From Sordariomycetes sp. S80-01Y (Eukaryota; Ascomycota; Sordariomycetes): DNA of 64,000 bases. Positions 1-64,000 of this stretch are shown here, piece after piece. Made by a program: the position numbers and the translations under genes. Where the stretch lies: assembly GCA_037042185.1 (NCBI GenBank), contig JAXQJY010000029.1, positions 806,001 through 870,000 of the forward strand, given 5' to 3'. Below the pieces are notes generated by a model. The model had not been told where the DNA came from and did not search any database. It was given only the letters and a program-made list of their open reading frames with translations. The number at the start of each line of letters is the position of its first letter. Positions within the stretch are counted from its first letter, which is position 1.

Positions 1-1660
1 ACCTTATGCTGCCCATGGCGGACAGACTCGCACCGGTTCCCATGCTGCATGCAATGTCTCGTCAGTTCTCACCGGTAGTAGCGCGAGGTTGCTCCCGAGC
101 GACCCGCCCTGATCGTTATATCACAGCTTGAACTCTCAAGGCTGAGACCACGAGTCCTGCGTTTTTGTGTTAGCAACTGCTTCGAGTCATCTGACATCCC
201 ATGGCCTAGCAGGTTGAAGTGGCTCTGGTGCTCAACCGACCTACAGTCTGTAGTCTTATCGGATGATGATTTCACTAACGTAAGTTAATGGATCCAGGAC
301 AGGGAGTCTTGGCATTGGCTGCTTGTCAAACAAAGTTCGATCAGGAATCACCAACACAGTGATGTGCCTGGGCTTGACTATGCTGGGCAAGAGGGCTCAC
401 CAATTTTCCACGGGGATGATCCGGGATTCAAGATTAGGCTGATAAATAACACAATAGTGGCAACTGTATTTTGAGCTTGTATGAAAATGGTGTTGCCACA
501 TCGTATCTGGCGGAACGTCGGCCAGACTCTCTAGGCTCCGAGAAAAGCCACTGCCAGATGAGGCGATCAGCTTTGATTTGAAGAGCTCAGATGCTGTTTC
601 AGCTTCTTGTTTAATACAAAATTCGCTGAGCTGGTTGCCCTGGCTGTAGATTAGCTAGTCTCGCCTCGTAGCCTCAGTCAAGATGCTGACAGATGGTCTG
701 TTAGAAGCAGCACAAGTGATGACCTCACTCAATAAACTTAAGCGAGCTCAAGGATTCGTGTCATATATTTAGTGATCTCTTACACCATCGGGGCTGGCCG
801 TTTTTGCCGTAGACATCAAGGTTCTACTGGTCCAGACCTCGACATGGAGCAAATAAGCTTTACTTCCCACTAACTTCTCTCTGCAGCGAGAAAGACTCTC
901 GAAAGTTAGGAAGAAGTCGAGAAAAGACATCTCAACATCGGCACTGGCGCCATCCATCACAATTGTCCAGGACCGGGGCAGCAGTCCCGCTCCGATGCGA
1001 TTTCGTCTCCGTCTATGAAGTTACGTCTCCAGTACAATGATCTGTTGGTACAAGTGTGGTTACGGCAATCGGAAACGACAATTTAGGTCAAGGCTTTATC
1101 GTCATTGATGCGCTTGGAAAGCAAACATCGCTGTCTTGGCATGGTCATCGACTCTCGTCAAGAGGCCTAGCGATGATCGTCACAGGAGCTGGGGGTTATA
1201 AATAGCTAGGACTTAAGGGTAAAATGAGAGTTCATTAGGGATATATCCATAATGATGATGGAGGTCCCTCGAATTCATCCGCAGGATATTGTGATTGTTT
1301 GAGCATTTCACATCAAGCACGGAACGATGAAAGAAGTAAAGGGGTGCGGGCTAAATAGAAGATATCTAGTAACACGCTGAGAAGTTCAACTCGAGGCATC
1401 TAGGGATAAAAAGTGACTATATTAGTCTTTAAAGATCAAGAAACACTGACGACCTGAAGTTGATGCAGTATACCGACATGTACGTGCTGAGTTTAAGGCA
1501 AGTTGGATCTCTGAAAAAGAGGGGATCGACAGAAAAAGGAACGTCTGCGAAGTTTCACATCTCACTTGACGATCGCTGTGACAGATCAATCTAGAAACTT
1601 ATGTCGTTTGGAGGGATGTGCTACTGCTGCCAAAACCGGCCATCCTCGCCATCTGGTAAA
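1..1660. other. Left-edge non-coding stretch
   Basis: No convincing gene is visible on either strand. Open frames are short (under 70 codons), rich in rare-looking residue runs and match nothing I recognise. A TATA-like TATAAATA lies near 1197-1204 on the plus strand, but no plausible plus-strand coding exon follows before the GH5 gene, which lies on the other strand. The 3' end of this block should hold the terminator of the GH5 gene. Confidence 0.5.
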
Positions 1661-2974
1661 CTAAGGTAACAGAGTGCCCTCAATCAGAGGCTTTTGGTAT
1701 GCATTCAGCACAGTCTCGTTTCTCCAGTCACTCCAATCGTGATTCAGCAATGCCCACCAGTCGTCAAAGTCGGCAATTCCCTGGCGCATGTAATACGATC
1801 CGCCCACAGTCCACTGGAAGTGTCCGACGGGACCATCAATACCGCTGGCTTGTTCAATACGATCATCTCCCGTTAAAAAGTCCTTGAGACAATCGGCATA
1901 CACGCCCTGATAGTCGGTGCCGTTCTGCGCAAACCCAAATTCGGTGAGGACAACAGGAGCGATGTTTCGAGCGGTGGTCGAATCTGAAGCATCGAGCGCA
2001 TTGAAGCCGCGCTTGTAGAGCTCAGACTGGAAGAACGTGCAGTTGTACATCCAGTTGTCATATGTGTGCAGCTCAAAGACAATTTTGTCGGCGTAATCAA
2101 AATCGGATAGCTCAAATACCCTATTATCCTCTGGAGGGCTGATGGGCTCAGCAGCTGTGATTGGATTCAACTCATGGTCGTAGTTCAACCCGGAGAGAAG
2201 GACCAATGCGTCTGGTGCGGCCGCATTGACAATGTTGGCTGCGTCAATCATTTCGTCGTACCATAATGACCACCCGTACGTTTCATTTGCGGGGCCGTTC
2301 ACAGGACGAAGCTCGTTGCGCAAGGCAAATGCGGTGGCGGCTGGCCAATTGCTCGTAGCGTATTCGGCCATCCAAACCAGGGCTCGCTTCCACTTGGCGA
2401 CATCGAAGTACGTGTCGCCAAACCAGCCATTTCCGTCGTCCGGGCTGCAGCACCAGACAGCCTTGGATATGTGGTTATTGACAATCAAGTGAAGCTTGTT
2501 CTTGGCGAGCTCAGCAGCCACAGCATCCCACACCTCGAGTCTCGTGGTGATCTCGGTAAACTCGGGGTTGTGATGCAGGATTTGGTCAACAATATCTGGT
2601 GCCAGATCGGGGCCAAGGACTTTGTTCATGGTATCCTTAACCGTAACGTCGCCACCGTTGTCAAGGATATCGTCAATCATCTCGACTGCCCAACCCATAC
2701 GGACAGAGTTGTAGTTGAGCGACTTGATCTTAGCAACGATGTCAGCAACGGAGGAGTACTGGAGGCCTTCGGGAATCATGGTCTCTCCCTCGCCAGGCCA
2801 GTTGATCCCAACATAGTTGAAAGGAGATCCATGAGGATCAATGATGTGAGTGCCTTCAGTGTGGAATGGGCCGTGTGGCCATTTGGCGCAGGGCGATGAA
2901 GCAACTAGGCCGTACAGTAGAGCGGCAACAACACCCTGTGGCATGAACATGATGCTGCGTGGAATCTTGAACAA
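1661..2974 (-). CDS. Secreted glycoside hydrolase family 5 (cellulase-like)
   Basis: Single-exon gene for 437 aa. The N-terminus is a hydrophobic signal peptide (about residues 1-26, with a second possible start at Met9), followed by the mature segment beginning CAKWPHG. The body is a GH5 TIM barrel: the stretch YVGINWPGEGE near residue 55, the proton donor Glu221 in ALRNELRP and the nucleophile Glu345 in LTEFGFAQ are where the family (clan GH-A) has them. There are several N-glycosylation sequons (NET, NCT, NGT). It probably cleaves a beta-linked glucan or mannan outside the cell; the exact substrate cannot be read from the sequence. A TATATA sits about 75 bp upstream on the minus strand (3048-3055). 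It is divergent from the transcription factor gene to its right. Family call is firm, substrate open. Confidence 0.92.
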   Translation of the reverse strand: MFKIPRSIMFMPQGVVAALLYGLVASSPCAKWPHGPFHTEGTHIIDPHGSPFNYVGINWPGEGETMIPEGLQYSSVADIVAKIKSLNYNSVRMGWAVEMIDDILDNGGDVTVKDTMNKVLGPDLAPDIVDQILHHNPEFTEITTRLEVWDAVAAELAKNKLHLIVNNHISKAVWCCSPDDGNGWFGDTYFDVAKWKRALVWMAEYATSNWPAATAFALRNELRPVNGPANETYGWSLWYDEMIDAANIVNAAAPDALVLLSGLNYDHELNPITAAEPISPPEDNRVFELSDFDYADKIVFELHTYDNWMYNCTFFQSELYKRGFNALDASDSTTARNIAPVVLTEFGFAQNGTDYQGVYADCLKDFLTGDDRIEQASGIDGPVGHFQWTVGGSYYMRQGIADFDDWWALLNHDWSDWRNETVLNAYQKPLIEGTLLP

Positions 2975-3428
2975 AGAAGGAACAGATTGAAGAGGTTCTG
3001 GGTGGTTGTCCGGTCAGATCTGATGGTTCTCTGCGGTTTTCATACTTGTATATAACTGTTTGCCGTTCGCAGCGTACCCCAGGCTGCATGCACCCCAGCT
3101 TACCATCAAAATTAAGCACATGGAGATCGGACACATGGATCAACAAACGTCCGCCTAGAATTGATGCGCCATCCCTTCTGGGATATACAACGCTCTTAAT
3201 GCGCACCCTATTGGTCCGGTAACAGAGAACCGACTGTCTGGAATAGGAAAAGTTCCTCCGCTTCCTCCGCTTCCCCCGCATTCTCCCCCGCGTCAGTTAC
3301 TGATGTTCACAATCCGCGGTCACATCCCGCTTCGTCCCCAGTTTCTGTTCTTCACTTTCCGCTTGCTCAGAGTGCCTTCCAGCTGCCAGCAGCCTGACGC
3401 TAGGTCTTTCAGTTGTTCAAGTGTAATT
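2975..3428. promoter_or_regulatory. Divergent promoter region, GH5 gene and regulator gene
   Basis: The spacer separates the minus-strand GH5 gene from the plus-strand regulator. It holds a TATATA at 3048-3055 placed about 75 bp from the GH5 start and a pyrimidine-rich run CTCCGCTTCCTCCGCTTCCC near 3256-3276, typical of fungal promoters. No specific operator is claimed. Confidence 0.4.
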
Positions 3429-3662
3429 TGCGAGACATGTCGCGGAACTCAGCTTCCTATTCGAGTGCCTGGTTGGTTACCTCCCCGCCTTTCCCTGGTC
3501 CGCCCCGTAAGCTGGTTGCCTCGCTAATGGACCTTGCAGTGATAAGTGTCGACGATTACATCGAAAATGTAGGCAGCACCTCATTTGCACCGCTAATACA
3601 GGGCAAAACATCTTGCCCTTGGCTGTGCAACTCGCTGACGACTGACAGGTGACCTGGTGCAG

Positions 3663-5518
3663 CCTCGATGCGGTCTCTGCGAAAGGACTGGGCAGGATTG
3701 CACGAGATCGTCAAAGGGCTTACGTTTCAAGCAGGGTCTTTTGAGCTCTGGCGTTGATGTGCGTCAGAGCTCGACATGCCCCAAGGAGAATTCAAGTTTG
3801 ACTCAGCAAACCCTTGCAAATGGTATCCATCCCCTCCTTGAGCAGACTTGGTGCCTATGCACGTCTACGCTATTGTGGAACGTACTGACATGGGTCACTT
3901 TCACTACTAGTCCGATACATAGACGAGACCGATAGTATCGTCCGCACCCACCACACGGGCGGCACATCACCAGCCTGGGCAAGCTCATCAACTCCACAAG
4001 ACTCCGCAGAGTTCTCGTCTGTGAGTCCGCGTGATCTATCATCGACGACGTCGGGTCCATGTGCCAGCGGAAGTTCCAATGTCACTGCCACGGGCGAGCC
4101 GATTACCTTTGCGGGGTCAGTACAGGCCCCTGCGAGACCAAAAAAAGTGAGAGCGGAAGTGAGAGTGGACATTGATTCCTTTCCGGGAGCGCCGTTCAGC
4201 TCCCCCATGCGCTGCTGGACCTTTGAGGAACCCAACCAAATCGTGCTTTTCGAGCATTTTAGGCAACATGTGTCATTCTTTGTAAGTGCTCCACGTCTAG
4301 TGATGTCGCATGCTGACAGCTAGCCATTGTAGTTTGACCTTTGCGATCCCGAATACCACTTTGCCGTCCAGGTCCCCAGCCGAGCTCGACTCTACCCTCC
4401 ACTGATGGATGCAATCCTGGCTCTGTCAGCGCGGCATATGAGCCTTACTCGCAAAGACGTGGACTTTGATTTGGCAAACTACTACTATCAGAGATGCCTC
4501 AGTATCCTCATTCCCGAGTTCGATCGGGTTAAGCAAGACCGTGTGGGCGACTTGCTTGCAGCCACCATCATCCTGCGTCTCCATGAAGAGCTAGACGGAC
4601 CGTTTTCTGCCTCGCATACGTACCGCCACTCTGTCGGGACGCGCGCGCTCCTGCAGAGCCAAGCTGCCCAGGTCATGTCACTTTCAGGACTCGGACGTGC
4701 CGCAGCCTGGGCCGGCGTGCGCCAAGAGATCTACGCTTCAGTCAAGTTGCACCGGCCTCCTGCCATCAAGGCGTCGCCCGAGATGCTACATTCTCTCGGG
4801 TCTTCGGGCGCGGACAGCGCATGGGCTGACAGAGCAGTGAGCCACTGCTTGGACGTTTTAGACTTTTGCTTCGGTGCAGATTGTATGAATGGCGATACGT
4901 ATGACGTCCTGTTGGCCGACAACACGCGCTGGGAAGCAGATCGTCCAGCTTCATACGATCCTTTATGCTTCTATCAGAAAGAAGACCCTGAAGATGCGAC
5001 GAAGTGTACATGGGATGTCCGGTACCATGCAGATTGGCACGGTAAGCACTACGAGTACGAGCGAGTTGATGTGTAGCCTCGACTACTGACTCGGATACGT
5101 AGCGCACGGATGGGCCTATAGGACCCTGGCACGGATTTTACTCGTGATACACAATCCGAGACAACCCCGAGTCGGTCTGAATCGCGTCAGGGCGTGGGAT
5201 AAGGTTCTTGTAGGTTAACATATACTACGGCGTGAGAAGCATTGGCTGATTCGACATTCGGTCCATGTATAGAGCGAGGTGCATTACGCAATCAAGTTTC
5301 TGTGCTCGATCGCTCAATCAAGAGCCTCCATTCCGGGGCCATCACTGATTGGATGCATGGCTGTCTGGCTCGCTGGAGACATGGTGGAGGATCCCCGGGA
5401 GCAAAGTAGGGTCCTGGATCTGTTGACCTCGACAGAAGCCGCCCACGGCTGGCCAACGCAAGATCTTCGGGCAGAAATAACGGGTCTCTGGGCAGAGGCG
5501 CAGTCTCCTACAACCTGA
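3663..5518 (+). CDS. Fungal-specific transcription factor (Zn2Cys6 / Fungal_trans_2 type), N-terminus unresolved
   Basis: The exon at about 3663 begins with PRCGLCERTGQDC, which fits the second half of a Zn2Cys6 binuclear cluster (P-x-C-x2-C-x6-C). The regulatory domain follows in exons ending at 4281, then 4333-5041, 5103-5209 and 5273-5518, with introns 4282-4332, 5042-5102 and 5210-5272 that keep the frame. The text DAILALSARHMSL and the helices after it match the fungal-specific factor domain of the Fungal_trans_2 family. The first half of the zinc cluster is not clear: CETCR occurs near 3429, but the expected third Cys is not in frame, so the 5' exons are either small and unusual or damaged. 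Another intron probably lies near 3820-3910. It is likely nuclear. Its position next to a GH5 gene and a dioxygenase hints at local control, which is unproven. Confidence 0.75.
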
Positions 5519-5587
5519 TTGATACTAAATAATAGCTCATCCTCGGGGTCTCTTACACCCACCAGTTGCGAAGGCGGGGGTGGGGAT

Positions 5588-5605
5588 GGACGCGGACGCG
5601 GACGC
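5588..5605. repeat. Three tandem GGACGC units in a G-rich tract
   Basis: Three exact copies of the hexamer GGACGC sit inside a G-rich stretch (about 5573-5615) just upstream of the dioxygenase gene. The repeat creates a spurious Pro/Arg-rich reading frame on the minus strand. It could be a simple microsatellite or a cluster of GC-rich regulatory sites. Confidence 0.7.
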
Positions 5606-5839
5606 GGGGTGGGGATTCGGGGCTCGGGCACACGAGGCGCGGAGAGCGGAACGTTTCTGCCTATTTGAGACACGTAGTATGGGAAGAGAGACGTCAGTGA
5701 GTGGGGATGAATCGATGTCCTGACTGCCTCACAGAACACAAAAGGCATCAAACCATCGTCTCGGCGATTCGTGAAACTACTCCAAACCCGAAACCAAACG
5801 CTTGAGTGTTCACAAAATTTCCATCACCGTCGATACACA

Positions 5840-6986
5840 ATGCCCGCCGCAGTCTTGCCCGCACAAGAAGCTCTGCACAAAAAGCAGTTCTATGTCAACG
5901 ATGGGCCGCTTCCCTCAAGCATGATTGGCAGTCTGACGCCAGTCACGCTTGACACGCCTATCGAAGAGATGCGCCGACGCTACCAGGAGGACGGTTATCT
6001 CCTCGTCAAAGGCGTCATGCCTCGCGAGGACGTCTTGAAGGTGCGCCAAAGCTATTTCGAAAAACTTGCACCCACGGGATGCCTAGCTCCCGGAACAAAG
6101 TCAGTCGAAGGCGTCTTCGACGTGACCAAGAATCGATTCAACTTCCCCGGCATCGGGGCCGGCCCTCCTGAGCGAGATGCAGAGGGGCAAATCCTCAACT
6201 CTGATCCAGAAGTGGCCAAATTGTTCAACGGCTTGGCTTTGGAGGCCCACTATGAAGACTGGTACAAGGAAGCACTCTGCCGCCACCCGGCGATTCAAGA
6301 TTTGGTTGCCAGATTCACGGGCTGGGGTGACAACACCCTTAGTATTCGCAGGACGTTGCTGCGCAACAACATGCCGCAGAACAAGGCCATTGGGGTTCAC
6401 TACGATCAGATCTTCCTCCGACATGGCGAAGACACTTTCGTCACAGCCTGGGTGCCCATTGGCGATATCAGCGTCGAAGGCGGCGGATTGATCTACCTCG
6501 AAAAGGGTCACGACATTGGCAAAGAAATTGAGAGCGACTTCACCGCTCGCGCAAAATCAGCTGGCATGACGGACGAACAGATGAAATCCGCCTACAACGC
6601 AAGCATGATGTCTGGGGGTCTGCTTGATGAAGGGCCTGTTCGATTTGCCAAGAAGTACAACAGGCGCTGGATGCTAACAGCGTACGAAGCGGGCGACGTT
6701 GTTTTCCACAATCCTTATGCTGTATGTCTTGTCTTATGGAACCTCTCGACTCAGCGCAATGACCAAGACTGACATTGTGTAGATTCATGCGTCGTGTATC
6801 AATCATGATCCTCAGAACATCATTCGGCTCGGCACAGACCTGCGCTACGTCGACTCGAGTCGACCGTGGGATACGGTGAGTGTACTCCTACAGCAATAAG
6901 CTACGATATACCCTCACCGAGAACATACGCTAACTATTCTTTCGCAGAGGTGGTCAAACATTTTGAAGCCAGGCGACGGTCTTTGA
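5840..6986 (+). CDS. Phytanoyl-CoA dioxygenase (PhyH) family Fe(II)/2-oxoglutarate oxygenase
   Basis: Exons 5840-6721, 6783-6875 and 6948-6986 join to 337 aa; introns are 61 and 72 bp with GTATGT and GTGAGT donors. The ATG at 5840 gives MPAAVLPAQ; the frame is open further upstream but has no ATG. The segment YQEDGYLLVKGVM (about residue 50) is the usual PhyH opening. HYDQ near residue 194 supplies the H-x-D iron ligands, and the distal His lies in VVFHNPYAIHASC, with the SRPWDTRW segment near the C-terminus; the final Arg is a candidate 2-oxoglutarate contact. It is soluble with no targeting signal seen. Substrates of fungal members vary (lipid or secondary metabolite hydroxylation), so the reaction is unknown. 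It lies between the regulator and the sugar transporter. Confidence 0.88.
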
Positions 6987-7621
6987 AAAATTTTGTTTTT
7001 GTACATGCTTGGAATCTCGAATAATCTGGTGGTTTCATTTGTTGGAAAGAAGGGCCATTTCCCACGCGGTCAAATATTAGTCAACTGACAACAACAAATT
7101 CGTCACTAGTATTTTTTTTTTAAAAACAAACAATATCGGAAAATGATCATAGAAAGGCTTCGAAATGGTCAAACAGGGTTAAGCAAGGCTTTTCCTACGC
7201 TATAGGGTAGTTATCGAGCACGACACGAAGGCAGCACCAGATAATTTCGGCCGTCTGAGGGACTGCAAGTGTTTACAAGCAGCGAAATTGTTTCATGAAC
7301 TCAACAGTTCCTTTTACTTTTCGGATCGAATCTATCAAACGCATGACGGGTCCTCCTTGAGTTGGTGAGACTCGCTAGACATGAAAACAAACTTCGCTTA
7401 TCCTGATCTTTTGGGTTCTACTGTTTGCCTCACACATACTGCTGACCCTCGTCAACCTCTTTACTGTGTCTAAGCAGGCAGTTGCTGTTAAGTCGACAAA
7501 AGTTTCTGAATCCAAAACCATAGTGATATAGAATAGAAGGCTGATTCAATGTTGTATGAAATTAGACATGATGATGGAAAGACTAAGTATGCCGTGGTCA
7601 TTGGAAATCTGCTCCTCGACA
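6987..7621. other. Convergent 3' intergenic spacer
   Basis: This AT-rich spacer lies between the 3' ends of the dioxygenase (plus) and the transporter (minus). It has a T/A tract near 7111-7130 and no credible open frame. It most likely holds the two terminators. Confidence 0.5.
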
Positions 7622-9403
7622 CTAGACGGCCCCAGCCGAATCTGTGCCAACCGTGTTCAGCACAGTGTCGATGTCTCGCTTTTCCAGACTCTTCTTGACC
7701 GGGTTCGGTGCGTTCTGGGGTGAAAAGATTAGTAAACTTCTTCGGGACAGGGCTATCGGAGACACTCACAAAGATTTCGTCCATCTCCTCCAAAGTCCGT
7801 TCCTTTGTCTCGGGGAAGAAGAAGAAGATGAAAACACCTTCGATGACATCCCAGAAAACGAAGAACAGGTAAAAGTAGTACCCAATGTCCTTGAATGCCG
7901 GGCCGGAGGAGTACTGAATAATAACGCTGCTAGCTGCCGAGGCCAGGTTGCCAACTGCGGTCCCCTTGGCTCTTGTGGTCGTCTTCAAGGTTTCAACAAT
8001 GTACATTGTCTGCAAAGGGGTCCAACCAAAAGAGAAGACAACGCCAAAGAGGAAGACAAAGACAATAGTTCCGTAGGCTGCGGATGAGTTGCCGTCGCCA
8101 GATATTGCCACTTTGGACGTGCCGGTCATAACAGCAAAACAGACGGAGCAGAAGAAGATAGAACAGAGGAGCAAGGGCCTGCGACCGATTCTGTCGCAAA
8201 ATCGAGCGCCTAGGATGGCAGCAATAAAGCAAAAGACTGGGTTTAATCCGTTGAGAAGAAGCTGCGTGCTCTCAGAAGTGATGCCAGCATTGGCCACCAT
8301 GACGGGCAAGTAATAGCCGGTGACGGAGTTTCCGCTCAGCTGCCCAAAGCAGGCCATACCAATCACGCACACGAACCTTCGGCGGTCCGCGTGGGTCTTG
8401 ACGAGCTCTGAGTAATCCCACCACTTCTTGTCAGAGGCATCCTGGCGGATGGTCTGCTTCATCTCGGCCATCTGGAGGCGAACAATGGGGTGATCTTGGG
8501 ACCCCTCTCCGTGGTACCTGGCCAGGACGGCGCGGGCCTCCTCAGTCTTTCCATTGGCGATCAGCCAGCGTGGAGACTCTGGTACAAACCAGACGCCGAT
8601 GCCAACAATGACAGAGGACAGGAGCTGGCCCCAGATGGGAATTCGGAAGGAGTATGAGTTGTCCCACTTGGAGCAGCCGAAGATAGTCCAACTGGCGACG
8701 ATGGATCCCAGCCACCTATCAAAATTGTGAGCATTCCATCCCCGCATCCTCTAAGAGTGAAAGGGAACTCACCACATGCAGTTGTAGAGGCCTGTGTGGA
8801 TACCGCGAAACTTGGGATGTGACATTTCGCTCACGTAGCAGGGCGCACTGACGGAGCAGAAGCTGACCCCGAATCCCAGGATGAAACGGCCGCCGATGAA
8901 CATGTCGATATTGTGCGAGGGCGCTTGGATACAGGTACCCAAGATGATGAGCGCGGCACCGGCGAACATGCCCCAACGTCGACCGAATCGGTCGTTGATC
9001 GGGCCTGTGAACGGAATTGCGGCGATGGAACCAATGTTGTAGACAGCCATGATAAACCCGACGCGCGACCCTGTCGTTCCACTGTACGAGGTTAGAAACG
9101 TTCAGAAGACACGGAGGAAGGGGGCTGGACTGACGTGTTGAAGGTATCCTGGTACGAGCTCATTGCATTGAGACCGCCCATCAGAGAGCCATCGTAGCCG
9201 TTGAGACAGCCGCAGAAGTACGAGATGAGCAGGCACCCGTACAGCCGGAACATGCTCTTAGTCCATGGCTTGCAGTGAATCTCTGACACCTGCTCGGCGA
9301 CATGCACGAGCTCATCGGTGTCGCCCAGCTCATGGTGGGAGTAGCCAGAGACTGGCTTCTGACTGTTGTCGACCTCCTTCAGGCTGGAAGGGGACGAATC
9401 CAT
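7622..9403 (-). CDS. MFS sugar transporter, lactose-permease (LAC12)-like
   Basis: Exons on the minus strand are 9403-9135, 9081-8773, 8715-7770 and 7714-7622, joining to 538 aa; the introns are 53-57 bp. The protein has a hydrophilic N-tail of about 60 residues and some 12 membrane spans. Sugar-porter marks are present: [10 protein letters not shown] in span 1, DRFGRRWGM in loop 2-3, PESPRWL before the central loop, [10 protein letters not shown] in loop 8-9 and [15 protein letters not shown] after the last span. It should import a sugar by proton symport at the plasma membrane. Its divergent pairing with a LacZ-type beta-galactosidase is the LAC12/LAC4 arrangement, so a beta-galactoside such as lactose is the best guess. 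A TATAAA lies about 76 bp upstream of the ATG. The last exon was chosen because reading through the intron gives a non-conserved tail. Confidence 0.9.
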
Positions 9404-10099
9404 ATTGAAGTATTAGACAAGGCTTGAAGGGTTATTCAGTTGTGGACAAGAGGTCTCTGAATCGGCGGATCCCTCGTGGTTTATAGCCTTTTTCCATGGC
9501 GCCTTCCAAGCGCGCTTGATAAGAGGGCAAGCTTTCGGTATCCTCGGTCTAATCATAGCCGCAGTATGGGAGCCGGGACCCCATGGGGAAACGTCCTCCC
9601 CTCGTGGTCACGGCTTTCGGCTGCTTACAGCTTCTGATTCGCTTCCGGCCAGTGGGGTTTCAAGAGTAGACGCTAGCCCGCTTGAAGATCTGGTCGTCCG
9701 CTGCGGACGAAAACTTCCTATTGCGGAAGCGCAGGCGGGATCTGTCATAGCGGGACAGTTTGCCGCTCTGGAATCTCGAGCGCTATTGTTTCTTGATACT
9801 CCGCACGGACAGCGGACTAAAGCCTGTGGAGTAGATTGCGCAAGAGGCATTTTCTACTCCTCTTGGGCTGAAAAGCGAACCTCCGCGTCCGTGACCCATA
9901 ATCCACCTTGTCGATGTGGGAACTGTGAAACGTACTTGGACTGGAGGCTGTTCTTCTACATGCGATGTTGAAAAGCAGCGTCCTGCAGTAACATGGCAAA
10001 AATATAAGAATCTGTTCGTGTTAAACCCCTTTCCGTCTTTGCTCGGTTAACATTATCTTTGATGATTTCACGATCCTCACCCTTTCGATTGTTCCAATT
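9404..10099. promoter_or_regulatory. Divergent promoter between transporter and beta-galactosidase
   Basis: About 700 bp separate the two start codons, enough for one shared control region. Visible elements are a minus-strand TATAAA (about 9479-9484) for the transporter, an AATATAAGAA near 10001-10010 for the hydrolase, a GTGGGG hexamer near 9652 that fits the CreA/Cre1 consensus SYGGRG, and a long palindrome listed separately. A 151-codon open frame inside it is G+C driven and is not accepted as a gene. Confidence 0.6.
9694..9710. promoter_or_regulatory. 17-bp perfect palindrome, candidate operator
   Basis: TCGTCCGCTGCGGACGA reads the same on both strands around a single central base. It contains CCG-N3-CGG triplets, the half-site type bound by dimers of Zn2Cys6 regulators. 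It lies roughly midway between the transporter and beta-galactosidase starts, where one factor could control both. Direct sequence observation; the regulatory role is inference. Confidence 0.5.
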
Positions 10100-13000
10100 A
10101 TGCCTTCTGCCGCGATGAAGAAGCACCCGGCCGCAAAGCCAGACTGGAACAACTTGGCCATTTTGCACAAAAACACGCTTCCTCCTCGAGCCAACTTCTA
10201 CGTTTGGGATTCTCGAGACGATGCATTGAGCTATGACATGAACAAGTCCAGGCTTCACTCGCTCTCTGGCACGTGGATGTTCAACCACGCCAGGAATCCT
10301 TTCACTGCACCTGCTGGTTTTGAGGCTCCAAGCTATAAGCTTGATTCATCACAATGGAATAAAATGGAAGTGCCTGGCATGTGGCAGCTGAGTGGGTATG
10401 GTAAGGGCCCTCAATACACCAACGTCAATTTCCCAATTCCCATGGACCCGCCACACGTCCCAGTCGACAACAATGAGACTGGGTCGTATATCCGACATTT
10501 TGCTGTCCCAGAAACACTGGAAAAACATCAGATCAGACTTAGGTTTGAGGGCGTTGATGCTGCGTTTCATGTCTGGGTCAACGGCGTGGAGGTCGGCTAC
10601 CATCAAGGCTCTCGAAACCCAGCCGAATTTGACATCACTGCTCAGCTGAGCTTGTCGGGTGATAACATTCTTGCGGTCCGGGTTTATGAGTACTGTGATG
10701 GAACCTATATTGAAGACCAGGTATGTGTACCCTGCCGAATGAAAACTAACTCTGACAATTGACCAGGACCAATGGAGGATGAGTGGCATCTTTCGCGACG
10801 TGTACCTCCTGGGCTTCCCTAGGGAATCGAGGATCGAGGATCTGTTCGTACAGACCAAACTAGACTCACAGTACATTGATGCGACACTCAACGCGAGAGT
10901 CGACCTTAGCGGCTCCGGAGAGGTCAAACTCGACTTGTATGGACCCTCTAAGGATCAGCTTGTAGCAACTGCCTCACAGTCAGGCTCCGGGAGCATTGAA
11001 TTCTCATTGGAGGTCAAAGATCCATTGAAATGGACGGCTGAAACCCCGAGGCTGTACCACTTGGTGGTTTCGTTGAACAACGAGACTTTCGTGTCCCAAC
11101 GTATTGGATTCCGTCAAGTCGAGATAAAGAACGGCATTATCACCGTCAACGGCAAGCGGATCATCTTGAGGGGTGCTAACCGCCATGAGCACCATCCCAA
11201 ATTTGGCAGATCCGTTCCTTACGAATTCATGAAGAAAGATCTCTTGTTGATGAAGGAGTACAACATCAACGCCATTCGCACTTGCCACCAGCCCAGCGAC
11301 GTTCGGCTGTACGATCTTGCCGATGAGTTAGGGGTATGTCGAAATTGATGGGGGAGCTAAGTTGACCACGCTGACTTGGCACTGTAGTTCTGGGTCCTGG
11401 ACGAGGCTGACCTTGAGTGTCACGGCTTTGAAATTCCAGGTGAGTGTCCCCCCTGCGCTTGAGATGGAGAGGCACTGATGCTTCTCTAGACGACATTTCA
11501 CTGCAGCTAGAGCAGCCGACCATGCCGTATGCGGAACGCCAGGCTATCACATACGGAACCGCCGCCAGATGGACCACGGATAATCCTGACTGGGAGGCGG
11601 CCTACGTGGACAGAGCTGTGCAGCTCGTGAAACGTGACCAGCTACATCCGTCCGTCATCATCTGGTCCCTGGGGAACGAGGCCTTCTTTGGCCGAAACAT
11701 CGAGGCCATGTACGATTGGATCAAGAAGTACGACGATAGTCGCCCAATGGTAAGAGCCCACCTAGGCAGAGGTCAAGAATTGAAACTAATGTGGTCATAG
11801 TATGTCAAAGCCAAACAGTTGTAGATATGTTGCAAGGGGAGCACGTTTACTGACTTAGTACAGCCATTACGAGCCCGATTGGGATGCGAAGAAAATGGAC
11901 ATGTACTCAAGGATGTACACATCTGTAGAACAGACCATCGAGTTAGCGAACAAGATCAACAAGCCGCTGATCTTGTGTGAGTACATCCATGCGATGGGTA
12001 ACGGCCCTGGAGGGATCAAGGAGTACGTCGAGACATTCTTCACGTATCCTAATATCCAGGGTGGATTCGTTTGGGAATGGGCGAACCATGGACTCTTGAC
12101 CAAGGACTCGCACACAGGAGAGGAATTCTATGGTTACGGCGGTGACTTCGGAGAGACTTTGCACGATGGCAACTTTTGCATGGACGGAGCTCTCTTCTCC
12201 AATCACACGCCGACTCCTGGGCTGGTCGAATACAAAAAGGCACTGGAACCTGTCAAGATCGTCCAAGTGACTTCGTCGCCAGCGCGGTCTGTAGAGATCG
12301 TGAACCGATACGACTTTATCTCCCTGGACCATCTCGAGTGCAGATACAACATCCTATGTGAAGGAACATCTATTCATTCCGGGATCGTCAACATCCCGAA
12401 CGGCGTCGCGCCCGGTCAGAAGGCACAGCTTGAGCTTCCAACAGATCCTCCTGGTGCAGTTGGAGAGATCATCTTGCGCCTTTCTTTTCGCCTGCGGGCT
12501 CCAACTGCTGCGCTACCGGCGAATTTCGAGGTAGCCTTTGACAGCATATCATACGGATCTGCCGCTCAACCGCTCGTCACGCAAGGGGCTAGTTCGAACG
12601 CTGCAGAAGGCAGGGTTTCCGTCGAGGAAGCTCCTACTTTGCTGACCATACGGTCTCCGTCGACAACCTGGACCTTTTCGCCCATAGACGGTCGAATCAT
12701 CGATCTTGTCAAAAAGGGAACATCTTTCCTGTCTAGCGGCCCGATACCGACCTTTTATCGAGCGCTGACCGACAACGACGGCCCAGATGACGGCGCAGAA
12801 TGGCACCGCTACAAGCTCCATCTAGCTACAGTTGCCACCAGGAGTTGCAGCTTCGGATTCGACCCCGAAGTTGGCAACGAAGCCAAATTTGACGTTCACG
12901 TAGAACAGCGGTTTGCACCACCATCTCTCAACTGGTCTATCGACCTAAGCACCGTATACTCCTTCCACGCGCTCGGATCGGTGTCTATCAGAGTGAACGG

Positions 13001-13544
13001 AACTCCAAATGGCAGCCCTCGACTTTCTACTCTGCCCAGAATTGGGTTGACTATGGAACTACCTAAGGAATGGGGATCCGCAGACTCCAAAACAGGAGCT
13101 GCTGCAGTGACTTGGTACGGCCGGGGACCAGGCGAAAGCTACAGCGACAAAAAGCTCTCGCAAAGAGAGGGCATCTATACCGCCGCCTCCGTCGACGAGC
13201 TATGGACAGATTACGAGTATCCGCAAGAAGGTGGTAACCGCACCGATACCCGGTGGGTTGTATTCACCCATGGGGTATCTGGGCAGAGCGTCACGGCCCA
13301 ATTCACTGACCTCGCAAACGGCGGCCACCGAAAGCTATTCAACTTCCAAGCATCACATTATCGGGTCGCTGATATCGATGCTTCTAAGCACCCATATGAG
13401 CTACATCGGAAAAAGACGGAGAATGTGGTCCTAAGACTTGACGCAGACCATCACGGAATAGGTAGCGGGGCCTGCGGACCAAGGCCAGGAGAAGAGTATG
13501 TTCTGCGAGCAGAAGCGTTCGAGTTTGAAGTGTTGTTAGCATGA
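10100..13544 (+). CDS. GH2 beta-galactosidase, LacZ/LAC4 type, cytosolic
   Basis: Six exons, 10100-10720, 10767-11333, 11388-11439, 11490-11749, 11801-11817 and 11864-13544, join to 1065 aa. The fifth exon is only 17 nt; without it the frame does not close. Domain order is that of E. coli LacZ: sugar-binding jelly roll (about 50-235), immunoglobulin-like domain, TIM barrel, second Ig-like domain and the C-terminal small-chain domain. Glu477 in SLGNEAFFG is the acid/base and Glu545 in LCEYIHAMGN the nucleophile. No signal peptide is seen, so it should hydrolyse imported beta-galactosides inside the cell. The divergent neighbour is a lactose-permease-like transporter, which supports that job. 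An alternative is another intracellular GH2 exo-beta-glycosidase, which the LacZ-like length and motifs make less likely. Confidence 0.93.
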
Positions 13545-16247
13545 GCAATATTTTCTACATCCTGTTATAGACGGACGGTCACATTCATAAGTAGGAGTCT
13601 AATGAGTAAGATCTGAACGTAGGCCAAGGCCTTTCCCCCGAAGGTATACATCGATGTAATGATGGTTAATAATGGAGCGTTGTCTAGCAAGTCAAGAGAA
13701 GCTATGGCTCCCTTTGCTGATAGCCGCACTGATATTTAGATAGAAACGACCGCAACTCAGAATCGGCGCAAATCAACACCGACTGCGTGTCCTTTCTGTG
13801 GACTCAGCCGAGGGTTCATTGGTCAAGTTGCTCGTCTTTCCAAAGCGCTTTCCCTTGAACCTAACATGTAGCTGCTCGGGGCAAGAAGAAACCCGGGGGA
13901 ATTTCAATCGCCTACTTTACGCTTGGTTATTGCTAGACGGCACTGCAGAGTAAACGGCCCAAAGAGCTTTGAGCAACAGGGCAGCGCCAGTAGAAGCAAT
14001 CTGGCTTCAGCTCTGAGCGATCCGTTGCATATTTGGTTTCGAGGCGGGATTCGAAAAGACAGACCCGATGTCCAGACCAGCCAAGACAAATGATGATAAT
14101 TATGGGCTACTACACACCCTCTGCGGGGAAGCGGCCTGCCTCTCCATTGACTATCAGGGCGCGGTTGACCTTCCCCCGAAGGCCCGCTGCCTCTCTTTCT
14201 GACACGTCCTGATTAGGTATGATACAACGCAGGCTCTGGTTGAAATCTCTGGATCACCGCGAGTTGCCCACAACGTGTACACTGATCACCGCCTTTTAAC
14301 GCCGGGCATTCTCGTTCAACTTGTCGTCCCCAGCAGTATACATTGCCGATCTCCCAAAGCGGGCACCACCCACAACCCCAGAATACCACATCAACCGAAG
14401 TAAAGATTAGCCTCGGAGCTGCAGTTGGCTTTAGGTCAGCGGTGGCGACCCAACCCAACGTGCATTTTATGCAGTAGCTTATCCAGATAACGCCGGCACT
14501 TTAGTCCGTTTCGGCAGCAAGCCAAGATCACGTCTGTCAACACCACAAGTCATTACACGAGACGATCGGACCTGCAACCAATATCTGTAGCTGCCATCGG
14601 AGCACTCGGCATGCTACAATGCTATCGAACCTTTGCTCGCCTGCTACCTTCTTCAATGAGACACCGGATTGCAGCCGCGAGCTTGGCCTCGGCTGGCGCC
14701 ATCTCGCCGACGAGGCACGTCCTTGCTTTCGGGTCGACATTGCATGATCCCTAATTCGCCATTTGGGAAGTTGCGAGGACTTTTCTCTTCAAAACCACCA
14801 ATAGCCAGTTTCAACCTCGCTGCCGAATGCCGAAAAAGCCTTCTTGGTTGGCCTTCCTAGTACGCGCCGTGCCTAGATCAGGCACATACCAAGCCCCGAG
14901 ATGGCGGCGCAACAGGAACTTTTCAAAAGTCTGAGTGCCTCCTCCCCGAAAGAAGGTTGACAAATCTCCTCACACCGTCTCTGGTCCCCCGCGTGGTGGT
15001 CCGGCTTCGGCATCTGTGGCTACGGTTGGCGATAACCCACCCCAAAAGATCTACACGGGCTCTGCCCCCTTTCGGCAGGTCACCCTGGCCCGAGTCGGCC
15101 AAGCCCCCAGTTATCTGCACAATGGAAGCGAACGAAGAGGCGCGCTGGGTCAGACGATGATGAGTCGACAATTAGCGACCACGAGACCCTCTCATCGCGC
15201 GTCGATAGTTCTCCAGTGCGAGGGAGGCCGCACGCAATGGCGTGGACGTTCCGTGGAGATGTGATGAACAAAGCTGGCATGGTATTGAGATCTTCGGCTG
15301 CCCCGAAAAATGTCGAGATAAAGTGTATGAACGAAGCCGTCGGAGCTTTTGTGAAGAATCATAAGGGTTTCCCCAGCCTTGTGAAAACACAAAGCTGGTG
15401 GCGGAGCTCAAGGCGCAGATCGGAATCTGGCGCACGCGCCTTTTCTTGTCGAGCCGCCGACGCCCACAGCGCCTTTCCCATGGTTTACAAATCACTAATT
15501 GTGACATCTACAAGCCGGCGCCTCTGGACATTGCCGAAATTGGTTAACGCCTCATCCAATAGCGATCTTATTCGCCTTGTACTCGCATCGATCTTGCAAG
15601 GAAACGACAGGGGATGCAAGCTCAGCCTTCATTACCACTTTCTCCGCATCAGCAGTTGTTGAGAGCTGAGCTCGGGACAGCGATGTCTCTACCGTCGGAC
15701 CTTAGCTCCACCTGTCCTCTAGCGCCCCTATCTCAAGTCCTCTGCCACACTTTGCATATTGGAGTTCTGCGCGAAATGAAGAGGTGGTCGTGACAACCTG
15801 CTTCGCAAAAAGACCTGCTCGACCTTCCCTAAACTGCCGAGACAAAGAGCCCCATAGAGGGGACCCTCTCCGCAAACCACCTCCCTGTCCGAGCCCTGGC
15901 CCACCCCGGCCGGGAACTGCAAGGCTGAGGCCGTCTAGCCGTCGGTGTTACCCAGCAATGGAAATGCCCTTGGACCAGCCAGGTCTAGCTTGCGGGACCG
16001 CAGATGCGGTGGAAAAGCAACTTGACGTATCGCTGTTCTGCATTGGGCGATGGCACATGCAAGAGGTCAAGCGCGGCAACAGGACGGGCATGAGATCGGC
16101 AGGCTGGTATCCATGTCCACCAGGAATCTCAGAAAGGTGAGTGAAGGTGTATAAGAGTACTCGTGCTGCTCTCTTCAGTTCGACATGTTCTGAGTTGTTG
16201 CACGACCAAGTCTGCTTCTTCCCCTCGACTTCACCCCCTTCGTCAAG
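13545..16247. other. 2.7-kb gap with no intact gene
   Basis: No complete gene is supported. Near 13633 and 14170 the short inverted motif TTCCCCCGAAGG occurs twice. Open frames here are short and overlap in several frames. The stretch at about 15130-15540 is listed separately as a possible gene remnant. The last 200 bp should be the fungalysin promoter and 5' leader; a long minus-strand frame over it (15948-16565) is an antisense shadow. Confidence 0.5.
15130..15540 (+). pseudogene. Possible decayed protein-coding remnant
   Basis: One frame reads KRRAGSDDDESTISDHETLS, then a neutral stretch and NEAVGAFVKNHKG; after a frame shift it goes on as NTKLVAELKAQIGIWRTRL up to a stop. The charged composition and the continuity across one shift look like worn coding sequence rather than random DNA. 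No start, no family match and no intact end are visible. It could also be chance; confidence is low. Confidence 0.25.
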
Positions 16248-18236
16248 ATGAAGTACCAAATGGTTCTTGGCCTCACCGGCCTTGTTGCAGCCCACTCCCT
16301 GCCTCGCCGAGCACCCAACAGCAACAATGCTCTGTCCAAGCGTGGCATCGACATCTCCAAGTTCATCATGCCTGATGTTGGCAGCTACAGCAAGGCATCT
16401 GGGCTTAAGGACGGCGAGATGAGAATCTCCTCGTCTTCGGACTACCTCCAGGCGGCTAAGGACTTGGTCAAGGAGAAGTTCCCTGACCTGGAGTTCCGCA
16501 CTGTTGATGACCACTACGTTGGCAGCAATGGCATTTCCCACGTCAACTTCAAGCAGACCGTCCACGGCATCGACATTGACAACGCTGACTTCAACGTTAA
16601 CGTGAGTTTACCTTATTGTGTTCCCAGAGTCGTTCACTGACAAACTCAGGTCCGCGATGGCAAAATCTTCTCTCACGGCAACAGCTTCTACACTGGCAAG
16701 CTCCCCAAGGAGTCTCCATTGAAGAAGCGTGCTTTTGCCGACCCTGTTGACGCCCTCAAGGGCGTTATCGACGCTTTGGGTCTGCCTGTCCAGGCTGGCA
16801 GTGACACTGTTGCCCAGGACAACTTTGCGCCTGGAGGTGCGCCAGAGACCTACAAGCTCAGTGGCACCTCTGGTGCGGTCAACCAGCCCGAGGCTCGCCT
16901 CGTCTACTTCCGCAAGAGCAACGATGACGATCTGACCCTGTCGTGGCGCGTCGAGACCGATGTCATGGACAACTGGCTGCTTACCTACGTTGATGCGGAC
17001 AAGACCAGCGACGTGCTCGCCGCTGTCGACTACGTGTCAGACCTTGCCACCTACGAGGTCTACCCGTGGAATATCAATGACCCTACCGAGGGCGAGCGTA
17101 AAGTCCTCGAGGACCCTTGGTTGATTCCCGCTTCCGAGTTCACCTGGCAGAGCGACGGAACCAACTACACTGTCACCCGTGGTAACAACGGCATTGCTCA
17201 AGTCAATCCTTCTGGCGATGAGGGCCCTCCCTTCGACAACTATCGCCCTGACGGTGGCGAGGAGCTTGCCTTCGAATACCCCTATTCCCTTGAGGAATCT
17301 GATCCCGAAGCCTACTGGGACGCTTCAGTCACTCAGCTTTTCTACACCGCAAACAAGCTCCACGACCTTCTGTACGTCCTGGGTTTTACCGAGCAGGCTG
17401 GTAACTTCGAGGCCAACAACAACGGCCAGGGCGGCTCGGGCAACGACTTCGTCATCCTTAATTCCCAAGATGGTAGCGGTACGGACAACGCGAATTTTGC
17501 GACCCCACCCGATGGAAGTAACGGCCGCATGAGAATGTACATGTGGACTGCATCGGAGCCCCAGCGTGACTGTTCGTTCGAGGCCGGCGTCGTCATCCAC
17601 GAGTACGTTCATGGACTCTCCACACGTCTGACCGGCGGACCTGCCAACTCAGGCTGCCTCCAGGGTGGAGAATCCGGCGGTATGGGCGAGGGATGGTCTG
17701 ACTTCTTTGCTACCACTATCCGCCTCAAGCCCGAAGACACTCGCGAGACCGATTATCCCATGGGAGCCTGGGTCGCCAACGACCCAGCAGGCATCCGTGC
17801 CTACCCTTACTCTACCAACACCAACACGAATCCTCACACGTATGGCGACATCGACGACGTTGAGGGCGTCCATGCCATTGGTACAATCTGGTGCACCATC
17901 CTTTACGAAGTCCTCTGGAACCTGATCGACAAGCACGGCAAGAATGACAACGACTTCCCTACTCTCGACTCCAACGGCGTACCCGACGATGGCAAGTTCC
18001 TTGCTCTCAAGATTGTCCAGGACGGTATGGCTCTGCAGCCTTGCTCGCCCGACTTCATCGCTGCCCGCGATGCCATCATTGACGCCGACGAGGCGCTGAC
18101 TGGCGGTGACAACTACTGTGAGCTGTGGAAGGGCTTCTCCAAGCGTGGACTGGGACCTAACGCTGAGATCAACGGAATCCTGGGACTGAATCTGTTCGGT
18201 CGTACCGAGGACTTCGAGGTCCCTGAGGGATGTTAG
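16248..18236 (+). CDS. Fungalysin, extracellular metalloprotease (peptidase M36)
   Basis: Exons 16248-16601 and 16650-18236 join to 646 aa, the normal size for the family. The protein has a signal peptide (about 1-16, ending AAHSLP), an FTP-type inhibitory propeptide to about residue 240, and the M36 catalytic domain. The zinc motif is HEYVH at residues 435-439, and [10 protein letters not shown] about 30 residues on carries the third zinc ligand Glu. The C-terminal part has the usual Cys pair region (LQPCSPDF and the final EGC). It is secreted and degrades proteins, often in nutrition or host interaction. Its stop codon is only 21 bp from the stop codon of the convergent gene downstream, so the transcripts should overlap. 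Confidence 0.96.
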
Positions 18237-18257
18237 AGTTGGTGAATCCAATTTTGT

Positions 18258-19871
18258 TTAATAATGTGTTATGAGTGATGTGTATATAACATGAATGAGC
18301 AGAGCAGTGCCTCTTCTACCGCGTCTTATACTCAATGTGGTTTCTTTTTCCATCTTTCCTTGCCCCGGGACTGATCCCAGCAGATGGTCCACTCCAAATA
18401 TTGTCTTGAATAATGCCTTGGGCAACCATCCCTTGTCAACATAGCCGCGGTGCTCGTTCTTCATTTTGTCCCATAGCGTCGGCAACCCCTGGGCATGCCA
18501 CTCGCGTCGCGACACTTCAAGAGCGGCTCTATCGTAGCCACTCCAAAACTCATCTTCAGTGTGATAGTATTGGCCGTACGGCCACTTAAACCCTTCGACT
18601 TGACTGATCTTGGCTTCCAGAGTCCTGTTGCTCTCTGCGAAGCGAAGGTAGGCCTCGCTCTCGGGAAGTTCTTGCTCCGACTGGTTTAATCCTGCCGGTG
18701 ACCCCCAGACGTTGACATTCAGCAGCATTCCGTTTTGCCTGGCTCTGAAGGGGCGTTGTGGGGAACTATCGCTGGAGGCGATCGGGCATAACCAGGTCGG
18801 ATATATCCTCAAATTCTGGTGAAGCCAGCTCAAAAGCTCGAGACCCCTCTCAAAGGGCAAGGTAACATCCTGCACGATGAACGACTGACTTTGGCCACTG
18901 TGATGCACCGCACGGTACATGTTCTTCGTCCTAGCCATCCAGTCAATTATCCACCGACTCATGTCACCAAAGCTCTTCGGATCTTGTCCATATATTCCCA
19001 TCCACATATTACCGCGGTCGTATCGGAAAAGGTAGTCCTCCAAAGGGATGAGGTCTCTTGCGTGTCTGCCGTCCATGTCTTCGCAGCCCGGTGGAGAGAA
19101 GGGGCAAGTCGCGCAGGCGGTGGAGTGTGGAATTTGTGAGTGCGCATGAAGATAAAACCAGTTGTCCTTCGCGCGCCTGAATTTGACAGTAGTCTGCAGG
19201 ACTTCGGGGTAGTTCGTCAAGCGACCGACCATGACAACCCCGACTTTGTCGGAGAAGAGCAGGGCATCGAGGTAGCTGAAGTCCAGACCCTTTTGAGATC
19301 TTTCCAATACTTCCAGGGCTTGTTGAGCCGAGTAGATAGGGATATATTCCAGCTCCACATACGTCCTGGCCTTCATCAATCTGACACCGAGGAGGGTAAC
19401 CACGCCTAGGGTACCGCAGGAGCCTCTAAGGTCGCGCAGAAGCCCCTTGTTCTGACCTTCTTCGGTAGCTTTTACTATAGCACCGTTTCCAAGTATGACT
19501 TCAACGAACTCAATCGTATTTTCGAAGAAGCCTGCGGTGACACTCGAACTTTGCGCCGCCGTACCCACGAAAGCACCTCCTACTGTGATACTTGGAAACG
19601 ATGGAACAACTTGCAGGATCAGACCTTCCTTTAAGGTTTCTGAGATGAGCATCTCGAAAGATACACTGGGCTCGACTGTAGCAATCCGCGCGGCGGCGTC
19701 GATGTTGATGACCTTGTTCAGCCTGCGAGTGTCGATTACCCTATCCGAACGCCGAGTGCTCAATCGCGTGCTCATTGTGTCGCCATGATACATCCGGGAC
19801 GGTATTCTCGAGTCACTGAGTTTTTTCAGTTTCTCAGATAGACCTTCGACTGCTTTTTCGTGCGCGTCCAT
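18258..19871 (-). CDS. FAD-dependent oxidoreductase, DHCR24/DIMINUTO (Delta24-sterol reductase)-like
   Basis: Intronless, 537 aa from Met at 19871 (MDAHEKAVEGL). The same frame runs to a Met at 19949, adding 26 residues of Ser/Thr-rich text not expected in the family, so the shorter start is preferred. The N-terminal FAD-binding (PCMH) domain shows SVSFEMLISETLKEGL and PSITVGGAFVGTAAQSSS with VEVILGNG after it. The C-terminal half contains FIVQDVTLPFERGLELL and IYPTWLCPI, closely matching the Delta24-sterol reductase pattern. Known relatives reduce the sterol side-chain C24-C25 bond. Ergosterol pathways do not need that step, so the fungal role may be a different sterol or lipid. No membrane anchor like that of human DHCR24 is evident. 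Confidence 0.82.
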   Translation of the reverse strand: MDAHEKAVEGLSEKLKKLSDSRIPSRMYHGDTMSTRLSTRRSDRVIDTRRLNKVINIDAAARIATVEPSVSFEMLISETLKEGLILQVVPSFPSITVGGAFVGTAAQSSSVTAGFFENTIEFVEVILGNGAIVKATEEGQNKGLLRDLRGSCGTLGVVTLLGVRLMKARTYVELEYIPIYSAQQALEVLERSQKGLDFSYLDALLFSDKVGVVMVGRLTNYPEVLQTTVKFRRAKDNWFYLHAHSQIPHSTACATCPFSPPGCEDMDGRHARDLIPLEDYLFRYDRGNMWMGIYGQDPKSFGDMSRWIIDWMARTKNMYRAVHHSGQSQSFIVQDVTLPFERGLELLSWLHQNLRIYPTWLCPIASSDSSPQRPFRARQNGMLLNVNVWGSPAGLNQSEQELPESEAYLRFAESNRTLEAKISQVEGFKWPYGQYYHTEDEFWSGYDRAALEVSRREWHAQGLPTLWDKMKNEHRGYVDKGWLPKALFKTIFGVDHLLGSVPGQGKMEKETTLSIRRGRRGTALLIHVIYTSLITHY

Positions 19872-21218
19872 ACTCCATAAATCAACACAGCAAATGGCCA
19901 CCGTGGAAGTCGACGTCGAAGCCAGGGCAAGAGATGAACATTTGGACATGAAGCCGCAGAGATTCGAAAGTTGAGGAAGCCATGATTGTATAGTTGTGTA
20001 AATTGACTTGTGGTTGGTTTTTATTTATCTACTCGTTGGTCGTTGGCCAAAGCTTTCGGGGGTGCTGTGTGAGCAGGGCTTAGTATTGTTCTGATCGACG
20101 ACAATCTGAGCCCATCCAACAACTCGGCCGAGCGTTGAAGCACACACCGGGAACTAATCCAGAAAGCTCTATGCGACCCATGAAAGGTGAAGGGAGATCC
20201 TCCAATCTTCTTTTCATCTTGCTCCCTTGCCCTACGTACCCAAGTGGGCCCTGGGCTTACGAAACGCGGCTCGTCCAAGAATGATACCCGTCTCTGAGCT
20301 ACGGGTGTGTTTGGCCAGTCTAGACTAATTGAGCAAACGCAACCATATTTCTCGGGGGAGAGATGCAGTTCACATTAGCAGTCAACATCCTGCTTTCTAT
20401 TGACAGTCAACCCGTAGTCAAGCTTGCTCCATCTGGCAATCCCGCCTCCCCCCGCATTTCCGTAGATAGAAATATCTCCTTCTAGACATACCCCAAAATC
20501 TACATACCCTATCTTGTGAGAATAGTGTCTGTCTGCGACTGCCATTGGGTGTTCACACGGATTCCTGATATTTACCTTGTCGAAGAGGCTGACACCAAAC
20601 TAGATGCTCGCCGGAATTTCACTTCATCGATGACAGAGATGTTCGACCTGGGGATGACTTGCCTTGTATGACTTTAAATAGGCACGGTATCTCCTCTTAT
20701 TTAATTTGAGTTTTTCTTATTCCTGGTCCGCTCACGGGCCGGGGCTCCTAAGGACACAAGAGCAAGCGCAGGAGCTTTTAATCACCGCCTGAGCTATTAT
20801 AAGGGTGCCATCTTATATGAAGAATGCGGGGATATATCCCGTAGTGTGCGGTACTGCGCTTGTGCAATATTGCACCAATTCTGCAACACCCGTGACGATC
20901 ATTGGACTTTATCCGACTTCCCTGTTGCGGGGAAAGCTGGAGTGCCGGAGCAGCGTTGCATCGCGGCGTCAGATAGCCCGGATTCCGCGCAGATTGAAAG
21001 ATGCGTCTATAGCCGCTCGTATCAGTGACTGCCGAGAGGATGTGACGAAGGCACTGGCGAGGGAATACCGGGCTGCCCCACGTTCAGCAACCGGGCATAC
21101 ACGAGCCAGAGTCCGATGTCCGGCATATAAGTTAAATACATGAACCCAAGGCATGGCCTACTCGAGACACTTCACACTCTCGGTTCATCTTCAATAGGCA
21201 TTGTGAGATAGCAACACA
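19872..21218. other. Intergenic, divergent promoters
   Basis: This 1.35-kb spacer lies between the starts of the FAD oxidoreductase (minus) and the alpha-galactosidase (plus). On the minus strand ATAAATAAA lies at about 20020-20028. On the plus strand CATATAAG near 21122-21130 lies about 90 bp before the alpha-galactosidase ATG. I see no gene in between; the small frames at 20805-21143 are not supported. Confidence 0.5.
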
Positions 21219-23093
21219 ATGGGAAAGTTCGAAGTATTTAGTGCCGTGGTTCTGGGCCTCGTTCCTTCTTCGGCTGCTACTCTCCTCGACACTCCCACGC
21301 CTCAACTAGGCTGGAATTCCTACAATTTCTACAACTGCTACCCCAATGAGACTCTCATCCTCGACAACGCCCATGGGCTGGTCGAGTCCGGCCTGGCAGA
21401 CGCAGGTTACACCTACCTCACCGTCGACTGCGGCTGGCCGTCCCCTGACCGTGACAACGAGGGTCGTCTGGTCTGGAACCCCGACTTGTTCCCATCGGGG
21501 GTGAAGATGCTAGAAGAGGAGATCCATGGCCTTGGGCTGAAGTTTGGAGTCTATTCGGGAGGTGGCTACCGGCAGTGTGGGAACGCAAGTTTGCCTGCCT
21601 CGTTAGGTATGATGGTTTTCTTCTGAGATTCTGTCTATGTGTCGAAAGATCAGGAATATTGATGTAAGGCACCGAGCCAAACAGACTACGAGGATATTGA
21701 CGCAGCCTCTTTCGCCGAATGGAATGCCGACTCCCTCAAATATGACAACTGCTTCGCCACAAACACCGAAGACATGGTCGAGTACCACGATCCCGAGTAC
21801 GAGAGCCCGGATCGCTTTCAGAACATGTCGCGGTTCATCGACGATCAGGAACGGGAGATTTTGTACCAGGTCTGCCAGTGGGGTTGTGGTACAGACTTGG
21901 GTCAATGGTGAGTCCAAGCTTCTGGACAGGTCGGAAGGGGGAGGAGGAAGATATGCGAAGAAGGGTGCTGACGAAGCAGGGCGCCACCTATCGCCAACTC
22001 ATACAGGATCAGCAATGATATCACGAATCATTGGAAGAGTATCTGGCGCATTGCGAATCAAGCCACCGCTTACACAGCTTACACCGGTCCTGGATCCTTC
22101 CCCGATCTGGACATGCTAATGTACGTTTGAGTCCTGTTTTTCCATCTCCAGTCTCCCTTGAGCATATTCTGATAGTATTTCAGTGTCGGACTGAACGTCC
22201 TGTCAGAGCCAGAGGAGGCCTTCCACTTCACGTTGTGGTCTCTCTTAAAATCGCCCCTCATCATCGGAGTCCCGTTCGACGGCTCTATCCCTCTGTCTGA
22301 GCGGTCTCTCTCCATCCTCCAGAACAGCGCAGTCCTCGGTATTAACCAAGACAGCCTGGCCTCCCCTGCCGCTCTCAGTCGTCGTTATACAGAGGAGGAG
22401 TGGGACGTCTGGGTGGGGGAGTTAAGTGAGGACAGGAGGGTGCTGGCTGTGATGAATTGGAGAAACGAGTCACAAGCTGTTAGCGTTGATCTCGAGAAGA
22501 CCATGAGCGTAAAGGGTGCGCAAGGCAGGGATGTCTGGGCAGAGGAGGATATCGAAGTGGGCAGTATTTACGAAGCCGCACTTGGCCCACACGAGCTCCG
22601 CCTTCTTGTCCTTTCGGACATCAAGCAATCACCTCTGAAGCCTGTTTCCACGGGCTACCACGCCGCCTCCGAAGCACAGCTGTCTGGCTCCGCGAGCTTG
22701 GAAGATTGCCCAGAAGGCAACTGCGCGCCCGTCAATGCGAAGATCACCAACCTTACCCGCAACTCAACCGCCGTCTTCGCTGGTATCACAGCTTCATCAC
22801 CGGGGGTCCGAACCCTGGCGGTTGACTATGTCAACTACGAGGTCGCCCTCGAAACAGCATGGGAATGGGGCGATAACACGCTCAACATGACCGTGGCTGT
22901 GAACGACGATGAGGGTAAGAGGTGGGCATTCCCGTTGAGTGGGGGAGACTGGTTTGAGACCGGCAGGTTGATGATTGAGGTCGATGGGTTCGAGACGGGG
23001 GATGGAAATAAGGTTTCTCTCAGGGGCAGTTCGGCAGGGGCTGATGGACCTCACGTGGTTGGGCTCGAAGTCATTGAGTACCGCGAAGAGTAG
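21219..23093 (+). CDS. Secreted GH27 alpha-galactosidase with C-terminal CBM35-like domain
   Basis: Exons 21219-21606, 21685-21907, 21980-22120 and 22184-23093 join to 553 aa. The third exon start at 21980 is chosen because it restores APPIANSYRISNDI, a normal GH27 stretch. A signal peptide covers about residues 1-20. The GH27 barrel opens with PQLGWNSYNFYNC, has the nucleophile Asp150 in LKYDNC and the acid/base region in GPGSFPDLDMLI. A beta-sandwich domain follows to about residue 390, then about 130 residues with the look of a CBM35-type galactose-binding module. It should release terminal alpha-galactose from galactomannan or raffinose-type sugars outside the cell, which fits the galactoside uptake pair at 7.6-13.5 kb. 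Confidence 0.94.
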
Positions 23094-23340
23094 CGACTGA
23101 CGGACAAAACAACGCAGGCTGAAGTAAGATGTTGGAGCTTTACCTCCTGTATTCGTGAAACGCGCAAATGCTTCGGTATCAAAGGCTGATCTATCTATCG
23201 CTCAAAAACGGCATCTCCCACCCATCCCTACATTGCCAGAATACCATGCCAATGGCTCATTCGTCGCACACTTTTCCCAGTGTGCTCATGAACCTTTTCG
23301 TCACTCGTGTCATCGTAAGATCCCGTCAACATTATATCTC
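23094..23340. terminator. Short convergent 3' spacer
   Basis: About 250 bp separate the alpha-galactosidase stop from the importin stop on the opposite strand. There is no open frame of note; both 3' ends must be processed here. Confidence 0.4.
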
Positions 23341-26300
23341 TCACTTGCGCAGAGCTTGCACCATCTGCTCAACCAGCTGGCGGGTCTCGGGCTCGAGCTG
23401 TTCCTCCGAACCTTGCGGTGTAGACAGGACCTTCTCGAACACCGACATGAGCTGAGGCGTCAACTGTTGAATGGTCTGGTTGGAGTTGTTGTATAGCTGG
23501 TAAATGTTCTGATACACCGGAGCGTTCTCCTCGTAGTCCTCCTGCAGGGGGAGGACGTTGACGACGGCAGGGAGAGCCTCAGAGACGAAACCGTTGTCGG
23601 GGTTCTTGAGCATCATGCGGCTGAGGGCACCAGCGACATTGTCAGTCATGCGCATCTCCTTGACAGAGAGCAAAGGCTCAAGCTTTTCCCAGATCTGAGG
23701 GTAGAGTGGGAAGGTCTTGCCAGTGTCGGAAGAGTGAAGGATGAGGAGGCCGATGGCGTAGCAGGCGTTGGACTTAGTCAAAGCATCGGGGTCGCTGAGG
23801 CGGCGGGCGATAGCCTGGCCAAGAGCCTCAGTGTAGGGAGTCATGGAGTCGCCTGTGTACTTGATAACTTCAGCGATGGTGCCAACGGCGGTCGAGCGGT
23901 GGAGGTCTTCAGTCGAGCTAGCAAGCTTCACAATGGGCTTCTCGAAGATCTTCCAAAGCTCGCTGAAGCTTGGGCCCAGAGCAGCAGCGAGGCCTGTCAC
24001 GACATCCAGGGCAGTATCAACGACGAGCCAGTCGTACTCGGACGAACCAGCATCCACGTCGGGTTCCTCTTCCTCGTCGCCGAGGTCCTGCTGGCAAGGG
24101 TGCGAGCGGGTTACCAGGAGTCCGATGGTTGAGACAATCTCTTGGAGTGAGCCGTCCTTGGTAACCAGGATGGCAGGGCCAGTGGCCTTAAGGGTAGCGG
24201 CGACATTTCTGTTGATATCGGTGATGACGGACCTTTGATTGTATTAGCTTTGAGCCTTCAAACCATTTTTTGAAAACAGGATGTGGATGGTTTTCCAATC
24301 AGGAGTTGATGTTTCGTGTTCTCAGCAACCGCATTTGCGTCTGAGTGAGCTGGGTATAACGCATGTTGCTCATCATATGGGATCAATGTATAAGGAGAAG
24401 TTGGAAACATACCGTTCGCTATCCTCAGTCCAGATGCTCATCGTGGCCTTGAGGACGCCGTGGCCAATGGTGGTGATAGACTGAGGAGGGGAGTGCTTGG
24501 GAGGCATGCCAGGCTCCCACTTAATACCAGAGCCATCCTCCCAAACTTGGAAGACACGGGCATAGATGCGCCACAAGGTTGAGATGGCAGTCTTGCGACA
24601 TCCCTCGTAGGTATGCTCAGCGAAGGGAGTCACCTTCTCGATGGTCTGCTGCACGTACGACTCAAGCTCAGTGCTGCTGCAAGAGTTGGAGATGATGTCG
24701 CCCAGGACATCCAAAGCAATCTCTTGCTCCAAAGCGACAGCAGTGACAGCGCCGAGATCCTCGAGGTCCTCAATGTCGTCCCAGTCGTCGTCACCTCCGG
24801 TGGCGATAGCCAGGTCCTCCTCGGTGCTAGGAGCCTTCACCTTGACCTTCTTGCCACCAACAACGATGTGACCATCGCCAAGCTGGCTGGCGTCAACGCC
24901 AGGCAGATCGATCTCTTCCTCCTCGAGCTCAAGCGACTGGTAGAGGCCGTTGAAAGCACCCTGTAGGAAGTGGTTGAAGTTCTCCTTGTACACCTTTGAC
25001 AGGTTCGACCACAAGATGAAGCTAGTCTCCTTGAGTCGGGGGTTGTCAAGGCTGAGAGCCTCCTCGCTAGCCTCCATGAGCTTCATGACGTAGGGCTGGA
25101 AGGTCTCGGAGCCAACAGCGAGAGCGATGCGGCCCATGCTGTCGCAGGTAGAGCTGCGGAGCTCGAGGGCCTCGTCGTTGTCCTTGACGACAACAAACTT
25201 GCCGAGAGCCTCCATCGTGTCTTTGAAGTAGGGGTTGAACTCTTCGCCCATGGACGAGGCGATCGCGCCAATGGCAGAGGCGGCAGAAGCCTTCACGCCG
25301 AAGTCGGAGTGGTCCAAGAGACGGACCATGGGGGAGATCAGGTTGGGGCCGTATTGCGCCATGATCTTGGTGTCAATCCCATCTCCAAAGGTATCGAGAG
25401 CGCCGCAAGCCGAGCGAATGATGGCAATGTTGGTCTTGTCGGACGCGCCCTGTGAGGCAGCCTCGAGGTTCTTCAGGACGGCCGAGATAATAGCCTCATG
25501 GTGAGAGGTCATCTCGTCAGCCATCTCCTCAGCAAGGTGAATCAGGCCAACCAGCGAGGCGTAGCGGACAGAGGTCTCGCTATCGTTGAGAAGGTTGATG
25601 ATAGTTGGCAAAAGCGGCTGCAACTGGGTGGAAATGAAGTCAGGCGCGCCCTCTGCAGCGTTACCAAGAGCAAGCATGGCGGCCACTCGCTGTTGAGGGT
25701 CCGAGCTGGTGGCGTAGCCGGGGAACTGCTCCAAGAGGGGGACGACGACCTGGCGAGGGGGAAGCTCGCTGGCGAGGGTGTCGATAAGACTAATGGCGGT
25801 GCGGGCAGGTGTCAGCTCCTCGTCGTCCTCGGTGTCAAGCTCGGTAACGATTTGCATGGCCTTGAGCATCAGCTGTGCACCGGTCTCCTTCATGCCCTGG
25901 AGCTTCATGCGGCGGTAGCGGACGGTCTGGATGAGGAACGCAAGAGCTTGAGTGCGAGCGTCGTCCTCAGCATCGCTGTTGGCAGCGAGGCCCAGCATGA
26001 ACTCGATCAAGTCCTTGAGGTGGCCGCCGAGCAGGGCAGAGTCATAGGCAATGAATGACTGGAAGACCTCGAAGACAACCTTGTAGCTCTCCTCATCCTC
26101 GGCTTCAACAGTGGCCTTGAGGATGTTGACCATGGAGGGGAGGAAGGCCTGGATGTACTGAACAGCCTGAGGATCCTCCTCGGGCTCGATGATCATCAAG
26201 ATGGCGCCGATAGCGCGGACAACGTTGATGCGAACCTCCTTGCTATCGGGATCCTCGAGACGGGAGCCGAAAAGCTTCAGCAACTCGTGGGTGTGGTCAC

Positions 26301-26824
26301 TGAAGTGGGTGGGATCGTCTTCGAGCATGGCGTACAGGATGAAGGAGGCGACCTCGCGGGCTACGACCTTGTCGCTGTTGTTGAGGGGCAGAAGTTCCTT
26401 CAGGAACGTGTCACCCTCGCCTTCCTCCATGTCGACACCGACGACACCGGCGATCAGGCGCGCCAGCGAGTGACGGACTGTCGAGGTGCTCTCGTTGAGG
26501 GTGCCATTGAGGAGATGTTGGCGGGCCTGCTGGCGCTTGTCCTGCGGGGTCTTCTCCCAGTGCTTGGGAACAAGTCGGAGAGCCTGAACGGAGGCGAGCT
26601 GACGGACACCGGTATCGTTGTGAGTGAGCGCAATCTCGACCAAAAGCAGCAGCGACTCGGACTTGGTGTAGTAGTTCTTCTGCAGGTCGGCGGTGACGAA
26701 CTTGACCTGCTCAGTGTTGGCTGGACCAAGTCAGCGACTGTTCGAGAACCGTGTGCAGGATGATATGATGCTACTTACGCACTTGGCTGGCCTGCAGCAG
26801 CTGAGCGAGCTTGTCCTTGTCCAT
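23341..26824 (-). CDS. KAP123: Importin beta family karyopherin, Kap123 (importin-4) type
   Basis: Exons 26824-26779, 26720-24413 and 24232-23341 join to 1081 aa, close to yeast Kap123 (1113 aa). The first exon codes only 15 residues (MDKDKLAQLLQASQV) plus one base. The protein is HEAT repeats throughout. Stretches such as ASELPPRQV, GLAANSDAEDDAR and NLSKVYKENFNHFLQGAF match the Kap123/IPO4 group better than the Pse1/Kap121 group. An acidic insert (DDDWDDIEDLEDL) lies about residue 660. It carries ribosomal proteins and histones into the nucleus and is a housekeeping gene. The second intron is unusually long for this window (180 bp). Identification is firm at the Kap123 level; one-to-one orthology was not tested. 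Confidence 0.93.
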
Positions 26825-27470
26825 CTTGCTGGTATTCAGGGACTGAACAGACTCTGAAGAATGAAGATGAAAAGTGCAAGTTGCGGCCGGCGCAGCGCGG
26901 GGCAGCAATTAAACAACAAGACGCGGCGGGCGAAAATTTTGTGTTTTTTGCAGGCAATTTTTGGGGTGACGCTGCGCACCTCGTCTGCCCCGCCAGCGCC
27001 CCGCTCCATTGGACCCTGGAGCGTCAGAACTCCAGTCTTGGGCAACATTGCAGCAGTTAAGAGGCCGAGTGGTGCCACTGCTTTCGCCTAACACATGGCA
27101 TGCAGACTTCGACGTCAGTTTTTGCCCATCTGGCGTCGGCTTCCCGGGCAAACATTTCTGGACGGCTGGCTGCCCAGGTCAGTACAATGTCACGTCTGTC
27201 GACATGTGCCCATGCAAGCGACACTGTGACTTCTGGCAATGGAGCGTTACGGCTTGAACAAGATATGAGATGATCTGTCAATGACCCTAAGCATCAAAAC
27301 GCCCGACCCCAACACAAATTGCTGACAGCATAGTACAGGTTTGACCCAGCTCTGACCGAGATCCCTTATTCTCGTGAACGTTGTTTTTTCAGAGGTCGTG
27401 AACCCTTCGCGGTGGGCAAGAATCCCCTGGCCGTAGTGGTTGTTGTATCAGCTGCGCACTGCGGCCAAGC
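26825..27470. other. Importin promoter region
   Basis: About 650 bp lie upstream of the importin start and downstream of the LysM gene stop. It is G+C rich near the importin gene (ribosomal-biogenesis style promoter without a clear TATA). The overlapping short frames on both strands are not supported. Confidence 0.45.
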
Positions 27471-28013
27471 TCAAATCGGGTCGGTCACATCTGGCAAGCA
27501 GATCTCCGAGCCTGCCAGGAGCTTGTCACAGTCGAGCCCAGCATTGACGTCAAGGATGTCATCGACGACGATGCCACGGTCATCCGCCAGTGCCCAGCAA
27601 GAGTCGCCCTTTTCAATCGTGTATGGCTTGTTGCTGCCTGAGCATGATAGTTGAGGGACAGACTCGTCGTCATGTGAGGGCTGGCTAGCGACGTGCAGGT
27701 ACCAGAACAGTCCTATCAATGACAGCCCGATAAGCATGCCAAAGTTGAGGAGTGGCATCATCTCAGCTCTCCACGAAGGCTTATGGTATTGCTCGGAGAC
27801 GAGGAAGGCTTGTGTCTCATCGTCGTCGTCGACTGGTACAGGGGCGTGTCCGACGCGCGTGAGCTGACCATACTGGCAGCCAGGGGCACTCTCCCAGAGA
27901 CTGCCATCCGCATCTTTGAATGTGTAGACTTGGTCATCGGCATCGTAGCCGATGCGAGTCATGCCCTCGGGCAGACGTTCCTCGTCCGAGTCGTACCGAG
28001 AGAATCGGGACAT
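27471..28013 (-). CDS. LysM-domain membrane protein
   Basis: Single exon, 180 aa from MSRFSRYDSDEE. An open frame extends 16 codons further, but this Met gives the acidic opening seen in such proteins. There is no signal peptide: a charged N-terminal half (residues 1-85) is followed by one membrane span (about 88-107, NFGMLIGLSLIGLFWYLHVA) and a C-terminal LysM domain, with YTIEKGDSCWALADDRGI and LDVNAGLDCDKLLAGSEICL. Cys pairs in the LysM fit an oxidising compartment, so it is probably type II with LysM outside or in the secretory lumen. LysM binds N-acetylglucosamine polymers. Secreted LysM effectors have signal peptides instead; this is a different architecture. Confidence 0.85.
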   Translation of the reverse strand: MSRFSRYDSDEERLPEGMTRIGYDADDQVYTFKDADGSLWESAPGCQYGQLTRVGHAPVPVDDDDETQAFLVSEQYHKPSWRAEMMPLLNFGMLIGLSLIGLFWYLHVASQPSHDDESVPQLSCSGSNKPYTIEKGDSCWALADDRGIVVDDILDVNAGLDCDKLLAGSEICLPDVTDPI

Positions 28014-28809
28014 TGTGTCTAATGGAGTTGAATTGGGGGTTGATCGTACGAGCTCTGGCAAGCTAGCTATCCGGTAGCTACGACGGAGGGAATGTCCAGA
28101 AGGCAGTCAAAGACTCAACTGGGAAGCAAGATCAACTCGCTGTTGGAAGTATTGAGAAGGCAAGCAAAAATGGCAGCGCGTCAAATCATGAGATGGGAAG
28201 AATTGTTGGAAGAGAGAATAGAGAGGCTGGAGTCAGCGAGACGAAGGAAAGTCACTTGAAACGCGTCTGTCGGGCTCAGCTCGGGCCCGCCGCTGAGGTA
28301 AGCGCGCCTCCATGCTCAGCCTCCGTCAGCTTCCAGCCTGAGGCCGCTTCCCTTTGCCTCACAGCTACCCTGTACATCCCACACAACTTCAGATGTTGCC
28401 TCCATTGGTGCTGATTCTTCTGAATAATAGGAATGATGCGTAGCTTACAACCTACCTAAGTAGACATCTCGTAGAATTGACTCTTCCATGGTAAAGAATG
28501 CGGAATAACTGTTTTCTTTGCGCTTGGTTGTTGTTCTGTACGTGTATACAGTCGACGACGGCGACTTGCCTAATTGACCTCTCTGCCTGCCGCGATTGAG
28601 ATCTGAACTACCATAGGTGTTGTTCCTTCTGCTCTTCATAATACTCCAAGCAGGGGCAGGAGCTTGGTTGAGAGGAATTGAAGGCAACGGCAGAATCAAA
28701 ATAGATCCACCATCTCGACACCACAGTTCCTTGACACTCTGCCATTCGCCCACGCTGACACGCTGGCACGCTTCTTTACGGTACGACGTACGACATCCTA
28801 GCACCAGGC
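28014..28809. other. Intergenic, no gene seen
   Basis: It contains the upstream region of the LysM gene (minus) and of the broken membrane-protein gene (plus). A 119-codon minus-strand frame at 28445-28804 has no recognisable features and is left out. Confidence 0.45.
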
Positions 28810-29872
28810 ATGAATAACAACAATACTACGATGCTCAACTCAAGCCAACTATCCGTTCGAGCTCTCTCTGGCCTCAATTCCGCACAACGGTGGGCTCACG
28901 AGCCGATATTTGTCGTTATGCAGGTCGACCTCGTTTGTCACCTGTTCGCCATCGTCCCTCTCATACTTGTATGGATCCGTCATGGTCTGAAAACCAGTGG
29001 AGGCTAGGGGTTTCTCCTTCTATACACTTGTCTACAAGTCGCTTTCAGTGGCTTCGGTAGTAAGTCGGGGGTGCAAGGCGAGGCTCTCCAGAACAGCTTT
29101 ATTCCGGTTCTCTTGGCAGCATGCTCCGGAATCGTCTTGGAGGGGTAGGTTCAGGACCAGATGGCGAGTAGCATGCGAGCTAACGAAACTATTCGTAGGC
29201 GCCGTGAGATTGGCTCTTGCGGCAATACGTGGCCTTTCATCACCATCTATTGCCTCGTCTGCGTTTGAGGTCTCGGCCTCAACATATGGGCATACTATCC
29301 GAGGCTACTCAACCCACCGGAAGAAATAGAATTGAACCTAGTGGTTGAGCTCGCGATTGTGCTCACGAGTGCCATCTGGATTCTTCCCTACGCCACGATT
29401 CTCCCCATCCTGGTTCGATCTCGACACTGCAGGTCGAGACCACTTGGAACTTATGTGTGTAATCTGCCTATTGCGAATGATGGATTTAGGTTGACCTATA
29501 CAGTTATTATGGTGGACTTGGTTGGCAATGTACCCTATCGCCTTGTTTTCGACTTTCAGCCAAGTTTGGGCTATGTTCGACCTGCGAAAACACGAATCGA
29601 AGCCAATCATTACAATCCTGGAAGCGACCTGCAGATCCATCCCAAGGATATCTGCTCTGTGGATGTTGACTGGAGTGGGATTATGCACACGAAAAGTCCG
29701 CAAAGAGCCATACGCATCCCAGCGCGCATCAGAAAGGCAGGATGAGGAACGCGAGCACCGAAGTCGGCTTGGTAGTTTCCACAGGCTTTATAAGGCTGTG
29801 ACCAAGTACCTACCCTTCAAAGATTACACCACAATGTTCATGAGAAATCGCGAAAGCATAGGCTCTTCCTAG
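28810..29872 (+). pseudogene. Multi-span membrane protein gene with one in-frame stop
   Basis: Four exons, 28810-28984, 29039-29144, 29199-29454 and 29504-29872, join in phase to 301 codons plus stop. The only fault is a TGA at 29266-29268 inside a hydrophobic helix, between ITIYCLVCV and GLGLNIWAYY. The predicted product has several membrane spans (for example LAIVLTSAIWILPYATILP and LLWWTWLAMYPIALFSTF) and a basic soluble tail (RQDEEREHRSRLGSF). One point change, such as TGG or CGA to TGA, would explain the stop. I do not recognise the family. It could be a recently inactivated gene, an assembly error, or a gene with an extra intron I missed; the first donor (28985) is the weakest join. Confidence 0.55.
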
Positions 29873-30891
29873 AGCGCGCGTCTCTGAGACTCTACCGTAT
29901 GCTCCGATCGGGAAGGGTACGACAGCGATGCGGTAAAGATTGGCTCGGTGAGATCCGTTGGATTTAAAATCGCTTTGAAGAAAGCTGTATCAAGGGCGAA
30001 GCAATGGTGACAACTGGGGGACTGTGAGAATTCAATCCCGATGCCGATTGCACGCAGAGACTCAAGACACACGTACATGTGTTTACGGAGGCTGAGAAAA
30101 GGGTTATTGCAGATGCAGATAACCTAGCGACTTATGACATCGGAAAATGGGATGCTACTCGAATATCTTTTCTCAAACCGATACATGAACCTCCGTTGTG
30201 CGTGGTCGAGAGTCCATGCTCGGTAGATACTGCTGTCCCGATGAGTGCGGTGACAATAAGTATGATAAACGTATGGTGCTCCGATGTTGAAAAGACCCTC
30301 ATTGAGTGAGTGTCATCTAGGCCGCCGGGGCTGAAGAAGCTATCTGGCTACTTGACCAACATGAGTGATCAACACCTTTCGCCATCGGAACCACCGCTGC
30401 GCTCCCCCCACCGGGTCACCATCCAAGTCGATCCAGAAGTGTCAAGCAACCCATTTATGAATAAAGCCACTGTTCATCCAGATCTACATCTTCTAAGATA
30501 CCTGTAGGCCGAAAAGCACGGACTTTTGAATTGTCGTGGACCCCTAAATGACCGGGGGTTATGCTGGTCCCTTCTGGCGACGGAGCTCCACCGTTGATCC
30601 CCACGTATGCCGTGTAAGCTCGCTTGCCACTTCGGGTATGACGATATTATCTCACCCGCACTGAAAACGGAAGGGTTCTGGTTGATGCGATGAACGGCGC
30701 ATGAGTGGATGCATGCGGCTTCGGGCCAATGCCTGTGCTATTACGTCCTGTGCCGGCAGTGGCTTGGCCGATCGCGGGTTGACCGTGGCGTTAAGAACCA
30801 AGGGTTGTTTCAGGGTCCTACTCTCGGGAGGGATCTGTGAGCATGAGATGACGGCGTTGTTTAGGGCTGAGTGAGAGCTGATCCGTTCAGG
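29873..30891. other. Intergenic, no gene seen
   Basis: Only short unsupported frames occur (such as 30079-30309). The right end is the promoter of the small spliced gene that follows. Confidence 0.4.
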
Positions 30892-30900
30892 TATATAAAG
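30892..30900 (+). promoter_or_regulatory. TATA box of the small spliced gene
   Basis: TATATAAAG lies 123 bp before the ATG at 31023. A pyrimidine-rich leader follows (ending in CTTTACACCAGCAAAA just before the ATG), the usual layout of a strongly expressed fungal gene. Confidence 0.6.
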
Positions 30901-31022
30901 TCGAAGCTTGCCCAAGTTCTCTTGGCTCTCCATCACGAATCTCAACATCTCCATTCCCCCATAACGATTATTTTCATTTTCAAGAAGCTGGCCTTCTATT
31001 ACTTTCCTTTACACCAGCAAAA

Positions 31023-31263
31023 ATGTCACCTCGGTGAGTGTTGACCTTTCCGCTTCACATCGGACCTTCAGTCGCTTACAAAGCTCAGCGAGTTGATCGC
31101 CAAGCTCTACCCCCAGGGCGAGCAGCCGAAGCGTGACACTTCGCCCAACAAGTCCAGTGTCAAGCGCACAAATACCAACTCTTCCAACTTCATGCCCTCA
31201 ATGGAGGCTGAGGACTACATGCAGCCTTCGAGTTACAGAATGAGGAGTGCCAACAGCTTCTAA
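31023..31263 (+). CDS. Small spliced hypothetical protein (61 aa)
   Basis: Exon 1 (31023-31033) codes MSPR and two thirds of it are lost to view without splicing; the intron is 31034-31088 (GTGAGT...CTCAG); exon 2 is 31089-31263. The product opens MSPRELIAKLYPQGEQ, is rich in Ser, Asn and Lys, and ends RMRSANSF. There is no signal peptide or membrane span. A clear TATA box and leader, a good ATG context (AAAATGTC) and a clean phase 1/2 splice argue that it is real. I do not recognise the family; it is probably largely disordered. It is too short to be found by simple frame length. Confidence 0.6.
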
Positions 31264-33191
31264 GCCTAGCCGCTGGACGGTTACGAAACAAGGATAAATT
31301 TAGAATGGTGTTTTAGCGATGTCGTTTCGTCTTGAATTGAACTTATCTCAAGCTTTTCAGAAATGTAAAACTTTGCATTCTTTCGTCCGTGTCGTCATAA
31401 TAGTCTTCATTTTGGTAGCTCGAAAGAGTCAAGGCAAGGGGTCTTGTATCGTCTCCCTAACCTCCTTGAGTGAGTACCAACTTGGAGATAGCTTCAATTG
31501 TATTTAAAAATTGGAATCTGTACCCTTAATTGCTTCTTCATCATGAAATGCGGCTTCAACGACCCAGAATCGACATCGAAAGACCAGCTGCGGGCCTCCA
31601 GGTCCTCACTGCATCATCTCCACATCGATACCATCTTCACTGCTAGGATTAATTCTTTGACGTGGAGTTGGCTCATTTTACGACACGTCCAGGTTCAATT
31701 TCCATGCAATCAAAGGCCAGTCATGTCCGTCAAGGTCTGGGAGAAAGTTCTGCACCAGCTGTGATTGTCGAACGGTCAACTTCACTCGCCGGAAACATCC
31801 TTTGGTCATCAGGAGCTCTTGCATGGCGACCACGAGGTCGGTCGTCGTGGCTTTATCGGCCTGCGCTAAGCAACAAATATGGAAAACAACGAGGTCAGAT
31901 GGGCAGGCTGGCTGCACGATATTCCCACCCGCGGGGCCCAAAAGGGGCATCCTCTCAGGATCGCATCCGTACTGCGTGCCATCTGTCAGCCGCGTAAATC
32001 AGGGCAGATGTGTCAACTTAAAAGTTCAGCACAAAAAAGGCGGATTGGCACTGTGCGTTCAATCCCACCTTCGAGATCTTCAGTAAACAGCAACGAAGGG
32101 GGCATATTCTTGAAATGATCTCCAAAGCGCCTCGCTAGGCCTTCTTTAACCTCTTTAGGGGTGCCATTCCCTTCATTCAATGAATGACCGTGGCGGCCCA
32201 AGCGCGCTTTCGCAAGGCGGCTTGACACTTGTCAACCAACGCCCGTTGATTTCAGTCGGCAGGCGGTGGGAAGCGACAGATTGGCAACCAAAGCAAACAT
32301 TCTGGAGGAGCTCCAAGTATTTATGTGTAGATTATGGAGGATAGCTTACGGTGTTTCAAGATATAAAAAACTCGTACGATGTGCCATTCCCATCCCACAA
32401 ACTAGGGGGCCCGTTCTCTTTCCAGCCTCGTTTTCGGCCACAGACGAGGAGCCAAAGTGATTTCTGAGGTCACACAATAGGAAAGCAAGGAGGGATAGAC
32501 TCATAACGCTCAGAACCATCGTCAAGTCAAGGTTGGACCAGCGCGAAAGCACACTTTCGCTCGAGTCTTTGAATCTGCAAGGGGCTCAAGTACGCACTCT
32601 TGACTACATCCGTACATAGATGCCGGCGAGGCTTAGAAAGACCCCGCTGTGACTCTTAGCAATGAAGTCGAACCAATAATCTGAAGCCACCATCATTGAG
32701 AAGCGGGGGACGCTATTGCATCGTTTAGACTTCGATCGTTGTCACATGGCCTCGAGCTATGACCGCTCGTTGAGCGTTGCCTCGACGAGGGCCTTGTTGG
32801 TATTGTCGAAAACCTCCCTTGCAGTAGCATCGAGCTCTTCATACGACGAAATATGGTCTAGGGTTAACTTATCAAGGAGTAGGCGCCTATTCTGGGTCAT
32901 CGCGGGCAGGCCCAGAGTTGCCAAGGGAGCATCGTAGGGCGACCGTGACCTCTCACCAGCACCTTGGAGCAGATTGTCACAGCAGACTGACCACACCCAA
33001 GGAGGCAGCGAACACTTCTATATAATGATAGTGAGGGAACATAACTTGAGGAGTTATTTAAACCCGGCCAGCTTTCAAGTTTTTCACTTTGCTATCTAGG
33101 ATTAATTTCGCCTCTACATTCTACGACAACCATCTTGCCGGTCTTAAAGTTCCCCCCAAGAGGACCTACAATTGATGATGGGCCACGTAAG
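31264..33191. other. Intergenic, one doubtful small frame
   Basis: No firm gene. A minus-strand frame at 32757-32996 (79 codons) has an ordered-looking end (LTLDHISSYEELDATAREVF) and a TATATA-like element upstream near 33018; it may be a small gene or a remnant, but I cannot support it further. Other frames are noise. Confidence 0.35.
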
Positions 33192-34100
33192 ATGATGTCC
33201 ACATTTGCGAAAGCAATTAACAGGGCCGGCGTTCCTTGCGTTGTCTGGGACGACATGATGGTCGACGCTTTTGGAGTCGGACTGACGGTCGGCATCCGAG
33301 TAAGTCGACCAATACCCCTATAATAGTCATCCAGGATACTGAAAAAATACTCCCACTTCCAGCACATGGGTTTCGTTGTTCCCGATAGCCAGGTGAAGAG
33401 CGCTGCGAATGCTCTTCTTAAAGACCCGGGCGACGACCTCACGAAAGGGTTTTCGGTTTGCTCCGCAACGGACTGCTGCTATTCCAACGCCGAATTCGAA
33501 CTCTTGCCCGATGCCCACCTTCACATAAATGCCGGAGGGTTCGGCCTCACGCCCCCTCCGTTGTTCATCTTCAGCCAGTCCCGGATTTTGTGGGCACTAC
33601 CTCCCCTGGATGAGCGCTACCTACCCCCTCCGTTCGGCAAAGAGGAGACGTTCCTTCAGACCATCAGCCCCCAATACGTACTGACGACCGATAAAACGGC
33701 CTGCCCGCCCAGGAAATACGAATCCTTGACCACAGGTAAGCCGCGAGCCAGAACGTACAACTCCGGGCTTGGCGTGTGGGATGAGTCTATGTTTCCCGCT
33801 CTCGTGCCTAAACCCTACCTCGCGGGGGAGGCTTATGTTCGGCTGGTGATCTGCCATCTGTGGACTAACAAAGAGCACATGCTTCACAGGCGCATGCTCC
33901 ACCTCGGAATGGAGCAAAAGAAGGAGAAGTTCTACAGCTTCGATGACATGGACCCCGTGATGCGGGAGAAGATCCAACCCGGTTGCAGTTCAAGGAAACA
34001 GCGACAGGTCTCTCTTGCCTTGGCTCGTCAATTTGGATATGATAACGTTGTTGAAATGCTCGAGCATGCGGACTATCTGGACGAGCTGTATCCTTTATGA
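33192..34100 (+). CDS. Hypothetical protein, fungal family possibly nucleotidyltransferase-like
   Basis: Exons 33192-33299 and 33363-34100 join to 281 aa; donor GTAAGT, acceptor CCAG. The frame is open upstream to about 33135 without an ATG, so a further 5' exon is possible. The start MMSTFAKAINRAGVPCVVWDDMM and then HMGFVVPDSQVKSAANALL resemble fungal lineage-expanded proteins in which a small nucleotidyltransferase-like fold is suspected; ILWALPPLDERYLPPP and YVLTTDKTACPPR are also typical of that group. There is no signal peptide. The C-terminus is rich in charged helices (FSFDDMDP to YLDELYPL). Coding status is fairly sure, function unknown. Confidence 0.65.
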
Positions 34101-34837
34101 AAGGAAGGCGGGCGCGGTAGAAAATTAGGAAAGCTTGCAAAACAAGACGAAGAATCAACCGCTTGAGATTGACCTTGCAATGACTAAAGGGTCGATCCTC
34201 GGGCCCTTGAATTACCAGAAACTATCTTCCCTATTCATGATTGAACAAAGTTCTTTATGGAGCAGTCGGTGCGTGACGGTCTGAGAGAATGGCCCTCTCC
34301 GCTTATCCCCACACCATTGAGTGCATTTCCCTCAGTCTGTTGCCGAATGTTAGATCTATTCTATACGTTGTCGCTCCTCGAAAAGCAACTACAGCTCATT
34401 GGATCCCACTCGCTCGGATGTCCGGTTTCCTTCGCCTGCCTCGGCCCCAAAAGCCAGTGCACTTGCTATGAGTCTACAATGCAATGGAAATTATTCCTGT
34501 GAATACAGAGGTATCAGTATGACATGTAGAGGTGCGCCCAAGATCTGCCAACTGCACGGAGCGACACTCCCCGATAGCGTCTCCACATCCTAGAAAGATG
34601 CCCCCCCTTTCCCGCTCACAAGTATGGCGTCAGATCGTCTTGCCCCACCATCATGCAAAAGCCCGAAGACATCACTAACTTTGTGAACCTATCGCGGAGT
34701 GTCGCTTGCCGAAGATACCATGTCCTATGATGCTGCGGCAGACTCGGTGCCATGGGGTTGTATTTGAACCTCTGTGACCCCGCTCCTCGCTTCCTCTTCT
34801 CCAAAGCACACTTCTTTTCGCGTCCCATATTAGAATC
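34101..34837. other. Intergenic, promoter of GH3 gene
   Basis: No gene is visible. Short frames at 34257-34593 overlap in three frames and are not supported. The last 100 bp form a pyrimidine-rich leader before the GH3 ATG. Confidence 0.45.
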
Positions 34838-37030
34838 ATGGCAGAATTCACCTTTCAAGACGCCGTAGCTGGCGCAAGGGCCGGAGAGGATATCGATTCC
34901 CTTGCTAAGAACCTCTACTCACAGCTCTCGCCAGATGAACGCCTCCACCTCCTTGATGGCGACGACCAGTTCTGGCCAGGGTTCCACAACATGCTGACTG
35001 AAGGCTACAACATTCGACCTATTGTCCACGGATGTGTTGAGCGTCTAGGGATCCCAGGTGTACGCTTCGCTGATGGACCAAGGGGCTGTGTTGTCGGCGA
35101 GTCAACCGCCTTCCCAGTACCTATGGCTCGTGGTGCATCTTGGGATCTCGACTTGGAGGAGAGAATCGGCCTCGCCATTGGAAGAGAGGGTCGTGCTCAG
35201 GGCGCGAACTTCTTTGGCGGTGTTTGCGTCAACCTCCCCCGCCACCCGGCCTGGGGTCGAATCCAGGAAACTTACGGCGAGGACCCTATCATCTTGGGTG
35301 AGTTTGGCGCTGCGTTGACGAGAGGCGTGCAGAAGAACATGATGGCTTGTGTGAAGCACTATGCCCTGAACTCGATGGAAAATGCGAGGTTTCAGGTCGA
35401 TGTCGATATTGAGCTTGATGTGTTGCATGAGGTATTCCTGGCGCATTTTCGAAGGATTATCGAGGAGAATGTCGCGGCGGTTATGTCCTCTTACAACTCT
35501 GTCAGGGGCGAGTGGGCTGGCCAGAACAAGGAACTTCTTCTTGACATCCTGAGAGACCAGTGGGGGTTCAAGGGTTTTGTAATGTCCGACTTCTTGTTCG
35601 GGTTGCGAGACGGTCCTCTTTCCGTGAAGAATGGTCTCGACATTGAGGCCCCGTTCACGAACATGCGTGGGCGAACTTGCAAGCACGCTCTGGAGAACGG
35701 TGTTCTAAAAGACTCTGATGTTGAGAGGGCAGGTTTCTGTATCCTCCGCAAGGAAATTGAAGATGAATCCAGAAGGGAGGCCCCTGGGCCCAAGTCATCT
35801 GTCGTGTTTTGCGATGAGCACAGGGAGCTTGCTCGGGAGGCTGCTGCCAAGTCCATGGTACTGCTCAAGAACGACAAAGTCCAAAGTACCCCTGTACTCC
35901 CCCTTTCCAAGGACACAAAGAAGATCGCTGTCATCGGTCGTCTTGCAAATTCCAAGGACACTGGCGACAGAGGCTCGTCAGCGGTACGACCTCCTCGCGT
36001 TGTCTCGCCATACGAGGGTATCAAATCGGGGCTACCGGAAGCAGAGGTCTCTCTGGACGACTCTACGGATGTTGCAAGTTCAAAGGCTACAGCTTGTGCT
36101 GCTGACGTTGCTGTTGTAGTCGTTGGCTACGACTGGCGAGACGAAGGAGAGTTCACTATTCCGCCTTTCAAAACAAATCCTAAGCTCAAGGATATTCTCC
36201 CACCTTTGGATGGTTCGGAGAAGGCCGAATATACTCAGAACCTGCTTCTGACCGAGACACTGCCTGAGGACGACACCGCCGATGGGGCCGACAACTATGG
36301 ACTTGGGGCGGGCGGTGACCGCACGAGCTTGCGGTTGGCGCCGCGCGATGTTGAGATCATCCAAGCTGTGACTGAAGCTAATACCAAGACGGTGGTTGTG
36401 ATTGTTGCAGCTGGTGCTGTTATCATGTCGGAATGGGACAACTTGCCCCCTGCTATCCTTTACAGCTGGTACTCCGGCTGTGAGGGGGGCCACGCATTGG
36501 CCGACGTTCTAATGGGCAAGGTCAACTTTGCGGGCAGATTGCCATTTTCCATTCCGACAGATGAGAAGCACCTTCCGTTCTTTGACAAAGATGCTAAAGA
36601 AATCTCATATGACCGCTGGTTTGGACAGCATCTACTTGACAAGACCGCTACCGATGCGGCTTATCCTCTTGGATACGGGCAGTCTTACACGACATTCAGC
36701 TTATCAGACCTCACTGTCCAGAAAGCTTCCAACCCTGAGAAACTGGGAGTTGAGGTGTCGGTTAAGAATACTGGGAAAGTCGCCGGCCGCTACATCGCTC
36801 AAGTCTACGGTGCAGCGAACGTCCCAGATAGGCCAAGGCGAGTTTTGCTCGGCTTCGGACTTGTGGATCTCCAGCCTGGAGAGGAGAGCAAATTATGCAT
36901 CGAGGCTTCAACAAGACCACTGAGGAAGTGGGATAACGGCAACTGGCCGCTGTGGACGAGGCATGTTGAGCTTGAGGTTGGCGGACATTCTGGGTCTCAA
37001 GAAAGTATCAAGACTAGGATGCAGCTATAA
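34838..37030 (+). CDS. GH3 glycoside hydrolase (beta-glucosidase-like), intracellular
   Basis: Single exon, 730 aa. It lacks a signal peptide (MAEFTFQDAVAGARAG). The GH3 N-terminal barrel contains GVRFADGPRGCV, NLPRHPAWGRIQETYGEDP and ACVKHYALNSMENAR; the nucleophile is Asp251 in FVMSDFLFG. The C-terminal alpha/beta domain follows (AAKSMVLLKNDK, DNYGLGAGGDR), and a fibronectin III-like domain closes it (VKNTGKVAGRYIAQVYG). No PA14 insert is seen. Secreted fungal beta-glucosidases have SDW at the nucleophile; here it is SDF, with the different text FGLRDG after it, closer to a bacterial-like GH3 group. It probably cleaves a small beta-glycoside in the cytosol, such as a glucosylated secondary or plant metabolite. 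The lack of introns may point to transfer but is not proof. Confidence 0.9.
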   Translation: MAEFTFQDAVAGARAGEDIDSLAKNLYSQLSPDERLHLLDGDDQFWPGFHNMLTEGYNIRPIVHGCVERLGIPGVRFADGPRGCVVGESTAFPVPMARGASWDLDLEERIGLAIGREGRAQGANFFGGVCVNLPRHPAWGRIQETYGEDPIILGEFGAALTRGVQKNMMACVKHYALNSMENARFQVDVDIELDVLHEVFLAHFRRIIEENVAAVMSSYNSVRGEWAGQNKELLLDILRDQWGFKGFVMSDFLFGLRDGPLSVKNGLDIEAPFTNMRGRTCKHALENGVLKDSDVERAGFCILRKEIEDESRREAPGPKSSVVFCDEHRELAREAAAKSMVLLKNDKVQSTPVLPLSKDTKKIAVIGRLANSKDTGDRGSSAVRPPRVVSPYEGIKSGLPEAEVSLDDSTDVASSKATACAADVAVVVVGYDWRDEGEFTIPPFKTNPKLKDILPPLDGSEKAEYTQNLLLTETLPEDDTADGADNYGLGAGGDRTSLRLAPRDVEIIQAVTEANTKTVVVIVAAGAVIMSEWDNLPPAILYSWYSGCEGGHALADVLMGKVNFAGRLPFSIPTDEKHLPFFDKDAKEISYDRWFGQHLLDKTATDAAYPLGYGQSYTTFSLSDLTVQKASNPEKLGVEVSVKNTGKVAGRYIAQVYGAANVPDRPRRVLLGFGLVDLQPGEESKLCIEASTRPLRKWDNGNWPLWTRHVELEVGGHSGSQESIKTRMQL

Positions 37031-37421
37031 GATTGCGAAAAAATCCTATTCGAATAAGATAGCATCATAAGAATCAACAAATCAATCTATAAAAATGTAC
37101 GCGATAGTCTTCGCAGCTCTCACATGGGAGGGAGAATAATCAACCGTTCAGATAAAGTTGGGAAATTTGGCCGGAAAGCTTTAATCGAAGCCTAGATGAG
37201 CTTTTAATCAGTCATAAAGCCTACCGAAATCATGTGGACTGCATTCTCATGTATATCGCTGCCACGGTGGCAAGCATGAGCACCAATGTTGCGTTGCAGC
37301 TCTCAAAGTCCGTGGGGTTGGTTGCCTCGGCTCAAAATTCAAGGGTACGACACTTACCCCAATTCCATCGCAGCCAGCCTTGAGCAATCAACATCTCCCC
37401 CTTCATCCAAACGATTGCAAG
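37031..37421. other. Short intergenic spacer
   Basis: AT-rich 3' end of the GH3 gene and promoter of the thioesterase-like gene, both on the plus strand. Nothing else is seen. Confidence 0.45.
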
Positions 37422-38447
37422 ATGGCAAGCAACGTCTTGAAGCCGGCCTCCTTACAATCAAGTGCTGCTGTAGAGCGGGTGGACTCAAGAATATACGAGG
37501 CCAACTTGGCCCCGGCTTTCTGTGTGGGCACTGGCAGGTCAACCCATCAAAGTTTCCGCAATCCCAACCAGCTAACACGCCGTCCAGTACCAAATGGTGG
37601 CTATGTTGCTTCGGTATTCCTTAACGTTGCAACTGCGCATCTCGCAGCCCGAGGCCAACCTCATCCCATAAGCGCACATTGGAGCTATCTCGGCCGTACG
37701 CACTCTGGCCGAGCGCTGCTAGTCGTCACTGAAGCGAAGATTGGCCGCGGGACGTCGGTGCTTCACATTGCGCTTCACCAGCAGGGAACCCTCAATAAGG
37801 GACCCTGGATATCTCCAGATTGCCCTGCCGCGGTAGTAGCGTACATTACAAGCGGCAATCTGGATACGGAAGTCGGCGTCACACTGCCAACGCAATGGTC
37901 GCTTGAACATGCGCCACCCTCGGTTGATCTGAGGAAACTGCCTCAGGGCGCTGATCCAAACTGGAAGCGCTCAAAGATCCCAATTTTGAAGAAGGTCCCC
38001 ATGCTCCACAACCTCGAATGGTACGTCAGACAGGACGGGCACGCTCGTCCGACCACTAACGACTACTGGCTGCGCCTGGGAAATGGAGAGAGATTCACGC
38101 AAGCATCTCTCGGGTTCTTGTCTGACGCAGGACCTCCGATGTTAGTTGAGCAGTTTCGACCGACCGATAAGACAGCACCCATTCCGCCAGGGGGCTTTGC
38201 TTATAACAAGGGGTTCTGGTACCCCACCTTGACCATGACGTTGGAGGTGAAGCGTAAGATACCAGCCGACGGTATCGAGTGGATTAGATCGAGGGTGACG
38301 GCTAAGGAGGTGAGGAACGGGAGATATGATGCTGAGGTGCTGATGTTTAGCGAGGGAGGGGAATTGTTGGCCATCAGCACCCACGTCGCTATGGCTATGG
38401 ACATTGAGAGAAATTACTCGGGGCGAGACGTCAAAGCCAAGGTATAG
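37422..38447 (+). CDS. Thioesterase-like (hotdog) superfamily protein
   Basis: Single exon, 341 aa from MASNVLKPAS; the frame is open upstream but the ATG at 37422 is the natural start. Double hotdog layout of the thioesterase-like superfamily (TesB-related): VPNGGYVASVFLNVATAHLA after the first strand set, HPISAHWSYLGRTHSGRALL, then the second half with PPMLVEQFRP and TLTMTLEVKRKI up to LLAISTHVAMAMD. Members hydrolyse or bind acyl-CoAs or act in polyketide release. There is no targeting signal. No polyketide synthase is in the window, so a general acyl-CoA role is the safer reading. Confidence 0.82.
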   Translation: MASNVLKPASLQSSAAVERVDSRIYEANLAPAFCVGTGRSTHQSFRNPNQLTRRPVPNGGYVASVFLNVATAHLAARGQPHPISAHWSYLGRTHSGRALLVVTEAKIGRGTSVLHIALHQQGTLNKGPWISPDCPAAVVAYITSGNLDTEVGVTLPTQWSLEHAPPSVDLRKLPQGADPNWKRSKIPILKKVPMLHNLEWYVRQDGHARPTTNDYWLRLGNGERFTQASLGFLSDAGPPMLVEQFRPTDKTAPIPPGGFAYNKGFWYPTLTMTLEVKRKIPADGIEWIRSRVTAKEVRNGRYDAEVLMFSEGGELLAISTHVAMAMDIERNYSGRDVKAKV

Positions 38448-38649
38448 TGTGCTGTATTCTCATCAGGTCCTTGAATCTTCGTTCAGTACAATATCACGTG
38501 GATAAACCTATGTACCCAGCAGATGCTCTCGATCGCCGTTCACGGCTCCCAGACAGCTTCGATGAACCATAGCTTGCCAGTCCCCCTCTGCGGCCCCTTC
38601 CATTTATAATGACTATCAGATATCCCTAAAAAAGGGGGTTTCAATCATC

Positions 38650-39240
38650 AAGCTCCCTTTCGGTAGAGTTGCAAGAGACTTTGGACCATTACAACCGTAG
38701 TCCTGATACTCTGCTCCGCCATTTGCGGCAGACTCACAGGCGTTGGCAGCACCAGGTCGTTGAAATGACCCTGACGCCCGGCTGCAAAGCACACCTCTGA
38801 TAACTCAGGCCGAGGCGTAAAGCAGTCGTGCGCCGTTAGCTCGACACGATCATGTAGGTGCTTTGGTACTTTGCCTTGGATATTCGTGCGTGTTTTTGGG
38901 AGATCTTGGACGATAAACTTAAGTGCTAGGTGCTCTTCAGCAACAGCTATCGGCACGAAACCATCCAAACTTCCAACATATATCTATTAACTCAAATTCT
39001 ATAGAATTGGGTAGGAGGCATGCATCGATGATGGTAGACCCGCCGAGAGACAGCCACTTGTAGCCGTCAACTGGAGGGGGCAAAGATGATCGCGATACCC
39101 CACTTGAGTCTTCACCGCCGGAATTTGACCACCAATGTTCCGCCAACGCAACCTAGGTCTGATTAGAACAGCATGAGTCACATCAAACTCACCGTCTGGG
39201 TAACGCGGATATGGTAGGGTGGCATGGGAGCCCAGGCGAG
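38650..39240 (-). pseudogene. O-methyltransferase pseudogene, central and C-terminal part
   Basis: Minus-strand fragments read GYKWLSLGGSTIID (lead-in to the SAM motif), then PIAVAEEHLALKFIVQDLPK, VPKHLHDRVELTAHDCFTP, and finally NDLVLPTPVSLPQMAEQSIR. These are successive parts of a fungal plant-type O-methyltransferase. The DVGGSxG glycine loop is broken by about 55 bp of AT-rich DNA, stops interrupt the frame, and the whole stretch with the catalytic HDW histidine between the last two fragments is missing. It is clearly non-functional. The matching N-terminal part lies at 41400-41640, beyond the acyltransferase gene. Confidence 0.72.
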
Positions 39241-39875
39241 CCACCCGAGGGAGGGCACGTGGTATGAGGATGCTGGTGCTGGTTCCTAGTCAGGGGCGCA
39301 ATGGGAGCCGCTTGTTCCGGCTGCCATTCCCGCTGGCTAGGAACCAGAAGGCTTTTGAAACATTGTTCTTTCTCAGTGCTCTACGGATTCCCCCCTCCCC
39401 GATAGGACCGGGTGATAGCGCGGAGAGCTTCCGACCGGCAATGATCATTCCCCGGTGCTCAGGAGGGGAGGAGCCTGAATCGCTTCCCCGGGACGTGTCG
39501 ATTGGTTACCATAGCCCGGGGTCCATGTTCGTCAGCTGCCCTGTGGCCTCGGATCTGAGTTCCGGCCTACTGTTTCGCGTCACGACATCCCGTACTGCCA
39601 GGTCCTAGCACCAGTCACTCCAAGCGGGAACCTGTGTTCCACAGGACCCAAGATCGGGGAACAAGCTAGAATTACCGGCGATGCAAAGCTAGCGTGGCAC
39701 TTTATGTCGACCATGCCCATGTGATATTAGACTCTGAGATGGACCGCGTGCCTATTTAACCCTGGTCGAGCACCATCCAGGACATTATTTCAGCTTACAT
39801 CACAAGCCAGTTCGAAGCATCACGTCCCGTCCAGCAGATACTTCTGGTCTCTTCTACTCCATCAGAATCCTTAAT
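39241..39875. other. Promoter region of the acyltransferase gene
   Basis: About 630 bp, G+C rich on its left. A 129-codon plus-strand frame at 39219-39608 has no recognisable features and is not accepted. A TATTTAA near 39751-39757 lies about 120 bp before the acyltransferase ATG. Confidence 0.45.
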
Positions 39876-41360
39876 ATGAACTTGCCAAATATTGAAGCCA
39901 TGACTCGGCAGCCTCTGCCACTAGTCAATCACTTTGTGCTGCGACACCACACAGCCGTCGCCCTTTCCTTCGCCCTCCTTGCCGATGCCAACACGGACCG
40001 ACTCGTTGCCGAGCTCCAAGACGCGCTCGATGGCATCGTATCCGAGAACCCCTTTCTTGGAGGGTGGGTTGATGTCGACCTAGACACATCTGTTGTCTCG
40101 CTCCTTTCTCCACATCACGATGCACGTGTTCTCCTGCAAGAGCAGGACAAACCTCGAGGCATGCCATCCACCCACGCAGAGCTTGAGGCCGCGGAATTCC
40201 CCATTAGCGCTTTTGAAGGCCCAGAGCTATTCGAAAAAGTAGCAACCGCGTCGCAAGCCGGTGCCGTCCTCCACGTCCATTACACCATCATCGACGGTGG
40301 GATCGTCCTCTGGTTCTATTTTCACCACATCCTAGCAGATGGCAGCTGCATCCACAACATAATCGAGGATATTGCAGCGCGAACCCGAAGCCCCGATTCC
40401 AAGGTGAATCAGATGCACACATGGCCAAAGGACGGACCACTCCGATCCCTCCTAACACCGACTTCGCTGCATCTGAACAGAGACTCCCACGACAATCCAA
40501 GACCGCCGTGCCTGGAATCCCTCCTAAAGGAATGCCCCGAATTCACCACCATCCACCCCGACGGCATCATCCCGGACGCCTTTCCTCTCAACACCCACAC
40601 CCCGACCAGCCCTCGCCTCCGCAACGTACCCAGCACCGAAGCCAGCTCCACAATGATCTTCGTCTTCAAGACCTCGCATCTCAAAAGCTTCTGCCTTGGC
40701 ATCAAAGAAGCCGCCAACCTCCCGAAACTTCCCTCAGTGCACGCGAGCCTTGGAGCCCTCTCCTGGTGGTGCATACTCAAAGCGAGAAGCTCCTCTGTCG
40801 AAGAGTACACCAGAAGCGGAACTGCTAAGCTTCTTACGCCCGTCAACTGGCGGCCTCGTGCGTTCGTAGACCAGACTGAGGGATTCTATGGGAATGGCGC
40901 CCTGAATGTCATCTGCGAGATGCCGACTTCGACCGTCCAACAGGCTACGTCGGATTTTCATTTTCTCGGACAGATAACGACTACGCTCGAGGAGTCTTTC
41001 ACCCGAGTTAACGAGGATTTTGTGACCAAGCGGCTCGATCTGTTCAAGGTAGCTGATCCAAAGGCGACGTATATTAACATAGACTTCAGCGACGAGGCGC
41101 AGATTGCCTTCAACACGTGGCGGTACTTTATCGCAGACTCGGTGTGGGGGCTACCCGGGCTGGATGTGACTGACAGCAAAGGCAAGCCGGCGTGTGTGAG
41201 GAAGTTCCAGAAGGGGAGCGTAGATGGAGTACTTCTGGTGTTGCCTTCGCGGAGGGACTCGGGGGAAGTGCATCTCATGGTATCATTAAGGCACGGGGCT
41301 GCAGAAGAGCTTTGTAAAGAAAGAGATTGGATGAGATGGGTTGATCGGGTTATTGTGTAA
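39876..41360 (+). CDS. BAHD-type acyltransferase (transferase family, trichothecene 3-O-acetyltransferase-like)
   Basis: Single exon, 494 aa, the normal length. The catalytic HxxxDG motif is His151-Asp155-Gly156 in FHHILADGSC. The second half has the usual channel and cofactor region (LGALSWWCILKARS, LLTPVNWRPR, NGALNVICEMPT); the DFGWG-like structural motif is replaced by the segment SVWGLPGLDVTD. It transfers an acyl group from acyl-CoA to an alcohol or amine of a small molecule. It is cytosolic. Fragments of an O-methyltransferase flank it on the other strand, so it may have inserted into that gene. Substrate unknown. Confidence 0.88.
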   Translation: MNLPNIEAMTRQPLPLVNHFVLRHHTAVALSFALLADANTDRLVAELQDALDGIVSENPFLGGWVDVDLDTSVVSLLSPHHDARVLLQEQDKPRGMPSTHAELEAAEFPISAFEGPELFEKVATASQAGAVLHVHYTIIDGGIVLWFYFHHILADGSCIHNIIEDIAARTRSPDSKVNQMHTWPKDGPLRSLLTPTSLHLNRDSHDNPRPPCLESLLKECPEFTTIHPDGIIPDAFPLNTHTPTSPRLRNVPSTEASSTMIFVFKTSHLKSFCLGIKEAANLPKLPSVHASLGALSWWCILKARSSSVEEYTRSGTAKLLTPVNWRPRAFVDQTEGFYGNGALNVICEMPTSTVQQATSDFHFLGQITTTLEESFTRVNEDFVTKRLDLFKVADPKATYINIDFSDEAQIAFNTWRYFIADSVWGLPGLDVTDSKGKPACVRKFQKGSVDGVLLVLPSRRDSGEVHLMVSLRHGAAEELCKERDWMRWVDRVIV

Positions 41361-41399
41361 GTAGAGAGGGAGGCGGGACGGGTTTGGATTAGGTATTGG

Positions 41400-41640
41400 G
41401 ACTCGGGCTCGGCCGCCAGGAATGACGGCAATGGCGAATGAATAGATTTAGTTTATTTTGGTCAAGATCCGCTGACTTGGCCCGACGAGGAGGTCGTGGA
41501 GCTGTTTGGTCTGTGCAATCAACTCATGTCGAGTAGCCGTCGCTTCTGGACCTGCGGCGCTTGCAGGAAATTCAAGGCTTCTATCAACCCCGATTGAAGA
41601 AGCCTCGATCCCTTGCAAATTGAGGCGTGATCTAGGCAAT
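41400..41640 (-). pseudogene. O-methyltransferase pseudogene, N-terminal part
   Basis: On the minus strand the frame reads ATATRHELIAQTKQLHDLLV, then GPSQRIL, a stop, and IYSFAIAVIPGG. This is the order seen at the N-terminus of fungal O-methyltransferases (helix with ELI..T..L..L..GP, then the IY.F.IA..PLGG dimerisation helix); the intact enzyme at 62-63.4 kb has the counterpart ARIQLVNATRKLILALETP. It ends about 40 bp from the stop codon of the acyltransferase. It fits as the first part of the remnant at 38650-39240. Confidence 0.5.
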
Positions 41641-42261
41641 CGCGAGTTGCTATTGATAATTTCTGAAAGTCAGTATGTGATCATTGCTTTTTACATGAGG
41701 AGGCGTGACTGCGGAAGGTATGTTGCCCATGATGAATGGCCTGACGTAGATACAATAGATGTATGTGTTGAGTTTTAATAAGTTCTAAACGTATAAATAC
41801 TTTTCTAATGGAATGGAATGACAGGAAGAGCCTCGAGTCAGCCTGGGGTGGGAGCTTTTCAGAACTTGAGCAGATCAACTCTCACAGATACTACACAGTT
41901 GGGGGCTAACAATCACCAACCAACAAGAAAGCATTCTGCCAACAATACTCTTGACGAAGAACTGATATACAAGGTCTCCTTTTTTCCACATCTAGACTGT
42001 CTCGCACATCCCAGGGCCTGATCGCGGTGTGACTAGATCTTAACAGTTGAGATCTCAAGCGACCCGATCGTGGCTTCGACTCGCCGTAACGGCCAAGAAA
42101 AGCGAATAATTTAGTTGAAGAAGCTCTCAACCATGATACTTCTTGAGCCACAGAGTGATTACCACAAGTGGATGGGAATCTACCAGGAAAGCGGTTCTCG
42201 CACAGCTCACCCTAAGATTTCCCAGTCCACAAGTGCCTCCCCGTTAGCACTCATAGCCTTC
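41641..42261. other. Intergenic, no gene seen
   Basis: AT-rich DNA with short frames only. It holds the 3' end of the RTA1-family gene on its right. Confidence 0.4.
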
Positions 42262-43378
42262 TCACACTTGCCGACCGACACCCCCCATCGAAATAGCCCC
42301 ATCCCTGGTCCAACGCGACCCCTCGTCGCTTCCCGCACTCCCAACTCTCATGCCCTTCGCCGTCGTATACCTCAAAACCCTCCAGCCATTCCCACAAGCA
42401 CCCAGCTCTCCCCTTGTCACGACTTCGATCTCGCTCGGATGGAACCAAGCCATCCATGCCATGGCAATCGTCATCAGAACCATGTCGAATCCATACATCC
42501 ACGCCTCATCCTTCATGAGCCTGCTTGCCGGACCTTGGACGAACTCTGCGACACGGAATGCTGAACGGACGAGGATGAGCGTGCCGGTCAAGTATAAGGT
42601 GGAAATGTGACGCTTCCAGTGTATCGAAGCGTCTGCGGCTAGAGCGGTGGGCGATCGCACCAGGCGGCGGTGGAAGATGTATGTTGTGGCGAGGAAGATG
42701 CTGAAGATGCACAGCTGGAGGAGGAGGCCAGCGATTGTCATCCACTTCCCTGATTCAGGCTTCTTCTGCTGGAGGCTCGCACCTGGAAAATGTCTATGTC
42801 AGCGAACTTCTCTTACGCCAAGAGCGATGTCGAACCAACAGGACGTACCGTTCCCCTGGATGTTTATTGTCATCAGATCGCCAAGTACAAAGAACCAGGT
42901 CAGCCACCGTCTTCTGATGGGGCTCATATGCTCGGCTCCAACCATCGTCATAATCCTCCTCAACATCATGTAGATCGAAGCTGAGGTGAAGGCTGGGGCG
43001 ACAACGAGGAAGACCATGTGGATGATGTAGATGGCGATGGACCAGCAGTGGGTGCCGGTTCGCTCCTCGATGGCGTTGCCTATGCGGAACCCATATCCTA
43101 TCATGAACGCTGTGCCGATTAGTTTGAACCATTCGAACCAAATACCTTCAGCGTTGAGCGCTGTTGAGAGCTCCCTCGAAACCAAGGATAAGGGGGCAGG
43201 GACACATACAAAAGCCACCAAATACAACGCCAAGAAGGTACCAAGTCCGTGTTCTAACGATTTGGATAGTATGGATAATCGTCAAAATGGTGAAGATACC
43301 AAGGGATATCCCCGCAGCAGTCAGAGAGACGTGGTGCATCTGCAGTGCAAGATCACACACCCCCGTTTTTGAGTCCAT
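42262..43378 (-). CDS. RTA1-like membrane protein
   Basis: Exons 43378-43210, 43109-42849 and 42782-42262 join to 316 aa; the 100-bp first intron end was chosen because it restores GGFSFMIGYGFRIG. About seven membrane spans are expected. RTA1 marks are IRRRWLTWFFVLGDLMTINIQGNG, the LILVRSAFRVAEFVQGPASRL segment and MAWMAWFHPSE. Yeast relatives (RTA1, RSB1) are linked to resistance to toxic lipids such as sphingoid bases and 7-aminocholesterol and sit in the plasma membrane. The C-terminal tail is short and basic. Family call is firm; export substrate unknown. Confidence 0.88.
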
Positions 43379-44339
43379 ATTGGGTAGGCGGCTTTAAGGA
43401 GAACAATATAAATCAAGATCCTGTCTAGGTGCCAAGTCTTCAGACGATCTGGGTTGCTTGACAGGACGTTGAGAATCGATGTATTCTTCAGCGTCACCGC
43501 GCGGGCGTCCTACCTACTTATCGAACCCTCGAGCGAAGGCAAAGCTGCCCAATCACGAAATCAGTCCATCTATAATCTTAGGCCCCCAGTCCAGCCGTGC
43601 CATAGCCCCAATCATTGCTTCAACTTCATGAAAAGTGTCAGCATGAAACCCACGAACCTCATGTCCCGGCCCCGAGGGCCCGACCAGAGAGGTGGGTCTC
43701 ACGGGCCCGAGGACGCGGAGGATCAGGAACAGGCAGGACCAGCGAATAACAACGAAGGCAAGATGTCAGTGCGATCCAGTATTTCATTTTGTTGTCTGCC
43801 GAGAAATATCAAACTATTGCAAGAACCATGTATGGCAGAGGGGCCAACTAAGCTGGGTCGAGTCTGTGATCTCACTTCACGCACCCGGACAGGAAACTAC
43901 ACGACGTCTATGGGACGACTACAAGCTCGATTCTGACAGCCGTCATGGTCCATGTAAGATGCGCGAAAGGTAGATGCAGAAGGTAGATGGAGAACGATGA
44001 GGGTGTGAGCCGGCGTGGGATGCCTGTTAGAATTCAATGCGCCGCCATTGGTATAGTAAACCATTCCCTAGTTAAAAACAGCCCGATACCAAAACGCCAA
44101 CCCTATCCTCCTGATGTCGCTAGTGTCTTCATCGCGTCGGGCGAAAGACGATACTCAACGCCGCCCTGGGTAATGAAGCAGGGCACCTGATGCTGTAGAA
44201 TGTTTACAGGTAAGAAAGAAGGCAAATGCAGTTCGTCGTAACGCTGGTTGTTCTCATGTCGATTTTTGTCGTGATCCCTTTTTCCGCCAAAGCATTCTCG
44301 TGAGGTAGGCGAGAGACTAGAAGCCCGGCGCTTCTTGTC
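43379..44339. other. Intergenic, no gene seen
   Basis: Promoter side of the RTA1-like gene and 3' side of the F-box/WD40 gene. The 160-codon frame at 43454-43936 overlaps a second similar-size frame and has no recognisable features. Confidence 0.4.
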
Positions 44340-47300
44340 TCAAGGCTCTTCCTCAATCATAGCTTGAACTTCGTCCTCGTTAAGGAGAATTCTCCGTCCA
44401 AGCTCCTCGGGAGGCTGCCCATCGCGAACGGCGCCGAAGTCCAAGATCTGGGTTTGTTAGCACGGTTCATTAGTCTTCAATGTAGGACGAACTCACTTCG
44501 ACATATGTCAGCGAATCACGCTGAACAGCCGCCACGCAACGACGGCCGTCGAATTTGACTTGCCAAACACCGCTTAGGTCGGTCAGGAGGTCCTGGACGC
44601 AGTCTCCGCTAGAAATATCCCACATTTTAACAGTCTTCTCACTGCCGCTGATAACCTTCGACCCGTCGTGCTGGAAGCAAGTGATCGCCCCCGTGTGCGC
44701 CATGAGCGTATTCTTACATCGACCATTCTCGGGGTCCCAGATACGAAGGGTCGAGTCAGCTGCAGCTGAAACCAAGCGCTCGTCACGAAGATCCAGCAGG
44801 CCAACAAGGAGACTGTGGCCCTCTAAAGTGTAGAGACAGGTGCCGGTGTTGAGATCCCAAATCTTGACGAGCGAGTCCATCGATCCGGAGATGCAGCGGT
44901 TCCGCTCATGGTCCAAAACCACAGAATAAACCTTCTGTGAGTGACCATGCAGCACATGAAGACATTCTCCGGTGGAGATACGCCAAACGCGCACTACGCT
45001 GTCGTAGGACCCGCTCACGAGAGTGTCGCCGTGAGCTGAGATGGCTCGAACGGAATGTGTGTGGCCATGCAGAGCCCTGATAAAATAGGGGCACTCTGCT
45101 TCCGAAGATGGCTGTCCAGTTGGGGCGTACCGCTTGTTGCCAATTTCAGGGAGACGCCATACGCGGAGTTGACTGTCGCGGGAGCCAGTGATGATCAAGG
45201 GCTTCTCGGGTTGCATTATCGGCCTTCCGTTTGGACTTGTTCCTGTCTGGGTCGGCTGGAGAATCTGGAGGCAACGGACAGTGCTAGTGTGGCCGTAAAA
45301 GACCTGCTGGCAGATTCCCTTCTCGATGTCCCAGACGCGGACGGACCTGTCAGTCGAACCGGAGACGAGGATATTGCCTTCGTACTGCAAGGCCCAGACT
45401 CCACCATCGTGCCCAGTGAGCTTATTACGAAGCTTGCCCGTCTTGGTGTCGTAGACATGGATAAAGGTATCGTCGCTGCCGGTGATAATCTTGTCCTCGT
45501 CAAATTGAAGGCAGGTAATCACGTGCCTGGGGTGGGCGGCGAAGGCGACGTGAGCTGGCTTGACCTTGCCACTTGTCCAGCTCTGGCGAATCATGTAGTG
45601 ACGGCGGTAAAGAGACTTGAACAGGTGAAGCTGACGAAGACTTGGGAGACCCAAATGAGGATCAGGCACTGAGGTCGTCGCGGCCATGGCAGCAGACAGT
45701 GGGCCTGCGCTCTTGTTCTGCTTGACCTCGACATCGGCCTTGCTGTCGCGAAACTGGGCCTCTTGGGCGCTGGCCCGACGTTTCGTTCGCTCTGACCCGT
45801 ACGTAATTAGACCGCGCTTGCGCTTCGATGTTCGGGTCTTGGGTGTCGTTTCGTTTCGCAACGGACGAATGAGTTCTTGTTCCGAAGACTTGAGGCGATT
45901 GATCATACTTAGGTCCTTCTCGAACCCAGTTGCGCCGACGGGATCCTGCCAGCCCCAGCCTTGGGCGATAGCCTTGGCCAGCTCGCCAGCGGGCAGAACA
46001 AATCCGTCTCGATCGAAAAGTTCCTTCCACCCAGTTTCGTTCATGTCCACAATGGTGCGCCAATGTTTTGAAACTTGTGCGGCGCGGCACAGGTCGCGGT
46101 GGTCGAGGTAGGATAGAATGTGGTAGCTGAGTTCTAGAGGTAGTTCTGAAAAGAAGTCACACTTCAATGCTGGGTTGACAGCGTTCGCAACCACCCGCAG
46201 AGTTGGTCGAGCGCAACGCCGCAAAAATTGGTACATCATGTAGGCCTGCATATCCGGCATCATGGAGTCGAATGCTGCAAGTAGCCTCTGCGCATCCATG
46301 GACTGGGAAGTGTCGCCGGGCGTCGATTGGCGGCGCGCCAGCGCCCGGGAGTCTGATGTTTCAGCACCAATCAGGCTCAGTGCCATGGCATTCGCATCCA
46401 TATCTTGACCATCATCCACCCAACCACTCAGGCCGGACGTCGCAGTTTGGAAGCTCGATTCGCCATTGTCCTCGTCCTGGAGGTTGGAGTGGCTCTGAGC
46501 AGCCGCCAGAGTCGGAGACAGCCGCGGGCTAGGAAGGCTGGCGTCCTGTGCGGCCACCACATCGATGCTTGGACGGGGCTGATGCAGCACTGAGCGGGCT
46601 GCAAAGGAAGGCAGATTATCGGTGCTGAAAGGCTCTACATCGGCATCCGTAATTGGCGGGGTGGCCACGTTACTACCAAACACGGTTTGCGTGTCGCTAC
46701 CAGCAGGACTCGTCTGGCGGTTCCGGGCCGCGAGGCTGGGTGAGGGATCTTGAATGTTCTGGGTTCGTTGGAGCGAGACGCGAGGGCGAGAAGCAAGTTC
46801 GTGGTCTTGGCCGCGTTCGACGCGTTCGGAGGCTTCAGGGGTGGCTAAGCACGCAGAAGCCGATCGCTGGCTTGCATCCCGACAGTTGCTTCCGCTGTCC
46901 GATGCTTGAGACCCGCCTCGTGCCAATGTTCTTCTAAGTTTGCTAGCAACCACATTCGCATGGCTGTTTCGGTCGCGCGGTTTGATTGATGGTTCCGTTG
47001 CAGTTGTAAACAGGCCACCTGATTTAGCAGTGCGAGAACGGCGAGGATACGTTTCGGATGGTGATCGTGACGATCCGCGTGATGCACGTTTCGAGTCGGT
47101 CAGGTCGTGCTGGGAAGGGTTCGCTGTGTCCATTGGCGTGTCATCGGGGCTGACATCCTTGATCTGCCGCAAACGCTTCTTCTTGTCAGCGAAACCGGAT
47201 GATATACTCGGACAAGGAGGGTCGCAAACATTCTGGTCCTCGTCTTGCTTGATAAACGATACACTTGGCCTTTGCTCCGTGGTAATGTTGAAGCTGAGCA

Positions 47301-47562
47301 GTTCTGGAGGAGTGGGCTTCTTGGCCAACGGGTACTCTCTCGCGTCCAACTCTTCTAAAGGCGTGGGTGCTCCATCGAACGAGTGTGGGAACTTCCTCGT
47401 CAGGCGTGTCGTAGTGGTGACGGTCTTAGTCTCAACACATTCGCTGACCTCGAGGAAATGGGCATCGTCCTGGTCGGGCTCGGTGATGTTGACCCTGACC
47501 GTCTTTGAAGGGGTCGTGGCCTGTTGCATCTCCCCGCCCAGGCTCGTTGGTGAAGGCGTCAT
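44340..47562 (-). CDS. F-box/WD40 protein, Cdc4/Pop1-like SCF substrate receptor
   Basis: Exons 47562-44497 and 44447-44340 join to 1057 aa; reading through the 49-bp intron would stop after VSSSYIED, whereas the spliced end is LRRRILLNEDEV-like and acidic (EEEP). The N-terminal 450 residues are Ser/Pro-rich and disordered. The F-box is at about 470-515 (SELPLELSYHILSYLDHRDL), a linker follows, and seven or eight WD40 repeats run from about 679 to 1015 with motifs such as ITGSDDTFIHVYD, VSGSTDRSVRVWD and ISGSMDSLVKIWD. By family knowledge this is the substrate adaptor of an SCF ubiquitin ligase that recognises phosphorylated degrons of cell-cycle regulators. It acts in the nucleus. Housekeeping gene. 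Confidence 0.92.
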
Positions 47563-48947
47563 GGCTCAAGCAGCTCGATGGACGAAGCCGGTGGTCGGAG
47601 GGTAGTCGTTGAGGTTGATCAGACTGTGCTGTTCCACGCAATAACCGATGGGCAGCGGGTGATGGCGTCGCTGGAGGAACGCTGGGATGGGAAAGAGAAT
47701 CGCTGGCCAACCAAGGATGAACGACAAGCCGACGTGAGGCGGTGATAAGATCACCTCCTACGCGGAATGGCGATGGTCTGACCCAGGCTGGCACGGGAGA
47801 GGAGGCGGCTAGAATGGAAACACGCAGTGGACCAAGTGACACCAGCGTAGGTGCAGTGTGAAAAGAGAGTACACGGTTCTCTTTAAGAAGAACAGTCGTC
47901 GGCGCTGGGTCGGATCCTCTGGCGGCGTCGGTCCCAGGAGGTATCGGTGGTTGGCGGTGGGAGGATGGGAGTGCGGAACAGAGGAGGTCAGTAGAGCGAG
48001 CAGCCCGACGAGACGAGACATTCGTGGATTCCGCTTGCTGAAGCGGAGGTGTTGGCTCTTGCGCGCCCGCGCCACAGCGGCCACGGACCCACATGTACGC
48101 TGCAGTGGCATCAGCACTGGCACCAACAGTGTCACAGGCATTGCCGCTGGCTTACATGTGGCTGGTGCGTCCCTTGTCTGCAGGTGGTCTCAATACAACG
48201 TCGTAGTTGCTTCTTTGGGAATCACCGTCGGAAAAGATTTCGGGTCCAGGTGCGAGACGCTGCATTGCCGACGTCGTCTAGTCTAGATAGGTGCTCATAT
48301 AGTACACCGAGTGCCAAAGATAACGTGATTTTGACTCTGTTCGACGCCTAACCCCTTCATGAATATGCTCTACCTACAAGTTTCGGCAATTGACATCTAA
48401 CAGAAAAGAGCACGTCTTTTGCCGCCTGGCAGACAACACGATACTCAAGTCACACCGAAACGCATCGACAAACCTCATCTCACTCTGTCAAGCCGCGACG
48501 ACTTCTCTCTTGTCAGGGAATTTCTGTACTCATTCCATGCTTCAGCGCAGATTGCCGATAAACTAAGTCAGGTATTTCGCCACGCGACCATCGAAGTCTC
48601 GAGCCGCCCTTCGTCATCCACGTGACGCAGCAATACGCGGCCCCGCCCCGACAAAAAGGTTCGGGGCCTCCCTCAGATTCGGCGTGAAAAATGCTTTCGG
48701 CCCTGAGACTACGCAGTATGGCCTCGCCAGCCGTCCCCACATTCCGGACGAGGCTGCGGAGAGCCCGGTTCGCGAGTCAAGGCTGTGTTGGGTCTACCAC
48801 GTTCAAGCACGTGGGCATCACGTCTCAGGACGACAGTCTGTGGGAGGAACGAGCACCGTCGTAACTTCATTAGGGTCAAATCCACAGATGCTTGTAAGCG
48901 GAAGGACAATATAATATGGCTGCTGGCGTGCGTTCCTTTTCAGCTTT
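47563..48947. other. 1.4-kb intergenic region
   Basis: It holds the long 5' region of the F-box/WD40 gene, with pyrimidine-rich minus-strand text typical of a long leader, and the 3' side of the modin-like gene. Frames of 140 codons or so (47858-48286; 47432-48094 overlapping the gene start) have no family features. Confidence 0.45.
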
Positions 48948-51164
48948 TCAAGCCACGTAGACCGGCATACGACTGCCCAAAAGCTCACTCTTTGGGACCT
49001 GGACGTCGAGCTTATTGAAGTCGTGGAGCATCAACCAGCAAATCATCCTGAAGACCAACGTACACCAAATATCGTCATAGTACGCCGGCTCGTCCACTAG
49101 TGACAGCTTAGCTGCAACGTCTTCGTCGTCCGTATTGACATCGCTTGCGTTGTCGAGCTTGGCGTCAGCGTCAAGAGGTACGGTCCCGTTCGCCCTAGGG
49201 GGGACAAGCAACGGCGATAATCTCCCATCCCTGGTCGGTGCCGCGGTGGGGGACTGAGCACTGTGCGCGCTGTTTGAAGAGGCACCGCTTGCTCGTCGTT
49301 CGGGGCCAGATGCTATTATAAGACTTGCTCTTCGGCTATGTTCGGTCGGGGATGTAAGACTCGCCCGACGATCATCGGCTCTGGAAGCCTTCTCGACGAC
49401 TGTGCGGCGAATGGACTTGAAATAGAGCCTCATAAGCTCGAGCTGCCGGTCGTCTGGCCCTGCAATGTCCACGTCGTTGATACTCGGTCGAAACTTTGAT
49501 CGATCTCGCGCCCGATGCAAGGCAGGAGAGTGCGACCGCGAACGAGTTCGTTCCCATTGAGGCACTGCGAGCTTGGTGGTGGCCGTGTACTGCTCCCCCG
49601 GTTCATTGAGCAGCATGAGGACCTCCTGGATATGCAAACGAAGCACGTCTTGGACCTTTCGTCGACGCGCCTTTTGATCATCTGTCTCCTTTGGACTGAG
49701 GCCGGGTTGATCGGTTATGGGAGTTGGTGGTGGAGAATTGCGCGGCACTTTCTTCCTCCTCGTAAGGATCTCATCAGCGTCTTCAAGGGCGTCGTGCAGC
49801 GCCCGAAAACGGCGCAGTACCTGAACGTTGCCTTCTCCCTTGCAATCGCAGATGTTTCGGATATGCCGCTTGAGTCTGTTTACGATTGTCTTATTCCTTT
49901 CTGAGTCGCTACGACTTTGGAGTAGAAGCGATTGGAAGGACTCTAGCATGCCGATGAGCGAAACAGAGCGGATATCCCAGCGGTCAGGGGTGGGGTTCGG
50001 TATGTAGGTAAAGTATCCGTCCTTGATGTGTAGGGTCTTGCAGAGCATGCCGAGGAGCTCGAATGAAAAGGGGAAGAGATGCGAAGTACGGTGTCCGTCT
50101 TCCTGGTAGAGCTTGACGGTGTTGTTGTTGCACCCAATCATGATCAGTGTCTCGGCGATCTCCCCTCTGGTGGCCATCTGCAAGGTACTTAGGTCTTCTA
50201 GGTCGATCGGTATACATAACCGTCGCTTATCCTCGATTGATCGGTATATCGTTGGCACCCAGCCAAAGCACAGCTCCTTAATCTCATCTACCGGGATGAC
50301 TCTCTTCTTTCCAAAGCTCCATAGACCGTTCACCTGGAATGTGAACATCAGGCCGAGGTCGCTGACACGCTCGCCTAGAACCATGAAGCCGTTTCCCTCG
50401 GCGCGATAGCGGTCATTCTTGCGGTTGAACTCCTTCCAGTATATACCCAGTGCTGCGAGGAGCTCCACAAGATGACACATTGTGGTGGTGGCGTATGGCC
50501 TCGAGATGTTGGCTGGTATTGTGTCCCAGCTCTTCTCCTTGCGTTGCATGGCCACAACCAAGGTATGCGCATCTTCCAGCTTAGGAGGATCTGAGGGTAG
50601 ATCATATCGTGCGAACGTCGAGCCGTCCTCTGGTGGCTGCTCTTTCGGATAGTAGAATTGGCGCTGGTGCCAAAGCTTCGACTCAAGCTCCATCCACTGC
50701 ACGGCGGACAGTAGGACCATCCAAGACGCCCGCTCGTTATCCGAGGTGTGTACCTTTTTCTTCTCGAGCAGCGTATTCAAATCGTCCATACCATCCTGCC
50801 AGATCTCCTCGAGACCATCTCTCTGATTCATGCTGAACGTCGTCCATCCCTCCGAGAGACTCTTATCCGTCCCCACCAGCTTGTACAGCTCCGCATCCTT
50901 GACCGGCTTCTTGTCGTTTGATGGCGGACAGAGAAAAATGACCGGTGCCTCGAATTGTACCTCGTATCGTAGCTCGTCGAGAGAGAATGCTCGTCTCTTC
51001 TCCTTTGCCCATCGTCCCATGACCTTCTCGTTGCACTGCGAGTAGCCACGCGCCGAAGCCAGGTATTGTTGCAGACATTGCATAAACGTTGCGCCAAAGG
51101 CGATCAACGATACAACCAGCGCGATCGAAGCGACAATGATCTCGGACTCGTCCGTGCCGGCCAT
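48948..51164 (-). CDS. Modin-like fungal membrane-anchored protein
   Basis: Single exon, 738 aa from MAGTDESEIIVASIAL. A further 33 codons upstream are open but low in quality, and this Met gives a direct run into the one membrane span (about residues 8-27). The rest is soluble: a conserved region (LRYEVQFEAPVIFLCPPSN, LVELLAALGIYWKEFN, FQVNGLWSFGKKRVIPVDE) and a Ser/Arg-rich variable tail with PPTPITDQP. The opening, the membrane span and the EAPVIFLCPP text recall proteins annotated as modin after Podospora anserina, where a modin was linked to modification of vegetative incompatibility; this is from memory of the family and not verified. No enzyme motif is seen. Confidence 0.7.
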   Translation of the reverse strand: MAGTDESEIIVASIALVVSLIAFGATFMQCLQQYLASARGYSQCNEKVMGRWAKEKRRAFSLDELRYEVQFEAPVIFLCPPSNDKKPVKDAELYKLVGTDKSLSEGWTTFSMNQRDGLEEIWQDGMDDLNTLLEKKKVHTSDNERASWMVLLSAVQWMELESKLWHQRQFYYPKEQPPEDGSTFARYDLPSDPPKLEDAHTLVVAMQRKEKSWDTIPANISRPYATTTMCHLVELLAALGIYWKEFNRKNDRYRAEGNGFMVLGERVSDLGLMFTFQVNGLWSFGKKRVIPVDEIKELCFGWVPTIYRSIEDKRRLCIPIDLEDLSTLQMATRGEIAETLIMIGCNNNTVKLYQEDGHRTSHLFPFSFELLGMLCKTLHIKDGYFTYIPNPTPDRWDIRSVSLIGMLESFQSLLLQSRSDSERNKTIVNRLKRHIRNICDCKGEGNVQVLRRFRALHDALEDADEILTRRKKVPRNSPPPTPITDQPGLSPKETDDQKARRRKVQDVLRLHIQEVLMLLNEPGEQYTATTKLAVPQWERTRSRSHSPALHRARDRSKFRPSINDVDIAGPDDRQLELMRLYFKSIRRTVVEKASRADDRRASLTSPTEHSRRASLIIASGPERRASGASSNSAHSAQSPTAAPTRDGRLSPLLVPPRANGTVPLDADAKLDNASDVNTDDEDVAAKLSLVDEPAYYDDIWCTLVFRMICWLMLHDFNKLDVQVPKSELLGSRMPVYVA

Positions 51165-51771
51165 CGCCGCTCGTGGCGTTTGATGTCGATGCCAACACGC
51201 CTTTAGCAGCGTAGCTCGCGTCGAAGGGAGTTCGGTCGGTTCGGGGTATGAAGGGGCGAGCAAGTCGTGCCAGCTCGCGGTTGAACTGCGCTCATCGTTT
51301 TGTGCACGCCGAAGACAGTCCTGTCAAACAGCTGACATCCCGAGTCAAGGTAGTAAGTCTGCTGGCCCGGGGAAATGCATTTTGGGGATCTGCGGTCGGA
51401 CGGGCGGCGGCGAAGCACCGCGCCTGGTGCAGCGCTATTCGGCTGTGCAGCTCCCTGCAGGGGTCGGCCAGACCCAGTCCTATTGGCTCACAAGGCCATC
51501 TTCGCCTTGCGACGTACAAGACAGTCGCGATGTGCTGATACGTGCATACGACACATTGGTAGATTGTGAATATGGTCAGAAAGATGGTCGTGCAATTCGC
51601 GGTGGGTAAAGGAAGGTCGTGGAAAGTGGTATTCCCGCCCGTGAACCAAGTCGATGCGACCCGCTTTTGCTCAAGCCCCTTGAAAAAGGGGCAAAGCGCA
51701 ATGGGCTTCCGGCTTGAGTTTATATATTCAATGGATTCAGTTCATCTGTCTTACTGAAGCCATTGCATAAT
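51165..51771. other. Intergenic, no gene seen
   Basis: About 600 bp: the promoter of the modin-like gene and the 3' end of the F-box gene on the same strand. The overlapping short plus-strand frames are not supported. Confidence 0.45.
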
Positions 51772-54700
51772 CTATTCATCAGCGTCTCTGACCCTCGCCA
51801 GGGCTTGGAAAGCCTGGACGATGTGATCCTCCCTCGTCACAGCCCTCCCGTTCGTCCCCGCAAAGAACTTCACGCCGACAGCCTTATCCCCTCCCTCCCC
51901 GAATTCAATCTCTTGTACTTCCTCGTCGTCAACTTGGTGTCCCCAGTAGCCCCATACGGGGCTTGGCGTGCCATCCTCTGCCACGAACTGGATTGCTGTC
52001 ACGGCCTTCCCTTCTGCGCCTTCTAAAGCTTTTCTGTTGCCTAGTCTAGACGGCTTGGCCAAGAAAATGCGAAGCACCGCGATGTGGTTTCCTTCTACAC
52101 TCCATTCGTGATGCTGGTAGTGAGGTTCTCTGTCAATTTCTTCTTCGATCTTTTCTCCAGCGAGCCGGCACCAGCACCAGCGCTGACCGTCTTGCGACGA
52201 AAGCTGATGAGTCCAAGGTCCAAAGTCGCTTGGCCCAATGGCTGCTTCATTTTTCTCTGCATCTGCGTAGGAAAGCTCAATGCCGACCAGAGGGATTTGA
52301 TTGGTGTTGAGACTGTGAACCATTGTCACTCGGAGTGTTTTCACAGGCCGACTGAAGTCCAGCCAGCTCAGCAAGTTGCAATCGTCTGGTACCGCTCTTT
52401 CTTGACTTGATAGGGTCCTTGTTTTCTGCCATGCTCCAATAACTGCGCCCTCAGTTTGGAGATCTGACGGTGGCGTCCTGGGCTCCCACACCAAGCCGCC
52501 GGTTTTACCCGCAATGTCTGTGAAGACCGTCTGAACCAAGTGTCTGTGATACAAACCGCCAACGGAGTCAAGACTGGCTTGGGCAGAGTCTCTATTTTTC
52601 CAGAAACCGAAGATCCCGCATGTGAGATTTGGCGGCGCTTCATTCAAGCTGTCCATTTCATTGCACAGCTGCTTCTCACTATCGTCCGGCTGGCCTATAA
52701 CAAGCTGACGGCCATGAGTTGTAGTGATACGGATGCTGCTCACAATGTGGTGCCTGCAGATGTGGACCGTAGCAAGTTTCTCTCCGCCTTTGCCATTAAT
52801 GGTCAGAACTTTCATGGCTTGACGCTTGGGTCCGATGGCCCGTGTCGGACGACTCGCAAAGCGCAATTCGAAGCCACCAAATTCCACGTCGGCTGCGACA
52901 GCGACCAAATCTCCCTCGTCAGCCTGATTTTGCGGGAACAATAAAGCTTCGAACGGCGATGTCTCAACCCGCATATCGAACGACCAGTACCCATGGTATG
53001 GTTCAGTGGCTCGAAGATCAGGAGGTGGAAGCTCATTAACCCAGAGACATTTCGTAGTATGTAGGTTGTAGAGCTCTTCGTTATTGTTGTTATGATCCCA
53101 CACCCGCTCATGCCCTTTCCCGGCTCTCCACGCTTGATGATAGATCAGACCCAGTCGACAGAGCAGGTCCTCCTTCTTGGATGTGTGAAGGCGCAACCCG
53201 ACAACAAACTGATTTCTTGGAACGTGGATGAGACGTTTGCCGCCCTCGCCTGTGAAGCCTGCCTTTTGTGGTACTCCCTCCGTCGTGAGGACCTCTACGC
53301 CGACCGGGCGGCAGTTCCGACCTCCACGACAAGTGAAGATGAAACCGGTAAGCCATGCTGTATCAGGGATAGAAACCCTCTCATAGCGGTGAATACCTGA
53401 GTAATCGTACTGCAACGGATCCCGTCCGGTTTGTAAAGCCTTAATGCTGCTAATTTCGTCGTTCTTGTTGAAACACACCGTGATGTCGACAAGTCTCTCC
53501 AAAACGGAGTGAGGCGTGTCCAAGAGGGCGACAGTAGACATCCTTGAGTCTTTTGGCTCCGGGTCCGCCAAAACAGCGAGGCTCGTACTCCTTGTGTTCG
53601 CCAAAGACTCCGGCTCCCCAGCACGGTCAGTTTCCCTCAGAGCGAGGTTCTTGAGATAAGGCTTGGCGAACTGAGGCAGCATGAACTCCCAAATCCGTCG
53701 GCGGTTCGCAAGGCCGTGGATGACAGTTCTGGATAGCGGCCTACTAGCATGAAGCATCTTCCCGTAGACTCGCCGCCAGTCGACACTCACAGACGTCTTG
53801 TCTTCTTCTGGGAGGTCAAAGAGCCAAGGCATATCGCTGAGGATTCTTCGCCTCCAGAAGCGATTGCCGAGCTCCAGGTTACGCGCGACTCTTGAAGCCA
53901 GCCGAAAATCGCACAGACTCTTCACGCTGAGCGAAGAAGCAATGTTGACCAGGATCTCGGGAGCGAGACCAGCAAAGGGGTCCGGTTGACTTGGGTCCCG
54001 GGCCGCAATTTCGCTACTGGAACCCCGATCCATTCGAGGGAGATTGTTGAAGAAGGTGAGTAGCTCGGGAATGTGTAAAGGCGACATGATGAGCCACTCC
54101 GTTCCTTTGATAGTGCACCAATATTGTTCCATACACTCACCGACATCCCCATAAATGACCTCCCCAAGATACCTGTTGTGGCCTCCCTCTCCAGCAAGTG
54201 TCTTCATGGTTTCGTAGAAGACGTCGCTGTCGAGCTGGTCTCGGCCCAAATGCTTCAAGAGCATTTTCTGACAGGCTTCGTGAAAAGGCACCGTGAAGGG
54301 CGAATCGTTATAGCCTTCGTACCTTGACATGTTAGGGCGTGTTTAGAATTCGTAACACTCGGGGCTCACATTTCGAGACTGATATCTTCATCTCCGTGCA
54401 CAGCTCGATCCTCTTCCGGGAGTCTCACACTAGCGGACCCGTACTCGTCACTCCCGCATGGTCCCGAGATCCACCCTCTATGACTTTTTAGCTGGCTTGG
54501 TGTAGGATTTGGGAGTCAGGCCTACATTGGGGCATCCCTGGCGTAGATTTCAGGAATCTCAGAAACAACCTTAAAGTTTGATATCCATTCTAATCTCGGA
54601 TCCTCCATCGACGACAGGACAGCGGGATCGTAAACGTAAACGCTCTGCGGTTCACTTTCGGACTCCTGCTGTGTATCAGCCTTCGATTCTGGGGTTCGGC

Positions 54701-54808
54701 CAGGTTTCAAGATCTCACCTGCTCTGCGAGTCGTTGCTCTTCTTCGTCCCAGTATGGCCCACTCAAGGGCCCGCCGCAAATGGCGCAATAGTAATCCCAA
54801 CCGCCCAT
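51772..54808 (-). CDS. Fungal F-box protein of the MGGWDYYCAICGG family
   Basis: Exons 54808-54719, 54668-54526, 54477-54370 and 54322-51772 join to 963 aa; the three introns are 47-50 bp. The small 5' exons are easily missed: they give MGGWDYYCAICGG with a CxxC pair, an acidic stretch SVYVYDPAVLSS, and GPCGSDEYGSASV before the long last exon. The F-box follows (LAPEILVNIASSLSVKSL, about residue 225). The C-terminal half has repeated beta-rich text (GLIYHQAWRAGKGHERVWD, FGGFELRFAS, IGVELSYADAEKN-like) with Trp and Gly motifs. Such proteins are found across filamentous fungi and probably act as substrate receptors of SCF ligases; targets are unknown. Confidence 0.85.
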
Positions 54809-55986
54809 ATTGAACTAAGAACCTAGTTTCTCAGATCCGGCCGACCAGAGATGAAGTTCAAGGCGACCTCGCACCTAAGACTCAACGGCACAGTCGCACA
54901 GAGCGTGTAAACCCCACTCAGCCCGAGTCACTACTTGTTACTATCAGCGGCAACAATCTCGACGATAGTATTTGCGGGCGTCATAGGATAATCAGGTTCC
55001 TCAAATTGACCAGTAGGCTGATCAAAAATTCTGACTGATAGGCCGTATGATTACCTAGTGATCTGAGCAAGACGTGGGGATTTATCTACCGTGTTCGGGT
55101 GTTGAGTAGAAGTAGAGCTCGCATTGGAAGGTTTGGAAAGCTATTCCCATCGAGATATGAGTGAAGGAAAAGGATGACGACTGTGGCAGCTGAGCTGTGC
55201 TACTAAATAAGGTGACGATAATCCGTAGTCTGGCGAAGATATAACACAGAATCGCCACTGCGCTGGGGACAATTCAGTGCATAGCGGGGTTGTTCACGGT
55301 TTGTACCTGGCTGTATTTGTCGGTGTTTCTCCACCCGCTTGGCTACGGTGCCGCAAGGCAGCAGTGAGATGCATGACTCACGATTCGACGTGCCTTTAGT
55401 CACGGGGCTGATGTTATAACAACGTAGGCACACATGCATTGGTTCACGCCGCTCCCGGGCCGTATAAATATATAAGATGTCGACCGTAGCGTCTCGTAAT
55501 GCCCACTTTTGGTACAGGGTAGGGCAAAACAGCCCCTAGTAGCGTACCTTACGACACAGGGAAGAAGCTGCTTCGAATGTGTGGGAGGGTCGAGGAACGT
55601 GAGAGTCTTATCGTTACCCTCGGAATCTCAGAACCTACGACTTGTCATGTGATGGCGATGGTTTGCCGTCTGACAAGGCCCAACACGGAGACGAAGCACT
55701 GCAATTGTACTTGGTCTCTGCAGGGGCCCTCCAAATCGCCTCCGTGAAGTGCCAAAAGGATTTTTATACAAGTCGCCTTTGTCTTTCGCCTTGGCTGAAT
55801 GTCTCCTGTCTCGTGACCATTCCTCGTAAATGGAAGGAATAGTTTCTTTAGGCCGTGGCTTTAGGTGCTCCTTACTACAGAGGTGCTATTACCCACCGAC
55901 GTCGCACAGGTGCTCAAGTGCGAATATGGCGCCAAAAAGATGAAGAAGATTCCCCAGAATTGATGAAAAGGCCAAAAATGGGTTCC

Positions 55987-56005
55987 AAAAAAAAAAAAAA
56001 AAAAA
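55987..56005. repeat. Run of 19 A
   Basis: A homopolymer of 19 A lies 145 bp upstream of the monooxygenase start and 5 bp before an inverted repeat. Rigid dA:dT tracts often exclude nucleosomes in fungal promoters. The exact length may be a sequencing estimate. Confidence 0.8.
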
Positions 56006-56009
56006 GCTA

Positions 56010-56027
56010 ACGTTCTGATTAGAACGT
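56010..56027. promoter_or_regulatory. 18-bp inverted repeat, candidate operator
   Basis: ACGTTCT-GATT-AGAACGT: two perfect 7-bp arms around a 4-bp centre, placed between the A tract and the TATA box of the monooxygenase gene. The spacing and symmetry suit a dimeric regulator. Seen directly; role inferred. Confidence 0.45.
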
Positions 56028-56120
56028 ACAGTATTTTGTATATTGGGTGGAGTGACAAGGATGTAAAGTCGGCGTAAAGCCACCGAGTCCCACTCGGAGG
56101 TCACGTACCCGATCGAATCC

Positions 56121-56128
56121 TATATAAG
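56121..56128 (+). promoter_or_regulatory. TATA box close to the monooxygenase start
   Basis: TATATAAG begins only 29 bp before the first ATG (56150). If transcription starts about 30 bp after the TATA box, the first ATG could be outside or at the very end of the mRNA and the second in-frame ATG at 56186 would be used. Confidence 0.55.
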
Positions 56129-56149
56129 TCCTTACGCTCATTATCCAAG

Positions 56150-58059
56150 ATGACTGTGACAGACAAACACAGAAATGACAGCAAGATGCCCCAAAACCTT
56201 ACAGACGTCGTAATTTGTGGCGCTGGCCCGGTGGGCTTGCTTGTCGCCCTAGGCTTGGCCCAGCAAGGAATTGACACTCTTCTAATTGGTTAGACTACCG
56301 ACGACATTCGCACCGGCAGCTAATGATTATCAGAAAAACGCCAGAGACAGGATCAAGAGCGATCGGGCCGCGCTTGCACGTTGTACCCTCGTACATTGGA
56401 GCTTTTGGAGCAGCTGGACGTTACGAGCGAGATGGCACAGGTGGCCTTCACTGGAAGAACCTATGCAGTGTACAAGGACGGCAAGCGACAGACCCGTCAA
56501 ACCTGGCAGTCTGTCCTGCCATATATGGAGAGCAGTTTCCACAGCTATATCATGAACATTCGACAGAAGATGTCAGAGTCTATCTTCGCCAAACGCTACG
56601 CGGCTGATCATGGAAAGGGGATCCAGTATGGGTCAGAGTTGAAGGGATTCAAAGTCGACACATCCCTTTCAGATGGTTGCAATGTCACTGTGTCAATAGT
56701 AGACGAGAACTTGAAAGAGCGAGAGATTCGTTGGTACGTACAATCAGGGTTTCTGGTGTGGCGCTGACCAATCTGAAGCAAGTACCTTGTTGGCGCCGAC
56801 GGCGGACAATCAACAGTTCGATCAGTAGCAGAAGTAGCCATGGAAGGCAACGACACTACGTACAAATGGGTTCGTATCGATGGGCTTATGAGGACAAATA
56901 TGCCTGAGCCTAACCTCATGTTTGCGTCACTAGAGACCAAAGCCCATGGGAATGTTCTCTGGCTGAGGCTCGACAATGACGCCCACCGTATCGGCTTTGC
57001 CTTGACTCCGCGGCTCCAGGAAAAGTATCCATCGGGCCCGACCATGGAGCAAGCCATTGAGGAAGCCAAGCAGTGCCTATCTCCGTTTGAGCTCGACATC
57101 GAACGTGTGGATTGGTGGACTTGTTACAGGTACCTTCCCTGTAAGCTCCCAACTTCCCTACATTTTCTGACTCTCCTAGCATCAAGCAGAAAGTGGCCGA
57201 AACAATGCTCAAGGATAAATTCGTTCTGCTAGCTGGCGATGCTGCGCACACGCATTCCTCGGCCTTCGCCCAAGGCATGAACACTGGCGTCCATGATGCG
57301 ACGAATCTGATTTGGAAGCTCGCCGGAACCCTGAAAGGCTGGTATGGCCCAGGAGTCCTTGCAACGTATGAGTCTGAGCGTCGAGAGGCCGCCAAAAAGC
57401 TCATCAGTATCGACCGACTTGCTGCTGCTGCGGTTTCTGGGGATGTGCCTCTAGAGTTTAAAGCGCTTGGACTGTCCTTGGACGAGGCAACTCGAAGCAT
57501 CTTTCAAAAGAACCTAACTTATACAGTCGGACTAGGCATCAGCTACGAAGCATCAATCTTGAACCAAGAGCCTCATGCCACTACCCTTGTTTCTGGCACA
57601 CGGAGCCCGGACGCTCTGTTGCACACTCCAGGGCCTGCCCTGCCAGTTCGACTTCACGATATTCTACACCGCTACAGCAAAGGAAGGTGGAGTCTGCTCG
57701 TGTTCGCCGGTTACCCACATCAAACAAAAAAGCAGATCACCTCTTTGCGCTCCAAATTGACCTCGGGCGGGGGCCTGAAACGCTGGTCTCCGATCTATCA
57801 GAAAGCCACCGTGATGGTCGGTATCACTGGCTGCGTGTGGGACACCTTTGACGGACCTGCCATAGGCAATCTGTATTTCGATAAGGATGGCATGGCACAC
57901 AGCCGGTTCGGCGTCTACCCTGACAATGGCGCTATCCTTGTCATCCGCCCTGACGGTATTTTTGCATTCGCGGCCGCATTAGACGAGCTGGACGTGATCG
58001 AGGAGTATTTTCAGGGTCTTGTGCTTGATCAGTCCGCCACTGGCAACATTTGCGGTTAA
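56150..58059 (+). CDS. FAD-dependent aromatic (phenol-type) monooxygenase
   Basis: Exons 56150-56288, 56334-56733, 56779-57129 and 57180-58059 join to 589 aa; introns are 45-50 bp. A TATA box very near suggests the start may instead be the ATG at 56186 (MPQNLTDVV, 577 aa). Class A flavoprotein hydroxylase motifs are intact: GAGPVGLLVALGLAQQG (GxGxxG), the DG motif in YLVGADGGQSTVR, and the GD motif in VLLAGDAAHTHSSAFAQGMN. The C-terminal 170 residues resemble the thioredoxin-like domain of phenol-hydroxylase-type enzymes (LPVRLHDILHRYSKGRWSLL). It hydroxylates an aromatic ring using NAD(P)H and oxygen. Beside a PABA-type synthase and an O-methyltransferase, an aminobenzoate-related substrate is a reasonable guess, not shown. 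Confidence 0.9.
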
Positions 58060-58849
58060 GAGTTGACATAGGGCCACTGGAATTGGAAATCTTATTGTGC
58101 GAGACCATGCTTTACAGCTGATGCTATCCTCTGGCCCGTCATGAAAAATCACACTTTTGACTCGGCGAATCATGGTCATCAATGGTTCAAAAGTGTCTCA
58201 GAGTCTTTCAGGCCGGAGAGGTGACTATGGGCTAGAGGACAGGACCGTCCGCGATCGCAGTGCCATAATACTTCTGTCGATTTGCTAGAGCCGGGTAGAA
58301 AAGTACTTTGTCGTTTGCAACGTCAAGGTGGATCAAAGCTCCCATTACTACGTTGTGGTGTTTGCTGACTGCATAAGCGGAGGCATTATGCATGTCTCAT
58401 ACAGAGCAGCTCCATAAAACCCGCCGACCGATACATCACCACCTGGCAGCTCCGACCACAAGAGCAGCAGCGGTCCTCCGGCCGTCGGAACCTCCGAGAA
58501 GGATTTTAGTGATGATTCTTCGGCGGCGCTGAATGCTGCTTGGGAGCCTCGGGACCTTGAGTCAACATGTGCATGGTCGTTGCGCTTGATCAAGTGGCTG
58601 TATGTCTGGAGCATAGCGAAATTGGAGTTATCAGACTGCATGAAGATCCCTAGATTCCTTTCATTCTATCATTTGTCCGCTGAATCTTTGCGCAATCAGG
58701 TATACGCCCGCGTCGACATACCTCTTTAAGCCTGCCGAATGATCAAAGGAAGACTCTGACTAGACTCTGTCACTAATTAGAAACAAGTTGGTGAAGACAG
58801 ATATTTTGTTCTTTTTGTGTATTCTTATCCGCGTTACAGTATCCTCAAC
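58060..58849. other. Intergenic within the candidate cluster
   Basis: About 790 bp between two plus-strand genes. A minus-strand frame at 58348-58641 (97 codons, with GGPLLLLWSELPGGDVSVGG) has somewhat protein-like text and could be a remnant exon, but it has no family match. The right end is the promoter of the synthase gene. Confidence 0.4.
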
Positions 58850-61417
58850 ATGGGCTCCCAGGTTGATATTCCGCCGCACAACCAAGGGCCTAGGATCTTG
58901 TTTATCGACGCATTCGACTCTTTTTCGAACAACATTGTGGGAATGCTCCAACAATGTCTGGGTACAGAGGTCGTTGTCGTTCATATGAACAACTCCACAG
59001 TGTCTGACAACTTGGAAATGACCTTGGCCGCGTTCGAAGCGGTAGTCGTCGGTCCCGGTCCAGGACATCCCGGAAATCCTCAAGATATCGGCTTCATTGA
59101 CAGGCTATGGAACCTTTCGGAACACATGTTGATACCAGTTTTGGGAATTTGCCTTGGATTTCAATCTTTGTGCCTCAGTCAAGGGGCAAATGTCGAGAAA
59201 CTGCTACAAGCCCGTCACGGAATCGTCAGCAGACCCGAACATGTGAAAGACGACATATTCCAAGATGTTGAAGATCTTGAGACTACGCAATACCACTCCC
59301 TATATGCAGACATAGGAAGATTAGGGTCTCCTGAAGACAATGCCTGGAAACCAACAAACAAGTGTCCCTCGCTTCGTCCACTTGCGTGGGACCTCAGCGA
59401 CAAGCTCAACGGTCCAATTCTTATGGCTGTTCGACATACACATAGGCCGTTCTGGGGCGTCCAGTTCCATCCCGAATCAATATGCACGTCTCTTTCCGGT
59501 CGAAATATTATTTCCAACTGGTGGAAAGAAGCGCTTACGTGGTCATACCAGAGGCAGAGGCGTGTGAGTGAGCTGCCAAACAAGTTGTTCCCAGTGCAAG
59601 AACCACCCACAACGCTCAATGGACGACTCAATGATTATGATGAGCGTTCCCACCTCGCCAATTGCTTGCGATCAATTTCAGGGCCAAAAGACATATTTGT
59701 GCGTTGGGGAAGACACAGTATAGGCTCTGTCACCGCAACGAGCTTGGTGGAAGCTCTTGGATTGAGCCAAGACGAGATCATCCTATTAGACCGGCAAGAC
59801 CACGCGCGAGGTCGCTTCAGCATTTTGGGCCTCGTAATTCCTGAAAAGACCATGAAAATATCCTATAAAGTCACCGAGAAGAAACTACGGTACGGAACGT
59901 CCACCACAAAGATGCACACCGCGTCTATTAGAACGATCGAGGAGGTTTGGCCAATATTGCAAGAGGCGCTGGATTTGCACGACCCGCGACAGGGCAGCTC
60001 CTCTAGAGCTTCAACTCCTGGATCAAACAGCGAGTATAGCGGGCTAGACAGTTTCGTTGCTGGTCATCCGCCATTGGAGAGCCCTTTTTGGGGCGGCCTG
60101 ATGGGTTATATCTCATACGAAGCAGGCTTGGAGACAATCAATGTCGACTTGCACAAATCTTGCACGCCAGCGGGCATCCCCGACATCAATTTCGCCTTTA
60201 TTCATCGAAGCATCGTAATAGACCATCAGAAAGAGCAAATATTCATCCAGTCACTTTTGCCGGGTGATTGGGCTTGGATATTGAATGTTGGAAGGACCAT
60301 CGATGACATGACTAGCCGAAACGAGCTTCACAACGGCGTGGAGCCTGGTAAAGAGTCTTCTTTGGATGCTAAAGAAGAGGCTGCTTTGACCGCAGCGCTG
60401 GCTGACGTCGATATCCAGCGGCCTACAGAGACGGCCTACAGGTCCAAAGTCCTGAAATGCCAGGAGTTCTTGGCGTCCGGAGACTCCTACGAGCTCTGTC
60501 TCACCGATGAGACTGAGATCAGAATACCTGAAGCCAACGCACTGAACCCTTGGAGCTTCTACAAGCGACTCCGTGCCAACAACTCGGCCCCATTTGGTGC
60601 CTTCATGAGGCTGTCGGATGTTACGGTTGCTGGCAGTAGTCCAGAGCTCTTCCTGAAATGGGACAGGGACGGGCGGTGTCAGTTCCGACCCATAAAAGGC
60701 ACGGTGAAGAAGGGGCCTCGCATGACGCGGGAGCTCGCACATGAAATTCTAGGCAGCTCTAAAGAACGCGCGGAAAACCTTATGATTGTTGATCTCATTC
60801 GACACGACCTGTGCGGGGTTGTTGGGACTGACAACTCTTGGGTATCCGACCTTATGGTCATTGAGGAGTATGAAACTGTTTATCAGCTCGTCTCAGTGAT
60901 TGAGGGACAGCTACCTATGAGGGGATCCGACACCAACGGCCCACGGGGCTTAGACGTATTGAAAGCATCTCTGCCGCCAGGGTCAATGACTGGGGCACCT
61001 AAGAAGCGTTCTTGTGAGATACTCAGGGATATAGAGTGTCGTCCGAGAGGTATTTACTCCGGTGTTCTGGGATACATGGACGTGGGCGGCTCGGGAAGCT
61101 TCTCTGTGGTGATTCGCACAGCACTACGAAACGACAAACGCAGCGACCAGCGACAGCCACATGATCAAAATGGCACGAACGGGCACCCTGAATCAAACGG
61201 TATGCCCACATCAAATGGAACCCCAAAGGGGATTTCAAATGGCGCTTCAAACGGGCGGGGTCTGAATGGAGGAACGAGGAGGCCTGTGACAGAGACTTGG
61301 CGCGTCGGAGCCGGCGGCGCAGTCACTATCCAGAGTACAGATGAAGGTGAGTTTCTGGAGATGGAGACGAAAGCATCTAGTGTTCTGGGAGCTCTCTTTC
61401 CGAGTGGCTCAGCTTAG
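58850..61417 (+). CDS. Bifunctional 4-amino-4-deoxychorismate (PABA) synthase, PabA-PabB fusion
   Basis: Single exon, 855 aa from MGSQVDIPPH. The N-terminal class I glutamine amidotransferase has its triad: Cys101 in GICLGFQ, His207 and Glu209 in VQFHPES. The C-terminal chorismate-binding domain runs from about residue 440 and has ERAENLMIVDLIRHDL, PPGSMTGAPKKR and RVGAGGAVTIQSTDEGEF. Lys616 in PIKGT is the residue that marks aminodeoxychorismate synthases (anthranilate synthases have PIAGT), so the product should be 4-amino-4-deoxychorismate. An Asn/Gly/Ser-rich insert of about 35 residues (near 770-805) splits the chorismate domain. It may serve folate synthesis, but its place next to a hydroxylase and a methyltransferase suggests a second, dedicated copy. 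No aminodeoxychorismate lyase is visible in the window. Confidence 0.93.
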   Translation: MGSQVDIPPHNQGPRILFIDAFDSFSNNIVGMLQQCLGTEVVVVHMNNSTVSDNLEMTLAAFEAVVVGPGPGHPGNPQDIGFIDRLWNLSEHMLIPVLGICLGFQSLCLSQGANVEKLLQARHGIVSRPEHVKDDIFQDVEDLETTQYHSLYADIGRLGSPEDNAWKPTNKCPSLRPLAWDLSDKLNGPILMAVRHTHRPFWGVQFHPESICTSLSGRNIISNWWKEALTWSYQRQRRVSELPNKLFPVQEPPTTLNGRLNDYDERSHLANCLRSISGPKDIFVRWGRHSIGSVTATSLVEALGLSQDEIILLDRQDHARGRFSILGLVIPEKTMKISYKVTEKKLRYGTSTTKMHTASIRTIEEVWPILQEALDLHDPRQGSSSRASTPGSNSEYSGLDSFVAGHPPLESPFWGGLMGYISYEAGLETINVDLHKSCTPAGIPDINFAFIHRSIVIDHQKEQIFIQSLLPGDWAWILNVGRTIDDMTSRNELHNGVEPGKESSLDAKEEAALTAALADVDIQRPTETAYRSKVLKCQEFLASGDSYELCLTDETEIRIPEANALNPWSFYKRLRANNSAPFGAFMRLSDVTVAGSSPELFLKWDRDGRCQFRPIKGTVKKGPRMTRELAHEILGSSKERAENLMIVDLIRHDLCGVVGTDNSWVSDLMVIEEYETVYQLVSVIEGQLPMRGSDTNGPRGLDVLKASLPPGSMTGAPKKRSCEILRDIECRPRGIYSGVLGYMDVGGSGSFSVVIRTALRNDKRSDQRQPHDQNGTNGHPESNGMPTSNGTPKGISNGASNGRGLNGGTRRPVTETWRVGAGGAVTIQSTDEGEFLEMETKASSVLGALFPSGSA

Positions 61418-61937
61418 ACTACCGGTAGGCCGTTGGCTGAAGACACTTAAAGTCCAGAAGTTACGTATATGCAGAATTGAGCATGGTGTATCCAGCTCTC
61501 CACTTGTCTATTCATGCGCACAGAAGACAACATGTTCGTCAGGGGATTCTCACTATGATGATGTAGATATCTTGCGAAGAACATTTTCAAAGCGCCGACG
61601 ACCCGTCTTGCTCTCAACTGCTTCCAATTACTATGGTATTCAATGCCAATGTGGTCAGATCGACAGAAGAATGACCGCGCGGCCCAGATTGCTTCGAATA
61701 ATACATCTTGAGGTTGTCAGAGGGGTTGCTCCAGCGTAATCGTCAGAGATTGTAATGAAAGACTCGCTAAGATTATTCACTTCCTATCACTTCACAACCT
61801 CATGTCCCGCTAAATATTCCTAACTGGCAGAGTCCATAATAAAGAAAAGGATTGCTTCAACAAGAACACTGAAGCATTCGTGCAACTGGGGCCGACCCAA
61901 GACAAGTGCTACAATGTTGCTGAAACCCCTTCTTTCA
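61418..61937. other. Convergent 3' spacer
   Basis: About 520 bp between the stop codons of the synthase (plus) and the O-methyltransferase (minus). The 132-codon frame 61341-61739 mostly overlaps the synthase end and is not a gene. Confidence 0.45.
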
Positions 61938-63381
61938 CTATATCTCACACTCAATAAGGCTGTTTCCATTTACATGTCGCGGGTACCAAATTTTAACAAC
62001 CTTGAGCCCAGCGCGGGTGATCAGGTCCTCCCAGTGCGAGTGAGTCCGCTCAAGAGCGCTCAACATGGTCGCCATGACAATGTCGGTGCTCGTGGCCTCC
62101 CAGTGAGCACCAGTCTCCGGGATCACGTTGTCGTTTATGAGAACCTTGCTATATCCTGGCTTCATGGCCAACGTAATGTTTGAGAGTATCTTGATGCAAG
62201 TTTCGTCGGGCCAGTCATGCAGGATGGAATGTAGATAGTAAGCCCGAGCGTCTATAGTTAAGATTAATAGGGTGTGATATAAGGGGGGGTGTCAGGAACT
62301 CACGCTCGACAGGTTGCTTGTTGTTGAAATCATGGGGCATCTTCTCGATACGACTGCTCAACTGAGTGATGTTGCTGAGAACCATGGGCAGATCTTGTAA
62401 CACTAAGCGCCCTGGGATGTCTGGATGAACGCGCAACAAGTCTTCCAGATCATGTCCAATAGACCCCCCAACGTCTACTAGAAAAGCCGAACCCTCGGAC
62501 TCGTCGAAGCCGTCGATGAGGTTTTCCTGGATCGGATAAAAGCCTGGATCCACCCATCGGGGACGTCCTAGACTATAGGCCTGCATATGCAAGGCGAATC
62601 TGTATCCATCAGGCTGCCCCTGGATGTAGTCAAGATAGTTTTGCTCAGTCTTTAGTGCATCTTGGTAATTGCCGTGGAAGGGGTCACTGGGGGCTTTCCA
62701 GTTGTTCTTGGCAGCGAACGTATGAAAGTTGGCATATGCTGGCAGGGCACACTTGGTTCTGGGAAGCCTTAGTAACAGTCAATATCCTGCCGGATAGATG
62801 AGACCAACACGACCGGGTACGTTTCACCTATCATTGGAACCGACAAGGCTTTCGTAAAGTGGGTGCGCTCGTACGTGTCAGGCGCGAGCTCCTTGAGATA
62901 TCCAACTGCAGCGAGGTGGCGCATCAGTCGTGCTAAGATGATATCAGTCTTTACGCTCGTTGGACTTTGCTCGGAGCCTTACACATTAGAGCAGGATCGA
63001 CTCCCACAGCTTCGCCCAAGTGAGTCGCTTTGAAAGGGCCATCATGCTCGCTCAAGTACTTGAAAGAGCCTGTCTCTATGCCGCAACTGAGAGCAAGAAG
63101 GGTAGAAGGCTGTGAATGTTAAATTTTCTGGACTCTCTGTGAAACAAGGGAGGCGGCTCATAACGCACATCAGCATAGCAATGCCGCATCATTGTGTCCC
63201 GGGGCGTCTCCAACGCGAGAATCAGCTTTCGTGTCGCATTGACCAGCTGAATGCGAGCATCCTCTTCAGAACCAGCCAAGAAACTTTTACCGAGGTTTCC
63301 AACCTCTTCGATAAGGGCGGGAACAGCCCGGGAGTCGTATGCTGTCGCATCAACTGAATGTTTGGTGTTGAACCCAGCCAT
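61938..63381 (-). CDS. SAM-dependent O-methyltransferase (plant-type, winged-helix dimer)
   Basis: Five exons on the minus strand, 63381-63169, 63109-62983, 62932-62821, 62767-62304 and 62251-61938, join to 409 aa; introns are 50-59 bp and all phases close. The N-terminal dimerisation part is IQLVNATRKLILALETPRD and the winged helix RLMRHLAAVGYLKELAPDTY. The SAM motif is FLVDVGGSIGHDLEDLL (Asp249), then LVLQDLPMVL and the catalytic His317 in LHSILHDWPDE, with VLINDNVIPETG after it. It methylates a hydroxyl of a small aromatic compound. It converges on the PABA-type synthase and lies two genes from an aromatic hydroxylase, so it may methylate the hydroxyl that enzyme installs. Intact, in contrast to the broken copy at 38.7-41.6 kb. 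Confidence 0.92.
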
Positions 63382-64000
63382 TGTGATCTAACGAATGGCG
63401 ATGGAATATATCTCGTGCGCTGACCCAGACAGTCTTCAGCTATCGAGGAGGAAATTGGAATATGTCTATGTGAGCTATACGAAATGGGGGCTATTTTGGG
63501 TCTGGTTGGTCTTGAGAATCTTTCTAGTTTTCATTGGCTAGGACGTATCTGCATAAGCTGTGATTACGTTCGATGATGAAACGGAAGCTGCATGAGCGTA
63601 GATGCAATATCTCGCCGACGGTGCAGTAGCACTGTCAGAATCCTCCACCGGAGTTCTGCCCTTGGACCCCTGGTATAGGATCGCCGCCCGCTCACACCAT
63701 GGATCTCCATCCTCTTCTTGGCGGGAGAACAGGATACTGCCGGCTACCGTGGCTTGCCTTGCTTAAATTGTTTGCCTAGATCGCCAAGGGTCTCTGAAGG
63801 TATCTTTGTAGGGCTCACAGGCCAAAGCATCCATCGTCACTAATCGACCCAGCTCAGCTCGACTCGCGACCTGAGGGACCGGGGGACTCGCATGGATCTG
63901 CCGGCCCGACCAGCGGTTTGACACCACTATTACATCCGCTTCAGAGTTGACGTGGTGGCACATTCTATCGTATACTTCCTGACCATTCTCTCCGCACATT
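63382..64000. other. Right-edge region, no gene confirmed
   Basis: Promoter of the O-methyltransferase plus unassigned DNA. A minus-strand frame at 63763-63999 (78 codons, with ADVIVVSNRW) reaches almost to the window edge and could be the end of a gene beyond it; I do not recognise it. Confidence 0.4.

Follow-up and report, generated by a model that had tools for sequence, protein, structure and literature searches.

Eight neighboring genes at the right-hand end of the DNA analyzed here, seven of them with intact models and one, the regulator, with a provisional model, occupy about 23.5 kb and, in the reading that we narrowly prefer, constitute one cluster that makes an arylamine-polyketide hybrid. 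It is probable that they form a single cluster in which a fused 4-amino-4-deoxychorismate synthase (PabAB) acts as the biosynthetic gene for the arylamine part; that the arylamine N-acetyltransferase (NAT) of the cluster joins the polyketide to the amine is, judging from sequence, an evenly balanced proposition. The window, meaning the whole stretch of 64,000 nucleotides that was analyzed, corresponds to positions 806001-870000 of contig C12 in a genome of 30.87 Mb and 16 contigs. Its right edge cuts the cluster, about 15.6 kb of which lies beyond on the same contig; coordinates are continued past the edge, and the C12 position is the window position plus 806000. The cluster thus spans 56150-79615 and contains the following genes (splice sites were picked by eye from frame, GT-AG borders and family likeness, without transcripts):

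56150-58059, plus strand: FAD aromatic monooxygenase of the phenol-hydroxylase family, 589 aa; four exons (56150-56288, 56334-56733, 56779-57129, 57180-58059) with three GT-AG introns of 45, 45 and 50 nt
58850-61417, plus strand: PabA-PabB fusion (4-amino-4-deoxychorismate synthase), 855 aa, no intron
61938-63381, minus strand: O-methyltransferase (Methyltransf_2), 409 aa; five exons (63381-63169, 63109-62983, 62932-62821, 62767-62304, 62251-61938) with four GT-AG introns
about 65031-66261 (continued), plus strand: Zn2Cys6 regulator (PF00172, 8.7e-06), provisional splice
66388-68184 (continued), minus strand: P450, 598 aa, intronless (PF00067, 1.8e-33)
68621-69796 (continued), plus strand: stand-alone enoyl reductase, LovC-like, 352 aa, three exons
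69842-70854 (continued), minus strand: NAT, 320 aa, exons 70854-70463 and 70412-69842
71623-79615 (continued), plus strand: highly reducing polyketide synthase (HR-PKS), LovB-like, 2603 aa, exons 71623-71835, 71897-73526, 73587-78337 and 78398-79615

The preliminary description of this DNA had recognized the first three genes as adjacent and intact, and their open frames and Pfam matches confirm it; the span that it gave, 56010-63381, ends correctly but starts 140 bases before the ATG chosen here. It had also reported no PKS or NRPS backbone and suspected that standard cluster finders could miss the locus. Extending the sequence to the right of 64 kb, as it had suggested, reveals the remaining 15.6 kb and overturns both statements: the HR-PKS starts 7.6 kb past the right edge, accompanied by the LovC-like reductase and the NAT, and a PKS-based cluster finder should therefore see the cluster. 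What stands is the idea of an aminochorismate-derived metabolite cluster, in the sense of secondary metabolism around a duplicated PABA synthase; the free p-anisidine-like product once suggested is less likely than an acylated arylamine.

Both borders can be placed with some likelihood. On the right, the likely border is marked by what appear to be glycerol-metabolism genes following the PKS, namely those for a FAD-dependent oxidoreductase (DAO), a major intrinsic protein and an FGGY kinase; on the left, two long genes without a Pfam match and an F-box/WD40 gene likely mark the other. Farther out, 15-19 kb left of the cluster and with unrelated-looking genes between, are an acyl-CoA thioesterase-like gene (37218-38447, plus strand) and a trichothecene 3-O-acetyltransferase-like gene (39738-41360, plus strand). 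Within the cluster, three leftover open reading frames gave no Pfam match. The G+C content is 52.0% in the cluster, 53.2% at window positions 1-54300 and 58.7% to the right (C12 was examined over continued coordinates 56150-90000), with the step near 80000, where the PKS ends. Five promoter stretches of the cluster yielded no convincing motif in common: the best spaced CGG/TCG pair occurs in four of the five, close to background, and two 7-mers are present in all five, with no 8- or 9-mer in at least four.

The cluster PabAB carries GATase and Chorismate_bind in one chain, both above their cut-offs, and scores 634.3 bits against the NCBIfam model TIGR01823 for fungal PabB (cut-off 442.55). The lysine noted earlier is confirmed at exactly that place (Lys616 in PIKGT), and Cys101, His207 and Glu209 of the amidotransferase are present. 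Judged by domains, family model and catalytic residues, the protein is a fungal aminodeoxychorismate synthase. It is also a second copy. There are three Chorismate_bind genes in the genome, on C13, on C2 and in the window; that on C13 is TrpE-like, as judged by reading its sequence, and the other two are PabA-PabB fusions above the TIGR01823 cut-off, so the preliminary description's concern that the genome might hold only one PABA synthase falls away. The two fusions lie on different contigs and are 56% identical, and neither a PKS nor a NAT was found among the open reading frames scanned around the C2 copy.

Among 115 other rows, 162 columns reach a conservation of 97% or more; the window PabAB agrees with 161 of them and the C2 copy with all 162. 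The sole departure is Ser315 to Arg, within the LLDS motif: 115 of 118 rows have Ser at this position, the three exceptions, all with Arg, being the window copy, P0001 and P0002, and the change is absent from the other PabAB copies that share contigs with P450 or NAT relatives. We take Ser315 to correspond to the serine of the TrpE LLES effector-binding motif, where changes relieve feedback inhibition; by this analogy, the cluster PabAB may be deregulated. In a tree of the 118 rows, built by a quick method with SH-aLRT support only, the window copy groups with P0001-P0004 and the C2 copy with P0043, P0027 and P0029; the linked PabABs are not a single clade, and the C2 copy falls within the same large clade. 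P0002 is about 90% identical to the window copy and P0043 about 90% to the C2 copy, which suggests that one near relative may keep both. The nearest named matches are presumably from Sordariomycetes and Dothideomycetes.

A scan of the three long exons of the PKS gave the domain order KS-AT-DH-MT-ER-KR-ACP, and the protein stops after the ACP without a release domain. The best PDB match of its long exon is LovB (7cpx, 4.1e-125), and that of the stand-alone reductase is LovC (3b6z, 4.9e-52). The cofactor motif of the internal ER reads VLAHGLSSGMLHAAL; considering that the TGQ/VGQ turn is kept in all four other HR-PKS ER domains (eight loci of the same genome were fetched, four with an ER match), this ER is probably dead and would be served in trans, as in LovB/LovC. 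Its domain order, the motif loss and the LovC-like neighbor thus identify a LovB-type HR-PKS with a trans-acting ER, whose own ER has presumably lost activity. The likeness to LovB/LovC comprises the best PDB matches of both proteins, the methyltransferase domain, the degenerate ER and the separate ER gene. Here, however, PabAB, NAT and an aromatic monooxygenase lie alongside, and no thioesterase or LovD-like transacylase was recognized in the cluster. Elsewhere, PKS dehydratase matches (PF21089) number 13 in this genome, on C1, C5 and C8-C14, and the fungus is thus rich in highly reducing PKS genes.

We know of no HR-PKS that makes an aromatic ring, yet a phenol-hydroxylase-type monooxygenase and an arylamine transferase are present; the ring should therefore come from PabAB, which is the only gene found in the cluster able to feed an aromatic amine. 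The monooxygenase has no internal stop in its reading frame and matches PF01494 (1.1e-61) and the phenol hydroxylase C-terminal domain PF07976 (7.6e-15); phenol 2-monooxygenase 8r2u is its best PDB match (1.1e-50), followed by 1foh and then by VibO 7yj0 (2.5e-43). The O-methyltransferase matches PF00891 at 3.7e-20, and the introns of both genes are GT-AG, 45-59 nt long. A 4-aminobenzoate hydroxylase of Agaricus bisporus was reportedly described by Tsuji in 1986, and the preliminary description drew the likeness to this FAD monooxygenase acting on PABA. The gene here belongs to the phenol-hydroxylase family (PF01494 plus PF07976); that it performs a decarboxylating hydroxylation of PABA is somewhat less likely than not.

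The preliminary description had placed a missing lyase or mutase possibly beyond the right edge, and neither appeared there. Class-IV aminotransferases have eight matches genome-wide, none near the cluster, and a dedicated lyase gene is absent from the cluster. The aminodeoxychorismate lyase model, applied to seven of these matches (all but L022), hit just one, L015, with 99.7 bits, well short of its cut-off of 308, and no lyase is assigned. The only chorismate mutase (CM_2) match that the genome gave lies on contig C11; we set aside the PapABC route to p-aminophenylalanine, for which a dedicated mutase would be expected. Two further ideas were dropped: PABA as a PKS starter, as in bacterial polyenes, since the PKS has no ligase or loading domain, and free p-anisidine as the end product, since the PKS, the LovC-like reductase and the NAT occupy the same stretch.

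We propose the following sequence of events. With the cluster PabAB, more 4-amino-4-deoxychorismate would become available for conversion to PABA by a housekeeping lyase. The FAD monooxygenase would hydroxylate the ring, a step that might also remove the carboxyl group and leave a 4-aminophenol, and the O-methyltransferase would cap a hydroxyl. Meanwhile, the PKS and its trans-acting ER would build a reduced, C-methylated chain. The NAT cysteine would accept this chain from the PKS (or from CoA) and transfer it to the aryl amine, which would both release the chain and yield an N-acyl arylamine; finally, the P450 would oxidize the product.

In fungi, a highly reducing PKS often lacks a release domain at its end and relies on partner enzymes. 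Apart from the PKS itself, the domains found in the cluster point to just one acyl-transferring enzyme, the NAT; with no PKS release domain and no other acyltransferase recognized, it is the natural candidate for chain transfer to the amine. It scores 75.6 bits against PF00797 (cut-off 22.8; 6.7e-21) and has the triad Cys84, His133 and Asp148, which together make it, by sequence, a member of the arylamine N-acetyltransferase family; the genome holds one other NAT, on C10. In an alignment of its family (23 rows, nine full-length), the catalytic Cys is present in all nine full-length rows and the His and Asp stretch in seven, the stretch being missing from the gene models P0245 and P0246. The residues flanking the Cys are Val and Asp in eight of the nine, and Tyr and Met in the C10 NAT.

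Such flanking positions matter in a related setting. The RifF and GdmF enzymes of ansamycin clusters are likewise NAT-fold proteins in a PKS cluster without a release domain, with an aryl amine as acceptor. GdmF is set apart by its Cys-flanking residues and a loose interdomain region, the flanking positions are tied to the wider cleft of amide synthases, and GdmF has lost both the Arg that NATs carry four residues before the Cys (-4) and the (I/V)(P/A)FENL motif (PMC11903869, in part). In the cluster NAT family, that Arg is kept in six of nine full-length rows, the window NAT included, and P(F/L)ENL in nine of nine; the window NAT reads RGGVC and VPLENL. Because these features are retained, the enzyme classes by sequence as a fungal NAT outside the RifF/GdmF amide synthase subfamily. 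In the PDB it matches an ordinary NAT best (7qi3, 5.9e-30) and GdmF weakly (1.4e-4). It also differs from GdmF in length (320 against 263 aa) and from both RifF and GdmF in that its PKS is fungal and iterative and that it would link two molecules rather than close a ring. An AlphaFold model of the Aphanocladium album homologue P0241 is of low confidence (mean pLDDT 62.9, pTM 0.38).

With the fungal FDB2/NAT1 N-malonyltransferase and NAT3, the cluster NAT shares the family, the triad and the best PDB match 7qi3; unlike them, it is tied to PabAB and P450 in several fungi and belongs to a family with Val-Cys-Asp in eight of nine rows. In Fusarium, NAT1 is an N-malonyltransferase and NAT3 an N-acetyltransferase, and Table 1 of the same source lists 16 fungal NATs in predicted biosynthetic clusters, many of them, like ours, in a type I PKS cluster (PMC11213898, in part). 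Neither "aminobenzo" nor "chorismate" occurs in the main text of that paper.

Searching about 5.8 billion proteins with PabAB, P450 and NAT gave 1937, 206 and 23 matches, respectively, of which the best 120, the best 120 and all 23 were compared. A shared contig was taken as an identical size of the longest contig in two lists, a proxy in which spacing is known only from locus tags. Among the matches listed, nine contigs are common to at least two lists. One, of 1205685 bases, is a 99% identical record that is probably the same species as the source, leaving eight others:

PabAB, P450 and NAT: contigs of 31504 and 66127 bases, the latter from Aphanocladium album
PabAB and NAT: contigs of 67028 and 735034 bases, the latter from Xylariaceae sp. 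FL1272
PabAB and P450: contigs of 148510, 158157, 521615 and 1205685 bases, that of 521615 from Byssothecium circinans
P450 and NAT: contig of 552687 bases, from Diatrype stigma

NAT relatives thus share contigs with PabAB on four contigs of other fungi. The A. album tags PWT90_02932 (PabAB), PWT90_02934 (NAT) and PWT90_02935 (P450) all lie within four numbers, and those of D. stigma, SLS62_003537 (NAT) and SLS62_003539 (P450), are nearly adjacent. As far as contig sizes and tags can tell, the relatives of PabAB, P450 and NAT are in conserved physical linkage, and the preliminary description's reservation that the neighborhood might not be conserved does not apply to PabAB with P450 and NAT. 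Eight of the 62 listed PabAB rows on contigs of at least 30 kb are linked, the same-species row included: 7 of 20 at ranks 1-35, 1 of 16 at ranks 36-64 and 0 of 26 at ranks 65-120. Rows without a link may lack the cluster, or the link may be masked by incomplete lists and intron-split NAT genes.

The function of the NAT can be read in another way, namely that the cluster and its arylamine are as proposed, but the NAT only N-acetylates or N-malonylates the amine, as a cap or for self-protection in the manner of FDB2-type fungal NATs, while a different enzyme, perhaps a housekeeping one, releases or attaches the polyketide. We regard this as unlikely. It accords with the retained NAT hallmarks, with an ordinary NAT as the best PDB match, with the activities of Fusarium NAT1 and NAT3 (PMC11213898, in part) and with the thioesterase-like and acetyltransferase-like genes to the left; however, the F-box/WD40 gene and the two Pfam-less long genes separate that pair from the cluster, in which no further domain for release, acyl-transferring or hydrolytic, was found, and the residues beside the catalytic Cys are altered in the NAT family. 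A further reading, that two separate neighbors happen to adjoin, a small PabAB-monooxygenase-methyltransferase route beside an unrelated PKS cluster, could appeal to the gap of about 1.6 kb between the O-methyltransferase and the regulator. It is very improbable, considering that PabAB relatives are linked in several fungi to the P450 and NAT of the PKS side, and that the three A. album tags are so close together.

The role of PabAB itself could also differ. The lovastatin cluster carries an HMG-CoA reductase as a resistance copy, and by the same logic the product here might inhibit 4-amino-4-deoxychorismate synthase, with the cluster carrying an insensitive target. In its favor, a duplicated primary-metabolism enzyme adjoins a LovB/LovC-like PKS, fungal clusters are well known to carry resistance copies (PMC12616698, in part), natural PabB inhibitors exist in the abyssomicins (PMC6100094, in part), and the window PabAB departs at one near-invariant place, Ser315 to Arg. 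The second copy within the cluster that self-resistance calls for is present, and it fits the biosynthetic reading too. Under self-resistance, however, neither the arylamine-type NAT nor the aromatic monooxygenase would have an aromatic amine to act on, and the PabAB-NAT linkage on four contigs of other fungi would go unexplained; moreover, the Ser315 change is confined to 3 of 118 rows, the window copy and the two relatives nearest to it, and does not extend to the other linked copies. We consider it quite improbable as the role of PabAB. If it were true, an inhibitor of folate-precursor synthesis would be the product to expect.

Returning to the hybrid that we prefer, a broader proposal can be offered, though tentatively and at somewhat less than even likelihood: that a fungal NAT frees an HR-PKS chain by aminolysis, the nucleophile being a PABA-derived arylamine that a cluster-dedicated PabAB supplies. 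Such an enzyme would be a fungal equivalent, acting between molecules, of the ansamycin amide synthases; it would have evolved from ordinary fungal NATs, would be present across several ascomycete lineages and would give a class of N-acyl arylamine polyketides. If true, NAT release fed by a duplicated PABA synthase would enlarge fungal polyketide chemistry by an amide-forming release and an aromatic-amine building block. For genome mining, the PabAB-NAT-P450 linkage is a plain signature. The individual parts are of known kinds; as to the combination of PabAB, NAT and HR-PKS, no description of a fungal cluster with all three was found in the open-access literature.

Among known products, the ochraspergillic acids of Aspergillus ochraceus (penicillic acid plus aminobenzoate) also join a fungal polyketide to o- or p-aminobenzoate; their junction differs in being an amine bond, the authors suspect bacterial aminobenzoate, and no dedicated cluster is described for them (PMC6410417, in the part drawn on here). 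Isariotins (PMC7582479, in part) and obscurolides were considered as products, and nothing connects either to the cluster.

Aphanocladium album is, we assume, the same fungus as Lecanicillium aphanocladii. No PABA-derived amide appears among the L. aphanocladii metabolites in the portion of PMC13071199 considered. The A. album proteins are 71% (NAT, P0241), 53% (PabAB, P0035) and 52% (P450) identical to those of the cluster, so the parts have, by these identities, not evolved in step and have different rates or histories. In the PabAB tree (SH-aLRT only), P0012, P0014, P0015, P0018, P0033, P0038 and P0071 form a group that includes Byssothecium, Massarina, Periconia and Lophiostoma and sits inside a clade rich in what we take to be Sordariomycetes, away from the group with other presumed Pleosporales; transfer or old paralogy could explain this placement.
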